From contig NZ_CP016778.1 of assembly GCF_002288265.1 (NCBI RefSeq), forward strand, positions 124,001 to 188,000: DNA of 64,000 nt, given 5' to 3'. Position 1 is the stretch's first letter. Each line of letters begins with the position of its first letter. Below are positions 1-64,000 of the stretch, in pieces. The position numbers were made by a program, and so were the translations under genes. The stretch is from Candidatus Planktophila versatilis. GTDB lineage: Bacteria; Actinomycetota; Actinomycetes; Nanopelagicales; Nanopelagicaceae. A model generated the notes under the pieces. It was not told where the DNA came from. It ran no database searches and worked only from the letters and a program-made list of their open reading frames with translations.

Positions 1-1
1 G

Positions 2-1297
2 TCGGCTAAGCAAGTTCGTGTCGTTGTTGGCGCGGGCCGGGAAAAAGTAGAAGCACACATCGCAGAGATTGCTCCACATGCAGTAACTGTCTTTCAAGAA
101 AAACGTGGCGGCACCGGCCATGCAACACAATTAGCACTCGTTGGCTTAAAGCCAACTGGCACGATTTTAATTCTCGCTGGTGATACCCCGATGCTCACAG
201 GAACATCGCTCACACAATTACTCGAGCACCATCATGCAGGTGGATTTACCGCCTCTGTTATGACTGCGCTACATCCAGATCCAACCGGTTATGGCCGAAT
301 TATTCGGGCCGATGATGACTCCTTGGCTCGCATCGTGGAAGAACGTGATGCCGATGAGAGTGAAAAAGAAATTATTGAAGTTAACTCAGGAGTGTATGCA
401 TTTGATGCGGCAAAGCTAGCGGGTGCAATCGGAAAACTTAAAACAGAGAATTCTCAGGGCGAGCTCTATCTGACCGACGTCATTGAAATTCTGCGCAATG
501 AAGGTGGCACCATTGCACCAGTTCTGATTGATGACTTTTTTGAGATTCTCGGTGTTAACGACCGCGTGCAGCTAGCTGAATCTGCTGCGCTTTTGCGCGA
601 TCGCATCAACGAAGATCTCATGCGTGAAGGTGTCACCATCGTGGATCCATTAAGCACGTGGGTGGATTCCACAGCCAAGATTGAAAGAGATGTCATCCTC
701 ATGCCTGGCACTGCAATTACTGGCACAACAACGGTGGCAAGCGGGGCCGTGGTTGGCCCACGTTCAACTCTTCACAATTGCACAGTGGGTGAAAGCGCCC
801 GCGTACTTGAATCTCATTGCACGGAAGCGATTATCGGTGCATCAGTAAATGTCGGGCCATTTACATTCTTGCGCGCTGGAACCAAATTACTAACCGGCTC
901 TAAAGCTGGCGCATTTGTTGAGATGAAGAATGCAACTCTGGGTGAGGGCTCAAAAGTCCCTCACCTTTCTTATGTCGGAGATGCCGTGATTGGCGAGGGC
1001 AGCAATATCGGTGCGGCCACGATTTTTGTGAACTATGACGGCGTGGAAAAGCATTACACCGTGGTGGGCGACCACGTTCGGATCGGAAGCGATTCGATGT
1101 TAGTTGCGCCCGTGACAATCGGAGATGGCGCATATACCGCCGCCGGCTCTGTCATTACCGAAGATGTTCCTCCCGGCGCGATTGGCGTTGGCAGAGCAAA
1201 GCAGAGAAATGTAATAGGTTGGGTACTGCGTAAGCGCCCCGGTACAAAATCTGCTGAGGCGGCATCGCGCCACAGTAGCGACGAGCAGAAAGGCTAA
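2..1297 (+). CDS. glmU: GlmU, bifunctional N-acetylglucosamine-1-P uridyltransferase / glucosamine-1-P acetyltransferase, 5' truncated by window edge
   Basis: Makes UDP-GlcNAc for peptidoglycan in the cytoplasm: acetylates glucosamine-1-phosphate, then adds UMP. The open frame runs in from base 2, giving 431 visible residues; roughly the first 45-50 residues, with the nucleotide-binding N-terminal loop, lie outside. Visible are the uridyltransferase motifs GGTGHATQ (about residue 36) and LAGDTP (about 58), then the left-handed beta-helix hexapeptide domain with NVGPF, NIGAA, NYDG and the C-terminal repeats. The C-terminal tail is short. The stop is five bases before prs, and GAAAGG within the 3' end can serve as the prs ribosome site, so the two are probably one operon. 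The ATG at 191 is internal. Confidence 0.96.
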   Translation, partial: SAKQVRVVVGAGREKVEAHIAEIAPHAVTVFQEKRGGTGHATQLALVGLKPTGTILILAGDTPMLTGTSLTQLLEHHHAGGFTASVMTALHPDPTGYGRIIRADDDSLARIVEERDADESEKEIIEVNSGVYAFDAAKLAGAIGKLKTENSQGELYLTDVIEILRNEGGTIAPVLIDDFFEILGVNDRVQLAESAALLRDRINEDLMREGVTIVDPLSTWVDSTAKIERDVILMPGTAITGTTTVASGAVVGPRSTLHNCTVGESARVLESHCTEAIIGASVNVGPFTFLRAGTKLLTGSKAGAFVEMKNATLGEGSKVPHLSYVGDAVIGEGSNIGAATIFVNYDGVEKHYTVVGDHVRIGSDSMLVAPVTIGDGAYTAAGSVITEDVPPGAIGVGRAKQRNVIGWVLRKRPGTKSAEAASRHSSDEQKG

Positions 1298-1302
1298 CTT
1301 CC

Positions 1303-2283
1303 TTGAGCGAAATCCGATTGTCCTCAGAGAAAAAACTTCGTCTCTTTTCAGGCCGCGGATTCCCAGAATTATCAGAGCAAGTTGCCCAAGAGCTAGGTAT
1401 TCCACTCACACCGACTTCGGCTTATGACTTTGCCAATGGTGAAATTTTTGTTCGCTTTGAAGAATCAGTCCGCGGCTGTGATGCATTTGTAATTCAGTCA
1501 CACTCGACCCCAATCAATAAACAAATCATGGAACAACTCATCATGATTGATGCCCTCAAGCGTGCCTCAGCAAAGCGCATCACGGTAGTCGCACCTTTTT
1601 ATGCATATGCTCGTCAGGATAAGAAGAGCAGAGGTCGCGAACCGATAACCGCGCGCCTCATGGCCGATCTATTTAAGACAGCTGGCGCCGACCGCCTTAT
1701 GGTTGTCGATCTTCACACTTCACAAATTCAAGGATTCTTCGACGGACCAGTTGATCACCTCTTCGCACTTCCAATGCTGGCAAATTATGTCGGCAGCAAA
1801 GTTGACCGTTCCATGCTCACCATCGTTTCACCAGACTCAGGCCGTGTTCGCGTTGCAGAACGTTGGTCAGAACTTCTTGGCGGCTGTCCTATCGCGTTTA
1901 TTCATAAGACCCGCGATCCACTCATTCCTAATGAGGCAGTTGTTGGAAAAGTTGTTGGAGATGTCACGGGGCGCACCTGCGTTGTTATCGATGACATGAT
2001 TGATACCGCCGGCACAATTACTAAGGCAGTTGACGCACTCTTTGAAGGCGGCGCAAAAGATGTCATCGTGGCAGCAACACATGCAGTCTTTTCCGGCCCA
2101 GCAGTTGATCGCCTTAAAGAATCACGAGCAGTGGAGATAGTCGTTACCGACTCACTTCCGCTCACTGAGGACCAGAAATTCGACAAGCTCACAGTGCTCA
2201 CAATCGCCCCCCTCTTGGCTCGGGCAATACGCGAAGTCTTCGAAGATGGCTCAGTAACCAGCCTTTTTGACGGACATAGCTAA
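1303..2283 (+). CDS. prs: Ribose-phosphate pyrophosphokinase
   Basis: Makes PRPP from ribose-5-phosphate and ATP, feeding nucleotide, histidine, tryptophan and NAD synthesis. The 326-residue length fits class I bacterial enzymes. Motifs seen: FANGEIFVRFEESVRG near the start, the catalytic/ATP region YARQDKKSRGREPI, VVDLHTSQIQGFFDGPVDHL, and the PRPP-binding loop VVIDDMIDTAGT near residue 230. The start is TTG (MSEIRL) five bases after glmU, with GAAAGG upstream. The glmU-prs pair is conserved in Actinobacteria and couples precursor supply for cell wall and nucleotides. Confidence 0.97.
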   Translation: MSEIRLSSEKKLRLFSGRGFPELSEQVAQELGIPLTPTSAYDFANGEIFVRFEESVRGCDAFVIQSHSTPINKQIMEQLIMIDALKRASAKRITVVAPFYAYARQDKKSRGREPITARLMADLFKTAGADRLMVVDLHTSQIQGFFDGPVDHLFALPMLANYVGSKVDRSMLTIVSPDSGRVRVAERWSELLGGCPIAFIHKTRDPLIPNEAVVGKVVGDVTGRTCVVIDDMIDTAGTITKAVDALFEGGAKDVIVAATHAVFSGPAVDRLKESRAVEIVVTDSLPLTEDQKFDKLTVLTIAPLLARAIREVFEDGSVTSLFDGHS

Positions 2284-2296
2284 CTCACGCTAGCCT
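2267..2296 (+). promoter_or_regulatory. Probable promoter of rplY
   Basis: TTGACG at 2267-2272 and TAGCCT at 2291-2296 are separated by 18 bases. The -35 lies in the 3' end of prs. A start near 2303 would give an mRNA leader of about 100 bases before rplY. Confidence 0.5.
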
Positions 2297-2320
2297 TCAC
2301 CTTGTTCCGGCGAGGGTGAA
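2296..2320 (+). other. Stem-loop at the prs/rplY boundary
   Basis: TTCACCTT and AGGGTGAA can pair (one G-T wobble) around a loop of about nine bases. It directly follows the proposed -10 of rplY and is followed by ATTTAT rather than a clean T-run. It could be a weak prs terminator or part of the rplY leader. Confidence 0.35.
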
Positions 2321-2403
2321 ATTTATCCGTGATCGACGGCGTAGGCATCAACTCCTGCTGGAACTTCGCAACATAAAGAAGTATCTATTAGAGGAGCTTT
2401 AAC

Positions 2404-3033
2404 ATGGCAGAAGTATCAATCAAGGGAACTACACGCACTGAATTCGGCAAGGGCGCATCACGTCGCGCACGCGTTTCAGGTCTAGTCCCAGCTGTCATCT
2501 ACGGCCATGGTGAGAAGCCAGTTCACATCACTCTTCCAGCACGCGAACTCGGTGTTGCACTTAAAGAGTCAAACGTTCTTCTTAATATTGATATCGATGG
2601 AAAGATAGAGCTCACCCTGCCAAAGTCGATTGTTCGCCATCCACTCAAGCAGATCCTTGAGCACATCGATCTCGTACTAGTGCGCCGCGGTGAGAAGGTT
2701 ACTGTTGCCGTTCCTGTTCACACAGAAGGCAAGCATGATCCAGATGGCATCCTTGAGCACCAGCACAACTCAATTGAAATTGAAGCAGAAGCAACATCGA
2801 TTCCTAAATTCCTGGTTCTTGATATTGAAGGAATGACAGCCGGAACTTCAAAGTACGCATCCGATGTAGTACTGCCTGCGGGAACCACGCTAGTGAGCCC
2901 AGCGAACACAATTATTGTTCACTTGTCAGAGCGCTCAACAATCGTTGAAGAAGTTGCAGTTGTGGCACCTGCCGCCGATGATGATGCTGCTGCGGCGGCA
3001 CCTGCTGCAGATGCAGAGAAGAAGGACGCTTAA
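2404..3033 (+). CDS. rplY: 50S ribosomal protein L25 / general stress protein Ctc (TL5 form)
   Basis: Binds 5S rRNA in the large ribosomal subunit. The 209-residue length is the long CTC/TL5 form: an N-terminal 5S-binding domain (GKGASRRAR, VPAVIYGHGEKP), then the beta-rich TL5 domain (PVHTEGKHDPDGILEH, LVLDIEGMTAG). It ends in a low-complexity Ala/Asp tail (about residues 185-205) typical of actinobacterial members. The start ATG has a strong GAGGAG site eight bases upstream. It lies between prs and pth, as in Mycobacterium apart from an lpqT gene that is absent here. Confidence 0.95.
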   Translation: MAEVSIKGTTRTEFGKGASRRARVSGLVPAVIYGHGEKPVHITLPARELGVALKESNVLLNIDIDGKIELTLPKSIVRHPLKQILEHIDLVLVRRGEKVTVAVPVHTEGKHDPDGILEHQHNSIEIEAEATSIPKFLVLDIEGMTAGTSKYASDVVLPAGTTLVSPANTIIVHLSERSTIVEEVAVVAPAADDDAAAAAPAADAEKKDA

Positions 3034-3037
3034 CACT

Positions 3038-3043
3038 TAGACT
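3038..3043 (+). promoter_or_regulatory. -10 element TAGACT, leaderless start for pth
   Basis: TAGACT ends seven bases before the pth ATG and no ribosome-binding site is present, so transcription would begin at or next to the start codon. No clear -35 is visible. Confidence 0.45.
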
Positions 3044-3050
3044 TTCGCAT

Positions 3051-3626
3051 ATGACGTGGTTGGTAGTGGGGCTCGGAAACCCGGGCGATGAATACGCTGC
3101 CACCCGTCACAATGTGGGTCAGATGGTTATTGACCATCTTCTTAAACGTCACAATCTAAAACTCTCATCCCATAAATCTCGTTGCGATATTGCCGCCTTC
3201 AAGTTAGGCGTTGGTATTGATGCTCACTCAATCATTCTGGCTAAGTCCAAAAGCTATATGAATGAAACTGGCGGCCCCGTTAAAGCCCTCGCATCCTTCT
3301 ATTCAGTAGAACCAGAGAAAATCATTGTGCTCCACGATGAGCTAGATATTGGATACGCAGCAATTCGCGCAAAGCTTGCGGGCGGTGACAACGGCCACAA
3401 CGGTTTGAAATCACTGACATCTTCTTTCGGCACGGCAGAGTATTTCCGTATTCGACTTGGAATCGGCCGCCCCATGGGCGAACAAGATCCGGCAGACTTT
3501 GTGCTCAAGCAATTTAGTAAAGAAGAGAAGAAATCACTCGAGGAATTTATTGATCGAGGCGCGGACTGTGTTGAGTTCTTGATTGAAAAAGGACTTGATT
3601 TAACTCAGAGTAAATTCAACAGCTGA
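3051..3626 (+). CDS. pth: Peptidyl-tRNA hydrolase
   Basis: Releases tRNA from drop-off peptidyl-tRNAs in the cytoplasm. At 191 residues it has the normal family size. Family signatures seen: GLGNPGDEYAATRHNVG at the N-terminus, containing the catalytic His, then KSYMNETGGPVKAL, LHDELDIGYAAIRAK with the catalytic Asp, and GGDNGHNGLKS. No Shine-Dalgarno site precedes the ATG, in line with a leaderless message. The stop codon directly abuts the stop of the convergent ppc gene, with no space for a separate terminator. Confidence 0.96.
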   Translation: MTWLVVGLGNPGDEYAATRHNVGQMVIDHLLKRHNLKLSSHKSRCDIAAFKLGVGIDAHSIILAKSKSYMNETGGPVKALASFYSVEPEKIIVLHDELDIGYAAIRAKLAGGDNGHNGLKSLTSSFGTAEYFRIRLGIGRPMGEQDPADFVLKQFSKEEKKSLEEFIDRGADCVEFLIEKGLDLTQSKFNS

Positions 3627-6353
3627 TCAGCCGGTATTGCGAAGTCCCGCTGCAACACCGTTGATTGTGAGCAGCAGCGCACGGATCAAAGCTGGGTCGG
3701 CCTTTTCTCCTTGCTCGCGCACACGACTGAGCAGGGTCACTTGCAGAAGTTGCAGTGGAGCAAGATAGGTATCGCGGACTTGCAGCGTGCGAGCTAAGAC
3801 TGGTTGGTCTCCCAGCAATGATGTCTTGCCGGTCAGAGTGAGAATCTCGGCAACAGTGAGTTCAAACTCTGCAGTGATTACATCTAGGAAGTGATGTAGC
3901 TCAGATGGAACAAGGGTTTGAACGTAATGCTTTGCCGTAACAAGATCAGTCTTAGCAAGAGTCATCTCAACATTGCTAATAAATGTTGCGAAGAAGTGCC
4001 ACTCTGAAAGCATCTGTTTAAGCACATCGGACTTTCCAGCTTCACGAGCAGCTTTTAACCCCGAGCCCACACCAAACCAGCCAGGAACAATCTGACGAGA
4101 TTGGGTCCAACCAAATACCCATGGAATAGCACGCAGTGAATCAAGACCACCGGCTGCATCAGGGCGACGCGACGGACGAGATCCAAGGAAGAGATTTCCA
4201 AGTTGTTCAACCGGAGTTGAGGCATAGAAGTAGGCGGGAAGATCTGGATGATCAACTAGTGCACGGTAGCGAGTAAAGGAGTTGTCACTTACTAAGTTCA
4301 TGCAGTCATTCCATTTTTGCAAATCTTCAGCGCTCTGTCGCGGCCCACGATTAAGAATTGTTGCCTCAAGTGATGCGGCCAAAGTGAGTTCGACATTCTC
4401 GCGCGCAAGAGCTGGCAGTGAGTACTTATCTGAAATAACTTCACCTTGTTCGGTCATCTTGATTTGGCCATCAACTGAACCCCAAGGAAGGGCAATTAGT
4501 GCGTCATATGTCGGCCCTCCACCGCGACCGACCGAACCACCACGACCATGGAATAGACGAAGCTTCACGCCGTGCTTGACTGCAACGTCGCGCAGCATGC
4601 GCTGTGCACGGTGAATCTCCCACTGCGATGTTGCGATTCCGGCATCTTTATTTGAATCTGAGTATCCCAGCATTACCTCTTGCACATCACCGCGTAGTGC
4701 GACCAGGGTGCGGTAGGTAGGGTTAGCTAACAACTTCTCGAGAATTTCACCTGCTGCGCGCAGCTCTGCCACTGTTTCAAGAAGTGGCGCAAATCCAATC
4801 TTGGCAATCTTCTTATCAATATCAACAAGCCCAGCTTGCTTACCGAGAACAGTTGCTGCGATGAGATCATCAGCACCCTTTGTCATCGAGACGATGTAGG
4901 TTTCAATTACTTCGGAGCCAAATCGTTCGATGAGATCTGCAATTGCCACAAAGGTATTGAGTGTCTTCGCACCCGCGGCATCTAGCTTTGAGGCATCAAG
5001 GGGCGCCGAAGATGCAAGCTGAGCTATCAGAATTGGAAACTTCGCTTCATGTGAAAGTCCGGCATAGTCTGGGCCAAGCATTTGCTGCAGCACCTTGTGG
5101 TGAGCATCAGAATGCTCACGAATATCTAGGGTTGCATGGGTCAGACCAAAGGCAGCTACTGCGCGAATGGTGCGTTCAAGTAAGCCAGTTGCAAGAAGTT
5201 CACCGCGATGGGCAAAGAGTGAATCGCGCATGAGTGTGAGATCTGCCAGAAGTTCTGCAGTGTTCTTGTAGTCGCGACCTGGAACATGTGGACCACGCGC
5301 AGCATGGCGCTGGCGAGTAAAGGCAAGGCGATGAACAATTGCGGTGGCCTTGAGTCGGTATGGCTCTTGCACGTTTAGGCGCAAAAATCGCTCTTCAAAT
5401 TCTGGAATATTCTTTAAGTCTTTTTCAACAGATGCGCTTAGTTCAGGTGTAGCACCTGCAATGCGGGTAGAAACTGAGAGCATCTGGCGCAGCTTGTTCA
5501 TTGCCGCAATCGTGGTTCTAATTGCATGGCCGACCTGAAGCACCACAGCGTCTTCGGTAATTGCAGGTGTGATATTTGGGTTTCCATCACGGTCACCGCC
5601 AATCCAGGTTCCAAATGTTAAAGGTCTGGATGTCACAGGTAATTCAATTCCAATTCGCTTTAACTCGCGGGCGAAGTCGTTGAGAACTTCAGGAACCGTG
5701 GTGGTGGCAAGATCATCGAGGTAATACAAGGCGTTCATCGCTTCATCGAGTGGCTCTGGGCGATCTAGTCGCAACTCATCTGTCTGCCAAAGTAGATCAA
5801 CAGTTTCAGCTAAACGCTCATCTTGCGTAACACTTGCGGGGGTATCAAGAAGTGAAGCGATTTCACCCAATTTACTTAAGACAGAACGGCGAGCAGCTTC
5901 AGTGGGGTGTGCGGTAAAAACTGGTCGCACATCTAATTCACTAATCCACTTAACGAGATCTTCGTGAGAAATTTCGTGACCTGCAACAGGATTTGCAATT
6001 GCATCTTCAATCTTGTCGATTGCGCGTGTAATCCAAGAACCGCCTTCGGCGCGAACTTCGGCTAGAACTCGCGAGCGGTGAACTTGCTCTGCCACATTTG
6101 CCAAGTTGAAGTAAGTGCTAAATGCACGTACTAACTGAACGGAATCTTCGACGGAGAGTTTTTCCAGAATTTCAACGCCGCCACCTTCGCGAACACTCTT
6201 TCGAACGCTTTCAACAAGTTCAAGCAGCTCGGGGCCTTCCTGGCGAACTAAGGACTGACCTAAGAGATCTCCCAAATGGCGGACATCGGCGCGAAGAGTG
6301 GCATCATCTGATGCAACCAAGCTCTTGGCTGTGTCCGTTGATTTGGTGGTCAT
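3627..6353 (-). CDS. ppc: Phosphoenolpyruvate carboxylase
   Basis: Carboxylates PEP to oxaloacetate, the anaplerotic entry to the TCA cycle. The 908-residue length matches bacterial PEPC. Motifs in order: VFTAHPTEAARRS with the catalytic His (about residue 145), GGDRDGNPNITP (about 250), the glycine-rich catalytic loop LFHGRGGSVGRGGGPTYDA (about 600), MTEQGEVISDKY, and the C-terminal tail ending NTG. Start ATG (MTTKSTD) follows a GAGA-type site. It is transcribed away from mfd across a short divergent region and interrupts an otherwise mycobacterial-like gene string on the other strand. Confidence 0.97.
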   Translation of the reverse strand: MTTKSTDTAKSLVASDDATLRADVRHLGDLLGQSLVRQEGPELLELVESVRKSVREGGGVEILEKLSVEDSVQLVRAFSTYFNLANVAEQVHRSRVLAEVRAEGGSWITRAIDKIEDAIANPVAGHEISHEDLVKWISELDVRPVFTAHPTEAARRSVLSKLGEIASLLDTPASVTQDERLAETVDLLWQTDELRLDRPEPLDEAMNALYYLDDLATTTVPEVLNDFARELKRIGIELPVTSRPLTFGTWIGGDRDGNPNITPAITEDAVVLQVGHAIRTTIAAMNKLRQMLSVSTRIAGATPELSASVEKDLKNIPEFEERFLRLNVQEPYRLKATAIVHRLAFTRQRHAARGPHVPGRDYKNTAELLADLTLMRDSLFAHRGELLATGLLERTIRAVAAFGLTHATLDIREHSDAHHKVLQQMLGPDYAGLSHEAKFPILIAQLASSAPLDASKLDAAGAKTLNTFVAIADLIERFGSEVIETYIVSMTKGADDLIAATVLGKQAGLVDIDKKIAKIGFAPLLETVAELRAAGEILEKLLANPTYRTLVALRGDVQEVMLGYSDSNKDAGIATSQWEIHRAQRMLRDVAVKHGVKLRLFHGRGGSVGRGGGPTYDALIALPWGSVDGQIKMTEQGEVISDKYSLPALARENVELTLAASLEATILNRGPRQSAEDLQKWNDCMNLVSDNSFTRYRALVDHPDLPAYFYASTPVEQLGNLFLGSRPSRRPDAAGGLDSLRAIPWVFGWTQSRQIVPGWFGVGSGLKAAREAGKSDVLKQMLSEWHFFATFISNVEMTLAKTDLVTAKHYVQTLVPSELHHFLDVITAEFELTVAEILTLTGKTSLLGDQPVLARTLQVRDTYLAPLQLLQVTLLSRVREQGEKADPALIRALLLTINGVAAGLRNTG

Positions 6354-6384
6354 TGGAGAATTCTCACATACATCTAGTCATCGC

Positions 6385-6447
6385 TAGACTGTAATTACTA
6401 GCCCCCCTTCTTTTTGAAGAGGGGCCTTGCGGCGTTTTGCCGGCAAG
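6385..6447 (+). promoter_or_regulatory. mfd promoter -10 and two tandem hairpins in the leader
   Basis: TAGACT at 6385-6390 is a likely -10. The following leader holds a 10-bp stem with one mismatch and a TTTTT loop (6401-6410 with 6416-6425). Next to it is a second stem, CTTGC-GGC with GCC-GCAAG, with one bulged G (6426-6447). Neither is followed by a T-run, so they look like leader structure rather than a terminator. Confidence 0.4.
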
Positions 6448-6471
6448 TCAGTATCTACCGAGGAGGCTTTG

Positions 6472-9400
6472 ATGCGCGGGTTAATACAACTTCTGCAGCG
6501 CGATGATGAAGTGACCTCGGCTCTTGCAGATAGCGAAAAAATTATTGCTCCTTCTCCAACCTACCCATTTCTCTTGGCAATCAGAGCAGCAAGCAAGCCG
6601 CTACTGGTCATCACCAGCTCTAGCAAGGCCGCCGAAGATCTTGCTGATGAATTGAAATCTTTACACCCAGATGTATTTGAGTTTCCAGCTTGGGAGACTT
6701 TGCCGCACGAACGGCTGAGCCCTCGTAGTGACACTGTCGCCAAACGACTAGCAACGCTCTATGCGCTAAAGACTCCGACAGGTAATCCCATTGTGGTCGC
6801 ACCTATTCGAGCAGTCATTCACAGATTCATTGCAGACCTTGCTCACACTCCGATGTGGACTCTTGAAATCGGGCAAGAGATAGCACTGACTGAGTTAGCA
6901 ACGCACCTGACTGCACTGTCATTTACCCGTACCGATCTTGTGGAAAAACGAGGCGAGTTTGCGGTGCGAGGCGGGATCGTCGATATCTTTTTGCCACTTG
7001 CCGCACATCCTGTGCGCATTGACTTCTTCGGTGATGAAATTGAAGAGTTGTCATATTTCGATGTTTCAGATCAGAGAACCACATCGCCAGTAGTGGGCAA
7101 ACTTTCAATCTTGCCGTGTCGTGAACTCTTACTCACTGATGCGATTCGAGAACGTGCGGAAGCTTTGAAAGAGCAATACCCATCAGCAATTGAAATTCTC
7201 GAGAAAATTACCGAAGGAATGATTGTTGATGGAATGGAATCTCTGATTCCACTACTGACCGATGACTTCGAAACAATTTTGGATCGATTACCTGCAAGCA
7301 CGGAAGTCTTTTTCTTAGATCAAGAACGAATAAAGACTCGAACAGCTGATCTGATTGAAACAAATGCTGAATTCTTAGCTGCCTCGTGGTCAAGTGCTGC
7401 CATAGGTGGCAACGCGCCATTACCTGTTGAGAAAGTAACTTTCTTAGATTGGTCGGGACTTGAGCAAGAAATGAGCCGGCTATCGATCCCGGTCCGCTCA
7501 CTAAATTCTTTTGGTAGCGATCTTGATTCCAGCGCCGTGTTCTTAGATTTCTCTCCGATTGATCCCATGCGCGGAAATGTGGAATCTCTCTGTGAATTGC
7601 TGCGCACTGCTCTAGAAGCTCACGAGAGCGTGATTTTCTCAACTCCCGGCCACGGTATGGCAGAGCGGTATGCCGGAATCTTTCGCGATGCTGACCTACC
7701 GGTGCAGATGACTGCCGAGCTTTCAGCGCAGCCAACGAAAGGCGCAATTCACATCACGCAATCTGTCATGGCTTATGGATTCGCAAGTAGCCATGCCGGA
7801 GTTTTATTCGTGACAGAACGTGACTTATCGGGCAGTAAGACAAATACCAAAGATGGCGCGCGTATGCCTTCTAAACGCAAGCAGGCAATTGATCCGCTTG
7901 AACTACGAACCGGTGATTTTGTTGTGCACGAACAACACGGAATTGGTAGATATATCGAGCTAGTGCAACGCACCGTGGCAGATGTGACGCGCGAATATTT
8001 GGTTATTGAGTATGCCTCAGCAAAGCGTGGTCAACCAGGTGATCGAATATTTGTTCCCACAGATACGTTGGAGCAAATCAGTAAGTATGTAGGTGGGGAA
8101 ACTCCCACAGTGCATCGCATCGGAAGCGGTGAATGGCTTAAGGCTAAGGGCCGTGCCCGCAAGGCGGTACGCCAGATTGCAGGGGAGTTAATTCGCTTAT
8201 ATGCAGCGCGCACCAGCGCTCCTGGCTATGCCTTCTCACCTGACACTCCATGGCAGCGAGAGTTAGAAGATGCTTTTTCTTATATTGAAACACCGGATCA
8301 ACTTTCCACAATCGAAGATGTCAAACGAGATATGGAACGCCCATATCCAATGGATCGAATCATTTGTGGTGATGTGGGTTATGGAAAGACTGAGATTGCA
8401 ATCCGAGCAGCCTTCAAGGCTGTTCAAGATGGCAAGCAAGTTGCAGTGTTGGTTCCCACAACGCTCCTTGTGCAACAACACACAAAAACCTTTGCTGAAC
8501 GATATGCAGGTTTCCCCATAAAAGTCGCTGGGCTCTCGCGCTTTAACACAGCAAAAGAGAGCAAAGAAATTTTGGCTGACTTGGCGCAAGGGTCAGTAGA
8601 TGTTGTAGTGGGCACACACCGCATCCTTTCAAACGATGTGCAATTTAAAGATCTTGGCCTTGTGATTGTCGATGAAGAACAACGTTTTGGAGTTGAGCAG
8701 AAAGAGTCCTTGAAGAAGATGCGCACCACTGTTGATGTGCTGGCCATGTCTGCCACCCCTATTCCGCGCACGCTAGAGATGGCTGTTACCGGAATCCGTG
8801 AGATGTCCACCATCACTACTCCGCCGGAAGAGCGCCATCCCATCCTTACTTATGTGGGACCAGCCGAAGATGCGCAGATAAAGGCCGCGATTCACCGCGA
8901 GCTCTTACGCGATGGACAAGTCTTTTACATCCATAACAGAGTTGAATCTATAGACCGAGCAGCATCAAAGTTACAAGAGTTAGTACCAGAGGCCCGAATA
9001 AGAATTGCCCATGGTCAGATGAGTGAAGGCCAACTTGAAGATGTCATTCTCGCCTTCTGGAATCGTGATTTCGATATCTTGGTCTGCACCACCATTGTTG
9101 AGAGCGGACTCGATATAGCCAATGCAAATACTTTGATTGTGGAACGCTCTGAAAACTTCGGACTCTCCCAGTTGCACCAACTACGTGGTCGAGTGGGTCG
9201 CGGGCGAGAGCGCGCATATGCCTACTTCCTCTATCCACCAGATCAGCCACTTTCAGAAATTGCACTAGACCGATTGAAAACAATTGCAACGAACACGGAT
9301 TTAGGTTCTGGAATGCGAGTGGCACTGAAAGACCTAGAGATACGTGGTGCTGGCAATCTGCTCGGCGGAGAGCAGTCAGGACATATTGCAGATGTCGGTT

Positions 9401-9957
9401 TTGATTTATACATGCGCATGGTGGGTGAAGCGGTCAACGGATATAAGACTGGTTTTATTGAAACCGAAGAGAAGAACCACGAATGCAAAGTTGAACTGCC
9501 AGTCAATGCCCACCTATCTGAAAGCTATGTTCCAGGTGAAAGGCTAAGACTTGATCTCTACCGGCGATTAGCTGATGTGCGAAACGATGCCGAAGTTAAA
9601 TCGATTCAAGAGGAACTAGTTGATCGATTCGGAGAACCACCTCACGAGGCGCTCTCCTTGCTTCGAGTTGCGCAATTACGAGCATTTGCAAAATCTCTCG
9701 GCGTGCGAGAGGTTGTGGCAGCCGGTAAGTACTTGCGCATTTCGCCACTGAATCTGCCGGAATCAAAACAACTCAGACTGAACCGACTTTTTCCGGGCTC
9801 GCTCTACAAATCGGCATCCAATACCGTGATGATTGCCATTCCGCGCGCTGCCGCATGGACACCGACGGCGCAAGGCTCGGCAGTCATAGGGGATACTTCT
9901 CTCCTGGAGTGGGCTGCAAAATCCCTCGATGATGTAACGAAAGAGAGCACCTCGTGA
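6472..9957 (+). CDS. mfd: Transcription-repair coupling factor
   Basis: ATP-driven translocase that removes RNA polymerase stalled at DNA lesions and recruits UvrA. Domains in order: UvrB-like N-terminal modules (FPAWETLPHERLSPRSD, about residue 65), RNA polymerase-interacting domain (ELRTGDFVVHEQHGIGRY, about 480), SF2 helicase with Walker A GDVGYGKTE (about 630) and DEEQRFG, helicase C/TRG region (QLHQLRGRVGRG), and the C-terminal domain. The chosen ATG (MRGLIQLL, 1161 residues) has GAGGAG seven bases upstream. A TTG in frame at 6427 lies inside the leader hairpin and is unlikely. The stop overlaps the next gene's GTG by four bases. Confidence 0.96.
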   Translation: MRGLIQLLQRDDEVTSALADSEKIIAPSPTYPFLLAIRAASKPLLVITSSSKAAEDLADELKSLHPDVFEFPAWETLPHERLSPRSDTVAKRLATLYALKTPTGNPIVVAPIRAVIHRFIADLAHTPMWTLEIGQEIALTELATHLTALSFTRTDLVEKRGEFAVRGGIVDIFLPLAAHPVRIDFFGDEIEELSYFDVSDQRTTSPVVGKLSILPCRELLLTDAIRERAEALKEQYPSAIEILEKITEGMIVDGMESLIPLLTDDFETILDRLPASTEVFFLDQERIKTRTADLIETNAEFLAASWSSAAIGGNAPLPVEKVTFLDWSGLEQEMSRLSIPVRSLNSFGSDLDSSAVFLDFSPIDPMRGNVESLCELLRTALEAHESVIFSTPGHGMAERYAGIFRDADLPVQMTAELSAQPTKGAIHITQSVMAYGFASSHAGVLFVTERDLSGSKTNTKDGARMPSKRKQAIDPLELRTGDFVVHEQHGIGRYIELVQRTVADVTREYLVIEYASAKRGQPGDRIFVPTDTLEQISKYVGGETPTVHRIGSGEWLKAKGRARKAVRQIAGELIRLYAARTSAPGYAFSPDTPWQRELEDAFSYIETPDQLSTIEDVKRDMERPYPMDRIICGDVGYGKTEIAIRAAFKAVQDGKQVAVLVPTTLLVQQHTKTFAERYAGFPIKVAGLSRFNTAKESKEILADLAQGSVDVVVGTHRILSNDVQFKDLGLVIVDEEQRFGVEQKESLKKMRTTVDVLAMSATPIPRTLEMAVTGIREMSTITTPPEERHPILTYVGPAEDAQIKAAIHRELLRDGQVFYIHNRVESIDRAASKLQELVPEARIRIAHGQMSEGQLEDVILAFWNRDFDILVCTTIVESGLDIANANTLIVERSENFGLSQLHQLRGRVGRGRERAYAYFLYPPDQPLSEIALDRLKTIATNTDLGSGMRVALKDLEIRGAGNLLGGEQSGHIADVGFDLYMRMVGEAVNGYKTGFIETEEKNHECKVELPVNAHLSESYVPGERLRLDLYRRLADVRNDAEVKSIQEELVDRFGEPPHEALSLLRVAQLRAFAKSLGVREVVAAGKYLRISPLNLPESKQLRLNRLFPGSLYKSASNTVMIAIPRAAAWTPTAQGSAVIGDTSLLEWAAKSLDDVTKESTS

Positions 9958-10559
9958 AGAAGTTCCTTACTGTGATTGCTGTTCTGTCAGCACTTGCTCT
10001 GACCGGATGCGCAAAAGCAGATACCGCTGCATCAATTGGCGATATCACCATCACGCAGGCACAGGCGCAATCAAAGATTGATGAACTCTTAGCAGAGCGC
10101 GCAAAGATTGATACGGCAGATACCCAATTTGAAACTGGCAACGCTCTTAACCGAAGCCAACTTCGCTTCACAATTATTACAACGGTGTTTGATGAAATTG
10201 CGAAAGAGCTAAAAATCACTGTTTCAGCGACAGAACTTGAGAACTCTCGCCAAGGCATTTATAGCCAAATTGGTGGAGAGACAGAACTTTCCAAGAGTTT
10301 AGTTGCCGCGCAGATTGCGCCATCGAATTTCGACCGCTATCTACGCGCCACCATCATCTCAAATAAATTATCTGGTGCTCTTGCAATGGGTGGAGTTGCC
10401 GAAGCAGAGGTTCAGGCAAGGATCAGTGAGCTACTTCAGAAAAAAGCTGAGCAACTTAACGTCACAGTTAATCCTCGTTATGGCGTATGGGATGACGCCT
10501 CAGGTGATTTGATTCCTGGAGATTCTGCCGGATCAGCTGTAGTTCCATCAAATAAGTAA
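9954..10559 (+). CDS. Lipoprotein with SurA-N-like region (LpqU-position gene)
   Basis: A 201-residue putative lipoprotein. The first 20 residues form a signal peptide with a lipobox (ALTGC, Cys20). The mature part (ASIGDITITQAQAQSKID and the following helices) resembles the N-terminal helical domain of SurA/PrsA-type periplasmic chaperones, but no parvulin PPIase domain follows. It probably sits on the outer face of the membrane, perhaps as a chaperone-like factor. GTG start overlaps the mfd stop by four bases (GTGA) and mazG follows five bases later, so it belongs to the mfd operon. Mycobacterium also has a lipoprotein gene (lpqU) in this cluster, though I do not claim orthology. Confidence 0.75.
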   Translation: MKKFLTVIAVLSALALTGCAKADTAASIGDITITQAQAQSKIDELLAERAKIDTADTQFETGNALNRSQLRFTIITTVFDEIAKELKITVSATELENSRQGIYSQIGGETELSKSLVAAQIAPSNFDRYLRATIISNKLSGALAMGGVAEAEVQARISELLQKKAEQLNVTVNPRYGVWDDASGDLIPGDSAGSAVVPSNK

Positions 10560-10564
10560 AGCTC

Positions 10565-12563
<1,999 letters not shown>

Positions 12564-12572
12564 TCACAAAAG

Positions 12573-13019
12573 ATGGCGCTCAAATCTAGTTCTGGAAAGC
12601 GAAAGAAAAGTTACCGTTCGCGGAATCTTAATTTTAATCGCCGCCAGGGATCTGGACGCTTGCTTGCTGTGACAGCAATCTTTTTTATGTTAGCCCTTTT
12701 CCTGGCTCCGCCAATTAAGAATTACTTTGTGCAGCGCGCACAAATTAATGCTCTTGAATCACAGCTGAAGAGTGATAACTCAGCACTTGATGCAGCCCGC
12801 AAAGAGTTACTGCTCTGGCAAGATCCTGAATATATAAAGTCTCAAGCCCGCGAACGACTGCACTTCGTGCTGCCAGGTGAGCGGCAATACATTGTTACCG
12901 GAACAGATGGCGAGAACTCTGACCAGCCTGCCCAGACCGATGTTGTGAGCAATCTTCCCGAAGGACAACCTTGGTATACCCGCATGATTGCCTCAATTAC
13001 CGAAGCAGGTAAAGGGTGA
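12573..13019 (+). CDS. FtsB/DivIC-family septum formation initiator
   Basis: A 148-residue bitopic membrane protein of the divisome. It has a basic cytoplasmic N-terminus (KSSSGKRKKSYRSRN), one membrane segment (about residues 29-46), then a coiled coil (AQINALESQLKSDNSALDAA) and the family motif DPEYIKSQARERLHFVLPGE. The location between eno and DUF501 is the standard actinobacterial context for the DivIC-like protein. Homologues bridge FtsL and FtsQ and support septal cell wall synthesis. The stop overlaps the DUF501 GTG start by four bases, suggesting coupled translation. Confidence 0.9.
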   Translation: MALKSSSGKRKKSYRSRNLNFNRRQGSGRLLAVTAIFFMLALFLAPPIKNYFVQRAQINALESQLKSDNSALDAARKELLLWQDPEYIKSQARERLHFVLPGERQYIVTGTDGENSDQPAQTDVVSNLPEGQPWYTRMIASITEAGKG

Positions 13020-13516
13020 GCGCTGACAATCGCAGACCAACGGATGCAGATCTGGCTGTTATTGAAAATCAATTAGGGCGCACACCTCGTGATGTCCACG
13101 CAATTGCCTATCGCTGCCCCTGCGGAAAGCCTGCTGTTGTCGAAACACCACCACGGCTTAGTAACGGTGAACCATTTCCCACTTTCTACTATGCAACCTG
13201 CCCACGTCTTACCGCAGCGATTTCAACTCTGGAAACAACTGGCATGATGGGTGAAATGCAGGCCCGACTTGAAACTGACGCTGTATTAGCAGGTGAATAT
13301 GCAGCGGCGCACGATGATTACATTGCAGCTCGTTCTGCGCTGCAGATAGATGTTCCAGAGGTAGAAAATGTTTCAGCAGGTGGTATGCCCAATCGCGTCA
13401 AATGCCTGCACTCACTTATTGCTCATTCACTTTCTGCAGGACCGGGTGTAAACCCATTGGGCGATGAAGCACTTGCAGCGCTGCCCGAGTGGTGGAAGCA
13501 CTTGTCATGCGAGTAG
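13016..13516 (+). CDS. DUF501 family protein
   Basis: A 166-residue cytoplasmic protein of unknown function, conserved between ftsB and ppx in Actinobacteria. Family features seen: an N-terminal LGRTPRDVHAIAYRCPCGKP containing CPC, then FPTFYYATCPRL, an acidic helical middle, and a C-terminal MPNRVKCLHSLIAHSLS followed by NPLGDEAL. The conserved Cys (CPCG, TCP, KCLH) and His residues suggest metal binding, which is my inference. The start is GTG, overlapping the ftsB stop as GTGA. No function is assigned. Confidence 0.88.
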   Translation: MSADNRRPTDADLAVIENQLGRTPRDVHAIAYRCPCGKPAVVETPPRLSNGEPFPTFYYATCPRLTAAISTLETTGMMGEMQARLETDAVLAGEYAAAHDDYIAARSALQIDVPEVENVSAGGMPNRVKCLHSLIAHSLSAGPGVNPLGDEALAALPEWWKHLSCE

Positions 13517-14415
13517 CCGCTATTGATTGCGGTACCAATTCAATTCGCTTGCTGATTGCCGATATTGAAGGTGCCAACTTTCGCGAAATACATCGCGAGA
13601 TGGAGATTGTTCGCCTAGGCCAAGGCGTTGATAAGACCGGCCAATTCCACCCCGATGCAATCCTGCGCACACTAGCTGCCGTAAATAAATTCGCAACCGA
13701 AATAGCGAAGCGCGGCGTTGAAAAGATTCGCTTCTGTGCCACAAGTGCAACGCGCGATGCAACAAATAGAGACTTATTTATTGATGGTGTGAAAGAGCGA
13801 CTTGGTATTGCACCTGAAGTAATTCCTGGAGAAGTAGAAGCAGCACTTTCCTTCCAAGGTGCCACGCGAGATTTCCCAGCCACAGACGGACCCTTTCTTG
13901 TCATTGATATTGGTGGGGGATCAACTGAATTTGTCTTTGGCACCACCGATGTGGAATTTGCAAAGAGTATGAATATTGGTTGTGTCCGAATGACAGAGCG
14001 CCACTTCACTGGCGGCGATGCCGATCCTGGCCAAATTGCTGCAGCAATCGAAGATATTGATGAGGCAATCGCCCAAGCTGCCAAGATTGTTCCTATAACT
14101 GAATCGAAGACTTTGATTGCAGTAGCTGGCACGGCAACTACTGTTGCAGCTGCTGCTCTAGAACTGCGCACCTATGACAGATATGCAATCCATCTCTCCC
14201 GAATCTCTGCCGAGAAGGTCCATGCAACTTCAAAGATGTTTCTTTCGAGCAAGCGAGAAGATCGCGAGGCACTTGGATATATGCACCCGGGTCGCGTTGA
14301 TGTAATCGGTGCTGGTTCACTTGTCCTCTCACGCATCATGCTCGCAACCGGCGCTTTCGAATTTGTTGCATCTGAATCAGATATTCTCGATGGAATGGCT
14401 TGGTCACTTGTATAA
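13507..14415 (+). CDS. Exopolyphosphatase / guanosine pentaphosphatase family (Ppx/GppA)
   Basis: Member of the ASKHA fold; family members cleave terminal phosphate from polyphosphate or pppGpp. Features: phosphate-1 loop AAIDCGTNSIRLLIAD at the N-terminus, CATSATRDATN, the second phosphate loop VIDIGGGSTEFVFG (about residue 140), and AVAGTATTVAA. At about 302 residues it is the short actinobacterial form without the extra C-terminal HD-like domains. The chosen ATG overlaps DUF501 by ten bases; in-frame GTG codons just upstream are possible. It matches the position of mycobacterial ppx2, so a role in polyphosphate or (p)ppGpp balance is likely, but the substrate is not decided by sequence alone. 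Confidence 0.9.
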   Translation: MRVAAIDCGTNSIRLLIADIEGANFREIHREMEIVRLGQGVDKTGQFHPDAILRTLAAVNKFATEIAKRGVEKIRFCATSATRDATNRDLFIDGVKERLGIAPEVIPGEVEAALSFQGATRDFPATDGPFLVIDIGGGSTEFVFGTTDVEFAKSMNIGCVRMTERHFTGGDADPGQIAAAIEDIDEAIAQAAKIVPITESKTLIAVAGTATTVAAAALELRTYDRYAIHLSRISAEKVHATSKMFLSSKREDREALGYMHPGRVDVIGAGSLVLSRIMLATGAFEFVASESDILDGMAWSLV

Positions 14416-15103
14416 GTCGATTGAATTACTTGATAAGGCAATTATCAAATGCCATCAATGTCCTCGGTTAGTTGAGTGGCGCGAAGAAGTTGCAGTGGTA
14501 AAGCGTAAGTCATATGAAAACGAGACATACTGGGGAAAGCCAGTAACTGGATTTGGTTCAACTAAGCCCAAGATGCTCATCGTTGGGTTGGCACCCGGTG
14601 CCCACGGTGCCAACCGCACGGGGCGAATCTTCACCGGTGACTCTTCCGGTGATTGGCTCTACGGATCATTACACCGAATCGGTATTGCAAAGATTGCAAC
14701 ATCTACTTCGCGTGATGATGGACAAGTGCTCAAAGAAACTCGAATCTCAATGGCTGTGCGTTGTGCTCCACCAGGGAATAAACCCACCACTGAAGAGCGC
14801 GACACATGTGCTCCCTATTTTGAAAATGAACTCCAGCTTATTGCGCCCGCAGTGAGATCTTTTGTCGCACTGGGAAACTTTGGCTGGCAGGTATTAATCA
14901 AGTCGTTAAAGGCGCAAGGACATAAAATCCCACCAACAAAGTTTGGACATGGATCCACGATTAAGTATTCACATAACAAGATTGACTACTTAATCATTGG
15001 TAGTTACCACCCAAGTCAACAGAACACTTTCACAGGCAAACTCACCAAGCCAATGCTCGATTCAGTGTTGAAGAAAGCAGCTAAGTTCGCGGGTATTAAG
15101 TAA
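14390..15103 (+). CDS. Uracil-DNA glycosylase, family 5 (UDGb-type)
   Basis: Removes uracil, and in known family members other deaminated bases, from DNA to start base excision repair. Seen are the Cys-rich Fe-S motif IIKCHQCPRLVEWREEVA near the N-terminus, the active-site region LIVGLAPGAHGANRTGRIFTGDSSGDWL, the further Cys residues in VRCAPPGNKPTTEERDTCAP, and the C-terminal SYHPSQQNT loop. About 237 residues. The ATG at 14390 overlaps ppx by 26 bases; TTG at 14408 is an equally plausible start. The protein may tail the ppx operon. Confidence 0.88.
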   Translation: MEWLGHLYKSIELLDKAIIKCHQCPRLVEWREEVAVVKRKSYENETYWGKPVTGFGSTKPKMLIVGLAPGAHGANRTGRIFTGDSSGDWLYGSLHRIGIAKIATSTSRDDGQVLKETRISMAVRCAPPGNKPTTEERDTCAPYFENELQLIAPAVRSFVALGNFGWQVLIKSLKAQGHKIPPTKFGHGSTIKYSHNKIDYLIIGSYHPSQQNTFTGKLTKPMLDSVLKKAAKFAGIK

Positions 15104-15115
15104 CTTTTCGCATAG

Positions 15116-15121
15116 TAGACT
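15116..15121 (+). promoter_or_regulatory. -10 element TAGACT before the UAA tRNA
   Basis: TAGACT lies 14 bases before the first base of the tRNA acceptor stem, a suitable distance for a short 5' leader. No convincing -35 is seen. Confidence 0.4.
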
Positions 15122-15135
15122 TCGCATCTCTATTG

Positions 15136-15208
15136 GCCCCCATAGTCCAATGGCAGAGACAGAGGACTTAAAATCCTTCCAGTATCGGTTCGAGTCCGAT
15201 TGGGGGCA
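15136..15208 (+). tRNA. tRNA with UAA anticodon (Leu by codon) on a class-I scaffold
   Basis: The cloverleaf is: 7-bp acceptor stem GCCCCCA/TGGGGGC, short D-arm (GTC/GAC plus one C-A mismatch), 5-bp anticodon stem GAGGA/TCCTT with loop CTTAAAA, 5-base variable loop CCAGT, and 5-bp T-stem ATCGG/CCGAT with loop TTCGAGT. Discriminator base is A; CCA is not encoded. The anticodon is TAA, which reads UUA (Leu), but normal tRNA-Leu is class II with a long variable arm. The tRNA call is firm; the amino acid it carries is not. Confidence 0.85.
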
Positions 15209-15265
15209 CGTTGTGCAGGTTGTTTGGTTATCTTCGCGCACGAATTCTCTTGAATAATCGCTAGC

Positions 15266-15283
15266 GGGAAAGTAATATTTCCC
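15266..15283. repeat. Short inverted repeat GGGAAA-N6-TTTCCC
   Basis: A 6-bp perfect inverted repeat between the tRNA and the Cys-rich miniprotein gene, about 30 bases before the latter's start. It could be an operator or a small leader hairpin. Confidence 0.3.
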
Positions 15284-15311
15284 AATTCAACCGAGACCAG
15301 GAGATCAAAAA

Positions 15312-15506
15312 ATGCTCGCTACTTATTCATGTGCCAAGTGTGAAATGTCTGTTAATGCAAGCTGTGCAAACTGCAACCTGCCTTTGGTCAATGACTCTCT
15401 TGCCCTCCCTGATGGCAGCAATGTTCAAATTTCTCGTTGCCCACAGTGCGAAGGAAAGATTAAATCTCCAATGTGCTGCGGTTCTGATATGAGCTGCTCA
15501 ATCTAA
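15312..15506 (+). CDS. Cys-rich miniprotein with paired CxxC motifs
   Basis: A 64-residue protein with nine Cys: C7/C10, C18/C21, C43/C46, C55/C56 and C62. The CxxC pairs suggest two treble-clef or zinc-ribbon-like knuckles; the overall density is reminiscent of a metallothionein. No signal peptide or membrane segment. A good ribosome site (CAGGAG) precedes the ATG by eight bases, so it is very likely translated. The cfa gene follows 27 bases later and may be co-transcribed. I do not recognise a named family and assign no function beyond likely metal binding. Confidence 0.7.
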   Translation: MLATYSCAKCEMSVNASCANCNLPLVNDSLALPDGSNVQISRCPQCEGKIKSPMCCGSDMSCSI

Positions 15507-15533
15507 CTTAAGAAATATTCTGTGGGTGATTAA

Positions 15534-16643
15534 ATGAGTAGCAAAGATCTCTGTCTTTCCATTCTGGAAAAAAGTAATGTGCCAATTAACTCCAGTGAGC
15601 CATGGAGCTTGCAGGTAAAGAATGAAAAACTATGGGATCGCGTTGCATCCCAGCATCAGCTTGGCCTGGGTGAGGCTTACATGGATGGCTGGTGGGAGTG
15701 CCAAGATATTGATGAGATGCTCACCAGGTTGTTAACTGTTGATGCAACATCCTTTCTCAAGCCTTCAATTCCTTTAGTTGCAAGTGCGTTGAAATCTAAG
15801 ATTTTGAATATGCAGACTAAATCAAAAGCTGCAAAGAATGCTAAACATCATTACAACATCGGTAATGACCTATATACGCGAATGCTAGATAGTGAAATGG
15901 CCTATAGCTGCGGATATTGGCAAAATGCAAAAACGTTAGATGAGGCGCAGATAGCTAAGTTTGATTTAATCTGTCGCAAACTAAAACTTGAAAAAGGTAT
16001 GACCCTGCTTGATATCGGAAGCGGTTGGGGAGGGCTCCTGCGCCATGCGGTAAGAAACTATGGCGTTATTGCAACCGGAATTTCTCCGGCAGATCAACAG
16101 ATCATCTTGGCACGAGAGAAGTCAGCCGGACTAGATATAAATTTTGTGCAGATGGATTATCGAGATCTAACCGGCCGATTTGACCGTATTGTTTCGGTAG
16201 GAATGATGGAGCATGTAGGGCCCAAAAACTTTAAAGAGTTCTTTACCAAGTGCGATGAACTGCTGGTCGATGACGGAATTATGTTGCACCATCTCATATC
16301 AAGCACAGTTCCCCAGAGCAACACAGACCCATTCTTTAATCGATATATCTTCCCTGGGGGAGTAATTCCATCTCCTGGGCAGATTAGTAACGCGGCCGAA
16401 GGGCTCTTTGTCCTGGAGGACACTCACAATTTTGGACTCGATTACGAGACAACGCTGCTGCATTGGCACAAAAATATTAATTCCAAGTGGGATGAGATTC
16501 CTCAATACGATCTGCGCTTTAGACGAATGTGGAACTACTACCTGCTAGCTTCAGCGGCAGGTTTTAAAGCTCGACATCTGCATCTGAACCAATACGTGTT
16601 CCGTAAAGGTGGCGTGCTCGCCCCCTATCTTCCGGTTCGCTGA
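15534..16643 (+). CDS. cfa: Cyclopropane-fatty-acyl-phospholipid synthase family methyltransferase
   Basis: SAM-dependent enzyme that typically adds a methylene bridge to unsaturated acyl chains of membrane phospholipids. The 369-residue length matches bacterial CFA synthase. Seen: N-terminal substrate domain (GLGEAYMDGWWECQDIDEM), the AKHHYNIGNDLY signature, the SAM-binding loop LLDIGSGWGGLLRHA (about residue 160), and the conserved GMMEHVGPKNFKEFF. C-terminal LHWHKN and RMWNYYLLASAAGF motifs are also present. GGGTGA precedes the ATG. Mycolic-acid-type paralogues are similar in sequence, but nothing nearby suggests mycolate metabolism. Confidence 0.92.
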   Translation: MSSKDLCLSILEKSNVPINSSEPWSLQVKNEKLWDRVASQHQLGLGEAYMDGWWECQDIDEMLTRLLTVDATSFLKPSIPLVASALKSKILNMQTKSKAAKNAKHHYNIGNDLYTRMLDSEMAYSCGYWQNAKTLDEAQIAKFDLICRKLKLEKGMTLLDIGSGWGGLLRHAVRNYGVIATGISPADQQIILAREKSAGLDINFVQMDYRDLTGRFDRIVSVGMMEHVGPKNFKEFFTKCDELLVDDGIMLHHLISSTVPQSNTDPFFNRYIFPGGVIPSPGQISNAAEGLFVLEDTHNFGLDYETTLLHWHKNINSKWDEIPQYDLRFRRMWNYYLLASAAGFKARHLHLNQYVFRKGGVLAPYLPVR

Positions 16644-16680
16644 GCGTATTTACCCCCTAAAACTGGAAATTTTCCTGGTT

Positions 16681-16703
16681 TGCCGTACGTTATATGCCGT
16701 ACG
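16681..16703. repeat. Two TGCCGTACG direct repeats flanking a TATA-like element
   Basis: TGCCGTACG occurs at 16681-16689 and 16695-16703, 14 bases centre to centre, with TTATA between them. Each contains the palindrome CGTACG. They lie 36-58 bases before the start of the Bax-inhibitor-like gene and could form a regulator site over its promoter. Confidence 0.4.
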
Positions 16704-16738
16704 GGAGCTCGTTCTCGCACATATATAAGGAGAAATTC

Positions 16739-17470
16739 ATGCGCAGTTCTAACCCAGTCCTTAGCGGCCGCGGTTTCGCTCGTATCAAGGGTGATGCAGT
16801 CGGCACTCGCGACCTCAACACAATCGAGAGTCGTCCATCATCTGCACCAATGTCTATTGACGATGTCGTCATTAAGACCGCAGGACTCTTTGCTGTACTC
16901 GTTGTAGTCGGAGCCTTTGCTTGGCGCGCAAATAGCCCAACACTTGCCCTCATCGGATTCATCGGCGGTTTTATTCTCGCGATGGTCAATTCATTTTCGA
17001 AGAAAGTTCGCCCACCGCTAGTTATTGCATATGCCGCAGCCCAAGGTTTGGCACTCGGAACTATCAGCCGCATCTATAACGATTCATACAATGGAATCGT
17101 TGGCCAAGCTGTTATTGCAACAGCGTGTGCCTTCGGTGGAGTTCTCCTTGCCTATCGCAGTGGCAAGATTCGCGTGACACCAAAGTTCAGTCGCATCATG
17201 ATGGGCTCACTCATTGGGTATGTCATCTTTGGCGTAGCAACAATCTTTATTGGTTTCCCAGGTGGAGCCCTCGGTCTACTTATCTCTGTAGGTGGAGTAG
17301 CGCTCGCATCAATGTTTATCGTGATGGATCTAGATCAGATTGAGAAGGCAGTTGCAGCTGGCGTTCCACAAGAGGAATCATGGCGCTGTGCATTTGGCCT
17401 CATGGTTACCTTGGTCTGGCTCTATCTTGAAGTACTGCGACTAATTTCAATTCTTCGCAGTAACGATTAA
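16739..17470 (+). CDS. Bax inhibitor-1 / YccA-like membrane protein (BaxI_1 family)
   Basis: A 243-residue polytopic membrane protein. After a polar N-terminus of about 45 residues there are about seven hydrophobic segments (LFAVLVVVGAFAW, LALIGFIGGFILAMV, AYAAAQGLALGTIS, AVIATACAFGGVLLAY and later ones). The family is widespread in Actinobacteria; relatives in the TMBIM superfamily act as pH-sensitive calcium leak channels, but the bacterial role is largely unknown. The chosen ATG follows AAGGAG by six bases; an upstream in-frame ATG at 16694 lies inside the TGCCGTACG repeat and lacks a ribosome site. A clear terminator follows. Confidence 0.87.
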   Translation: MRSSNPVLSGRGFARIKGDAVGTRDLNTIESRPSSAPMSIDDVVIKTAGLFAVLVVVGAFAWRANSPTLALIGFIGGFILAMVNSFSKKVRPPLVIAYAAAQGLALGTISRIYNDSYNGIVGQAVIATACAFGGVLLAYRSGKIRVTPKFSRIMMGSLIGYVIFGVATIFIGFPGGALGLLISVGGVALASMFIVMDLDQIEKAVAAGVPQEESWRCAFGLMVTLVWLYLEVLRLISILRSND

Positions 17471-17491
17471 TCAATAGTCAGTAATTTAATA

Positions 17492-18700
17492 TTACTGAGA
17501 TTGCCCGAGATGCGAAGACCGCGTCTCGGGCAATTTTATTGATGCCATAACGGCTGCTGCCATCATCACAGCGGTAAGCGCGAAAGCTGGTTGATACCCA
17601 TAAGAATCTGCGATTGCACCAAGGAGCACAGGTGCAACCATCGCTCCGGCATCAGCAGACATTTGAAATAAGCCAATAACCTGACCGCCCTTACCCTCAA
17701 TCACATCGCCCACGACGGCCGCGGGAGTAGTGGAAAGGAAAGCTCCACCTATACCGACGATGGCGCTAGCAAGAAAGAACATCCAGGAGTTCATCGTGAA
17801 GACAAGGGTGAGTGCAAAGAGTGCAGTGAGGGAAGTGCCCACAATGAGAGAGAATCGGCGGCCATTGATATCTGACATTCTTCCAGCTTTAAGGAGGAAG
17901 GCGCCTTGAATCAAGGTAGTCAGCGTGAAACCGAAGCCCATCACTGCGGGAGATATTTTAAGATCTTCGACAATAAATAGCGGCAAGATTGAGCGACTCA
18001 TTCCGAAGAATGTCCAAGCTGCACAGAACGAAACAAAGAGTGCGATTCGATATGGCTTTAGCGCTAATGCAGATTTGAGAGTGACCACATCATTTTGTTG
18101 GTCGCCGCTCGGCTTGGCTGCAAGTGCTGAGTGACGCAATAAAATTGCACCGGATGAGCTGGCACCGAGAAGGAATACTCCATAGATCAGCAGGGGAGCA
18201 CGTAGTGAAAATGCGGAGAGTGCTCCACCTACTGCAGGTCCAGCAATCATTCCCAGCAGAAAGGTCCCGTTATAGAGTGACTGCACGCGTGCGCGGTGGT
18301 CGTCACCGACTGCTCGAACAAGAATTGAACCAGCTGCAACAGAGAACATAGAAGATCCGATTCCGCCGACAGCGCGAAAAATCAGTAGCTGCTCGTAATT
18401 CTGAGCAAGGCCTGCAGCAAATGAAGTCAGAGCTACGAAACCGATACCAACTGAATAAACCCATCTTTCACCGAATTTATCAACTAATTTTCCGGAGATG
18501 AGCCCCGATGCAAAACGTGCAAAAGCAAATGTCGAGACGATTGCACCAACTTGAGCGTGATTGACTCCGAATGATCTAGCAAAGAGTGGAATCGTGGGTG
18601 CGATGATTCCGAAGCCCACTGCCACAAAGAATGAGGCAAAGACAATGACGCCAACCTCACGCGGAAACTCCGCAAAGGGATTGGTAAATTTAAATCGCAC
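17492..18700 (-). CDS. MFS transporter (drug:H+ antiporter-like)
   Basis: A 402-residue, roughly 12-helix major facilitator protein at the cytoplasmic membrane. Seen: an N-terminal hydrophobic segment FASFFVAVGFGIIAPTIPLF, the loop 2-3 signature GKLVDKFGERWVY (motif A-like GxLaDrxGrr), a matching loop in the second half (GRMSDINGRRFSL), and an arginine-rich central loop. Similarity is to the sugar or multidrug efflux families, and the substrate cannot be read from sequence. The start is GTG, six bases after a TAGACT -10. The 3' end is convergent with, and carries the terminator of, the preceding gene. Confidence 0.85.
   Translation of the reverse strand: MRFKFTNPFAEFPREVGVIVFASFFVAVGFGIIAPTIPLFARSFGVNHAQVGAIVSTFAFARFASGLISGKLVDKFGERWVYSVGIGFVALTSFAAGLAQNYEQLLIFRAVGGIGSSMFSVAAGSILVRAVGDDHRARVQSLYNGTFLLGMIAGPAVGGALSAFSLRAPLLIYGVFLLGASSSGAILLRHSALAAKPSGDQQNDVVTLKSALALKPYRIALFVSFCAAWTFFGMSRSILPLFIVEDLKISPAVMGFGFTLTTLIQGAFLLKAGRMSDINGRRFSLIVGTSLTALFALTLVFTMNSWMFFLASAIVGIGGAFLSTTPAAVVGDVIEGKGGQVIGLFQMSADAGAMVAPVLLGAIADSYGYQPAFALTAVMMAAAVMASIKLPETRSSHLGQSQ
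17501..17540 (+). terminator. Intrinsic terminator inside the 3' coding end of the convergent MFS gene
   Basis: Perfect 10-bp stem TTGCCCGAGA/TCTCGGGCAA (17501-17510 with 17524-17533) followed by TTTTATT. It serves the plus-strand Bax-inhibitor-like gene, whose stop is 31 bases upstream. The same bases encode the last residues of the MFS protein on the minus strand. Confidence 0.8.
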
Positions 18701-18706
18701 CTGCGC

Positions 18707-18712
18707 AGTCTA
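18707..18712 (-). promoter_or_regulatory. -10 element TAGACT, leaderless start for the MFS gene
   Basis: On the minus strand TAGACT ends six bases before the GTG start, and no ribosome site intervenes. Confidence 0.45.
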
Positions 18713-18767
18713 ATGGGCTGCATTTGGCAAGATGTTACTGAGGGAGATTGCCCATTCAAAAATTTGG

Positions 18768-18773
18768 TAGGTT
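18768..18773 (+). promoter_or_regulatory. -10 element TAGGTT, leaderless start for the ABC operon
   Basis: TAGGTT ends six bases before the GTG start of the ATPase gene. This continues the window-wide pattern of TAGnnT placed for leaderless mRNA. Confidence 0.4.
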
Positions 18774-18779
18774 GGCCTG

Positions 18780-19763
18780 GTGAAATCAGTAATTGCGCAA
18801 GGCCTCGTTAAAACCTATGACAAAGGAAAAGTTCGAGCACTCGATGGCTTGAGCCTGGATGTTGAAGAAGGAACAGTTCTCAGCGTGCTTGGACCCAATG
18901 GCGCAGGAAAAACTACAGTTGTAAGAATTCTGACAACTTTACTTCGCGCTGATTCTGGAAGTGCCTCAGTTGCTGGCATTGATGTAATGAAAAATCCCGA
19001 GAAGGTACGCGAAGTCATTGGTTTATCGGGTCAATATGCCGCAGTCGATGAAATTCTTACCGGATATGACAACTTAGTGATGTTCGGTGAGTTGTATCAC
19101 CTAGGTAAGAAGAACGCTGTTCTTCGCGCAAATGAGCTACTCGAGCGATTTTCACTGACAGAGGCAGCCAGGCGCCCAATTAAGACTTATTCAGGTGGAA
19201 TGCGCCGTCGTTTAGATTTAGCAGCATCTCTGATTGTTAAACCAAAAGTTCTCTTCCTCGATGAACCCACTACTGGCCTTGATCCACGCGGTCGCCAGGA
19301 GATGTGGGGAGTTATCCAAGAGTTAGTTAAAGGCGGGGTAACGCTGCTGCTGACCACGCAATATTTGGAAGAAGCAGATCAATTAGCAGATGACATCGTT
19401 GTAATTGATACTGGAAAAGTAATTGCTCGTGGAACATCAGATGCCTTGAAAAAACAGGTGGGCGGAGAACGGCTGGAAGTAGTTGTGGAACAAGCCCACG
19501 TTGCAAAGACACTGGAAATAGTTGGTGCGGTAAGTGATCATAAGGCGAGCCTCGATGAAGGTCTGCGCTTAATCTCGGCCCCAGTCTCAACTGGCTCAGC
19601 TGCCCTCTTTGAAGTTTTGAAATCACTCGATGCCGCCGGGATCCATGCACTCGACGTTGGTCTGAAGCGCCCATCACTTGACGATGTATTTCTTTCATTG
19701 ACTGGCCATGTGGCGGAGGAGAAGAAGGAAGAAGTGGCAGAAAAGAAGAGGGGCAGAAAATGA
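18780..19763 (+). CDS. ABC transporter ATP-binding protein, DrrA-like
   Basis: ATPase subunit of a two-gene ABC exporter. Motifs: Walker A GPNGAGKTTVV (about residue 38), Q-loop within LSGQYAAVDE, signature YSGGMRRRLDLAASL (about 138), Walker B VLFLDEPTTGLDP, and switch His-region replaced by LTTQYLEEADQL, the TTQ form usual in the daunorubicin-resistance (DrrA) family. The C-terminal 80 residues form the DrrA-type accessory domain, ending in a charged Glu/Lys tail. 327 residues, GTG start. The permease gene starts within the stop codon (ATGA), so the two are translationally coupled. The exported compound is unknown. Confidence 0.93.
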   Translation: MKSVIAQGLVKTYDKGKVRALDGLSLDVEEGTVLSVLGPNGAGKTTVVRILTTLLRADSGSASVAGIDVMKNPEKVREVIGLSGQYAAVDEILTGYDNLVMFGELYHLGKKNAVLRANELLERFSLTEAARRPIKTYSGGMRRRLDLAASLIVKPKVLFLDEPTTGLDPRGRQEMWGVIQELVKGGVTLLLTTQYLEEADQLADDIVVIDTGKVIARGTSDALKKQVGGERLEVVVEQAHVAKTLEIVGAVSDHKASLDEGLRLISAPVSTGSAALFEVLKSLDAAGIHALDVGLKRPSLDDVFLSLTGHVAEEKKEEVAEKKRGRK

Positions 19764-20551
19764 GTGCGATTAACGATGTAGCAATTATTACCCGCAGACA
19801 GTTACTGCTTCTTAGCCGTGTACCTGAAGTTCTCATCTTCTCAACAATTCAACCGGTGATGTTCGTACTGCTCTTCCGCTATGTATTTGGTGGCTCGATT
19901 GATACTGGCCAACCTGGTGGATATGTGCAGCTATTGATGCCCGGAATCTTTGTGCAAACAGTCGCCTTTACCTTAGCTGGCACTGCTTCCGGCTTAGCCG
20001 AAGATATGAAGAAGGGGCTAATTGATCGATTTAGATCTCTGCCTATCTCGCAATCAGCACTCGTTATTGGGCGCACATTGGGTGATTCACTTTTGAATAT
20101 CGTCGTGCTCGCCGTGATGGGTATTGCCGGTTATGTGGTGGGATGGCGCCCCTCTAGCGGAATTGGCAGCATTGCCCTCGGATTTATCTTCTTACTCTGC
20201 TTTGGTTACGCGCTCTCGTGGGTAGGAGTCCTGGTTGGGCTTTCGGCATCTGATGCGCGGGTGGTGCAAAACGTCAGCTTTATCGTGACCTTCCCACTGA
20301 CTTTCTTATCGAATGCCTTTGCTCCCACAACCGGAATGCCACGCATCTTGCAGTACTTTGCAGAATGGAATCCAGTCTCAACGATGGTTGCTGCCTGCCG
20401 CGAACTCTTTGGCCTAGAGAATCAATTTGGTGCAACTGCTGGTTCTTTTCCCAGTGAGAACCCACTGATAACTTCGCTGATTTATATGCTCATCATTATG
20501 GCGATCTTTATTCCGTTAAGCCTTCGTAAATATCGCAATTACGCAGATTAA
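19760..20551 (+). CDS. ABC-2 type transporter permease, DrrB-like
   Basis: A 263-residue membrane subunit with six predicted hydrophobic segments (for example FSTIQPVMFVLLFRYVF, LLNIVVLAVMGIAGYVV, IALGFIFLLCFGYALSW). It carries the ABC-2 motif region GLAEDMKKGLIDRFRSLPIS with the amphipathic loop typical of DrrB/NodJ permeases. Partner of the overlapping DrrA-like ATPase. The final TAA overlaps the stop codon of the convergent greA gene by four bases. A drug, lipid or glycoconjugate substrate is possible, but nothing nearby identifies it. Confidence 0.92.
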   Translation: MSAINDVAIITRRQLLLLSRVPEVLIFSTIQPVMFVLLFRYVFGGSIDTGQPGGYVQLLMPGIFVQTVAFTLAGTASGLAEDMKKGLIDRFRSLPISQSALVIGRTLGDSLLNIVVLAVMGIAGYVVGWRPSSGIGSIALGFIFLLCFGYALSWVGVLVGLSASDARVVQNVSFIVTFPLTFLSNAFAPTTGMPRILQYFAEWNPVSTMVAACRELFGLENQFGATAGSFPSENPLITSLIYMLIIMAIFIPLSLRKYRNYAD

Positions 20552-21027
20552 CTATAAAACTCGGCGCTCTTAATCTCGACCTTGATATCACGCCCATTTG
20601 GTGCGGTGTATGAAACGGTCGCTCCAATTTCTGCACCTAATACAGCTGCTCCCAGTGGTGATTTCTCGGAATACACATCGAGATCACCGGATGCGATTTC
20701 GCGGGAGCCAAGTAAGAACTTCATCTCATCGCCGGCGATGGATGCGGTGACAACCATGCCTGCTCCCACTTTTCCATCGGCGCTGGCTGGTGGCGTTCCG
20801 ATGTGGGCATTTTCTAGCATCTGCTTTATCTGGCGAATACGCGCTTCCATCTTGCCTTGTTCATCGCGCGCTGCGTGATAGCCGCCGTTCTCTTTCAGAT
20901 CTCCTTCGGCGCGCGCTGCCTCAATCTTTGCCGTAATTTCTTTCCGTCCCGGACCTTCTAGGTTCGCCAGTTCGCCAGCTAAACGATCAGCTGCTTCTTG
21001 GGTAAGCCAGGTCTGTTGGGAAGTCAT
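20548..21027 (-). CDS. greA: Transcription elongation factor GreA
   Basis: Rescues backtracked RNA polymerase by stimulating transcript cleavage. The 159-residue protein has the N-terminal coiled-coil (LTQEAADRLAGELANLEGPGR, AARAEGDLKENGGYHAARDEQG with the acidic DLxEN tip) and the C-terminal FKBP-like domain (VYSEKSPLGAAVLGAEIGATVSY). I chose the internal ATG (MTSQQTW), as in actinobacterial GreA. An in-frame TTG ten codons upstream would overlap the DUF4307 stop. No clear ribosome site precedes the ATG, but TAAGAT eight bases before it may give a leaderless mRNA. DUF4307 upstream is the conserved actinobacterial partner. Confidence 0.94.
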   Translation of the reverse strand: MTSQQTWLTQEAADRLAGELANLEGPGRKEITAKIEAARAEGDLKENGGYHAARDEQGKMEARIRQIKQMLENAHIGTPPASADGKVGAGMVVTASIAGDEMKFLLGSREIASGDLDVYSEKSPLGAAVLGAEIGATVSYTAPNGRDIKVEIKSAEFYS

Positions 21028-21038
21028 AGAGGGCAATC

Positions 21039-21434
21039 TTAGGGCAGAGTGCGACAACGTGAAATGCCCACATTGACCGCATCTGCGCGGGTAGGAACGA
21101 TATATCTTGGCTCGAGATAGCTCTTGCCAGCTGCGATGGTGATGTCGATTTGTCCCACCACATTCTTCTCATAATCGCGCGCAACGAGTGTGCATTGAAC
21201 TTCTTGTGTGCCATCGGCTCTTTGCACCAAGAATCGAATCTCTGGGTTGCGTGGATCTTCATTTGAAAAAGAGATAAGCTCATAACGAAGCGCCGGGTTG
21301 GCTTGATGTAGGCCGGCCCAGAGTAACCACGCTCCGCCAACAATTGCGAAGCCAGCTGCATACTTCACCCACCCGCGCGCAGGAGTGATTCCATATCGAT
21401 CGTTAAAATCGAATTGGTCGTTTTCTGCCGGCAT
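21039..21434 (-). CDS. DUF4307 family membrane protein
   Basis: A 131-residue protein with a short N-terminal tail containing the family motif NDRYG, one membrane segment (AAGFAIVGGAWLLWAGLH, about residues 25-43) and an extracytoplasmic beta-rich domain (LISFSNEDPRNPEIRFLVQR). It contains two C-terminal-half Cys that might form a disulfide (VQCTLV, SRCRTL). Function is unknown. In Mycobacterium the homologue sits between greA and mca with the same orientation. Start ATG shares a 14-base gap with the divergent small membrane gene at 21449. Confidence 0.85.
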   Translation of the reverse strand: MPAENDQFDFNDRYGITPARGWVKYAAGFAIVGGAWLLWAGLHQANPALRYELISFSNEDPRNPEIRFLVQRADGTQEVQCTLVARDYEKNVVGQIDITIAAGKSYLEPRYIVPTRADAVNVGISRCRTLP

Positions 21435-21448
21435 GGGAGAATCTTCTC

Positions 21449-21601
21449 ATGGCAAAAGACGTTGAAGTAGGTGTCGCTGGTTCGCTGACAATGATTGCCC
21501 TTTTCTCGACCATTGCGTTTTTGCTTCGTAATTTCTATAAGCGCTATAACCGGATGCAAGAACGTGAGCAATTACGCCAGGAGAATGAGGGCGAGAATTA
21601 A
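21449..21601 (+). CDS. Small single-pass membrane protein (50 aa)
   Basis: A 50-residue reading frame: short acidic N-terminus (MAKDVEVGVAG), one membrane segment (about residues 11-27, SLTMIALFSTIAFLLRN) and a basic/polar C-terminal helix rich in Arg, Gln and Glu. A GGGAGA site lies about eight bases before the ATG. The downstream SURF1 gene starts 17 bases before this stop and uses a GGAG inside it, so the two are coupled. In mycobacteria a short protein gene follows mca at this position, and this may be the counterpart. Function unknown. Confidence 0.65.
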   Translation: MAKDVEVGVAGSLTMIALFSTIAFLLRNFYKRYNRMQEREQLRQENEGEN

Positions 21602-22298
21602 GAAGTCACCCATCCAGCGATTAGGCGCAGGCCTTCTCGTTCTTTTTCTGGTGACTATCTTGATTGGACTTGGGCTCTGGCAGCTTGACCGGGCCAATGA
21701 GATGCGCAATCCGGCTGTTGTGCCTATTGATCGCACAATTTATCCACTGACAGAGCTAACAACTCCCACGGGCACAATTCCACCCACTAGCGTTGGCAAA
21801 CAAGTGCGCACCGCCGGCAGCTACATCGCCAACTACAAAGCACCCAACCAAATTGATGGCAATGGCAAAGTTGGCGACTGGGAAGTGGCGCTGCTGCAAA
21901 ACGAGACTGATACTGCAATTCTTGTGGTGCGCGGACTATGGAAAGAGCGTTTGAAATCACCAGAAATTGTGATGTCGACCAGAGTTGAAATCACTGGCAC
22001 CCTGATGCCGCGCCAATTCGATGATCGCGCCACAAACACCCCGTCTCAGATTTCTCGACTAGATAGCAGCATTCTGGTTGCTACTACTGATTATCAGCTT
22101 TATGACGGTTTCATTCTAGAAAAGAGTGAGCAGAGCCGAAACGGTGAGATTTCACGGACCAGAATTCTGGAACCCAAACTGACCTCGGGTGTGCCCGGCT
22201 ACTACTGGCAACACATTTCTTATGTGGTGGTGTGGTGGTTCATGGCCGGCCTGGTGTTATATGCCCCCTTCTATCAGCGCCGCGAAGAAAAGTTATAG
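21585..22298 (+). CDS. SURF1 family cytochrome oxidase biogenesis protein
   Basis: Membrane protein that helps assemble aa3-type cytochrome c oxidase, probably at the heme a insertion step. The 237-residue protein has the canonical two-helix plan: N-terminal segment (GAGLLVLFLVTILIGLGLWQLDRA, with the SURF1 signature GLWQLDR), a large external domain (LLQNETDTAILVVRGLW, VEITGTLMPRQFDD) and a C-terminal segment (ISYVVVWWFMAGLVLYAPFY). ATG at 21585 follows CAGGAGA. The gene overlaps the small membrane protein gene upstream and is followed by DUF3817. Confidence 0.9.
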   Translation: MRARIKKSPIQRLGAGLLVLFLVTILIGLGLWQLDRANEMRNPAVVPIDRTIYPLTELTTPTGTIPPTSVGKQVRTAGSYIANYKAPNQIDGNGKVGDWEVALLQNETDTAILVVRGLWKERLKSPEIVMSTRVEITGTLMPRQFDDRATNTPSQISRLDSSILVATTDYQLYDGFILEKSEQSRNGEISRTRILEPKLTSGVPGYYWQHISYVVVWWFMAGLVLYAPFYQRREEKL

Positions 22299-22301
22299 AG
22301 T
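22296..22301 (+). promoter_or_regulatory. -10 element TAGAGT, leaderless start for the DUF3817 gene
   Basis: TAGAGT overlaps the SURF1 stop codon and ends seven bases before the ATG of the next gene. No ribosome site is present. Confidence 0.4.
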
Positions 22302-22308
22302 TCTACCT

Positions 22309-22632
22309 ATGACAGAGACGACATCGACCGGGGCACTGACCCGCTTTCGCCTGCTAGCTGTGCTCTGCGGAGTTAATCTCTTGCTGCTCGTCTTTGGCTA
22401 CATGCCAGCTAAGTACATCTTTGATGCCCTAGAAGACAATGGCTGGATCATCTTCATTCCGATCGCCCATGGCTATCTCTACATCGTCTATATCCTGACC
22501 GTCCTTCAAATTGGCGTTCAGAAGCGGATGAAATTCCTGACCATTATTGCCCTGATTGCCGCTGGAACTCTGCCGGTTGCATCATTTATTGCAGAGCGCA
22601 GAATCACGAAGAAGTACGGCCCAGCTAGGTAA
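22309..22632 (+). CDS. DUF3817 family integral membrane protein
   Basis: A 107-residue membrane protein with three hydrophobic segments (LLAVLCGVNLLLLVFGYMP, IPIAHGYLYIVYILTVLQI, FLTIIALIAAGTLPVASFIAE). The motif IFIPIAHGYLYIVY with a conserved His is characteristic of DUF3817, a family common in Actinobacteria and found as a domain in larger membrane proteins. The function is unknown. The ATG (MTETTST) is preceded by a TAGAGT -10 rather than a ribosome site. It follows SURF1 by ten bases, and the membrane-respiration neighbourhood is only suggestive. Confidence 0.85.
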   Translation: MTETTSTGALTRFRLLAVLCGVNLLLLVFGYMPAKYIFDALEDNGWIIFIPIAHGYLYIVYILTVLQIGVQKRMKFLTIIALIAAGTLPVASFIAERRITKKYGPAR

Positions 22633-22763
22633 ACGTTGCATTACATCTCAACCATTAATGGCGTGTCGCACCAATAGTCCATTTCTTTCGTTCTATCTTT
22701 TGCAAGTCAGAAGCACCACCCAGTCTCTTCCCCACGACTACAACTACAGAGAATGGTTAGGCC

Positions 22764-24083
22764 TTGGCTACTTCAAAGAAGAGTGATTCTGCCCGTAAAA
22801 CCTATGTAATAGATACCTCAGTACTCCTGGCAGACCCCGGGGCAATGTCCCGATTTGAAGAACATGAAGTCATTATTCCCATCGCTGTGATTGGCGAACT
22901 TGAAACCAAACGTGACCATCCGGAACTCGGTTACTTTGCCCGCGCCGCACTTCGCGCACTTGATGATCTTCGCATTGAGCATGGTCGCCTTGATTCAGCT
23001 CTGACAATTACACCTGAAGGTGGAACGCTCTCGGTCGAACTTAATCACACAGATTTAAGCACCTTGCCCCACGGTTTTTTGCGCGATGGCACCAATGATT
23101 CGCGCATCCTTGCCATTGCCAAGAACCTAATGTCTGATGGTAGAAATGTGGTTCTGGTGACCAAAGATCTTCCATTGCGAGTGAAGGCATCATCGGTGGG
23201 TGTGGAAGCGCAAGAATATTTAGCAGAACTTGTCTCTAATAGCGGCTGGACTGGCATTGAAGAAGTATCTGTTGGCCACAGCACTATCGATGAGCTCTAC
23301 TCATCTGATCGAGCAGACCACGAATGTGCTCATAAGTTTCCGGTTCACACCGGAATCGTGCTGCACTCGGAAAAAGGAAGCGCACTTGCCCGGGTGACTG
23401 AGAGCAAGCAACTGCAATTAGTGCGCGGTGACCGCCAAGCTTTTGGTCTTCATGGTCGCAGCGCCGAACAACGCATTGCACTAGATCTGCTCCTTGATGA
23501 ATCAATTGGCATCGTCTCACTCGGGGGACGAGCCGGAACTGGTAAATCTGCACTCGCTCTCTGCGCCGGACTTGAAGCGGTGATGGAAAAACGCCTTCAT
23601 AAGAAAGTTGTCATCTTCCGCCCGCTCTATCCGGTCGGCGGACAAGAGCTTGGCTACTTACCGGGCAGTGAAGGCGAGAAGATGTCGCCTTGGGCCCAGG
23701 CCGTCTTCGACACTTTAGGCGCCCTAGTGAGCCAAGCAGTCATTGATGAAATCATTGCTAGAGGTCTGATTGAAGTTCTGCCGCTGACCCACATCCGCGG
23801 GCGCTCGCTGCATGACTCCTTTGTCATTGTTGATGAAGCCCAATCACTAGAACGCGGAGTTTTGCTCACCGTCCTATCCAGAATTGGCCAGGCATCACGG
23901 GTAGTTCTCACCCATGACGTTGCCCAACGCGATAACTTGCGCGTGGGCCGCCATGATGGCGTAGTCGCAGTGGTGGAAACGCTCAAGGGCCACCCACTCT
24001 TTGCCCACGTGACGCTGACTCGATCAGAGCGCTCACCGATAGCCGCCCTGGTCACTGAATTACTGGAAGGTCCGCAAAGCTAA
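22764..24083 (+). CDS. phoH2: PhoH2-type protein: PIN ribonuclease domain fused to PhoH ATPase
   Basis: A 439-residue fusion. The N-terminal PIN domain (residues about 14-150) shows the acidic active-site motifs [25 protein letters not shown] and [13 protein letters not shown]. The C-terminal PhoH P-loop domain has Walker [14 protein letters not shown] (about residue 255), [28 protein letters not shown] and [10 protein letters not shown]. Mycobacterial PhoH2 is a sequence-dependent RNA helicase/RNase. The start is TTG (MATSKKS). In mycobacteria a short antitoxin-like ORF (phoAT) precedes phoH2; the 131 bases before this start do not contain an obvious one. Confidence 0.93.
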
Positions 24084-24142
24084 GCCGGGCGTTTTGACCC
24101 CTATTTTAATCTCACAGTAACAAATCGGACATATAGGACTTT

Positions 24143-24164
24143 GCCCTAGCTGACCTGGGCTTTT
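24143..24164 (+). terminator. Probable terminator after phoH2
   Basis: GCCC-T-AG pairs with CT-GGGC around a 5-base loop, followed immediately by TTTT. The stem is short (6 bp with one bulge). Confidence 0.45.
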
Positions 24165-24193
24165 ACCTATCCACAGCCACCCCAATCTCTGTG

Positions 24194-24228
24194 AATTTGC
24201 GACCCACGCAGGATTAAATTTGCGACCC
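24194..24228. repeat. Direct repeat AATTTGCGACCC x2
   Basis: Identical 12-base copies at 24194-24205 and 24217-24228, 23 bases apart start to start, in the noncoding region ahead of the transglycosylase gene. The spacing is about two helical turns, as expected for cooperative regulator sites. Confidence 0.5.
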
Positions 24229-24253
24229 TCCCCCTGACTAGACACGATTAAGC

Positions 24254-24309
24254 CCTTCCCTTAAGTCATAACCTCATTTATGAGGTCATGGCGGCATGGG
24301 CAAGGAAGG
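24254..24309 (+). other. Structured leader of the transglycosylase gene
   Basis: CCTTCC (24254-24259) can pair with GGAAGG (24304-24309). The enclosed part holds a perfect 6-bp hairpin ACCTCA-TTTA-TGAGGT (24271-24286), extendable through the flanking CAT/ATG bases. It lies 57 bases before the chosen start codon. Confidence 0.4.
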
Positions 24310-24365
24310 TCCAAAGTGGGCCGATTATGAACAGGAGATGAATGAAGATGAAAGGAGTAACGAAG

Positions 24366-24983
24366 ATGAAGGCAGACCTGCGTGCATTCTTCGCCGCCCT
24401 TGCCTCCTTTACCGTCTCCCGCGTTACCAAGCCGGCGCTCTGGGCGACCGTTGCTTCGATGCTCCTGCTCACTGTGGCCCAGCCAAGTGCCTATGGTCTG
24501 GATTTTCCGATGACTAGCCGGCTGGCTCTGCCTGATTCAGTAAATCTGACAAGTCAGAATCCGATGGCAAAGAATTTGAGGGTCACCAGCGGACTACCGA
24601 TGGCATCACTTTCTAGCCAGTTATCTGAGATGGCGATCGTTGCCACCTTAAGCCGCCAGGTCGAAATGGCCCGCACCATCGTTGGCGCCAAAAATGTAAC
24701 TAAGGCGATCATGGCCGATGAATATGGTTGGGAGGGCGAGCAGTATCGGTGCCTGAATAACTTATGGACCAAAGAAAGCCATTGGAATTACAAAGCACAT
24801 AACTACCGCTCTGGCGCCCATGGAATTCCACAAGCCCTACCTGCCTCCAAGATGGATCTGATCGCCGATGATTGGCGCACCAATCCGGTGACCCAGATTC
24901 GTTGGGGACTTCGCTATATCGAAGGCCGTTATGACACACCATGTGGTGCTTGGTCTAAGTTCAAGCGCAGTCGTTACTACTAG
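24366..24983 (+). CDS. Secreted transglycosylase-like cell wall protein
   Basis: A 205-residue exported protein. An N-terminal signal-anchor segment (PALWATVASMLLLTVAQPSAYG) is followed by about 85 residues of low-complexity linker. The C-terminal lysozyme-like domain (about residues 120-205) has the family string EQYRCLNNLWTKESHWNY, whose Glu in TKESHW is the likely catalytic acid. GAHGIPQALPASKM and WGLRYIEGRYDTPCGAW follow. This domain is common in actinobacterial secreted lytic transglycosylases and Rpf-like cell wall enzymes. ATG 24366 has AAAGGAG nine bases upstream; other in-frame ATGs occur at 24342 and 24348. The convergent fumarase stop is three bases away. Confidence 0.85.
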   Translation: MKADLRAFFAALASFTVSRVTKPALWATVASMLLLTVAQPSAYGLDFPMTSRLALPDSVNLTSQNPMAKNLRVTSGLPMASLSSQLSEMAIVATLSRQVEMARTIVGAKNVTKAIMADEYGWEGEQYRCLNNLWTKESHWNYKAHNYRSGAHGIPQALPASKMDLIADDWRTNPVTQIRWGLRYIEGRYDTPCGAWSKFKRSRYY

Positions 24984-24986
24984 AAC

Positions 24987-26639
24987 TTAAGGCTTAACCC
25001 CGATAGTTAACGGCCGCATCGTTTCGGCAAAGAAATCATTTCCCTTATCGTCAACAACGATAAACGCTGGGAAATCAACGACATCAATCTTCCAGACTGC
25101 TTCCATGCCAAGATCTGCAAAATCTAAGACTTCCACCTTCTTGATGCAATCTTGGGCCAGGCGTGCTGCCGGTCCGCCAATGGAACCGAGATAGAAACCC
25201 TTATGTTTATTACAGGCATCGGTAACTGCCTTAGATCGATTTCCCTTTGCCAACATGACAAGTGACCCACCAGCTGCTTGGAATTGATCCACATAAGAAT
25301 CCATTCGGCCAGCAGTGGTGGGGCCAAATGAACCAGAGGCCATCCCAGTTGGTGTCTTTGCCGGTCCTGCGTAATAAACGGCGTGCTGCTTTAAGTATTC
25401 TGGCATCTCTTTACCGGCATCGAGCATCTCTTTGATTCGAGAGTGTGCCAAATCGCGCGCCACCACAATGGTGCCACTTAATGACAGACGAGTCTTTACT
25501 GGGTGCTTGGAAAGTTCAGCGCGAATTGCAGCCATCGGCTGATTGAGGTCAATATTTACTACATCGTCATTGAGATGTTCATCGGTAGTTTCCGGCAAGA
25601 AGTGAGCTGGCTCAGTCTCTAACTGCTCAATGAATATGCCATCTTTGGTGATCTTCGCCTTTGCTTGGCGATCTGCCGAACAGGAGACTGCAATAGCAAT
25701 CGGCAGTGATGCTCCATGGCGAGGAAGGCGCACAACTCGCACATCGTGACAGAAGTACTTGCCGCCAAACTGGGCGCCAATACCTAACTTCTGCGTGAGC
25801 TTAAATACTTCTTCTTCCAGGGCCAGATCGCGAAAGCCATGGCCTGACACACCATCTCCGGAAGTAGGTAAGTTATCGAGGTAATGGGTGCTGGCGAGCT
25901 TTGAGGTCTTAACTGTGTATTCGGCACTGGTGCCACCAATAGCTATAGCTAAGTGATACGGCGGGCATGCAGCTGTACCAATGGAGCGCAATTTTTCATC
26001 AAGCCAATTCATAAATGAAGCAGGGTTTAAGACCGCTTTTGTCTCTTGATACAAAAATGATTTGTTAGCACTGCCGCCACCCTTAGCAATAAACATAAAG
26101 TTGTACTCATTTGGGTGATCGCTATCTGCAAATATTTCAATTTGGGCTGGCAAGTTATTTCCGGTGTTCTTCTCTTCCCAGGTTGTCACCGGAGCCATCT
26201 GCGAATATCGCAAGTTTAACTTGGTAAATGCGTCATATACACCTTGGGCCAGTGCGACTTCATCTTTTGAACTGGTTAATACGTATTGCCCCTTCTTGCC
26301 CATGATCAGAGCTGTTCCTGTGTCTTGGCACATCGGCAAGATTCCACCGGCGGCAATATTGGCATTTTTCAGTAGATCAAGGGCTACAAATCGATCGTTA
26401 GCTGATGCTTCTGGATCTGTAAGAATTTTGGCCAATTGCCCTAAATGCTCGCTACGTAAGTAATGCGAAATATCGTGCATCGCAGTTTCGGTGAGCAGGG
26501 TGATTGCTTCGGCTGTCACGTGAAGAAATTGCTTATCGCCTATTTTCTCAACGCGCACGCCCTCTTTGGTCAGAAGTCGATATTTGGTTGTATCTTCGCC
26601 AATTGGCAGTAGGTCTGAGTAGGAAAAATTGGGTGACAT
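24987..26639 (-). CDS. Fumarate hydratase, class I (iron-sulfur, FumA-type)
   Basis: Interconverts fumarate and malate in the TCA cycle using an oxygen-sensitive 4Fe-4S cluster. The 550-residue protein has the alpha and beta domains fused as in E. coli FumA/FumB. Likely cluster Cys residues lie in [17 protein letters not shown] (about 104), [17 protein letters not shown] (about 230) and AVSCSADRQ (about 317). The C-terminal domain has [20 protein letters not shown] and [20 protein letters not shown]. Start ATG directly follows the xseB stop, so it is the third gene of the xseA-xseB operon. No class II FumC is in the window. Confidence 0.95.
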
Positions 26640-26855
26640 CTACTGTTCCTCAGATTTCGCAGAATTCTTTGCTGCGTCTAACTTCTTCTTTGCGCCATCA
26701 AGCCATTGCTGACAGATCTTTGCCAGCTCTTCTCCACGCTCCCATAACTTCAGCGACTCTTCCAGGGTTGCGCTGCCATCTTCTAGTGATTCAACTATCT
26801 CGGCCAGCTCATCACGAGCGGCTTCATAGGAGGGCTGTGAATCTTTAGCGGCCAT
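26640..26855 (-). CDS. xseB: Exodeoxyribonuclease VII small subunit
   Basis: Helical partner of XseA in exonuclease VII, which degrades single-stranded DNA from both ends. The 71-residue protein has the family pattern SYEAARDELAEIVESLEDG, then LEESLKLWERGEELAKICQQ and a Lys-rich end. I use the ATG (MAAKDSQ) rather than the GTG two codons upstream. It follows xseA after 23 bases and abuts fumarase. Confidence 0.93.
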   Translation of the reverse strand: MAAKDSQPSYEAARDELAEIVESLEDGSATLEESLKLWERGEELAKICQQWLDGAKKKLDAAKNSAKSEEQ

Positions 26856-26878
26856 GAGCACAATCTACTCTCTTGTAG

Positions 26879-28084
26879 TTATTCGGGAGAACTAACGGTG
26901 GCTGCGGTCTCACCTTTTGCCACGCGAATGCGCAAACGAGTGCCCACCTTCACCTTTGTGGCATCGCGCAGGATTGCGCCATCTGCCAACTGCACCACCG
27001 AATACCCGCGGTCCATCGTTGATTGTGGTGAGAGCGAACGCAGGTGGGCTTTAACACCCGCTAGCTCTTTCTTCTCAATTTCGATAATCGAGGCAAAGCT
27101 GCGAATAGATCTATCTCGCAGCGCCTTTATCTCATCGCGGCGGGAGGTAACCATCAGCTGCGGGTCTTTCATCACCGGGCGATTTCGTAATTGAGCAATC
27201 AAATTGATCTCATAGCCAATGGTGGAGACCAGCGTTCGATACATGCGATCTCGTATCTTTTCGATATCGCTAATTTCTTGCGCAATATCTGGAACCACTC
27301 GCTTGGCCGCATCGGTGGGAGTAGATGCCCGATAGTCGGCAACATAATCAAGAAGCGGTGCATCTTTCTCGTGGCCGATGGCGCTGACAATCGGTGTGGT
27401 GCACTGCGAGGCTAGTCGAACGAGTGACTCATCACTGAAAGGAAGTAGGTCTTCAAAGGAGCCACCTCCACGAGTAATGATGATGACATCTACATCCGGG
27501 TCATCCTCAAGCTCCTTTAGCGCTGCTGACACTTCAACAACAGCGGCGGCGCCCTGCACTGCTACTTCTCGAATTTCAAATTCAACTGCTGGCCAGCGCC
27601 GGCGAGCATTTTCCACCACATCTTTTTCAGCATCGGTATTGCGACCACAAATCAGTCCAACTTTTCGTGGAAGTCGTGGCAGTGCAATCTTTCTGCTCTC
27701 ACTAAATAAACCTTCAGCTGCTAACTTCTCTTTCAGTGCTTCCAGACGTGCAAGAAGCTCTCCAACACCCACTTGGCTAATCTCTTTGGCAGACATTGTC
27801 AGTGAGCCGTTTTTAGTAAACCACGAAGGCTTGGCATAGATGACAACGCGAGCATTTGCCGGTAGTGGTTGCACGCTGGCTAATACTGATTTGTGACACA
27901 TCACAGAAAGGCTCATATCTGCACTGGTATCGCGCAGTCGCATAAATGCCATGCCACCGCTGCGTTCATTGAGTTCTGAAATCTCGCCCTCAATCCAGAT
28001 TGGGCCAAGACGATCGACATACTCTTTTATAGCTTCTGAGACCACGCGCACTGGCGCCGGGGCTTCTCGTGAAGTTTCGAACAT
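26879..28084 (-). CDS. xseA: Exodeoxyribonuclease VII large subunit
   Basis: Catalytic subunit of exonuclease VII, a bidirectional single-strand DNA nuclease of mismatch and damage repair. The 401-residue length is standard. An N-terminal OB-fold ([17 protein letters not shown]) is followed by the catalytic domain motifs [53 protein letters not shown] and [10 protein letters not shown], then a coiled-coil segment and a C-terminal [12 protein letters not shown] strand. It is transcribed divergently from ispH, with the start codons 26 bases apart, a common arrangement in Actinobacteria. Confidence 0.96.
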
Positions 28085-28097
28085 GGGGTGAGCCTAT

Positions 28098-28103
28098 TAG
28101 ACT
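28098..28103 (+). promoter_or_regulatory. -10 element TAGACT, leaderless start for ispH
   Basis: TAGACT ends seven bases before the ispH ATG. TTTCGA at 28075-28080, 17 bases upstream, could be a weak -35. No ribosome site intervenes. Confidence 0.5.
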
Positions 28104-28110
28104 GACCCTT

Positions 28111-29061
28111 ATGAGTAGAAGAGTTCTCTTAGCCGCGCCTCGTGGCTATTGCGCCGGCGTTGATCGCGCAGTGATTGCCGTTGAAAAATCGCTGGAACTC
28201 TATGGCGCTCCGGTCTATGTCCGCAAAGAAATTGTCCACAACAAGCATGTGGTCTCAACTCTGGAAAAGCGCGGAGTGATTTTTGTTAATGAAACTGATG
28301 AAGTGCCAGAAGGTGCGACAGTTGTCTTTTCTGCCCACGGCGTATCACCTGCCGTGCACGAGCAAGCAGCTGCCCGAAACCTTAAAACTATCGATGCCAC
28401 CTGCCCCTTGGTAACTAAGGTGCATAATGAAGTAAAGCGTTTCGCCGATGATGAAACTGAAATTCTTCTCATTGGTCATATTGGACATGAAGAAGTTGAA
28501 GGAACTGCTGGTGAAGCACCAGGCAAAGTGCGCGTTGTCGATGGCCTAGATGAAGCTCGCACCATCATTCCCACACCAGGCAAAAAACTAGTCTGGCTCA
28601 CCCAGACCACGCTCTCAGTTGATGAAACTATGCAATCTGTTGCAATCCTTAAAGATCGTTTTCCCGAAATTGCCAACCCACCATCAGATGACATTTGTTA
28701 TGCCACCCAGAATCGCCAAGAAGCAATTAAGGCAATTGCCCCACAAGCAGATCTGGTTATTGTCGTGGGTTCGACAAACTCATCGAACTCCGTGCGCTTA
28801 GTTGAAGTGGCGCTGGAATATGGCGCAAAAGCTGCCTATCTCGTTGATTATGCAACTGAGGTAAAAGATGAATGGTTTGAAGGTGTGGAAGTAATCGGTG
28901 TGACAAGTGGTGCATCTGTTCCGGAAATCCTGGTCAATGACTTACTTAAATATTTGGATGAGCATGGCTATGGCGATGTGGAAGAAGTGCGATCATCGGA
29001 AGAAACGCTGCTCTTTGCACTACCGAAAGAGCTGCGCGCTGATTTAAAGGCTGCTAAGTAG
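28111..29061 (+). CDS. ispH: 4-hydroxy-3-methylbut-2-enyl diphosphate reductase
   Basis: Last enzyme of the MEP pathway; reduces HMBPP to IPP and DMAPP with a 4Fe-4S cluster. The 316-residue protein has three cluster Cys in conserved motifs: [25 protein letters not shown] and [11 protein letters not shown]. It also has the active-site regions [33 protein letters not shown] and [11 protein letters not shown]. Start chosen at [12 protein letters not shown] from homology and the upstream TAGACT; a longer frame starting at 28069 would overlap xseA on the other strand. It shows that isoprenoids come from the MEP route. Confidence 0.97.
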
Positions 29062-29240
29062 AAGTCCCCACCTAATTATTTGCAGGCGTCACCAGATTTA
29101 ATTGCAGAATGGCTTAGTGGAGAAGATAAGAATAATAAAAAGAACGAAAATACTAAGGTTTTGCAAAGAGATTTATTCTTAATATCTAACTACGCGCTAA
29201 GAATATTTGAGAAACGGTCTTAGCCAGTATTGGTGAGGCT
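29062..29240. other. AT-rich intergenic region after ispH
   Basis: About 180 bases with long A/T runs, visibly richer in A+T than the flanking genes. ATTCTTA and TAAGAAT form a 7-bp inverted repeat with a loop of about 16 bases in its second half. No convincing gene, terminator T-run or tRNA is seen. It borders the secreted HExxH protein gene and may mark an insertion boundary. Confidence 0.4.
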
Positions 29241-30479
29241 TCATTCCAGCTGATTCCATTGGTTCTGAATGCTTGGATCCACAAATGGACGAGGTAGGCG
29301 GGCAGGGTGCTGGGTAAAGGTGGAAGCTGACTTGGGTGCTGACACCTCGGGAATTGCAGCTTTTGACTCTTGGATTACATATGGAATCGCTACCTCTTCA
29401 TACCATTTATCTATCTGAATTCCATAAACTTCCTCGAAGGCCACCTCCCAATTTTTCTTTCTGCTCAATTTCCACCAATCAACAAACTTGCTGTGACCAT
29501 GATCGGCAACGAGAACTTCGGTGAATAGAGCGCCAGCGGTATAGCAAAGTAATTTTGGCTCGGCGCAAGTGGTGCCATCTCCCCCGCCGCCTTTTTCGGA
29601 GGTTAAAACAGCCTTGTATAGATCATCTTTGTTTAGTGAATGAGGGATTAGCGCATCTTGGTTAGAGTAAGAGCGGCGTAGGTTTTCAATATTTACTCTA
29701 TTCATCGCGGCATTTGATTGCTCTGCCATGAGTGCTGCTATTGCGAATCCATAAAAATTAGCAGAACCTTCGACAGACCAGCCAGGAATTCCGTTCTGGC
29801 GATCACCGATGATCGAGACTGCAGCCGCGTGGACATACTCGTGAGCCACAAAACCACGCATTGTAAGTTCATTGCCAGCCTTGATGGATCTATCCTTTTC
29901 TTTACCAATTACATAGTAGGTAATAGCTCCGCGAGAATTATTGACTACATCACCACGACTAGCATTTTCACCGAGTTTTTTAATGAATTCTCTATTCCAT
30001 GCTGGTATTTCATGACCGTAACGTTTCATTTCATCATTGACCCATTCAACCGAGGCTAGGGAGCCCAGAATGATTGGGAACTCTGTTGTTGGCTTGAATT
30101 CACTGGACCAAAACCTTGAGGAAAAAGGGATAACTTCCTTGATCAACTCAGCAAAGTTTTGTGGCGCATCACTTGAAAAAATATATTTGACTGTAGGTTG
30201 ATAGCTTGAGTTCAAATCGTAAACACGCTTTACCTCTGCAAGAGCTTTTTCCCGGCGGGTTAAGGGAGTTGGTTTTGCATCCACTTTTAGAAGGACACCC
30301 TTATTCCAAGCCAGCTTCTTTCCAGTTTTTACACATGTATAGGTTTTACCCTTAACCACCTCAGTAATTCCTGCTTTACTACATTTAGCGCCTGCTTTAG
30401 CCGCAGCGCTTGCTGGCATAAGGGGAATTGATAGAAAAAGAGAAAGTATTGATAAGAATGCAATGAGCTTCTTAGCCAT
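29241..30479 (-). CDS. Secreted putative gluzincin-like metalloprotease
   Basis: A 412-residue exported protein with no family name I recognise. A Sec signal peptide (residues 1-25, cleavage after PASA) is followed by a small two-Cys module (C33 to C49, with GKTYTCVKTGKKLAWNKG). The main domain has HEYVH at 213-217 within RGFVAHEYVHAA, and E237 in WSVEGSANFYG. HExxH plus a Glu about 20 residues on is the zinc-ligand spacing of gluzincins. A pair of Cys near 300-315 may form a disulfide. The C-terminal 60 residues are Pro/Ser-rich. Flanking sequence is AT-rich and it lies between genes usually close in Actinobacteria. The peptidase role is inferred. Confidence 0.6.
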   Translation of the reverse strand: MAKKLIAFLSILSLFLSIPLMPASAAAKAGAKCSKAGITEVVKGKTYTCVKTGKKLAWNKGVLLKVDAKPTPLTRREKALAEVKRVYDLNSSYQPTVKYIFSSDAPQNFAELIKEVIPFSSRFWSSEFKPTTEFPIILGSLASVEWVNDEMKRYGHEIPAWNREFIKKLGENASRGDVVNNSRGAITYYVIGKEKDRSIKAGNELTMRGFVAHEYVHAAAVSIIGDRQNGIPGWSVEGSANFYGFAIAALMAEQSNAAMNRVNIENLRRSYSNQDALIPHSLNKDDLYKAVLTSEKGGGGDGTTCAEPKLLCYTAGALFTEVLVADHGHSKFVDWWKLSRKKNWEVAFEEVYGIQIDKWYEEVAIPYVIQESKAAIPEVSAPKSASTFTQHPARLPRPFVDPSIQNQWNQLE

Positions 30480-30553
30480 ATGAAAAGCCTATGCGGGAAT
30501 TAAGTTATTACAAGAGGGCATTTGCCCGTATTTGACCTTTATTCGTTCAGTAA

Positions 30554-30949
30554 TTAACCCTGGGCAGCAGCTGCGCGCTTAGAGGGGCGGTTCTTTGCCT
30601 TCTCATTTAAGAACATAAACCAGGCATAGAGCGCGCTGAGAAGCAGATACGGTGCGACGCTGGCGAGTGAACCGATGAAATCGATGCCGACTCTAGAAAT
30701 CGAAAGGCCGTCACTGAGAATAGTCAGCAAGAGAACTGTTGCCCCATAGGCAAGTGGTGGCGTGACAGCTGCAACATAACGAGTTCCGGTGCGGCCATAG
30801 TTGACGCCGCCATAGGTAACTAGGGCGATGATCAGACCAGAGATGATTCCAGGACCAGAGCGAATCCAGATTTCAAGTGATGTGAAGATAAAGATAAAAA
30901 GTGCTTGCAGAAATACCACACCTTGTTTTTTCAGTCCGGGGCCTTTCAT
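30554..30949 (-). CDS. Small integral membrane protein (DUF6542-like)
   Basis: A 131-residue protein with four hydrophobic segments (VVFLQALFIFIFTSLEIWI, GIISGLIIALVTYGGVNYG, AAVTPPLAYGATVLLLTIL, SVAPYLLLSALYAWFMFL) and a basic Ala-rich C-terminus. Its size, topology and place near ispH, xseA and ychF fit the actinobacterial DUF6542 family; I give this as a likely rather than certain assignment. The ATG uses GAGGAG overlapping the rmuC stop, so it is translated from the rmuC transcript. Confidence 0.65.
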   Translation of the reverse strand: MKGPGLKKQGVVFLQALFIFIFTSLEIWIRSGPGIISGLIIALVTYGGVNYGRTGTRYVAAVTPPLAYGATVLLLTILSDGLSISRVGIDFIGSLASVAPYLLLSALYAWFMFLNEKAKNRPSKRAAAAQG

Positions 30950-30952
30950 CAC

Positions 30953-32155
30953 TTACTCCTCTACTACTTCAACATCGATGAAATCATCGGGCGCATCTAA
31001 ATCTATGCTATCTAAGTCTGGGTTATTTAGCGCCCTTACATCTGCCGGAGATTCCGGATATTCAATTGCCAGTTTATCTTTATCGCCAGCTACACCTAGT
31101 TTATTGATTCGACGAGCGGGTGCAAGGACAGTCTTTTCCGCTGTGGGAATGAGATCTTCATATGCTTTAGAGGTTTGATTAATTGCCTTGCCCACCGCAA
31201 CAATCTTGGTATGTAAGAGTGTGACATTTTTTAGAAAAGTTGCCGCCACCTTTGTAATGTCATCAGCGTTTTCTGCCAATTTATTACGGGTGAAGATATG
31301 GCCCACGGTGCGCAGCAGCGCCATCATTGATGTGGGAGTAGCAAGTGTGACCCCGACTTTAAATGCTTTCTCAAGTAGAAGCGGATCAAGGCGAAGTGAT
31401 TCTGCCAACAGCGTCTCAAAGGGAAGAAAGAGCACAACAAAGTCAGGGGAGTTCTGTGACTTGTGATAGCCACGCTTTGCTAGCGCATCGACATGCTTGA
31501 GTAAATCCTTGGTGTGTAGCAAGAGCAGTTCATCGCGCTGTTCTTGCTCTTCTGTGCCAAAGGCTTCCAGGAAGCGATCAAAGGGAAACTTAGAGTCGAT
31601 AAAGAGCTTGGAGCCCCCAGGCATCGCTACCGTGATGTCTGGAATACCAGATGAATCTGAATCGGTGGTGGAACGTTGTGCCACATACTCATGGCCTTCA
31701 CGTAACCCAGCTTGTTCAAGCAGAAGTTCTAATTGTGCTTCCCCAAATTTTCCACGAGTCTGTGAACTAGCTAGTGCGCCAGCAATTTTCTTTGTTTCAT
31801 CAAAGAAGGTAGTCGATGCTTTGCGCATCTCATCGATAGTGCCGACCAATTGCACTTCGGATGCAATTCTCTTCTCCGATGCTTCTTGTGCTTGCAAACG
31901 CATGCGTTCGACAGTTGTTTTCATCTCTTCCATCTGCGTTGCAATCTTTGTTTCGTTCTCACTTTTGGCTTCTGCTGCCTTCAGGCGATCATCAGATGCC
32001 TTAAGCAGCACCTTCACATCGTTGAGTTCTTGGCTAATCGTTGATGTATTGCCACCGTTTGCGCCAGATTTAATTCTAGAAATCCACAGACCAAGTGCGA
32101 GACCAAGAAAGAGGCCGAGAATGAGAGTTATTAAGGTCACCACTGTGCTGGACAT
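30953..32155 (-). CDS. rmuC: DNA recombination protein RmuC
   Basis: Member of a PD-(D/E)XK-like nuclease family that limits inversions and recombination at repeats in E. coli. The 400-residue protein begins with a membrane anchor (VVTLITLILGLFLGLALGLWI), then a coiled coil (about residues 40-125, LLKASDDRLKAAEAKSENETK). The RmuC core has GKFGEAQLELLLEQAGL, GSKLFIDSKFPFDRFLEA, DFVVLFLPFETLLAES, and TPTSMMALLRTV. The C-terminus is acidic (DLDAPDDFIDVEVVEE). It is divergent from ychF, with 51 bases between start codons. Confidence 0.92.
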   Translation of the reverse strand: MSSTVVTLITLILGLFLGLALGLWISRIKSGANGGNTSTISQELNDVKVLLKASDDRLKAAEAKSENETKIATQMEEMKTTVERMRLQAQEASEKRIASEVQLVGTIDEMRKASTTFFDETKKIAGALASSQTRGKFGEAQLELLLEQAGLREGHEYVAQRSTTDSDSSGIPDITVAMPGGSKLFIDSKFPFDRFLEAFGTEEQEQRDELLLLHTKDLLKHVDALAKRGYHKSQNSPDFVVLFLPFETLLAESLRLDPLLLEKAFKVGVTLATPTSMMALLRTVGHIFTRNKLAENADDITKVAATFLKNVTLLHTKIVAVGKAINQTSKAYEDLIPTAEKTVLAPARRINKLGVAGDKDKLAIEYPESPADVRALNNPDLDSIDLDAPDDFIDVEVVEE

Positions 32156-32206
32156 GGGGCAATCGTGGCAGGAGGGACTGACAATCCCCCGTAGGCTGTC
32201 CTACTT

Positions 32207-33280
32207 ATGAGCCTCTCAATTGGAATCGTCGGCCTGCCGAATGTCGGAAAGTCGACCCTCTTTAATGCTCTGACCAAGAACAATGTCTTAGCCGCCAACT
32301 ATCCCTTTGCCACGATCGAGCCCAATGTCGGTGTTGTAGGCGTTCCGGATGAGCGGTTAGCGAAGCTGGCCACAATCTTTGGTTCTGAAAAGCTACTTCC
32401 AGCTGCCTTGTCCTTCGTTGATATCGCCGGCATTGTGAAGGGCGCATCTGAGGGTGCTGGCCTTGGAAACAAGTTTCTTGCCAATATTCGTGAGACCGAT
32501 GCCATCTGTCAGGTCATCCGCGTCTTTACCGATGGCGATGTGGTTCACGTCGATGGTCGCATCGATCCTGCTAGTGACATGGAAACAATCAACATGGAAC
32601 TTGCGCTCGCAGATCTACAGACAATTGAAAAGGCAATTCCGCGACTTGAGAAGGAAGCGCGCGTTGCGAAAGAGAAGGCCCCCGTTCTAGCGGCGGTCAA
32701 GGAAGCCAATGAGTGGCTGCAATCAGGAAAGCCACTTTCCCAGTCAAAGATTGATCGCGAACTTTTGCATGAACTTCACCTGCTCACTGCAAAACCATTT
32801 CTTTATGTCTTTAACGTCGATGCCGCCGAACTTGCTGACCTTGAACTGCGGGCGAAGTTATCGGCACTTGTGGCACCAGCTGAAGCAATTTTTCTCGATG
32901 CTAAGACCGAGGCTGAACTTGCTGAACTCTCCGATGAAGATGCACTCGAACTCTTGCAAGCCATCGGACTTTCTGAACCAGGGCTAGCCACTCTTGCCCG
33001 AGTTGGTTTTGCAACCTTAGGACTACAAACTTATTTAACTGCTGGTCCAAAAGAGACGCGCGCCTGGACCATACATAAAGGTGACACCGCACCGATGGCG
33101 GCCGGCGTCATCCACACAGATTTCCAAAAAGGTTTCATTAAAGCTGAAATCGTCTCTTTTACCGACTTGGTAGAAGCGGGCACAATGACGGAAGCGAAAG
33201 CTAAAGGCAAAGTGCGGATGGAAGGTAAGGAATACATCATGCAAGACGGAGACGTAGTGGAGTTCAGATTCAATGTCTAA
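32207..33280 (+). CDS. ychF: Ribosome-associated YchF/Obg-family ATPase
   Basis: OLA1/YchF P-loop protein that binds ribosomes and favours ATP; linked to translation and oxidative stress responses. The 357-residue length is normal. Seen: Walker [33 protein letters not shown]3 motif [18 protein letters not shown], then the coiled coil, and the C-terminal TGS-like domain ([21 protein letters not shown], ending VEFRFNV). TAGGCT ending nine bases before the ATG is the likely -10. The stop codon overlaps the typA start by eight bases. Confidence 0.96.
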
Positions 33281-35201
33281 TAGCCCAGCACTTAATACCG
33301 CCAGAGCACGCCTTAATCAGGCTCACCTCAAAGATCTTCCAAAGAAGACCCGTGACAACCTTCGCAACGTTGCGATCATTGCTCACGTTGACCATGGAAA
33401 GACCACACTCGTTGATGCGATGTTGTGGCAATCCGGAGCTTTCGCTGCTTATAAGAAGCAAGAAGAAGGCCAAGACCGCATGATGGATTCAATGGATCTA
33501 GAACGCGAAAAGGGCATCACGATTCTTGCCAAGAACACTTCGGTAAGACGTGGTGACACCATCATCAACATCATTGACACACCAGGCCACGCAGATTTCG
33601 GTGGCGAGGTTGAACGTGGTCTAGAGATGGTCGATGGCGTTATCTTGCTCGTCGATGCCTCTGAAGGTCCGCTGCCACAAACACGTTTCGTGTTGCGCAA
33701 AGCACTGCAGAAGAATCTTCCCGTTATTCTCCTTATTAATAAGGTGGACCGCCCGGATTCACGAATTGCTGAAGTTGTCGATGAGGCATACGCACTCTTT
33801 TTAGATCTTGATGCCAATGAAGAACAAATTGAGTTCCCAGTTGTCTATGCATCAGCTAAGGCAGGACGTGCTTCCCTGACACGTCCCGCAGATGGTGGAA
33901 TGCCGGTAGAAGAAAACCTTGATGTTTTATTTGACACCATCTTCGCAACAATTCCAGCACCGGTTTATCACGAAGGTGCACCACTTCAGGCACACGTGAC
34001 AAACCTTGACTCATCACCGTTCCTTGGACGTTTGGCGCTATGCCGCGTGCACGAAGGTGTGATTAAAAAAGGCCAAACTGTTTCTTGGATTAAGACCGAT
34101 GGCAGCATTGAACGGGTAAAGATTTCTGAGTTGCTGATGACCGAAGCACTCGAGCGCGTTCCAGCACTGGAAGCCCACCCTGGAGACATCATTGCCGTTG
34201 CCGGTATTGAGACAATTACCTTGGGTGAAACACTGGCAGACTTAGAAAACCCACATCAATTACCTCTTATTACCGTCGATGAGCCATCAATTTCTATGAC
34301 TATCGGTATCAACACATCACCACTAGCGGGCAAGAGCGGCAAGATGCTTACTGCGCGCCAGGTAAAGGATCGTCTTGATAAAGAGCTCGTCGGTAACGTT
34401 TCACTGCGTGTTCTTAATACTGAACGTCCTGATACGTGGGAAGTTCAAGGCCGCGGCGAACTACAGCTCGCTGTGCTTGTTGAAATCATGAAGCGCGAAA
34501 GTTTTGAACTCACCGTGGGTAAGCCACAGGTAGTTACCAAGATGATTGATGGAAAACTTCACGAACCAATGGAGCGCTTATCAATTGATGCACCTGAAGA
34601 TTACTTGGGTGTGCTCACCCAGTTGATGGCGCTACGTAAGGGTCGTATGGAACAGATGGTCAATCACGGAACCGGTTGGATTCGACTTGATTACAAAGTT
34701 CCATCACGTGGCCTGATTGGTTTCCGTACTGAGTTCCTTACTGAAACTCGCGGCACAGGTTTACTGCACCACGTCTTTGATTCATATGAGCCATGGTTTG
34801 GTGAACTTCGCACCCGTGGCACAGGTTCGCTTGTCTCAGATCGCATCGGCGCTGTGACTTCATATGCACTTGCTGGTATTCAAGAACGAGGATCTATCTT
34901 CGTTGAACCCGGTGATGAGGTTTATGAGGGCATGGTCATCGGTGAGAACTCACGTTCTGATGATATGGATGTTAACTGTGTGCGTGAAAAGAAACTTACC
35001 AATATGCGTGCTTCCGGTACTGATGATTCTGAAAAGTTGATTCCACCGAAGAAGCTCAATATGGAAGGCGCCCTTGAATACTGCCGCGAAGATGAATGCG
35101 TGGAGGTAACTCCAGCAGTTGTTCGTATTCGTAAAGTGGTGCTCGACGGGGCAGAGCGCGCTCGAGCCACATCTCGAGCAAAGAAGAATAACCAGAGCTA
35201 A
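33273..35201 (+). CDS. typA: Translational GTPase TypA/BipA
   Basis: EF-G-like GTPase that aids 50S subunit assembly and stress adaptation. The 642-residue protein shows all G motifs: AHVDHGKTTLVDAML (G1), REKGITILAKNT (G2), DTPGHADFGGEVER (G3) and NKVDRPDSR (G4). The domain II, III and V regions are followed by the BipA-specific C-terminal domain (SRSDDMDVNCVREKKLTNMRASG). Its ATG lies inside the ychF stop region (ATGTCTAA), eight bases of overlap, so the two translation factors are co-expressed. Confidence 0.97.
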   Translation: MSNSPALNTARARLNQAHLKDLPKKTRDNLRNVAIIAHVDHGKTTLVDAMLWQSGAFAAYKKQEEGQDRMMDSMDLEREKGITILAKNTSVRRGDTIINIIDTPGHADFGGEVERGLEMVDGVILLVDASEGPLPQTRFVLRKALQKNLPVILLINKVDRPDSRIAEVVDEAYALFLDLDANEEQIEFPVVYASAKAGRASLTRPADGGMPVEENLDVLFDTIFATIPAPVYHEGAPLQAHVTNLDSSPFLGRLALCRVHEGVIKKGQTVSWIKTDGSIERVKISELLMTEALERVPALEAHPGDIIAVAGIETITLGETLADLENPHQLPLITVDEPSISMTIGINTSPLAGKSGKMLTARQVKDRLDKELVGNVSLRVLNTERPDTWEVQGRGELQLAVLVEIMKRESFELTVGKPQVVTKMIDGKLHEPMERLSIDAPEDYLGVLTQLMALRKGRMEQMVNHGTGWIRLDYKVPSRGLIGFRTEFLTETRGTGLLHHVFDSYEPWFGELRTRGTGSLVSDRIGAVTSYALAGIQERGSIFVEPGDEVYEGMVIGENSRSDDMDVNCVREKKLTNMRASGTDDSEKLIPPKKLNMEGALEYCREDECVEVTPAVVRIRKVVLDGAERARATSRAKKNNQS

Positions 35202-35266
35202 TTCATCAGCGTTAATTCACCTTTGGCTCACGTGACTTGTCACCGCCGTAGGGTTAAATAGCAACT

Positions 35267-38200
35267 ATGAGTAAGCAGAACCCTTCATCACCGCTTCGCC
35301 TGGTGCGCAGTAGTGATGAGGGGTTTCTGCCTTTCTCACAAGTTCATCAACTCAGCGCAGAGCAGCAAACAGCAGTTGCTCACCGCGGCTCCCCACTGAT
35401 AATCACTGGCGCAACTGGCACCGGTAAGACCACAGTTGTTATCGAAGCAGCGCTTTCCCGAATTGCAGCAGGACAAAGCCCCGATTCAATTTTGATTATT
35501 GCTTACGGGCGCGAACGTGCCTCTGAAATTCGCGATGCCATTGTTACTCGATCAGCAAAGACTGCACATGAACCACTAGCGCGCACATTTCACTCACTGG
35601 CATATTCAATTCTTAAGATGCGCACGGCAGAGAATGTGCGCGAGATTATTCTGTTATCAGGTGCCGAGCAAGAGACCTTTATCGCACAGCTACTAGCAGG
35701 TGATATCGAAGATGGCTATCAACAATGGCATGCCGACTTACAGCGCACCGAGCAATCACTGGGTGAGCCACTGCAGACGCAAGGATTTGTGCGCGAGCTA
35801 CGCGATCTCATTATGCGCGCCAATGAACGTGGAATTACTCCGGATGAGTTAGAGCTTCGCGGCAAACAACTTGGTGAGAAGTATTGGCCAGGGGCTGCCC
35901 AATTCTGGAAGCGCTATCTAGGTGCTATGACACTGCAAGAAGTGCTGGCCGGTGATGCCAAGGTGCGCATTGATCCATCTGAAATCATTAACACTGCAAT
36001 TAATTATCTCCGCAGTAACTCAGAACTTTTGACTGAGCTGCGCGCACGATTTAGCACCATCATTGTTGATGAATTCCAAGAAAGTGATCCCGCTCAGCGA
36101 AACTTGTTACAACTATTAGCTGGGCAAGACCTCGTGATCATCGCTGATGCAGCCAGTGCGGTGGGAAGATTTCGCGGCGCAGACCCGGAAGGTGTTGGCG
36201 CTGTAATTGATTCTTATGTGGCAAAGGGTGCGAAGAAAATTGAACTCACCACAAATTTTCGTGGCACACCTGGCACACAAGCTGTCCGACTCTTTTCTGA
36301 ATCTGAGGAAGCGCAATACATTGCTTACCAATTTAAACGGGCTCATCTCATGGGCGGGGTCGCCTATTCGCAGATGGCAGTGATTGTGCGCTCACATGGA
36401 CAGAGCGCCGCAGCTATTCGCAGAGCTTTTGCCCAAGTTGGTATTCCTACTGCAGGTGATGTGGAAGCGATCGCAAATAACGCTGCCATTGCGCCATTTC
36501 TCCTCATTGCACGAGTGGCAACGGGTGCGCAACCACTCAACCTTGATACGGCAGAGAAGTTACTCACCAGCGAATTCGGTGGGGCAACTTCGGTTTCACT
36601 GCGGCGCACACGTGCGGCGCTACTGGCTGCGCGCGATGAAGCGAGCGATAAACGCTCTGGCACCCAACTTATTCTGGATGCCATCACTACTGGCGATGTT
36701 GCCATCGAAGATTCTGCCGAACTATTACGTATTCACGAACTCTTAGTGGCAGCAAAGAAATCAATTGCCAAGAAGAGCGCCACGATTCACGACCTATTGT
36801 GGGCAATCTGGAATAACGCTGTTACCAGCGAGAATGTGAAGATTTCCGAATCATGGCGCACAGCAGCACTTAAAGGTGGCTCCCGAGGAGCTGCAGCTGA
36901 TCGAGATCTCGATGCCATGATTCAACTCTTTGATTCTGCAGCCCGCCATATTGAACGTTTTCCAGGTGCTAAACCAGAACTATTTTTACAAGAGATTGAG
37001 AATGAAACCATTGTTTCTGACCTCATTACTTCGCGCGGAGTGCGCCCTGATGTTGTTGAAATACTTACTGTGCATTCGGCAAAGGGACGTCAGTGGAGCC
37101 ATGTTGCGGTAGCAGGTGTGCAAGAAGGCACTTGGCCGAATTTGAAGCAACGAAGTTCTTTATTGGGCGCTGAACGATTGGTAGAGCGGGTGCGACATGG
37201 TGATGAGCTTGCCCAAACTACGCTGGATATGATTGCTGCAGATTCACTTGCCCAAGATGAAGCACGTTTATTTCATGTGGCAGCAACACGTGCTTCAGAG
37301 TCACTTCTTGTCACAGCAGTTGCGCGCGAAGATCTCACACCATCTATCTTTTTTGAAGATTTTGCGCACTCATGTGGGGCATCTGATGCAACTATTGAAA
37401 TTCCAAGGCCACTGACGGCGCCGGCACTTGTTGCCACCTTGCGCCGGGAGGTAACTCTTACCGGGAACACCGATGCAGCTGCGCTTCTTAAGACTTTGAG
37501 CGCTAATGGAATACATCTAGCTGCGCCTTCGCAATGGCTGGGAGCAGTGCCCATCACTACCGATGCGCCAGTCATCGATGCTGGTGCACCTGTGCCAGTT
37601 TCACCATCGGGGGCAGAGAACTTCACTGAGTGCGGACTGAAATGGTTTCTAGAAAAGAGCGGTGGCACTGATGGCGATTCCACAGCGCAGCTATTAGGTT
37701 CTGTCATTCACGAATTTGCTCGCCTTAAGGTCGATGAACCGGCAATCACTGATGAGCAATTGCAGCACAAACTCCTTGAATCATGGCCGCTGATTGATGA
37801 TAGCCAGGGCTGGATAAGCCATGCCGCCCTTGCGCGCGCACAAAAGATGCTGGAGCGATTCTCGGTATTTCACAGTAAGTCATTGGCTGATAACAACCGA
37901 AGCGTTGCTGGAGTTGAGCGGAGTTTTGAAATCACTGTAGGTCGGGCGGTCATTCGAGGAAATGTGGATCGGATTGAAGTCGATAGCGATGGCAAGCATT
38001 ACATCATTGATTTTAAGACTGGTAAGAAAGAGATTTCTGGCGATGATGCCAAAACAAACTTGCAACTTGCTTGTTACCAGCTTGGAGTTGTTCTTAATGG
38101 CTTTGCCGAGAAGTTAACATCAACTGCCGTCTCTGGCGCCCAGCTTGTCTATCTGGCAAGTAAAAATAAGAGCTACAGCACCCGCGAACAAGATGCGCTC

Positions 38201-38353
38201 GTGGATGTTGAGGCCACCCAAACTATTCTGGAAGAGATTGCCGTGGGTATGGGTGGTGCCACATTTACTGCGCGCAAGAACGAAATGTGTAAGGGTTGCA
38301 AGGTCAAACCTTCATGTCCGCTCTATCTTGAAGGCAAAGCGGTGCATCAATGA
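35267..38353 (+). CDS. adnA: AdnA-like helicase-nuclease subunit of a RecBCD/AddAB-type complex
   Basis: Subunit of the actinobacterial end-resection motor-nuclease. The 1028-residue protein has a UvrD-like SF1A motor: Walker A GATGTGKTTVV (about residue 48), Walker B region FSTIIVDEFQESDPAQRNL (about 265), and ILTVHSAKGRQWSHV (motif V). The C-terminal RecB-type nuclease has HYIIDFKTGKKE and LACYQLGV. Four Cys suited to a 4Fe-4S cluster are present: one in TECGLKWFLEKS and three in CKGCKVKPSC near the C-terminus. Order adnA-adnB near nudC, uvrD2 and whiB7 matches Mycobacterium. The adnB ATG overlaps the stop (ATGA). Confidence 0.92.
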   Translation: MSKQNPSSPLRLVRSSDEGFLPFSQVHQLSAEQQTAVAHRGSPLIITGATGTGKTTVVIEAALSRIAAGQSPDSILIIAYGRERASEIRDAIVTRSAKTAHEPLARTFHSLAYSILKMRTAENVREIILLSGAEQETFIAQLLAGDIEDGYQQWHADLQRTEQSLGEPLQTQGFVRELRDLIMRANERGITPDELELRGKQLGEKYWPGAAQFWKRYLGAMTLQEVLAGDAKVRIDPSEIINTAINYLRSNSELLTELRARFSTIIVDEFQESDPAQRNLLQLLAGQDLVIIADAASAVGRFRGADPEGVGAVIDSYVAKGAKKIELTTNFRGTPGTQAVRLFSESEEAQYIAYQFKRAHLMGGVAYSQMAVIVRSHGQSAAAIRRAFAQVGIPTAGDVEAIANNAAIAPFLLIARVATGAQPLNLDTAEKLLTSEFGGATSVSLRRTRAALLAARDEASDKRSGTQLILDAITTGDVAIEDSAELLRIHELLVAAKKSIAKKSATIHDLLWAIWNNAVTSENVKISESWRTAALKGGSRGAAADRDLDAMIQLFDSAARHIERFPGAKPELFLQEIENETIVSDLITSRGVRPDVVEILTVHSAKGRQWSHVAVAGVQEGTWPNLKQRSSLLGAERLVERVRHGDELAQTTLDMIAADSLAQDEARLFHVAATRASESLLVTAVAREDLTPSIFFEDFAHSCGASDATIEIPRPLTAPALVATLRREVTLTGNTDAAALLKTLSANGIHLAAPSQWLGAVPITTDAPVIDAGAPVPVSPSGAENFTECGLKWFLEKSGGTDGDSTAQLLGSVIHEFARLKVDEPAITDEQLQHKLLESWPLIDDSQGWISHAALARAQKMLERFSVFHSKSLADNNRSVAGVERSFEITVGRAVIRGNVDRIEVDSDGKHYIIDFKTGKKEISGDDAKTNLQLACYQLGVVLNGFAEKLTSTAVSGAQLVYLASKNKSYSTREQDALVDVEATQTILEEIAVGMGGATFTARKNEMCKGCKVKPSCPLYLEGKAVHQ

Positions 38354-41300
38354 TTGAAAAATACACACCTGATGAAGTAGCGAAGATGATTATCTCGATT
38401 GATCCCACATTTCATCTTCCATCTGATGAGCAGCGCCCCATCATCTCTATCTTTGATAATCCACTGGAGCCAGCTGTTGTCATTGCTGGCGCAGGTTCCG
38501 GGAAGACTGAGACTATGGCGGCGCGCGTTGTGTATTTAGTTGCCAATGGTTTTGCCCGCCCTGATCAAATTCTTGGACTTACCTTCACCCGCAAGGCCGC
38601 TGGCGAACTCAATACCCGAATTCGAAAGCGCCTGCGCCAATTTCAGCAGGCCGCAGATAAGCAAGGAATAGAGCGGACTTTTAGCAGTCTTGAGACTGCA
38701 GTTACTACTTATCACTCTTATGCCGGGCGATTACTGAGCGAACATGCAATTCGTTATGGCATCGATGCCGATGTGCAGCCACTGGGTGAGGCAGCGCTCT
38801 GGATGTCTGCCAATAAATTAGTACGCGAGTGGGATGACGGCGTCTTTAATACAAATGATGCAGCAAGCACCGTTGTAAAAGATTTGCTAGGACTTACCTC
38901 GATGGTCTTAGAGCATCGTGTGAGCGTTGATCAGATAAGAAGTGCGGATGAAAAAGTACTTGAAGAAATTGCACAGATGACGGGTGCAACTAACGAAGAG
39001 ACACGTAAGGTGGCAAAAGTACTTAACCAGCGCATCGCAATGCTTCCAATGATGCAAGCATTTTTGGAGGAACGCAGAAAGTCAGGTGAACTCTCATTTG
39101 ATGATCAGATAGCACTGGCTGCAGATATTGCCGTTAACTTTGCAGATGTCGGGGTATTGGAGCGCGCTAAGTATCCAGTTGTACTTCTGGATGAATATCA
39201 AGATACTTCCCAATCACAGGTGCGTTTGCTTTCGGCCCTCTTCGGTGGCAGCCATCCGGTTACCGCCGTCGGTGACCCTTGTCAATCTATCTATACCTGG
39301 CGCGGTGCATCTTCTGGAACCATTAGCGCATTTAATGCAAACTTTCCAAAGGCCGACGGTGCTACCGGTAAGAAGGTATATGAATTACTGACCACCTACC
39401 GAAACGATAAATCCATTCTCGCACTTGCAAATGAAATCTCGGCTGGCGTGCGCGAACTTGAAGGAATTAACGTTGCTGCGCTAAAGCCACACGAAGATGC
39501 AGGTGCTGGTGATCTCACCTGTGGCATCTTTGAAAATCTTGAGGCAGAGGCAACGGCAATTGCTGAATATTTCACACCGCTTTGGAATAACCCAAGTCGC
39601 TTACAACCGCACCTAAAAGTTCCACGCACCTTCGCGGTCTTGGTGCGAAAGCGTGCTCAGATAGCTCTCATTCAAGAGGCGCTAGCAAAGGCGGGGATAC
39701 CTTCGGAAGTCCTTGGTTTAGGGGGACTTGTGCATGTTCCGGAAATTGCAGATTTAGTGGCAATGCTGAAAATTATCAACAACCCCAGCGCTGGTGCATC
39801 ACTGATGCGTCACTTAACCGGAGCGCGCATTAACTTAGGTCCACGCGATATTGCCGCCCTTGGTCGTTTTGCGCGCTGGCGATCAGAGGCACTCTCATCT
39901 GATAGCCGCAGCATTGTGAAAAACATTGTTGCCGGAAACCCAGCATCGGCTGAAGCCGATGATCAATTTATTGGAAGTGTGATTGACGCACTTGATGAAA
40001 TTGAGAAGTGCGACAAATCCAAGTTCAGTAGCGCTGGCTACCAACGACTTGCATCTTTTGCATCCGACCTACGTCGCTTGAGTTCACGTGCATCTGCACC
40101 CATTACTGATCTCATCGTTGAAATCGAGCGCTATTTGAACTTAGAAAGTGAAGTGATGTTACGAGATGGTGGCACGCATGGCCGTCGCCACCTTGATCGC
40201 TTTATGGATGAGGCGGCAAAGTTTGCGCGCAGCGGTGGCTCACTTTCTGCCTTCTTGCAATGGCTCGATGTTGCAAGTGAAGAAGAAGGTGGACTCAAAG
40301 CTGGGGCGCCGGAAGCCGATGCCAGCGTTGTTCAGATTCTCACCGTGCACATGGCAAAAGGCGCCGAATGGGATGTCGTTGCAGTTCCAGGGTTAGCGCA
40401 GGGCACATTTCCTGGAGCCAATGCAAGTGATCCTGATAACTGGATTACCAATGAACGCCATATTCCATTTTCACTGCGCGGGGATGCTGACATCTTGCCA
40501 ACGTTTTCGTGGAACGCATCTGAAACTAATGCGCAAGCTAAAAAAGCAATCGATGCATTTGCGCAAGAGTGCGTTGACTTTAAGATGCGGGAAGAGATTC
40601 GCCTTGGCTATGTTGCCATTACACGTGCTCGCACACACTTATTCTGTTCGACTTCGTTCTGGCGCGATGGCGCAAAACCTGTTCAACCATCTGTGCTTTA
40701 TGAGAAGGTGCAACAGATCGCAAGTCAGTGCGGCACAGTGCTCAGCGCCCCCACTGCACCAGAGAGCACGGATCGAAACCCAGCCAAAGATATTGAGATC
40801 ACAGCGCAGTGGCCACAAGATCCACTCGGAGACAAGCGGGCAGCTTTTGATCGCACCGTGGCACTTGTTGAATCAGCTGCGCCGTTAAACCTAGACGCAC
40901 CTGCACCGGCAGAACTGGCAGAGCTAGTTGAGGATGCCCGGGCAATAATTGCTGAATTTGAAGAGTTTAAGTTAGGTGCGCGCGATGTTGCATTGCCACC
41001 GCGTCTTTCTACCTCCACACTCATTGCACTGCATGAAGATCCAGTAGAACTTGCTCGCAACATTCGCCGGCCAATGCCGCGAGCTATGGATGAATACTCA
41101 CATCGTGGAACGGCATTTCACTTATGGATTGAGAACCATTTCAATGCAAAAACGCTCTTTGATGATGAAGACTTTGATTTGATCACACCTTTTGAGCAAG
41201 ACCAGAAACTGGAAGACCTGAAAACGAAGTGGCTGGAATCTGAGTGGGCGAAGTTGCAACCGCATGCAGTAGAAGTTCCTTTTGAAACCGTTATTGCTGG

Positions 41301-41562
41301 CGTGCTTGTGCGCGGTCGCATCGACGCTGTTTATCAGACCAGTAACGGTTTTGAAGTAGTCGACTGGAAGACTGGCTCGAAGACTTTAGGTGAATCATCT
41401 GCGGTGCAGCTAGCTGTCTATCGACTTGCCTGGGCTAAGTTGCAGTCAATTGCAGTTGAGCAGGTCTCGGCCGCTTTTTATTATGTGCCGATAAATAAAA
41501 CAGATCGGCGAGCAAATCTTCTGAGTGAAGATGAGCTCACCGACCTGTTATTACTTAAGTAA
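38350..41562 (+). CDS. adnB: AdnB-like helicase-nuclease subunit
   Basis: Partner of AdnA; in mycobacteria this subunit is the leading motor of the heterodimer. The 1070-residue protein has Walker A IAGAGSGKTETMAARV (about residue 45), motif Ia LGLTFTRKAAGELNTRI, motif II VVLLDEYQDTSQSQVRLL, and GDPCQSIYTWRGAS. Motifs ILTVHMAKGAEWDVVAVPG and VAITRARTHLFCSTSFW follow, then a RecB nuclease domain (HRGTAFHLWIENH, VVDWKTGSKTLGE). There is no C-terminal CxxC cluster like that in AdnA. Its TAA lies one base from the convergent katG stop. Confidence 0.93.
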   Translation: MIEKYTPDEVAKMIISIDPTFHLPSDEQRPIISIFDNPLEPAVVIAGAGSGKTETMAARVVYLVANGFARPDQILGLTFTRKAAGELNTRIRKRLRQFQQAADKQGIERTFSSLETAVTTYHSYAGRLLSEHAIRYGIDADVQPLGEAALWMSANKLVREWDDGVFNTNDAASTVVKDLLGLTSMVLEHRVSVDQIRSADEKVLEEIAQMTGATNEETRKVAKVLNQRIAMLPMMQAFLEERRKSGELSFDDQIALAADIAVNFADVGVLERAKYPVVLLDEYQDTSQSQVRLLSALFGGSHPVTAVGDPCQSIYTWRGASSGTISAFNANFPKADGATGKKVYELLTTYRNDKSILALANEISAGVRELEGINVAALKPHEDAGAGDLTCGIFENLEAEATAIAEYFTPLWNNPSRLQPHLKVPRTFAVLVRKRAQIALIQEALAKAGIPSEVLGLGGLVHVPEIADLVAMLKIINNPSAGASLMRHLTGARINLGPRDIAALGRFARWRSEALSSDSRSIVKNIVAGNPASAEADDQFIGSVIDALDEIEKCDKSKFSSAGYQRLASFASDLRRLSSRASAPITDLIVEIERYLNLESEVMLRDGGTHGRRHLDRFMDEAAKFARSGGSLSAFLQWLDVASEEEGGLKAGAPEADASVVQILTVHMAKGAEWDVVAVPGLAQGTFPGANASDPDNWITNERHIPFSLRGDADILPTFSWNASETNAQAKKAIDAFAQECVDFKMREEIRLGYVAITRARTHLFCSTSFWRDGAKPVQPSVLYEKVQQIASQCGTVLSAPTAPESTDRNPAKDIEITAQWPQDPLGDKRAAFDRTVALVESAAPLNLDAPAPAELAELVEDARAIIAEFEEFKLGARDVALPPRLSTSTLIALHEDPVELARNIRRPMPRAMDEYSHRGTAFHLWIENHFNAKTLFDDEDFDLITPFEQDQKLEDLKTKWLESEWAKLQPHAVEVPFETVIAGVLVRGRIDAVYQTSNGFEVVDWKTGSKTLGESSAVQLAVYRLAWAKLQSIAVEQVSAAFYYVPINKTDRRANLLSEDELTDLLLLK

Positions 41563-41563
41563 T

Positions 41564-43789
<2,226 letters not shown>

Positions 43790-43843
43790 CTACAAATAGA
43801 CTGACTAGATACGAGCACAGGCTAGCCGAAGTGCGAAAAATTG

Positions 43844-44677
43844 TTAATTCGAAAGCTGGATACCGATAGGCAAATGGTCACTTAACCCGGTGCGTGAGAT
43901 GTCCATCACGGAGAATTCACCTGGATGTAAATCTTTGGCGAGCAGATAGTCGAACTTAATCGAGGCGCCCCAGCTGGGGTAGGTGTTGCCTGGGGCCAAT
44001 GAATTCCAGGGGGAGAAGACGGTAGGCAGATTCATAGGCAAGTTCAGATCACCCATGACTATCGCGCGGGTGCCACTTTCTTCTGCAATCTGTAGCGCCC
44101 ATTTTTTGATTCTCCGAAGTTGTCGCAAATTCAACCCTGGCACAAAAGAGAGATGAGTATTCACAATTGTCCAACCATTTTCTAGGACCGCAGCAATAGC
44201 AAGACGTGGTTCATCTTTGACGTAGATAAAACGTGGTCTTCCTTTTCCAGTTTCATCACCAGGAACAATGAGAGGTAGCCCAAGTAAGGAACGACCTAGA
44301 TCTAATCTGTGCCATGACTTCACGGCAATCTTTGAAACAATTCCAATTCCGTAGCACTCGTGCATGATTTCTGAATGCGAACTCTTATCTGTAATCAACG
44401 CAGGTTCGTGCTCGTGTAATTTTCGCCATGACTCACCGGGTGTTCCAATCACACTGGGACCCATCGCCCAATCGCGCGCACCAACGCTCTCTGCGATATC
44501 GCGAATCTGCGGACGAGACTGCGACCGTGGCAAGAAGTGATCGACTTCCTGAAAGCCCATCACATCTGAGTTCAGAGACTGCACCGCAGCTGCGAGATCG
44601 GCGGCCGAATCGGGTGAATTCCTAGGTGGGATTGAGATCCCATGCAGGATATTCCACGAGGTGATTCTCACCCCCAC
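43844..44677 (-). CDS. Endonuclease/exonuclease/phosphatase (EEP) superfamily protein
   Basis: A 277-residue EEP-fold hydrolase. Motifs: N-terminal ITSWNILHG (metal-binding Asn), MGFQEVDHFLPRS with the catalytic Glu, TIVNTHLSF (His), IVMGDLNLP (Asp/Asn) and the C-terminal TGLSDHLPIGI (Asp-His pair). Substrate could be nucleic acid or a phosphoester lipid; no signal peptide favours a cytoplasmic role. The start is GTG. It faces nudC across 19 bases and is followed on the same strand by katG after 78 bases. Homologues are common in acI-like and other actinobacteria but lack a specific name. Confidence 0.85.
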   Translation of the reverse strand: MGVRITSWNILHGISIPPRNSPDSAADLAAAVQSLNSDVMGFQEVDHFLPRSQSRPQIRDIAESVGARDWAMGPSVIGTPGESWRKLHEHEPALITDKSSHSEIMHECYGIGIVSKIAVKSWHRLDLGRSLLGLPLIVPGDETGKGRPRFIYVKDEPRLAIAAVLENGWTIVNTHLSFVPGLNLRQLRRIKKWALQIAEESGTRAIVMGDLNLPMNLPTVFSPWNSLAPGNTYPSWGASIKFDYLLAKDLHPGEFSVMDISRTGLSDHLPIGIQLSN

Positions 44678-44684
44678 ACACTAG

Positions 44685-44690
44685 TAACCT
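44685..44690 (+). promoter_or_regulatory. -10 element TAACCT, leaderless start for nudC
   Basis: TAACCT ends six bases before the GTG start. Only 19 bases separate the divergent genes, so their promoters overlap. Confidence 0.4.
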
Positions 44691-44696
44691 GCACCA

Positions 44697-45626
44697 GTGA
44701 GCGCGATAAACCAACACACCTCCCGCATTGATCGTGCAGGTGAACTTCGGGTGAACCAAGAAACCCTTGATCAATTGTGGCAACGCGCACAAATCTTGCA
44801 GATTGCAGAAGGTCGCATTGCAGCAGTTGATTCAAAATTGAGCCTCATCAACGCCGAACAAGTGGCGGCGCATATTTCCACACACACTTTTACTGAAGGA
44901 AGTCGCTACTTCTTAGGTTTAGATCTGCACACCAAGGCGCCTTTCTTTGCATGGGATACCGAGTGGGTCGGCACAATCGATGATGAAGTCAAAGAAGTCG
45001 GATTCTCCACTGTTCGTGAGATTGGCTCACTGCTGAGTGAGCAAGAGTTAGAAATTTCATTACATGCCATGGGGTTAAGTAATTGGCATCGTGCACATCC
45101 ACGTTGTCCGAGATGTGGTGGCGCAACTCGAGTGGATCTTGGTGGAGCAGCGCGCACGTGCGATGCAGATGGCAGCCAACATCACCCACGCACCGATTCT
45201 GCAGTGATTGTGCTTGTCAAAGATCGTGATGATCGCATTTTGCTTGGACATCAACCAATCTGGCCAGAAGGTCGATTCTCTACCTTTGCTGGTTTTCTTG
45301 AACCCGGAGAAACATTTGAACAGTGCGTTGCGCGCGAAGTTTTAGAAGAGTCAGCAGTTGTTGTAACAGAGTTGAACTACTTAGGATCACAACCGTGGCC
45401 ATTTCCGGCCAGCATCATGATTGCATTTGAAGCAGTGACAGATAATCCAGAGCGCGCACAAGGTGATGGGCAAGAAATCACAGAAGTGAAATGGTTTACC
45501 CGCGCGCAATTATTGGCTGCGGCTAAAGATGGTTCGCTCTTGCTCCCACCATCAATTTCAGTTGCCCGCAAGATGATTGAACGCTGGTTGGGTGAGAGCG
45601 CACCCGGCGGCCAGACATGGCGATAG
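44697..45626 (+). CDS. nudC: NAD+ diphosphatase / NudC-family Nudix hydrolase
   Basis: Hydrolyses NAD(H) to NMN(H) and AMP and, in known homologues, removes NAD caps from RNA. The 309-residue protein has an N-terminal NUDIX-like domain, a zinc-binding insert with CPRCGG and TCDADGSQHHPRTD (mycobacterial NudC proteins also have His in place of the fourth Cys), and the Nudix box GFLEPGETFEQCVAREVLEE. The NudC-specific SQPWPFPAS motif follows. GTG start. It overlaps uvrD2 by ten bases, the same order as in Mycobacterium. Confidence 0.94.
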   Translation: MSAINQHTSRIDRAGELRVNQETLDQLWQRAQILQIAEGRIAAVDSKLSLINAEQVAAHISTHTFTEGSRYFLGLDLHTKAPFFAWDTEWVGTIDDEVKEVGFSTVREIGSLLSEQELEISLHAMGLSNWHRAHPRCPRCGGATRVDLGGAARTCDADGSQHHPRTDSAVIVLVKDRDDRILLGHQPIWPEGRFSTFAGFLEPGETFEQCVAREVLEESAVVVTELNYLGSQPWPFPASIMIAFEAVTDNPERAQGDGQEITEVKWFTRAQLLAAAKDGSLLLPPSISVARKMIERWLGESAPGGQTWR

Positions 45627-47269
45627 AAGACTCAATACTTGCAGCCCTTGATCCTGATCAAAGGGCGGTAGCACTTGCTACACGTGGTCCCCTCTGCGTC
45701 ATTGCAGGTGCTGGCACCGGAAAAACTCGCGCAATCACACATCGCATTGCCTATGCAGCAGCGATTGGCACGATGGATCCGCAGAAAGTATTGGCGCTGA
45801 CATTTACGGCAAAAGCTGCTGGTGAAATGCGAGCCCGACTTCGCACACTTGGCGTGCCGGCCGTTGCCGCTCGCACGATTCACTCTGCTGCCCTTAAGCA
45901 GCTGCTCTACTTTTGGCCCTCAGTATTCGGTGGTCGCACACCAGATCTGATGACAACCAAGACTGGCTTTCTTACCGAAGCAATTAATCGCGCGGGGCTA
46001 AGTGGCTCGCTGCGTGCTACCAACCGCGAATTGATGCGAGATATTGCCGCTGAGATTGAATGGGCGAAGGTCTCTCAAGTCGGACCCACTGATTACATCA
46101 ATGAAGTAAGTAAGCGAATGCAGAAGCCTCGTGTTACGCCAGAGCAGATGGTTCAGGTCTATACCGCCTATGAATCAATTAAAAAGCAAGAGCTCGCCAT
46201 TGATTTCGAAGATGTACTTCTCTTATGTTCTGCGATGTTAGAAGAAGAGCGCGATGTGCGCGAGCGAGTGCAAGACCAATATCGGTATTTCACTATCGAT
46301 GAGTACCAAGATATTTCTCCCATTCAACAGCGACTGATTAATGCTTGGCTTGGAACGCGCACCGATATCTGTGTCGTTGGTGATCCCGCCCAAACTATTT
46401 ATTCATTTGCTGGTGCCACCCCGGTATTCCTTAATACATTTACCCAACGCTTTCCGGAAGCCGAAGTTATCCGTTTAACAACTGGATACCGCTCCACCCC
46501 GGAAATCACCTTTGCTGCCAATGCACTCTTGCGTCACGGAACTATGGGCCAGGAACTTGTTGCTGTTAATAGCCATGGCTCTAAACCAATTGTCACCGGC
46601 TATGGCGATGAACCGGCAGAGATTGGCGGAGTCATGGCTGAAATCAATGCTCTCTTGGTAAATGGCACTCAGCCACAAGAGGTTGCGATCTTGGCTAGAA
46701 CTAATGCACAACTTAAAGGTGCAGAGAAAGCAATGCTGGCGCAGAAGATTCCATATCAAGTGCGAAACACAGAAAGATTCTTTGAACGCCGCGAAGTGCG
46801 TGATTTTCTCAAGCAAGTGCGGCAAGCATCGGTTATTCCGGCTGAAGGCCAAGGATGGATTGATGAACTACGCTCCCTTGCCCAGCCTTATTTAACAGGG
46901 GAAGCAATTGATGGGATTGCAGCGCTGCTGCATTTAGCGCGTGAACTAGATGACGATGATAATTTCACTCCGAAAACTTTGCGCACATATCTGCGCGAAG
47001 TAGAAGACCGGGTGCAACAGAACAATCCACCGACCATGCCGGTTGTCACACTGGCAACGCTGCATGCAGCTAAAGGTCTGGAATGGGAGCGGGTATTTTT
47101 AATTGGCGCATCAGATGGCCAATTACCGCTGACTAATAGTTCAGGTGAGGCCGTTATCGAAGAGGAACGTAGGCTCTTTTATGTGGGAATCACCCGCGCC
47201 AAGGCAGATCTGCATATCTCCTATCGAGGCAATCCAAGCCAATTCCTGCGTGAATCAGGCCTTATTTAA
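45617..47269 (+). CDS. uvrD2: UvrD2-like SF1A DNA helicase, short form
   Basis: ATP-dependent 3'-5' DNA helicase of the UvrD/Rep family. The 550-residue protein carries all core motifs: Q motif LDPDQRAVA, Walker A IAGAGTGKTRAI (about residue 32), Ia LALTFTAKAAGEMRARL, II FTIDEYQDISPIQQ, III GDPAQTIYSFAGA, IV TTGYRSTPEI, V TLHAAKGLEWERVFL and VI RLFYVGITRAKADL. It ends about 20 residues after motif VI. Mycobacterial UvrD2 continues for roughly 150 residues with a tetracysteine and HRDC domain, absent here. Its ATG overlaps nudC by ten bases. Confidence 0.92.
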   Translation: MAIEDSILAALDPDQRAVALATRGPLCVIAGAGTGKTRAITHRIAYAAAIGTMDPQKVLALTFTAKAAGEMRARLRTLGVPAVAARTIHSAALKQLLYFWPSVFGGRTPDLMTTKTGFLTEAINRAGLSGSLRATNRELMRDIAAEIEWAKVSQVGPTDYINEVSKRMQKPRVTPEQMVQVYTAYESIKKQELAIDFEDVLLLCSAMLEEERDVRERVQDQYRYFTIDEYQDISPIQQRLINAWLGTRTDICVVGDPAQTIYSFAGATPVFLNTFTQRFPEAEVIRLTTGYRSTPEITFAANALLRHGTMGQELVAVNSHGSKPIVTGYGDEPAEIGGVMAEINALLVNGTQPQEVAILARTNAQLKGAEKAMLAQKIPYQVRNTERFFERREVRDFLKQVRQASVIPAEGQGWIDELRSLAQPYLTGEAIDGIAALLHLARELDDDDNFTPKTLRTYLREVEDRVQQNNPPTMPVVTLATLHAAKGLEWERVFLIGASDGQLPLTNSSGEAVIEEERRLFYVGITRAKADLHISYRGNPSQFLRESGLI

Positions 47270-47304
47270 TTGCCTTGCACGAATCAATGACCATCTTGTA
47301 CCCT

Positions 47305-47310
47305 TAGAGT
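47305..47310 (+). promoter_or_regulatory. -10 element TAGAGT of the whiB7 leader transcript
   Basis: TAGAGT lies 25 bases before the leader ORF ATG. Unlike the leaderless genes, a purine-rich ribosome site (GGAAGGGGA) is present between it and the ATG. Confidence 0.4.
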
Positions 47311-47335
47311 TCGAAAACAGGGAAGGGGATTGAAA

Positions 47336-47527
47336 ATGGCAAATGTCATGACTTCAATCATCACAGCAGGCGCATGCGCTGCTGCACCTTCTGCTGCCTT
47401 CACACATTCAACAGCTTCTGCAACCAAGCGTTCACATAAGCGAACAGTTTGGCCCACAGCTACAAAGTCAGCGTTTTACGCCAACTTTTATGCAGTGGAT
47501 GAGGCTACTGGAGTACTAATCGGATAA
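47336..47527 (+). CDS. Leader ORF upstream of whiB7 (63 aa)
   Basis: A 63-residue frame, Ala/Thr/Ser-rich in its first half (MTSIITAGACAAAPSAAF) with a basic stretch (KRSHKRTVWP) and an aromatic end (AFYANFYAVDEATG). No signal peptide or known domain. GGAAGGGGA gives a good ribosome site. Its stop is 16 bases before a strong terminator, which in turn precedes whiB7. In Mycobacterium and Streptomyces whiB7/wblC is controlled by an upstream ORF and terminator; this frame sits in the equivalent place. It could also be an independent small gene. Confidence 0.6.
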   Translation: MANVMTSIITAGACAAAPSAAFTHSTASATKRSHKRTVWPTATKSAFYANFYAVDEATGVLIG

Positions 47528-47543
47528 AACCGAACAGTCCCAC

Positions 47544-47588
47544 AAGGGCCTCAAATCCACTCGATGGATTTGGAGGTCCTTTTTTATT
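47544..47588 (+). terminator. Strong intrinsic terminator between leader ORF and whiB7
   Basis: 15-bp stem with one G-T wobble and one bulged G (47544-47558 with 47566-47581), 7-base loop, followed by TTTTTATT. It lies about 80 bases before the whiB7 start and may act as a conditional attenuator. Confidence 0.85.
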
Positions 47589-47665
47589 ACCCAAATCAAA
47601 GAAGAAATCAAAAAGAGATAACAAGAGCAAGACTAACTAGAGAGAGATAACAGGGGGTGAGGACG

Positions 47666-48037
47666 ATGAGCGTTCTCTTCAGCGAACTACAGGTACCAGG
47701 CTGGGCAGAGACCGGCGAAAAGATTGGCCTTAACGATGTGACATTCACATACGACAACGCCAAGGCTTTCACCCTGCCATGCCATCAAGCTGACCCTGAA
47801 CTCTTCTACTCAGAGACAGATCAGGGAATTGCAGAGGCGAAGGCGCTCTGTGGCACATGTCCAGTGCGTAACAAGTGTCTCGATGGTGCGCTCTCACGCC
47901 AAGAACCATGTGGAGTGTGGGGCGGACAGCTCATCGAAGATGGCGTGATCATTGAACGTAAGCGTCGTGCCGGTAGACCGCCACGTCAGGTGATTGCAGC
48001 TGCTCGCATTGTTCAGAACGAGCAAGCGCTAGCGTAA
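47666..48037 (+). CDS. whiB7: WhiB7-type Fe-S transcriptional regulator
   Basis: Binds SigA and DNA to activate antibiotic and redox stress genes. The 123-residue protein has four cluster Cys, C39, C62, C65 and C71 (LPCH; LCGTCPVRNKC), then GVWGG (83-87) and a Lys/Arg C-terminus with AGRPPR, resembling the AT-hook RGRP specific to WhiB7. The fifth Cys (C82, EPCGVWGG) replaces the Trp of M. tuberculosis WhiB7. I chose the ATG (MSVLFSEL), which matches the WhiB7 N-terminus; a GTG nine bases upstream is possible. Position after uvrD2 is as in Mycobacterium. Confidence 0.9.
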   Translation: MSVLFSELQVPGWAETGEKIGLNDVTFTYDNAKAFTLPCHQADPELFYSETDQGIAEAKALCGTCPVRNKCLDGALSRQEPCGVWGGQLIEDGVIIERKRRAGRPPRQVIAAARIVQNEQALA

Positions 48038-48056
48038 GTCGGGTAATTGGCTTAAC

Positions 48057-49196
48057 TTAAAAGGCACACCCACAGAGTGGGTGGCGAGGGATCGCCACCA
48101 CCTGTGGGTAGGCAAGTAATTGATAGTCAATTGAAATAGCTATTCCGAGCAGCGCTGAGAAGTCTGCCGCCGTATCTCTCTGATTAGCAACAGTGATGGC
48201 ATCACAAAATTGCACAATCAATGAAGCCGCCATCGCCGCAATAAAGTGAGCAGCAATTTGTGGGTATTCCTTTGCAACATTTGGTGTGAAATCAAGGAGA
48301 TCTATCACACCACGTTGTTCCCTGGATGAAAGCTCATAGCAACGCAGGCAGGGACTCACACCCGGAATTACCAAGGGACCAATCAGCGCACTGTCTGCGC
48401 GTGGAGAAGGAATGATGAGAAATTTTTCGCCAGAGCTCATCCAGAGTGAAAGAGTTTCGGGGTTGATATCACCGCAATGAATACGTAAATCAGGAGTTGA
48501 TACCTCATCTAGATAATTCTCATGGCGATCAAGGGGAAATAGTGCAAGTTCTCTTCTCATCATCTCGCAATGGCTCTTAAAGGCCGTTCCAGTATCTGAT
48601 TGCCGGAACGTTGAAAGTGCCATATCGATATCACTGATGAGTGGATATGCCCCACGCGATGCTGGTGTGAAGCGCACTTGCGAAAGTCCGCTTGCAAGTA
48701 GAAGCGAGTAGAGAAGTGTGGCAACTCGATTGTTTCCCGAAATTTCGCAGAGATAATTTTGCCGGGAACTTAACATTTCAACGCCACCATCGATGACACC
48801 GGTAATCCAATTTGTTTGGTTTAACTCAGGTGCGCACCTGCGTTGTAGTTGTTGGACTCCAGCATCAAATGCGGGTCTACTATTTTTCTTCACTCGGTTA
48901 TCTAATTTGGAGACAAAACGTTGGGAAACTCTGAGCACACCTTGCTCGTGGTTGATTAATTCTTCTTCTTCGAGTTGAGCTAAGAGCGTGCTCACCGTTG
49001 CATCTAGTACGTTAGGTGTTTGTAGGATTTCTTTCTCAGACTTTCCGAGTGCCAGCGCGAGGGCAATCACTTTCTCTTCCGGGGTGGAGATCCGAATGAC
49101 TCGTTTAAGCGTTCCTAGGAAGTATTGGCCGGGTGTAGTGCTCTGACTTAGCGCAACTCCGCGTTTGAGTTCTCTCATGTGGCAAAGGATGCGCAC
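48057..49196 (-). CDS. ThiF-like protein (cyclodehydratase / TOMM leader-binding-like)
   Basis: A 379-residue cytoplasmic protein. The N-terminal half is divergent, with a region that may be a winged helix (PNVLDATVSTLLAQLEEEELI). The second half resembles the ThiF/E1-like domain of RiPP cyclodehydratases: GPLVIPGVSPCLRCYELSSREQ carries one CxxC and the C-terminus HPLCGC the second Cys pair, suggesting structural zinc. Mycobacterium has a similar gene near whiB7. No precursor peptide, YcaO or other RiPP genes are close, so the role is unknown. The GTG start has AAGG upstream; an ATG at 49178 is the alternative. Confidence 0.65.
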   Translation of the reverse strand: MRILCHMRELKRGVALSQSTTPGQYFLGTLKRVIRISTPEEKVIALALALGKSEKEILQTPNVLDATVSTLLAQLEEEELINHEQGVLRVSQRFVSKLDNRVKKNSRPAFDAGVQQLQRRCAPELNQTNWITGVIDGGVEMLSSRQNYLCEISGNNRVATLLYSLLLASGLSQVRFTPASRGAYPLISDIDMALSTFRQSDTGTAFKSHCEMMRRELALFPLDRHENYLDEVSTPDLRIHCGDINPETLSLWMSSGEKFLIIPSPRADSALIGPLVIPGVSPCLRCYELSSREQRGVIDLLDFTPNVAKEYPQIAAHFIAAMAASLIVQFCDAITVANQRDTAADFSALLGIAISIDYQLLAYPQVVAIPRHPLCGCAF

Positions 49197-49285
49197 TTAC
49201 CTTGGACTGAACTTGCCAGCGCCAGCGCCGCTGTGTGCAAGGCGAGTGTTTTCTCACCCTATGAGTGCAGGGGAGTACTGCGCGT

Positions 49286-49322
49286 AAAAAAATAACCCCC
49301 GCTCAGTGAGCGAGGGTTATTT
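49286..49322 (-). terminator. Intrinsic terminator of the DUF5679 gene
   Basis: Stem of up to 16 bp with one C-A mismatch (AAATAACCCC... pairing with ...AGGGTTATTT), followed on the minus strand by seven T. The gene's stop is 19 bases upstream on the minus strand. Confidence 0.85.
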
Positions 49323-49340
49323 CTACGAATATGTGGTGAC

Positions 49341-49511
49341 TTATTCTGGCTTCTTGCCGAGAATGCGATTTACCTTGGTGCCACACACAGGGCAAATACC
49401 CTGTGCCATGCGACGACCAGACTCGGAGATCTTTACTGTTCCTTCGAAATCACGCTTTGCTTTGCACTTAACGCAGTAAGCGTCACCCTTGTATGTCTCT
49501 ACCTCTGCCAT
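49341..49511 (-). CDS. DUF5679 zinc-ribbon miniprotein
   Basis: A 56-residue protein with two Cys pairs (YCVKCKAKRDFEG and GICPVCGTKVNRI) separated by a beta stretch, the usual pattern of actinobacterial DUF5679. Function unknown; nucleic acid or ribosome contact is plausible for such a ribbon. ATG (MAEVETYKG) follows GGAGG by six bases, which decides it over an in-frame codon seven codons upstream. It has its own terminator and appears monocistronic. Confidence 0.85.
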   Translation of the reverse strand: MAEVETYKGDAYCVKCKAKRDFEGTVKISESGRRMAQGICPVCGTKVNRILGKKPE

Positions 49512-49642
49512 TTTTGCCTCCGTTCGACCCATGAGCTAGGCGCCATGCGTACTGGTCAAAACAGTACTCTGCGCCACGCTCAAAATCGGGGAAATCACGC
49601 GTAGATTCCCTTACATCTTTATTTCCAGGATTATCAAAGGAA

Positions 49643-50227
49643 TTAGGTCAGTTTCGAGAGTTCTGCCGGGGCCAGCAGGGCGCGTTCGGCCGCCTCATAG
49701 CCATCTAGATAGGCAGTTGCCAGCTCAGAGTCCTCAAAACGGGATAAAACCTCGGTAAATCCTTCGCCGTGGTCGAAGAATTGAAGGTGGATGGCTTCAT
49801 GGAAGAGCACATAATCCCGGGCGTATTCTGGAGCGAGCTTCAAACGGTCTGAGATTCTGATGGTGCGATCAACGCTGGTGCATGAGCCCCAACGCTCGCG
49901 CATCGGCCTCCATGTAACGCAAATGGGGCGGATAGTAATTTCTGGAGCCAACTCGGTCAGTAATTCATCGATACGCCGAGCCAGATCTGCCTCACCAGGG
50001 GTCTGGGACTGCTCTTGGCTGCGAATCTTGGCAATCATCTCCGGCACGATCACTCGTTCGTCAGCTTTGCTTAGACGCGCTGGAATAGAGATGACAATTC
50101 TCCCACCCTGTCGATAGGCAGAGATACTTTTCTTCCGCCGAGCAGAGCGAATGACGATGATTTCGCCTTCGCCGAGCCCCGGCAGAGTCTCTTCTTCAAA
50201 TTCACCCGGAAAGCCTGAAGTTGTCAT
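49643..50227 (-). CDS. YgjP/DUF45-type metallopeptidase-like protein
   Basis: A 194-residue putative zinc metallopeptidase. The YgjP core shows VTWRPMRERWGSCTS, IRISDRLKLAPEYARDYVLFHEAIHL (HEAIH zinc motif) and a third His in DHGEGFTEVLSRFED. An N-terminal acidic tail precedes a basic strand region (VIRSARRKKSISAYRQGG). YgjP proteins are often associated with SprT-like repair metalloproteases or restriction systems, but here it lies in the conserved actinobacterial stretch near whiB7. The ATG (MTTSGFPG) was chosen as the first after the AT-rich upstream region; an alternative start 11 codons upstream exists. Confidence 0.82.
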   Translation of the reverse strand: MTTSGFPGEFEEETLPGLGEGEIIVIRSARRKKSISAYRQGGRIVISIPARLSKADERVIVPEMIAKIRSQEQSQTPGEADLARRIDELLTELAPEITIRPICVTWRPMRERWGSCTSVDRTIRISDRLKLAPEYARDYVLFHEAIHLQFFDHGEGFTEVLSRFEDSELATAYLDGYEAAERALLAPAELSKLT

Positions 50228-50314
50228 TGAGGAAATGTAATAGAAAAAGATTTCAATCAAGAGGAATTCAGAATATTTGACAAGAAATTTTTCTTGTGTC
50301 TTCGCGATTTACAT

Positions 50315-50343
50315 TTGATTCCAGCAAAAAACTCTCGTACTTT
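50315..50343 (+). promoter_or_regulatory. Promoter of the candidate sRNA
   Basis: TTGATT at 50315-50320 and TACTTT at 50338-50343 are 17 bases apart, close to the sigma-70 pattern. The predicted start near 50350 coincides with the first base of the basal RNA stem. Confidence 0.5.
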
Positions 50344-50349
50344 GCGCAT

Positions 50350-50432
50350 ACGAAGTCCTCGGATAACCGTTTGATATCTGCAAGGGGAAGGCAGATATTA
50401 AAATGTGCGCCCGGGGACTTCGCTTTTCTTTT
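50350..50432 (+). ncRNA. Candidate structured sRNA
   Basis: An approximately 83-base element with two nested stems. Basal stem: 50351-50362 with 50411-50422, 12 bp with one T-G wobble. Apical stem: 50370-50381 with 50391-50402, 12 bp with one G-T wobble, closing a 9-base loop AAGGGGAAG. It ends in TTTTCTTTT, so the basal stem doubles as a terminator. It lies on the strand opposite to both neighbouring genes and has its own promoter. I could not match it to SRP, 6S, tmRNA or known riboswitch motifs. Confidence 0.5.
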
Positions 50433-50440
50433 AGGGCTAT

Positions 50441-51754
50441 TTAGAGCAGGCCGCTGAGGTCATCTGGAATCTGGGCAGATTTCATGAATTTTTCAGGATC
50501 AAGTAACTCCTGGGCACTTGGCAAAATGCCACTCCAGATCTGATCGCGAGCTGCAATATCTTTGACTTCGCGAATCTTCTGCCAGAAGGCGCTCGCTTCC
50601 CGTGCAAGTCGAGGAGTTACCTGCAATCCAAGAAGTGACGAGAAGAGTTGTTGTGATGGTGCACTCGTTGCACGTTGGCGCCGATAGATTTCGCGAAGTT
50701 GGGCAAGTGCTGGCAAACGATCACCGGCTGCTTGTGTGGTGACTTCATCTGCCCAACCATCGACAAGTGCAAGTACTGTTTCTAGTTTAGAAAGAGCGGC
50801 ACGTTGTGCTGGTGTTTCCTCCGGTGTAAAGATCCCTTTATTGAGCGCAATCGAGAATGAATTCTCGCCAGATTCCGGATTCATCTGGGAAGGATCAAAG
50901 TTCTGCATTGCATCTTCGGCTTGACGTTGAATTGCATCCATATCGATATGAATTCCGCGACCATAATCAACAATGGCGCTGCGAATGTAGGAAACGATCC
51001 AAGGATTATGTTCAAATAATCTTGCTACCGAAGCTTCCCGAAGTGCGTGAAAGATATAGACCTCACTCTTTGGGATCTCAAGATCGGTGCTCCACTTTTC
51101 AATATTTTCTGGGATTAGTACTGGGTGCGCCGGGGTAAGTAAGGGCAGCCCCACATCGTGCACACCTGTGGCCGATGCCGAGATTGAGCCAATGGCTTGG
51201 CCCAACTGGGTGGCGATCATGGAACCAATAAATGTGCGCAAGAGACCAGTGATGGCGCCCATGGAGTTGGCCATCTCCTCTGAACTTCCCGATGCATCAT
51301 CTAGTAGCCCTGAGATTGCAGTGGAGAGTCCAGTAGCAAGTGGCTCCATTGTCTGGTGCCAGCCATCGAGTGTGAGATCCACCCAATCGAGTCGGCTCAC
51401 GGCGCGTGGGGAAGAAGAGGATTGGGTAGCTGGAAAATGCGTTGCTTCATTAAGCCAGAGATCAGAAATTTCAAAGGCGCTAGCAACCACACTGACATCT
51501 TTAGTGCCGATTGGTTCTGACCCTTGCACTTGCACAAATTTCTTTGCCGTATCTCGCACGACGTTCTTGGGAAGTGCATCTGTGCTACCACCAGCAAAGG
51601 CGGCAAAAGGATTGATAAAACCTGCTGGATTTATTCCCATCTGTTCAAATTGTTTCTGAATTTGTTCCTGCATTTGGCGCATCATCGCGGAAAAATCTTC
51701 CGGCTTCTTACCTTCTTCATCTCCATCATCTGGAGTAAATCCAAAAGGTGACAT
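50441..51754 (-). CDS. DUF2342 / zincin-like family protein (Rv3195-type)
   Basis: A 437-residue protein annotated in relatives as a zinc-dependent metalloprotease or putative hydrolase. The N-terminus is acidic (FGFTPDDGDEEGKKPEDF) followed by an amphipathic Gln-rich helix. The middle has GLLRTFIGSMIATQLGQAIG and LLTPAHPVLIPENI; then HALREASVARLFEHNPWI, where relatives as I recall them have REAAHARLF, and LVDGWADEV. The loss of the His at EASV suggests the metal site is degenerate here. It shares its position beside the S16 protease and UPF0182 with Mycobacterium. ATG (MSPFGF) follows GAGGG. Confidence 0.75.
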   Translation of the reverse strand: MSPFGFTPDDGDEEGKKPEDFSAMMRQMQEQIQKQFEQMGINPAGFINPFAAFAGGSTDALPKNVVRDTAKKFVQVQGSEPIGTKDVSVVASAFEISDLWLNEATHFPATQSSSSPRAVSRLDWVDLTLDGWHQTMEPLATGLSTAISGLLDDASGSSEEMANSMGAITGLLRTFIGSMIATQLGQAIGSISASATGVHDVGLPLLTPAHPVLIPENIEKWSTDLEIPKSEVYIFHALREASVARLFEHNPWIVSYIRSAIVDYGRGIHIDMDAIQRQAEDAMQNFDPSQMNPESGENSFSIALNKGIFTPEETPAQRAALSKLETVLALVDGWADEVTTQAAGDRLPALAQLREIYRRQRATSAPSQQLFSSLLGLQVTPRLAREASAFWQKIREVKDIAARDQIWSGILPSAQELLDPEKFMKSAQIPDDLSGLL

Positions 51755-51877
51755 GTGTAACCCTCTTTTCTCTTTCCGCGCCGCGCTGTCTTCTGGTTCG
51801 AGTCTATTCAGATGCATCGGTTTGAGCAGTATGAAAATCTAATACATCTACATCTGCTGCAACCATGAGGGTCAGCA

Positions 51878-51901
51878 CTTTCTTCCCAGAAAGGGTAGGC
51901 T
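51878..51901 (+). promoter_or_regulatory. Palindrome and TAGGCT -10 before the 92-aa membrane protein gene
   Basis: CTTTCT-TCCC-AGAAAG is a perfect 6-bp inverted repeat (51878-51893) immediately before TAGGCT (51896-51901). TAGGCT ends seven bases before the ATG, giving a leaderless start. The palindrome covers the spacer and -35 position and could be an operator. Confidence 0.4.
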
Positions 51902-51908
51902 CTTTTCT

Positions 51909-52187
51909 ATGGATCTCTTCGGCAATAGCTCTGCAATAGTCGCGGGCAGTAGCACTTTTGCCGCCTTGATTTGGTGGGTAGTACCGATAAGCGCTCTCAT
52001 CGGCGGAATTGGCTACGTCCTGTGGATCTCAAAATTTAAAGGAAAATTCGAATCCGAAACAACGCGATCAGTAGGAAACTTCCAGCGTTTTCAAGACTCT
52101 TTTCGCACCGAAACTCAGGCACCGGTAACCCAGGTGCCTCAAGTCCAGGTGCCAGAGGAACAAGTCCCAGAACATCGAGATAACTAG
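51909..52187 (+). CDS. Small single-pass membrane protein (92 aa)
   Basis: A 92-residue protein with one membrane segment (about residues 17-43, LIWWVVPISALIGGIGYVLWI), a basic juxtamembrane patch (SKFKGKFESE) and a cytoplasmic Gln/Pro/Val-rich tail with short VPQVQVPEEQVPE repeats. No named family recognised. The leaderless promoter and close spacing (ten bases) to the S16 protease gene suggest that it heads the S16-UPF0182 operon. Function unknown. Confidence 0.7.
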   Translation: MDLFGNSSAIVAGSSTFAALIWWVVPISALIGGIGYVLWISKFKGKFESETTRSVGNFQRFQDSFRTETQAPVTQVPQVQVPEEQVPEHRDN

Positions 52188-52197
52188 CACGTAATTT

Positions 52198-53040
52198 ATG
52201 CACATTCCTCGAATTCCACTTCTTCGAGTGCCGCGTGCGCTTGCTAGAACAGGTTATAGGCGAACTTCTAGGATCACCAGAATCTTAATCTCGCTATTTC
52301 TTATCGCCCCCCTCGTTCTCCCGGTAAATTTTGTTTTGATTAATCCTGGCGAAGGAAATCCACTCTTTCCAAAGATGCTCAAAGTTAATTCAGTAAAAAC
52401 TTATCCCGTCGATGGTCAGATGTTTCTTCTATCTATCTGGGTCACTAACCCCCAAACGCTGGTGCTGGGATTTCAAGTTCTTCTCTGTTGGATTAAGCCG
52501 ACATGTGTTGTCACCCCGCGTTCGGTTATCTATCCCAAAGCAACTGATGACAAGGCTGAATTAGCCGAAGGTGCGAAAGAGATGAAGCAATCGCAAAATT
52601 CGGCCATAGTGGCAACGAAGAAACTCTTTGCAAAAAAGTATCCAGAGCTCAACCTTGCCGGGCTTACCGATGCATCCCTGAAAGTTTCCTTGAAAAATAC
52701 TGGTGGGCCAAGTGGAGGACTGATTTTTTCACTTGGTCTAGTAGAACTACTAGCACCTGAGAATCTTTTGCAAGGAAGAAAGATTGCAGCCACCGGAACA
52801 ATCTCAAAGTCAGGTGCGGTGGGGGCAATTGGTGGCGTTCAAGAGAAGATTGTGGCGGCCCGCGCAGCTGGCGTAGAGCTACTTTTCATCTCCCGGGATA
52901 ACTGCGATGAGATCTCGGGTGAGGTAGATGGATTGAAAGTGATTGCCGTCTCAACGCTAGAAGAGGCCTATCTGGCGCTTAAAGGTGGGGGAAATTCCGA
53001 TTTTCGAGGGGTCCAGGGGTGCACTAATCTATCGGCATGA
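52198..53040 (+). CDS. Lon-like S16-family membrane-anchored protease without a recognisable PDZ domain
   Basis: A 280-residue protein with an N-terminal membrane segment (about residues 29-48, ILISLFLIAPLVLPVNFVLI) and a C-terminal S16 domain. The Ser-Lys dyad is readable: S172 in NTGGPSGGLIFSLGLVE and K217 in AIGGVQEKIVAARAAG. Relatives of the YlbL type have a PDZ domain between these, but here only about 110 residues separate the membrane segment and the S16 core, with no PDZ signature. It ends in a short Cys-containing tail. The UPF0182 start overlaps the stop by four bases. Confidence 0.82.
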   Translation: MHIPRIPLLRVPRALARTGYRRTSRITRILISLFLIAPLVLPVNFVLINPGEGNPLFPKMLKVNSVKTYPVDGQMFLLSIWVTNPQTLVLGFQVLLCWIKPTCVVTPRSVIYPKATDDKAELAEGAKEMKQSQNSAIVATKKLFAKKYPELNLAGLTDASLKVSLKNTGGPSGGLIFSLGLVELLAPENLLQGRKIAATGTISKSGAVGAIGGVQEKIVAARAAGVELLFISRDNCDEISGEVDGLKVIAVSTLEEAYLALKGGGNSDFRGVQGCTNLSA

Positions 53041-55841
53041 ATAGAAATCGTAGCCCGCTCGTCATTACTGCTGGAATATTGGTTGCACTAGCAGCTGCGA
53101 CTCTTTACTTCAGCAGCTTCTATATCGACTGGCTCTGGTTTAAATCTGTAGATTTCACATCCGTATGGACAACAGTTCTTGTCACAAAGATTCAGCTCTT
53201 TTTTCTGATCGGGTTAATTACCTCCTTCGTAATCTCACTCAATATCTTTATTGCATATAGAACTCGTCCGCTCTATGTCCCAGCAAGTATTGAAGTCAAC
53301 GGCCTCGAGCGTTTACGCGCACAGATTGAACCGATTCGGCTCTTAGTCTTTGCCGGAATCTGTCTGGTCCTTATTTATTTTGCCGGATCTTCCGGAATGG
53401 CGTTCTGGCGCCAGTGGTTACTCTTTAGAAACTCAACTGAATTTGGCGTTAAGGATCCTCAGTTCAATCTTGATATCTCCTTCTTTGCTTTTAAACTCCC
53501 AATTTTCCAGGCCTTGATTGGTTGGGGAATTTCAACCCTTATCTTGGCAGCACTTGCGAGTGCATTCGTTCATTACATGTATGGCGGAATTCGCACCGCT
53601 GTGCAAACTGATCGAACAACTGTTGCAGCTAGAGTTCAGATTTCTATCCTGCTCGGACTCATTGTTCTACTCAAAGCTGTTGCTTACTGGTTTGATCGCT
53701 TTGCCCTCGCACTTAAAGAGAGCACCCTCATCACCGGACTTAAGTTCGCAGATGTAAATGCTTTGCTACCCGCGAAAGCAATCCTGTCCGCTATCGCTGT
53801 GGTCTGCTCACTCCTCTTCTTTGCAAATATCGTTCGTCGCTCATGGCTATTGCCAGCAGCAGGTACGGCGCTGCTTGTTATCTCTTCAGTTCTCATCGCT
53901 GGTCTGTATCCAGCGGCGATTCAGCAATTTCAAGTAAAGCCATCTGAATCATCTAAGGAAGCTCCCTTTATTGAGCGCAATATTGAAGCTACCCGCGCAG
54001 CTTATGATCTCGACGGAGTTGAGATTCAAGATTACAACGCAACGCTTTCTACCAGCGCCGGGCAACTTGCCAAGGATGCGGCGACAATTGCCAACATCCG
54101 ATTGATGGATCCCAATGTAATTTCTGCAACCTTCCGCCAGCTTCAGCAGATTAAGCCTTATTACACATTCCCACAGTCACTAGATATTGATCGATACACA
54201 ATCGATGGAGTTTCTCGTGATGCTGTTGTAGCTGTTCGCGAACTTAATATCGAAGGTAACCCAAGTCGAAATTGGATTAATGATCACTTGGTCTACACAC
54301 ACGGCTTCGGTTATGTCGCAGCCTATGCAAATACCGTGGATGCAGATGGAAAGCCAAGTTTTGCAGTCGGCGATCTGCCTCCAACTAAAGGCTTAGGCGA
54401 GTTCCAGCCCCGTATCTACTTTGGTGAGAATGTTCCTGACTACTCAATTATTGGTGGAAAGAAGACTGAATCTCCAGTTGAATTCGACTATCCAGATGAT
54501 AGTTCTGCAAATGGTCAGAAGAATTACACATACACAGGAACCGGTGGTGTTGCCGTTGGTAGCACCATTAATAAGTTGCTCTTTGCAATCAAGTATCAAG
54601 AGCAACGCATCTTGCTTTCTAACCTCATTAATGCTGATTCCAAGATTCTCTACAACCGTTCACCTCGTGAGCGCGTAGCGAAGGTTGCTCCATGGCTTAC
54701 TCTCGACGGAGATCCATATCCATCCATTGTCGATGGCAAAGTTATGTGGATTATCGATGGTTACACAACAAGTGCTGGCTATCCATATGCTCAAACCACA
54801 TCACTTTCCACAGCAACTGCTGATGCGCTGACAGCAAATTCAACTTCAATTACTGCTCAGACAAATACGAAGGTGAACTACATTCGAAACTCTGTCAAAG
54901 CAACTGTCGATGCCTACAACGGAAGCGTCACGCTCTATGAGTGGGATGAGAAAGACCCTGTCCTTAAGACCTGGATGAAGGCATTTCCAAATACAGTAAA
55001 GGCAAAGAGCACCATGTCTAAGGGGCTACTGGAGCATGTTCGCTACCCAGAAGATATGTTCCGTGTTCAACGCGACATCCTAAGTTCGTATCATGTGAAT
55101 AACGCAGCTGCCTTCTACGGTGGACAAGATTTCTGGCGTGTGCCGCGCGATCCCTCTACTTTTGGAGCAAATGCTGGTGCGCAGCCGCCGTACTACATGA
55201 CTGTGCAGATGCCAGGTTCAAAGACACCGGCATACTCGCTAACAACTCCATTTGTGCCACGAGGTGGACGTGAAAACCTTTCTGCATTTGCTGCCGTGAA
55301 TTCAACAGCGGGTCCGGATTATGGAAAAATTACTGTCCTGCAATTACCGCGCAGTACAGCGATCGCAGGACCATCTCAAGTTGCATCGAACTTCGAAGCC
55401 AAGCCAGAAGTTGCAAATGCACTCTCACTTCTGCGACAAGGTGGATCTGATGTTGTGCTTGGTAATTTGCTCACACTTCCAGTTGGAAATGGCCTGCTCT
55501 ACGTGCAACCGGTCTATGTGTTAGCGACTGCTAACTCGGCTGCATACCCACTACTTCAGAAAGTGTTGGTCTCATTTGGAGATGTGATTGGTTTTGATAG
55601 TTCGCTCAAGGGTGCACTGGATCAAGTATTCGGTGGAAACTCTGGAACTTCTTCATCAACAGCAAATCCAACAACGAGCAACAGTTCTGCTGATCTTGCA
55701 AGTGCGCTACAAAGTGCTAAGCAAGCAATTGCAGATGGACAAGCCGCACTTGCGAAGGGCGACTTCTCGGCTTATGGTCGCGCACAAGATCGACTTAAAT
55801 CAGCTATCGCTGCTGCTCTCGCTGCACAATCGCGCAAGTAG
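53037..55841 (+). CDS. UPF0182 family large membrane protein
   Basis: A 934-residue protein typical of Actinobacteria and cyanobacteria. The first 290 residues contain about seven membrane segments (for example LVITAGILVALAAATLYFS, LFFLIGLITSFVISLNIFIAY, LLPAAGTALLVISSVLIAGLY); the remainder is a large external domain with signatures IERNIEATRAAYDLD, IRLMDPNVISATFRQLQQIK and PWLTLDGDPYPSIVDGK. A Ser/Thr/Ala-rich linker and helical QSAKQAIADGQAALAKGDFS end the protein. Function unknown. It is always adjacent to the S16 protease gene in mycobacteria, so a shared envelope role is plausible. Confidence 0.92.
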   Translation: MNRNRSPLVITAGILVALAAATLYFSSFYIDWLWFKSVDFTSVWTTVLVTKIQLFFLIGLITSFVISLNIFIAYRTRPLYVPASIEVNGLERLRAQIEPIRLLVFAGICLVLIYFAGSSGMAFWRQWLLFRNSTEFGVKDPQFNLDISFFAFKLPIFQALIGWGISTLILAALASAFVHYMYGGIRTAVQTDRTTVAARVQISILLGLIVLLKAVAYWFDRFALALKESTLITGLKFADVNALLPAKAILSAIAVVCSLLFFANIVRRSWLLPAAGTALLVISSVLIAGLYPAAIQQFQVKPSESSKEAPFIERNIEATRAAYDLDGVEIQDYNATLSTSAGQLAKDAATIANIRLMDPNVISATFRQLQQIKPYYTFPQSLDIDRYTIDGVSRDAVVAVRELNIEGNPSRNWINDHLVYTHGFGYVAAYANTVDADGKPSFAVGDLPPTKGLGEFQPRIYFGENVPDYSIIGGKKTESPVEFDYPDDSSANGQKNYTYTGTGGVAVGSTINKLLFAIKYQEQRILLSNLINADSKILYNRSPRERVAKVAPWLTLDGDPYPSIVDGKVMWIIDGYTTSAGYPYAQTTSLSTATADALTANSTSITAQTNTKVNYIRNSVKATVDAYNGSVTLYEWDEKDPVLKTWMKAFPNTVKAKSTMSKGLLEHVRYPEDMFRVQRDILSSYHVNNAAAFYGGQDFWRVPRDPSTFGANAGAQPPYYMTVQMPGSKTPAYSLTTPFVPRGGRENLSAFAAVNSTAGPDYGKITVLQLPRSTAIAGPSQVASNFEAKPEVANALSLLRQGGSDVVLGNLLTLPVGNGLLYVQPVYVLATANSAAYPLLQKVLVSFGDVIGFDSSLKGALDQVFGGNSGTSSSTANPTTSNSSADLASALQSAKQAIADGQAALAKGDFSAYGRAQDRLKSAIAAALAAQSRK

Positions 55842-55851
55842 TCAATTACAC

Positions 55852-55885
55852 CTACGCACATCACCGATTTGGTGATGTGTTGTAG
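55852..55885 (+). terminator. Long hairpin after UPF0182, no T-run
   Basis: Perfect 9-bp CACATCACC/GGTGATGTG with a 5-base loop, extended by CTAC/GTAG with a bulge. It is followed by TTGCGC, so it may stop transcription weakly or protect the 3' end. The -35 of the tRNA gene lies in it. Confidence 0.5.
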
Positions 55886-55898
55886 TTGCGCTTATGAT
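55869..55898 (+). promoter_or_regulatory. Promoter of the initiator tRNA
   Basis: TTGGTG (55869-55874) and TATGAT (55893-55898) with an 18-base spacer; the tRNA begins 12 bases after the -10. Confidence 0.5.
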
Positions 55899-55909
55899 TG
55901 CGCTTCCGA

Positions 55910-55986
<77 letters not shown>

Positions 55987-56027
55987 ATGAAGTAACTGAT
56001 AGACGAAGTATCTGAGTTTTGTGCTTG

Positions 56028-58319
56028 TTATCTAATTCTCAGTGAGTGCGTAACGACAAATAGGCTGCTGATAGCCATAGCTGCTGCTGCATACATAGGT
56101 GAAGCAAAACCAACTGCGGCAATTGGAATCCCAATCACGTTATAGGCAAATGCCCAAGTGAGGTTTCCTTTGATGGTTGAAAGTGTGCGCTTTGATAAAT
56201 CAAGGGCATCAATGACACCCATCAGTGCTGGTCGCATCACCGTAATGTCAGCGGTGGAAATTGCAACGTCGGTTCCGGTACCCATGGCAATACTGAGATC
56301 AGCAGCAGCCAAAGCTGCGGCATCGTTAACGCCATCACCAATCATCAACACTCGGTGACCAGCGCTTTGTAGTGATGAAACCTTTGCCAACTTATCTTCC
56401 GGCAGCACCTGGGCGAGCACTCGATCAGTACTAATTCCCACTTGCTGGGCAACCGATGCTGCACTTTCAGCGTTATCTCCTGTGAGTAACCACGTTGTAA
56501 TTCCACGCGATTCAAGTGCTGCAATAGTTGTGGCCGAATCGCGCTTAATCTGATCTCCTGATGCAAAGACAGCAAGTGCAACGCCATCCCATGCAAGTAC
56601 TGAGACTGCCTGCGAATTACTCTCAGCACGCGATATTGCCTCAGAAATCTGGCTATCAAATTCAACACAGCTATGTGCAATTGAAGCTGGCGAACCAATC
56701 AGTACAACTGGTGACTTCGGACCAACATTAACGCGAGCAGCAACACCGGCTCCAGGTGTTTGGGTAAATTCGGTAACGGGTAACTGTGTTGCATGATGTG
56801 CAAGTGCGTAAGCGGTGATTGCTTGCGCAGTGGGATGATCGCTCTGGCTTTCCAGGGTTAAGGCAGTTGAGAGAATTTTGCCTTCAGTTAATAAGCCGGC
56901 AAACTCACTTCCCAGAACTTTCTGTGCTGATACTGGAATAACTACCTCGCGAATATGCATGGAACCATCGGTGAGAGTTCCAGTCTTATCTAGCACTGCC
57001 ACATCAATGCTTTGAGATATCTCAAGTGCTTGTGGGTTGCGAATAACGATGCCTCGCAGCGCTCCGCGGCCCGATGCCACTAAGAGGGCAACAGGAGTGG
57101 CTAATCCGAGTGCGCATGGGCAAGCAATCACCAGGACCGTGATTGCCGTGGATATTGAGAACGAGAGGGATTTGTCTGCGATGAAATACCAATATCCAAA
57201 TGTTGCTAGTGAAAGGGCGGTAACGACCGGAACGAAGATTGATGCAATCTTATCTGCGAGTTTTTGAATTGGCGCTTTACTTCCTTGCGCAGTGACAACC
57301 ATTGCAGTGATGCGTGCTAATTCGGTATCGCTACCAATGCGGGTAGCGCGAACGATAATTCGTCCGTTGTTATTCATCGCAGAACCAATGACGCGAGATC
57401 CTGGTGAAACTTCAACTGGGGCAGATTCGCCAGTAATGAGTGAATTATCAACCGAACTTTGTCCTGAAATGATTATTCCATCTGTTGCGATACGCCCACC
57501 TGGCTTGACCACAAATTCATCGCCTATGACCAGATGAGATATCGGAATGAGAACTTCAACTCCAGCGCGTACAACAGAAACTTCTTTCGCACTGAGTGCC
57601 AAGAGGGAAGAGAGGGCGCTGCTGGCGTTGCGCTTAGCGCGTGATTCAAGATAACGCCCGAGAATGACAAAGAAGAGAACGCCGGCAGCAACTTCGGTAT
57701 AGACATCGCCCTCATTCGTATACGTTGCATAGATTGACCACGCATATGCACTCATTGATCCAAGTGAAATCAAAGTATCCATCGTGGGATGAATGATGTT
57801 GCGAATAGCTGCTCTATGAATAGGCCAGGCAACAAAGACAATGAGCGGGGTAGTAATAGCAAGAACTAGCCAAGATACGAAGAGATGATCGGCGTGTGGA
57901 GGTTGCGCAATCCCGTAATCTTCAAAAAGTGAAATAAGCCAATCATTGATCGGTTGGTGCCAGCTCATCACCATCGAAATTGCTACCGCAGGAATAGCCA
58001 ATAGTGTTGCGAAGAAGAGAGCTCGGGCGGCGCCTTTGCGATGTAGAGCAGGGTCAGAGTTATCTGTGAGCAGAGTTGCCGAATAACCAGCAGATTTCAC
58101 TTGTCTGATGATTTCATCCGGTGATAAATCAGATGGTCCAAGAACGTGCACTGTCTCTGAAGCGAAATTAACGGAGGCAGATACTCCAGGCAGCTCATTG
58201 AGTTTGCTCTCAATGGTGTTGACACATGAAGAACACGTCATCCCACTGATAGCGAAAGTTTGCGCTACCAGAGCGTTCTTCTGGAGCGAGCTATCTGAAT
58301 CTGACATTTTCTGGCTCAT
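56028..58319 (-). CDS. copA: Copper-translocating P1B-type ATPase (CopA-like)
   Basis: Exports Cu+ across the cytoplasmic membrane. The 763-residue protein has one N-terminal heavy-metal-associated domain (GMTCSSC, Cys29 and Cys32), eight predicted membrane helices, the TGESAPVEV actuator loop, the transmembrane IACPCALGLATP with the CPC metal site, the phosphorylation motif DKTGTLTDG, SDHPTAQAI and GDGVNDAAALAAADLSIAMG. No CopZ chaperone or CsoR regulator is next to it. The hisN gene lies upstream on the same strand with a 12-base gap. Ag+ is an alternative substrate. Confidence 0.93.
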   Translation of the reverse strand: MSQKMSDSDSSLQKNALVAQTFAISGMTCSSCVNTIESKLNELPGVSASVNFASETVHVLGPSDLSPDEIIRQVKSAGYSATLLTDNSDPALHRKGAARALFFATLLAIPAVAISMVMSWHQPINDWLISLFEDYGIAQPPHADHLFVSWLVLAITTPLIVFVAWPIHRAAIRNIIHPTMDTLISLGSMSAYAWSIYATYTNEGDVYTEVAAGVLFFVILGRYLESRAKRNASSALSSLLALSAKEVSVVRAGVEVLIPISHLVIGDEFVVKPGGRIATDGIIISGQSSVDNSLITGESAPVEVSPGSRVIGSAMNNNGRIIVRATRIGSDTELARITAMVVTAQGSKAPIQKLADKIASIFVPVVTALSLATFGYWYFIADKSLSFSISTAITVLVIACPCALGLATPVALLVASGRGALRGIVIRNPQALEISQSIDVAVLDKTGTLTDGSMHIREVVIPVSAQKVLGSEFAGLLTEGKILSTALTLESQSDHPTAQAITAYALAHHATQLPVTEFTQTPGAGVAARVNVGPKSPVVLIGSPASIAHSCVEFDSQISEAISRAESNSQAVSVLAWDGVALAVFASGDQIKRDSATTIAALESRGITTWLLTGDNAESAASVAQQVGISTDRVLAQVLPEDKLAKVSSLQSAGHRVLMIGDGVNDAAALAAADLSIAMGTGTDVAISTADITVMRPALMGVIDALDLSKRTLSTIKGNLTWAFAYNVIGIPIAAVGFASPMYAAAAMAISSLFVVTHSLRIR

Positions 58320-58331
58320 CTTGCTACTACC

Positions 58332-59138
58332 TTATGCGTTCTTCAGGCGAAGAGATTGAACTGCATAGTCGTGTAGGGCTGAATTTGTGGAAAGCCCATT
58401 ACCACCGTGAGAACCATTTTTTCCATCGAGATTGCTAAATTGCCCACCAGCTTCACGAACAATAATGTCGAGTGCTGCCATATCCCATAGCGCTAGTGAT
58501 GGCTCAGCAGCAATATCTACTGCACCTTCTGCCACCAACATATGCGACCAGAAATCACCATGGGCTCTGGTGCGCCAAGCACTTTGTAGTAAGTGTTGGA
58601 AATTCTCTAACCGATTTCCCCACCCGATTAAGTCTGAGTAGGAAATTGAGGCATCTTCAATCTTTGCAACTTTTGAAACCGAGATTTTTTTTGGCGTTTG
58701 GCCATTAACAATGACGAAGGCTCCACCGCCGACAGTTGCATACCAACGGCGAAAGAGTGCAGGTGCACTGACTACTCCTGCTACGACGACTTCACTTCCA
58801 TCTTCCTGTTTTTCCATCAATGCGATGAGTGTTGCCCATGTGGGCACACCACGCATGAAATTCTTTGTGCCATCGATGGGATCAATAACCCAGTAACGAT
58901 CTCTTTCTAACCCTTGGGTTCCAAACTCTTCACCGACAATTCCATCATCCGGCCGATCTCTATCAAGCATCGCGCGAATTGCAGATTCTGCAGATTTATC
59001 GGCATCGGTGACCGGAGTGTTATCCGGTTTAGTTGTAATTGTTAAATCAAGTGCTTGATATCGAGCCAGTGTGATGGCATCTGCAGCATCTGCTAAACGG
59101 TGTGCAAGTGCTAAATCTTCACCGTAATGAGTGCTCAT
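58332..59138 (-). CDS. hisN: Histidinol-phosphatase of the inositol monophosphatase family
   Basis: Dephosphorylates histidinol phosphate in histidine synthesis. The 268-residue IMPase-fold protein has TPVTDADKSAESAIRAML, GEEFGTQG, the metal site DPIDGTKNFMRGVPTWATLIAL and the C-terminal SLALWDMAALDIIVREAGG. The wording of the DGTKNF region fits actinobacterial HisN better than general inositol phosphatases, though the substrate remains an inference. It starts six bases after a TAGACT whose TAG is the rsgA stop, so it can be transcribed separately from the aroA-rsgA operon. Confidence 0.88.
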   Translation of the reverse strand: MSTHYGEDLALAHRLADAADAITLARYQALDLTITTKPDNTPVTDADKSAESAIRAMLDRDRPDDGIVGEEFGTQGLERDRYWVIDPIDGTKNFMRGVPTWATLIALMEKQEDGSEVVVAGVVSAPALFRRWYATVGGGAFVIVNGQTPKKISVSKVAKIEDASISYSDLIGWGNRLENFQHLLQSAWRTRAHGDFWSHMLVAEGAVDIAAEPSLALWDMAALDIIVREAGGQFSNLDGKNGSHGGNGLSTNSALHDYAVQSLRLKNA

Positions 59139-59144
59139 ATGCCC

Positions 59145-59150
59145 AGTCTA
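59145..59150 (-). promoter_or_regulatory. -10 element TAGACT, leaderless start for hisN
   Basis: On the minus strand TAGACT overlaps the rsgA stop codon and ends six bases before the hisN ATG. Confidence 0.45.
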
Positions 59151-60158
59151 ACCCTCGTCCTCGGCGAGCTTGACTTCAAGCAACGAGCGAAGACTGCTGA
59201 CTCTCCTTAAACGCTCGACCTGTAACGAAGGGTCGGATTCAATCCAAGGATTAAGCGAACAGGAAATTTCATGGTGTGAGCAGTTAGGCATGCAGGTTTG
59301 CGTCACTTGATAAATATCTGGGAAGGATTCAATAATGCGATCTTTATTTAGATGAGATAGTCCAAAGGCGCGAATACCAGGAGTATCAATAATCCAGCCA
59401 CCATTTTCAAGAGGTAGTGCAATCGCACTTGATGAGGTGTGGCGGCCGCGCCCAGTGACATCATTAACATCGCCAGTCATTCGATCTGAATTGGGAACCA
59501 AGTCATTGATAAGTGTGGATTTTCCAACGCCAGAATGTCCAACAAGAACCGAAATCTTGTCATCGAGAATATCCAAAATAGCTGCAATATCTTGTGTGCG
59601 AGACTCGGTCTTTGAAGATGTTGTAATAATGTCAACGCCCAGCGCCTTGTACTCTTGAATGAATTCAGGAACTGGCGAGACATCAACTTTCGTCACAATA
59701 ATAATGGGCTTAATAGATTCGTGGAAAGCGCTGACAAGGAATCTATCAATGAGCCCGCGACGTGGTTCAGGATTTGCTGATGCAACCACAATCAGTAGCT
59801 GATCGATATTTGCAACAATCGTGCGCTCAACACGTGCGACATCATCTACCGTTCTGCTAAGAGAATTTGTACGTTCATTAACAACAACTATTCGTGCAAG
59901 TGAGCCTTCACTACCAGTGACATCTCCAACGATTTCAACGAGATCGCCCACTACAACTGATTTAGGTCCAAGCTCGCGAGCTTTCATGGCTGTGATGATT
60001 ACACCTTCATCAGTTACGCAGGTGGTGCGACCACGATCAACTGTGGTGACAAATGCTGTGATTGAATCTGAATGAGAAGGTCGATCTTTTGTACGCCTGC
60101 GAGTAGTGCGAGATGGCCGAATGCGAGCGTCGGATTCGTCGTATTCGCGAGGACTCAT
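59148..60158 (-). CDS. rsgA: Ribosome small subunit-dependent GTPase A
   Basis: Circularly permuted GTPase that checks late 30S assembly. The 336-residue protein has an N-terminal OB-fold with a basic, Arg/Ser-rich extension, then G4 IIVTKVDVSPVPE, G1 VLVGHSGVGKSTLINDLVP (about residue 210), G3 WIIDTPGIRAFGLSH, and the C-terminal zinc knuckle QTCMPNCSHHEISCS. Start ATG overlaps the aroA stop by four bases. The aroA-rsgA order is the mycobacterial one. Confidence 0.95.
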   Translation of the reverse strand: MSPREYDESDARIRPSRTTRRRTKDRPSHSDSITAFVTTVDRGRTTCVTDEGVIITAMKARELGPKSVVVGDLVEIVGDVTGSEGSLARIVVVNERTNSLSRTVDDVARVERTIVANIDQLLIVVASANPEPRRGLIDRFLVSAFHESIKPIIIVTKVDVSPVPEFIQEYKALGVDIITTSSKTESRTQDIAAILDILDDKISVLVGHSGVGKSTLINDLVPNSDRMTGDVNDVTGRGRHTSSSAIALPLENGGWIIDTPGIRAFGLSHLNKDRIIESFPDIYQVTQTCMPNCSHHEISCSLNPWIESDPSLQVERLRRVSSLRSLLEVKLAEDEG

Positions 60159-61432
60159 AGAACCAAACTCTTCCAGAGCCCTGGGAAATCGGGCAGCGTC
60201 TTACGTGTTGTGGCGACATTTTCAATCATGACATCGGGTGTAACAAGGCCAATGACAGCGCCAGCCGTTGCTAATCGATGATCGTCATATGTGTGAAATG
60301 TTCCACCATGAAGTGGGGCTGGGGTGATGTGTAGTGCAGTCTCTTCTTCTACAACGCTTCCACCGAGTGCGTTGATTTCTCGCGTCAGTGCTGCCAAACG
60401 ATCAGTTTCGTGCAGACGAAGGTGACCGATACCGCGCAGATGAGAAGGTGAATCTGCAAGGGCGGCCAGGGCTGCGATAGATGGAGTGAGTTCACCAACA
60501 TCATGGAGATCTATATCGATTCCATGAATTGAATCACCGCCAGTCAGAGTTAACCCACTAGCGTCTAATTCAACCCGTGCACCCATCTTTGTAAATATCT
60601 CGCGCAAATGATCTCCAGGTTGTGTAGTTTCCTTTGGCCAATCTGCAATCGTGATACTGCCACCGCAGACCATCGCAATAGATAAGAATGGTGCTGCGTT
60701 AGAAAGATCTGGCTCAATGACTAAATCTTGCCCTGTGAGATATCCAGCCTTCACACTCCAGCTTTGGCTTGCTTTATCAACTTCAACTTCGGCACCAAAA
60801 TCGCGGAGCATCTGAACCGTCATATCAATATGTGGCATTGAGGGAAGTGAACTTCCATTGTGAGTAACAGTAATTCCTTTTTTCATACTTGGTCCTACAA
60901 GTAAGAGCGCTGACAAAAATTGGCTCGACTTACTTGCATCGATTGTTAATTTTCCGCCAGGGATGACACCAGTTCCCTTAATCACCATCGGTAGGGAGTA
61001 TCGACCTTGATGGTCTATCTCAATTCCAAGTTCTTCTAAAGCCTTAATGACTGGTCCAATAGGTCTTTCATACGAACGTGAATCTCCATCAAAACTGATT
61101 TCACCTTGTGCAAGTGCGGCAAGCGGAGGTAAGAACCGCATCACTGTTCCGGCGTTTCCCACATCAATTAGTGCCGGGCCCTTAAGAGGTGCTGGTGTAA
61201 TTCGCCAGCTCTGATTGTCACCTTGATCATGAATACCGACACCGAGTGAAACAAGACCGGCAGACATTAACTCTGAATCACGTGAGATCAGTGGCTTGCG
61301 AATAATTGAGGGCGAGGTTGCCTGGGCAGCAAGAATCAGCGCGCGATTAGTCACCGATTTTGATCCAGGGATGGTTACCTGAGATGAAATCGGCTTTCGT
61401 CCGCGAAAAGGTGCGGGCCAGAGTTCGTGCAT
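60155..61432 (-). CDS. aroA: 3-phosphoshikimate 1-carboxyvinyltransferase (EPSP synthase)
   Basis: Sixth step of the shikimate pathway: joins PEP and shikimate-3-phosphate. The 425-residue protein shows ITIPGSKSVTNRALILA-type substrate loop (with KSVTNR), GNAGTVMRFLPPLAAL, SQFLSALLLVGPSM and the C-terminal RGIGHLRLHETDRLAAL and YDDHRLA. GNAGTVMRF is the glyphosate-sensitive class I-like form of the loop. Start ATG (MHELWPAPF). It faces the SRAP gene across 71 bases. Confidence 0.95.
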   Translation of the reverse strand: MHELWPAPFRGRKPISSQVTIPGSKSVTNRALILAAQATSPSIIRKPLISRDSELMSAGLVSLGVGIHDQGDNQSWRITPAPLKGPALIDVGNAGTVMRFLPPLAALAQGEISFDGDSRSYERPIGPVIKALEELGIEIDHQGRYSLPMVIKGTGVIPGGKLTIDASKSSQFLSALLLVGPSMKKGITVTHNGSSLPSMPHIDMTVQMLRDFGAEVEVDKASQSWSVKAGYLTGQDLVIEPDLSNAAPFLSIAMVCGGSITIADWPKETTQPGDHLREIFTKMGARVELDASGLTLTGGDSIHGIDIDLHDVGELTPSIAALAALADSPSHLRGIGHLRLHETDRLAALTREINALGGSVVEEETALHITPAPLHGGTFHTYDDHRLATAGAVIGLVTPDVMIENVATTRKTLPDFPGLWKSLVL

Positions 61433-61490
61433 ATGCAGAGTCTAACGCGTGCGTAGGGCGCGAGGAGACGGAGAAAACCTGTAACAAAGT

Positions 61491-61496
61491 TAGAAT
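61491..61496 (+). promoter_or_regulatory. -10 element TAGAAT, leaderless start for the SRAP gene
   Basis: TAGAAT ends seven bases before the ATG whose second codon is the catalytic Cys. No ribosome site or clear -35. Confidence 0.45.
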
Positions 61497-61503
61497 TATC
61501 AGT

Positions 61504-62226
61504 ATGTGTGGAAGATATGCGCAATCACTGGGCGCAGAAGAGTTAGTCGAGAGCTTTGATTTAGCAGGCTCCACACTCGATCAATCATTGCCGTTGAATT
61601 GGAATATTGCGCCGACCAATGAGATTTATATTGTGCGAAGTGAATCCGATTCACGAATCCTCGATTCTGCATCTTGGGGAATCATCGCCCCGTGGCAGAA
61701 GAATTTAGCTGATGCACGTGCTTCTCAATCACATGCAATTAATGCACGGAGTGAATCGATCCACGAGAAGCCAACATTTAGACATGCATTTAGAACTTCA
61801 CGGTGTCTTATTCCTGCAAGTGGCTACTACGAATGGGCAACTTCACTTGGCAAATATTCGCCGAAACAGCCTTTCTATATTTCACACACAAGCGGTGAAC
61901 AACTTTCTATCGCAGGAATTTGGAGTTCTTGGCAGAGCGAGAAAGGTGTGGTGATTCAGAGCGCAGCGATTATTACCCGGGAAGCAGTGGGAGAGTTGGC
62001 AACGATTCATAGCCGGATGCCGGTATTTATGCCGCGTAAGCGCTGGCAAGGTTGGCTTGATACAGAGGCACGAGATATCAACCGGCTGCTTAAGTTGATG
62101 GAGGTAGACGAGCCGGATGCGGGGCTGATTGCACAACCTATTTCGCCTCGCGTAAACCTGGTTGCTAACAACGGAGCGGAATTGATTGTTCCCATCGAGC
62201 TTGGCGAGCCCGAAACCCTTTTCTAA
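61504..62226 (+). CDS. SRAP (SOS response-associated peptidase) protein, YedK/HMCES-like
   Basis: Forms a stable thiazolidine crosslink with abasic sites in single-stranded DNA, protecting them. The start is fixed by Cys2: MCGRYAQ, because the N-terminal Met must be removed to expose the Cys. Other conserved parts: WNIAPTNEIYIV, HAINARSESI, FRTSRCLIPASGYYEWA with the catalytic Glu, and TIHSRMPVFM with the His. 240 residues. It lies between aroA and sigH, the same order as in Mycobacterium. sigH follows 15 bases later. Confidence 0.94.
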   Translation: MCGRYAQSLGAEELVESFDLAGSTLDQSLPLNWNIAPTNEIYIVRSESDSRILDSASWGIIAPWQKNLADARASQSHAINARSESIHEKPTFRHAFRTSRCLIPASGYYEWATSLGKYSPKQPFYISHTSGEQLSIAGIWSSWQSEKGVVIQSAAIITREAVGELATIHSRMPVFMPRKRWQGWLDTEARDINRLLKLMEVDEPDAGLIAQPISPRVNLVANNGAELIVPIELGEPETLF

Positions 62227-62229
62227 TAT
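62201..62229 (+). promoter_or_regulatory. Promoter of sigH
   Basis: TTGGCG (62201-62206) and TAATAT (62224-62229) with a 17-base spacer, within the SRAP 3' end. It looks like a housekeeping promoter; the GGAAT-GTT pair expected for SigH self-control is not convincing here. Confidence 0.45.
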
Positions 62230-62241
62230 AACCTTGCATCA

Positions 62242-62868
62242 ATGACATCGAAGGATTTAGTTCTAGAAAGCGCCGCCGATCGCACTACTCGGTTTGAGCG
62301 CGATGCTTTGGTGTTCACAAATCAGCTCTATGCAGCAGCACTTCGTTATACAAAAAATCCAGAAGATGCGCGCGATTTAGTGCAAGACACATACCTCAAG
62401 GCTTTCACCTCTTTTCATCAATTTGAAGAAGGTACCAATCTACGTGCCTGGCTCTACCGAGTACTGACAACTACATTTATCAACTCCTATCGCAAAGGAC
62501 AACGCCAACCACTGATTGCTGATAATGAACTTGAAGACTGGCAAGTGGCTAAAGCCCAAAGTCATACAAGTGATCAAGGGAAATCTGCTGAAACTGTTGC
62601 TCTTGAATCCTTACCTGATAGCGATATCAAACGTGCACTACAAGAGATTCCGGAAGAGTTTCGCATGGTTGTCTATTTAGCCGACGTTGAAGGTTTTTCC
62701 TATAAAGAGATAGCAGAGATTGTGGGAGCACCTGCAGGCACAGTCATGTCACGTTTGCACAGAGGTCGCAAACAGCTACGTGAGAAACTCACCGACTATG
62801 CAAAGGAACTTGGCTATTCAACAGAGTCTTCAGATAAGCCTTCTAGTAAGAAGGGGGGCAGCAAATGA
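62242..62868 (+). CDS. sigH: ECF sigma factor, SigH/SigR-like
   Basis: Redox-responsive group IV sigma factor. The 208-residue protein has region 2 ([29 protein letters not shown] split over 2.1-2.2, then [20 protein letters not shown]) and region 4 ([40 protein letters not shown]). Directly followed, with a four-base overlap (ATGA), by a zinc-binding anti-sigma factor, the standard sigH-rshA / sigR-rsrA pairing. In actinobacteria this regulon covers thioredoxin, mycothiol and protein quality genes. Confidence 0.93.
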
Positions 62869-63263
62869 GTTTCATCGAGATTCAATGTAGTGAAGTTCTC
62901 TCTTCCGTGATTTTCATCATCGAAGATGAATTAGAGACCGTGCCGCAAGCGGCGCAAATTAACTCCCACTTAACTCACTGCGCTCCCTGCACGGCTGAAA
63001 TTGAACATGAGCGTCTCATGCACCAGATGCTTGCCGATGTTTTAAAGCGTTCGTGTAATGAGCAAGCCCCGGAGGAACTTCGCCAGAATATTCATCGCCA
63101 AATTCGCGAGCAGATGGGTAACTACGCAGGTGCGACCGAAGTGGTCACCCAGTTCAGCATGACTGAAATTTCTATTGAGGTCGATGAGTTCGGAAATATC
63201 GAACACCGCGAGATTCAAATCGAACAGACGCACATCCAACACTTCATCGACGACGAGGACTAG
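62865..63263 (+). CDS. rshA: Zinc-binding anti-sigma factor, RshA/RsrA-like
   Basis: Redox-sensing inhibitor of the adjacent sigma factor. The 132-residue protein has the ZAS motif: C8, then H35-x3-C39-x2-C42 in [19 protein letters not shown]; oxidation of these Cys would release zinc and sigma. The C-terminal 45 residues are acidic and rich in Ile/Glu ([20 protein letters not shown]), longer than in mycobacterial RshA and without clear function. ATG overlaps the sigH stop. Confidence 0.92.
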
Positions 63264-63273
63264 CCTTCGAAGC

Positions 63274-63681
63274 ATGAAATCGGCGGATGAAGTCCTGGGA
63301 GCGGTTGGCTTCTCTGTGATGACAGTTCGCCCCGGAGATACCTGCGTAACTATGGGTGTCTCTGATCTTCCAGTTGTTGCGCCATCTCATTACTTAACTC
63401 TGATGGAGAATGCGTGTGTGGCATCACTCTCGGAATATCTTGACTCCGGTGAAACAACATTTCTGACACATTCAGCTCTTGAAATTGTTGGCTCTGCAAC
63501 TGCTGGTGCTGAGATCCGTGCTAATTCACGTCTCATTGAAATTGATGGCCGCCAACTCACCTTTACCTGCGATGTTTATGATGGCGAGCGACATTTAGCG
63601 CAAGCGCAAATAAAAAGAGCGACAGTTGAGCGATTATCTTTCCTCGCTCGAACTGCCGCTCAATCACTCATTAATGAGTGA
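63274..63681 (+). CDS. Hotdog-fold thioesterase, FlK-like
   Basis: A 135-residue single-domain hotdog protein. The pattern SDLPVVAPSHYLTLMENAC, LTHSALEIVGSATAGAEI and the final strands FTCDVYDGERHLAQAQIKRA matches the fluoroacetyl-CoA thioesterase-like (FlK) family. In FlK the catalytic residues are Thr, Glu and His; here the Glu (MENA) and His (THSA) are visible but the Thr position looks like Ser. A general acyl-CoA or detoxifying thioesterase is likely, and fluoroacetate specificity is not implied. It starts ten bases after rshA, possibly in the same transcript. Confidence 0.8.
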   Translation: MKSADEVLGAVGFSVMTVRPGDTCVTMGVSDLPVVAPSHYLTLMENACVASLSEYLDSGETTFLTHSALEIVGSATAGAEIRANSRLIEIDGRQLTFTCDVYDGERHLAQAQIKRATVERLSFLARTAAQSLINE

Positions 63682-63696
63682 AATTTAAGTCAGCGT

Positions 63697-64000
63697 TTAG
63701 GCCTTCTTAGTTGCCCAGAAGATTTCAGCAATCTCATCAATTTTTGCAATGAGTTGATCTGCAACCTTTACATCCTGAGTTCCCTTAGTTCCTGCAGCAC
63801 CTGCAAGCTTTGTTGCATCATTAAAGAGTGAGTGCAACTGTGGGTAGGCCTCGAAATGTGGAGCCTTGAAGTAATCAGTCCAGAGAACCCAGAGGTGCTC
63901 TTTAACTTGGTGTGAACGCTCTTCTTTAATTGCAACAGAACGTGAACGGAAATCTGCATCTGTATTTGCTGCGTACTTCTCCATGCAAGCTTTTACTGAG
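63697..64000 (-). CDS. sodN: Nickel superoxide dismutase, 5' part cut off by window edge
   Basis: Converts superoxide to H2O2 and O2. 100 C-terminal residues are visible: SVKACMEKYAANTDADF, then EERSHQVKEHLWVLWTDYFK, APHFEAYPQLHSLFNDATK and FWATKKA, all characteristic of the four-helix NiSOD fold. The nickel hook (HCDLPCG in known enzymes) and the propeptide lie beyond base 64000. It is convergent with the thioesterase gene, 15 bases apart. Together with katG this completes a superoxide-to-water route. Confidence 0.95.
   Translation of the reverse strand, partial: SVKACMEKYAANTDADFRSRSVAIKEERSHQVKEHLWVLWTDYFKAPHFEAYPQLHSLFNDATKLAGAAGTKGTQDVKVADQLIAKIDEIAEIFWATKKA

Follow-up and report, generated by a model that had tools for sequence, protein, structure and literature searches.

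What is encoded in the gap between two minus-strand metallopeptidase genes of Candidatus Planktophila versatilis, and is the long hairpin that lies there peculiar to one genome or part of something wider? The host is an acI freshwater actinobacterium of the family Nanopelagicaceae, and the window, by which we mean the whole 64-kb stretch of DNA that was analyzed, comprises bases 124001-188000 of its 1,325,420-base closed genome. The gap is bounded by the end of the Zincin_2 gene at 50441 and the start of the ygjP-like gene at ~50227-50260. A first-pass annotation had described the hairpin as an orphan structured small RNA (sRNA), and direct reading and folding recover the promoter, both stems, the loop and the T-rich tail where that annotation had placed them (table 1). 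Judged from sequence comparison, the locus is a genuine and previously undescribed small RNA gene, which the first of two covariance models described below (R1) matches in its own genome with E = 9.5e-26.

Table 1. Features of the sRNA gene and its flanking genes, in window coordinates.
Feature	Position	Strand	Basis or remark
sRNA gene	50350..50427	+	~78 nt; matched by covariance models R1 and R2, with class-wide matches
-35 element TTGATT	50315..50320	+	Direct reading of the sequence
-10 element TACTTT	50338..50343	+	Direct reading; 17-base spacer after the -35 element
Basal stem, 5' arm CGAAGTCCTCGG	50351..50362	+	Partner is 50411-50422
Apical stem, 5' arm TTTGATATCTGC	50370..50381	+	Folding; family and class alignments
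Apical loop AAGGGGAAG	50382..50390	+	Core GGGGAAG at 50384-50390, the proposed seed
Apical stem, 3' arm GCAGATATTAAA	50391..50402	+	Folding; class alignment
Basal stem, 3' arm CCGGGGACTTCG	50411..50422	+	Folding; class alignment
T-rich tail TTTTCTTTT	50424..50432	+	Presumed intrinsic terminator together with the basal stem
YgjP-like metallopeptidase gene (PF01863)	49643..50260	-	Divergent neighbor, kept across the class and beyond
Zincin_2 metallopeptidase gene (PF10103)	50441..51817	-	Conserved neighbor

Promoter, fold and strand

Six bases separate the end of the TACTTT element from position 50350, near which transcription would begin. A generic promoter scan of the locus did not list TTGATT-17-TACTTT because the -10 element is weak relative to the E. 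coli consensus, and the reality of this promoter rests on its conservation rather than on the scan. When a promoter is scored as a -35 element with at least four of six matches to TTGACA and a TANNNT -10 element at a spacing of 16-19, a properly spaced sigma-70-type promoter is found at 70 of 81 homologues and in 1 of 403 control windows. Of the 79 homologues that have a -10 element, 71 have it 6-9 nt ahead of the RNA start. At the opposite end of the gene, each of the 34 distinct family sequences continues after the stem with CTTTT or CTCTT, and the tail is poorer in T among high-GC lineages. The description of a stand-alone structured RNA with its own promoter and terminator is upheld by these counts, with a T tail that is kept in the family and weaker in the high-GC lineages.

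The two stems, basal and apical, are of 12 bp each, the former enclosing the latter. The basal stem contains a single U-G and the apical stem a single G-U, and, as had been observed before, the wobbles leave both stems intact. The plus-strand RNA of 50315-50432 has a minimum free energy of -40.5 kcal/mol (z = -3.75; 1 of 200 shuffled sequences is equally stable). The minus strand of the same stretch also folds (z = -4.09), and the strand is therefore not decidable from a single sequence and requires comparison. In the family alignment, standard pairs occupy 99.2% of the paired cells, and at 5 of the 22 pairs both partners have changed without loss of pairing; the replacements include C-G for G-C and A-U for U-A. 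Across the class, in an alignment of 63 sequences, 95.9% of cells pair and double changes occur at 20 of the 22 pairs; the double-change cells number 262 (85 in shuffles), and the covariation score is 0.58, compared with 0.25 when shuffled and at most 0.13 when the partners are slid. The basal stem alone is paired in 99.3% of cells in these 63 sequences, with double changes at 11 of its 12 pairs. Because this alignment had been fitted to the model, an additional, loop-centered count was made without it, in which the first seven apical positions were each paired in 58 to 63 of the 63 sequences. Conserved structure with compensatory changes, as expected of a structured bacterial sRNA, is thus present here, and the selection on structure that the first-pass annotation had suspected is evident both within the family and class-wide. 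The paired columns further contain 111 G-U cells and only 17 A-C cells; this excess, the conserved plus-strand promoter and the plus-strand T tail in the family together favor the plus strand, to which the RNA had originally been assigned.

The sequence GATAAC of the internal loop is retained in many lineages and missing from others and is hence not the essential part of the RNA. A short open reading frame after the loop (AAAATG...) was dropped as a candidate, the alignment not retaining it. Two loci of family f26, genus g26 (L466 and L467) carry a shortened form of ~56 nt that retains the promoter and in which a short apical hairpin, bearing GCAGGGGAAGGC or GCAAGGGGAAGGC, follows the basal stem almost without a break; this is a minimal form of the sRNA family.

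Distribution and gene neighborhood

The hairpin is not an orphan, as had first been supposed, but a member of a class-wide, syntenic family. A DNA search of the Nanopelagicaceae recovers it in 259 of 296 genomes, almost always as a single match, and in 106 of the 108 near-complete genomes; 16 of 17 genera are represented. The R1 model, built from the 34 distinct family sequences, likewise finds it in 106 of these 108 genomes (16/16 genera) and extends it to 52 of 137 genera of the class Actinomycetes; the second model (R2), built from 63 class-wide sequences, extends it to 68 of the 137 genera (161 of 395 genomes, ~26 families). Outside the class, three genomes carry the sRNA (G675, G688 and G738), each with a ygjP-like gene within ~0.5 kb. 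The covariance search over related genomes that had been proposed at the outset therefore returns homologues in the family, in the class and in three genomes beyond it. Several large families (e.g., f3, f4, f13 and f19) have no match under strict filters, which does not imply loss.

Some matches were set aside. A second covariance match within one genome is in most cases the original hairpin on its opposite strand, and two loci (L354 and L468) are chance hairpins that have neither the loop core nor the usual neighbors. Carriage by phages was also rejected: the 15-mer CGCAAGGGGAAGGCG occurs in 85 viral contigs, about the number expected by chance, and the covariance-model E values there are at least 0.02. 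One bin with 5% contamination (G282, contigs C41 and C13) contains two full-scoring copies, probably because it is a mixed bin and otherwise through a rare duplication.

At nearly all outer loci, the sRNA lies within a few kilobases of homologues of its neighbors in the window, namely genes for YgjP-like (PF01863), Zincin_2 (PF10103), DUF5679 (PF18930), Lon_C-type and UPF0182 proteins. This proximity could be taken to mean that the hairpin is a terminator, attenuator, leader or antisense element of a neighbor such as Zincin_2, ygjP or DUF5679, a reading also favored by several high-GC genomes in which DUF5679 is encoded on the strand of the RNA and begins 68-340 nt downstream of it, and by the ability of the minus strand to fold. 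We consider it quite improbable: the orientation, order and distance of the neighbors differ between lineages while the sRNA stays constant, the RNA has a promoter of its own, an invariant loop is not expected of a terminator, and the G-U bias speaks against the minus strand. Because orientation and order change, the sRNA is an orthologous gene rather than a fixed cis element of one neighbor, and in the Actinomycetota it is a vertically inherited, stand-alone gene. In the window, positions 45617-55841 hold a cluster of genes for a UvrD-type helicase, WhiB, DUF5679, YgjP-like, Zincin_2, Lon_C-type and UPF0182 proteins, which is partly retained across the class; the ygjP-like gene is also found outside it.

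The loop core and its candidate targets

The core of the apical loop, GGGGAAG, is identical in all 81 homologues from the class and phylum. Covariation marks the pairs that flank it, among them the closing pair, in which C-G has become G-C, and the contexts seen are GC-AAGGGGAAG-GC, GG-AAGGGGAAG-CC and GCAC-GGGGAAG-GTGC; the bases 5' of GGGG and the closing pair vary, and the 3' GAAG does not.

We favor the reading, with a probability of about 0.6, that the stand-alone sRNA pairs in trans through GGGGAAG with CUUCCCC in mRNA leaders, those of topA and atpB being the first predicted targets. Control of mRNAs by base pairing is probable because the invariant loop matches CUUCCCC ahead of topA and ATP-synthase genes. 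The complement of the core, CTTCCCC, was searched over the whole host genome; eight genes carry it within -80 to +30 (~4.7 expected at the rate of the whole genome), which is not above chance, and in all leaders of one genome it occurs only 4 times against ~1 per isomer, a difference that is not decisive alone. As targets were thus chosen from eight chance-compatible matches in one genome, only recurrence in other genomes counts, and four genes with CTTCCCC in the host (topA, atpB, rpoB and phoH) were followed into other genomes, which are related to each other and in which gene starts are approximate, having been extrapolated from tblastn.

Of the 38 family genomes whose topA leaders were compared, 12 have CTTCCCC there; the 20 isomeric 7-mers have a mean of 0.30 and reach 3 at most, and CTTCCCC is the commonest 7-mer outside the start-codon region. 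These sites, usually 5-15 bases before the start, come from four genus codes (g1, g37, g44 and g46) and have unrelated or diverging flanks. Four further topA leaders carry TTTCCCC, which pairs with the loop through a G-U, and the exact CTTCCCC is missing in more than half of the 38. For atpB, 5 of 26 leaders have CTTCCCC (isomers: mean 0.40, maximum 1), where it closely follows a recurrent ATAGGGT-type -10 element. The other two genes were rejected: CTTCCCC occurs in none of 14 rpoB leaders (window -70 to +3), so that the site in the host upstream region, CTTCCCCTT, is not conserved in other genomes, and in only 1 of 15 leaders of the phoH-like gene. Leaders around the sRNA locus on 120 other contigs have no clear excess of CTTCCCC. 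The prediction of targets with the loop as seed hence yields topA and atpB as candidates, and not rpoB or phoH, and the suggestion that the G-rich loop is a seed for C-rich targets gains candidate CUUCCCC sites in two sets of leaders.

Two observations accompany these leaders. In atpB leaders L487-L495 and L546-L560, a recurrent promoter element (ATAGGGT/ATAAGGT) has CTTCCC shortly downstream, and the stretch from this motif to the start often lacks a clear Shine-Dalgarno (SD) sequence. In one genome bin (G001), topA 5' ends that differ from each other stand on two contigs (L502 and L529); both have CTTCCCC, and the bin is probably mixed.

The predicted core duplex of the loop with CUUCCCC has an energy of -11.2 kcal/mol, with a near-zero opening cost for both the loop and the topA site. 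Energies also bear on the earlier remark that the loop resembles an SD sequence; as an SD mimic, the RNA would modulate ribosomes through binding of its loop to the 16S rRNA 3' end. A short duplex between loop and anti-SD is possible, and AAGGGG is ~3-fold enriched in the translation initiation regions of the host, as is AGGAGG; the anti-SD duplex is, however, weak at -6.9 kcal/mol, where a perfect SD reaches -16.1 and the topA site -14.3, and the positions 5' of GGGG vary whereas the invariant 3' GAAG does not fit the anti-SD. The SD resemblance thus becomes a weaker alternative, and we regard mimicry of this kind as very improbable.

The main rival to pairing is that AAGGGGAAG is the site of a conserved RNA-binding protein, which the RNA would sequester or guide, as a CsrB-like decoy for another protein. 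Invariance of the loop core across the class and beyond exceeds what is usual for base-pairing seeds, the internal loop and the stem sequences vary freely, and the predicted mRNA sites were not found outside the family (topA in four outer-class genomes has no CTTCCCC site). A pure decoy model, on the other hand, does not predict that the exact complement CUUCCCC recurs in topA and atpB leaders, and the neighborhood suggests no partner, YgjP-like and Zincin_2 being metallopeptidases. We think protein binding unlikely, if deserving of serious consideration.

Under the preferred reading of pairing in trans, a housekeeping-type promoter would start a transcript of ~78 nt that folds into one long hairpin, in which the GC-rich basal stem would hide the 5' end and double as the terminator. 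The variable internal loop would separate this stem from the apical stem, which would display AAGGGGAAG; the core GGGGAAG could then act in trans as a seed for CUUCCCC, or for UUUCCCC via G-U, near the start codon. With topA and atpB in the Nanopelagicaceae as first predicted targets, the most likely effect would be a block of translation initiation, and the same seed may act on different mRNAs in other lineages.

Relation to known RNAs and meaning

A scan with cmscan against all of Rfam 15 gave no family at threshold at the host locus or at the outer loci scanned, and at the host locus E values up to 10 yielded chance matches only, in agreement with the initial impression that the RNA resembles no known family. 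In the literature searched, the loop sequence was not found, nor was any sRNA with Planktophila or any small RNA with Nanopelagicales.

The known RNA that comes closest in manner is 6C/B11 (RF01066), likewise a stable, stand-alone actinobacterial sRNA whose homopolymer-rich loops are the proposed seed. 6C RNA is widespread in Actinobacteria (PMC9569102), and B11 (the 6C RNA of mycobacteria) represses eccB4 mRNA, its loop pairing with a G tract in the leader (PMC10470900). The present RNA is not a member, because the RF01066 model has no match at gathering score at the host locus or the outer loci scanned and the loop is opposite: 6C has two C-rich loops for G-rich targets, whereas here a single G-rich loop, invariant in core (81/81), would serve C-rich targets.

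The C-rich-loop sRNAs of Firmicutes, such as those of the RsaE type, also use a short homopolymer-rich loop as a seed near start codons; the comparison is one of working only, since the seed chemistry is opposite and the present loop would address C-rich sites, not the SD. Ms1 and 6S RNA are similarly stable, hairpin-like RNAs of Actinobacteria, yet are much longer and act on RNA polymerase, and their Rfam models have no match at gathering score at the host locus or the outer loci scanned. The small signal recognition particle (SRP) RNA (RF00169) is a single ~100-nt hairpin that is ubiquitous and present in one copy, and the ubiquity in the family, single copy and long hairpin with internal loop of our RNA could suggest a diverged housekeeping RNA of the SRP or 6S-like kind. 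This is hardly credible, given that no Rfam family reaches threshold at the locus or the outer loci scanned and that the host genome has a separate, standard small SRP RNA; identity with the latter was rejected outright, with no RF00169 match at the locus and the genuine gene at G000:C1:1218039-1218135.

On the comparative sequence evidence, this RNA constitutes a new family, conserved to unusual depth, within a general kind that is already known. To our knowledge, few trans-acting RNAs are known in Actinomycetota and very few are conserved class-wide. It is possible, though we hold it to be doubtful, that the sRNA is a core regulatory RNA of Actinomycetota that is older than the class, has kept its loop unchanged since and links supercoiling (topA) with energy supply (atpB) via the shared CUUCCCC, as a G-rich counterpart of 6C. 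The family comes with a covariance model that is ready for use, with a phylogenetic span and with a seed that has testable targets. The acI freshwater actinobacteria have very small genomes, and as far as the literature searched shows, this would be the first sRNA reported for them, one that points to control of topoisomerase I and ATP synthase at the post-transcriptional level.
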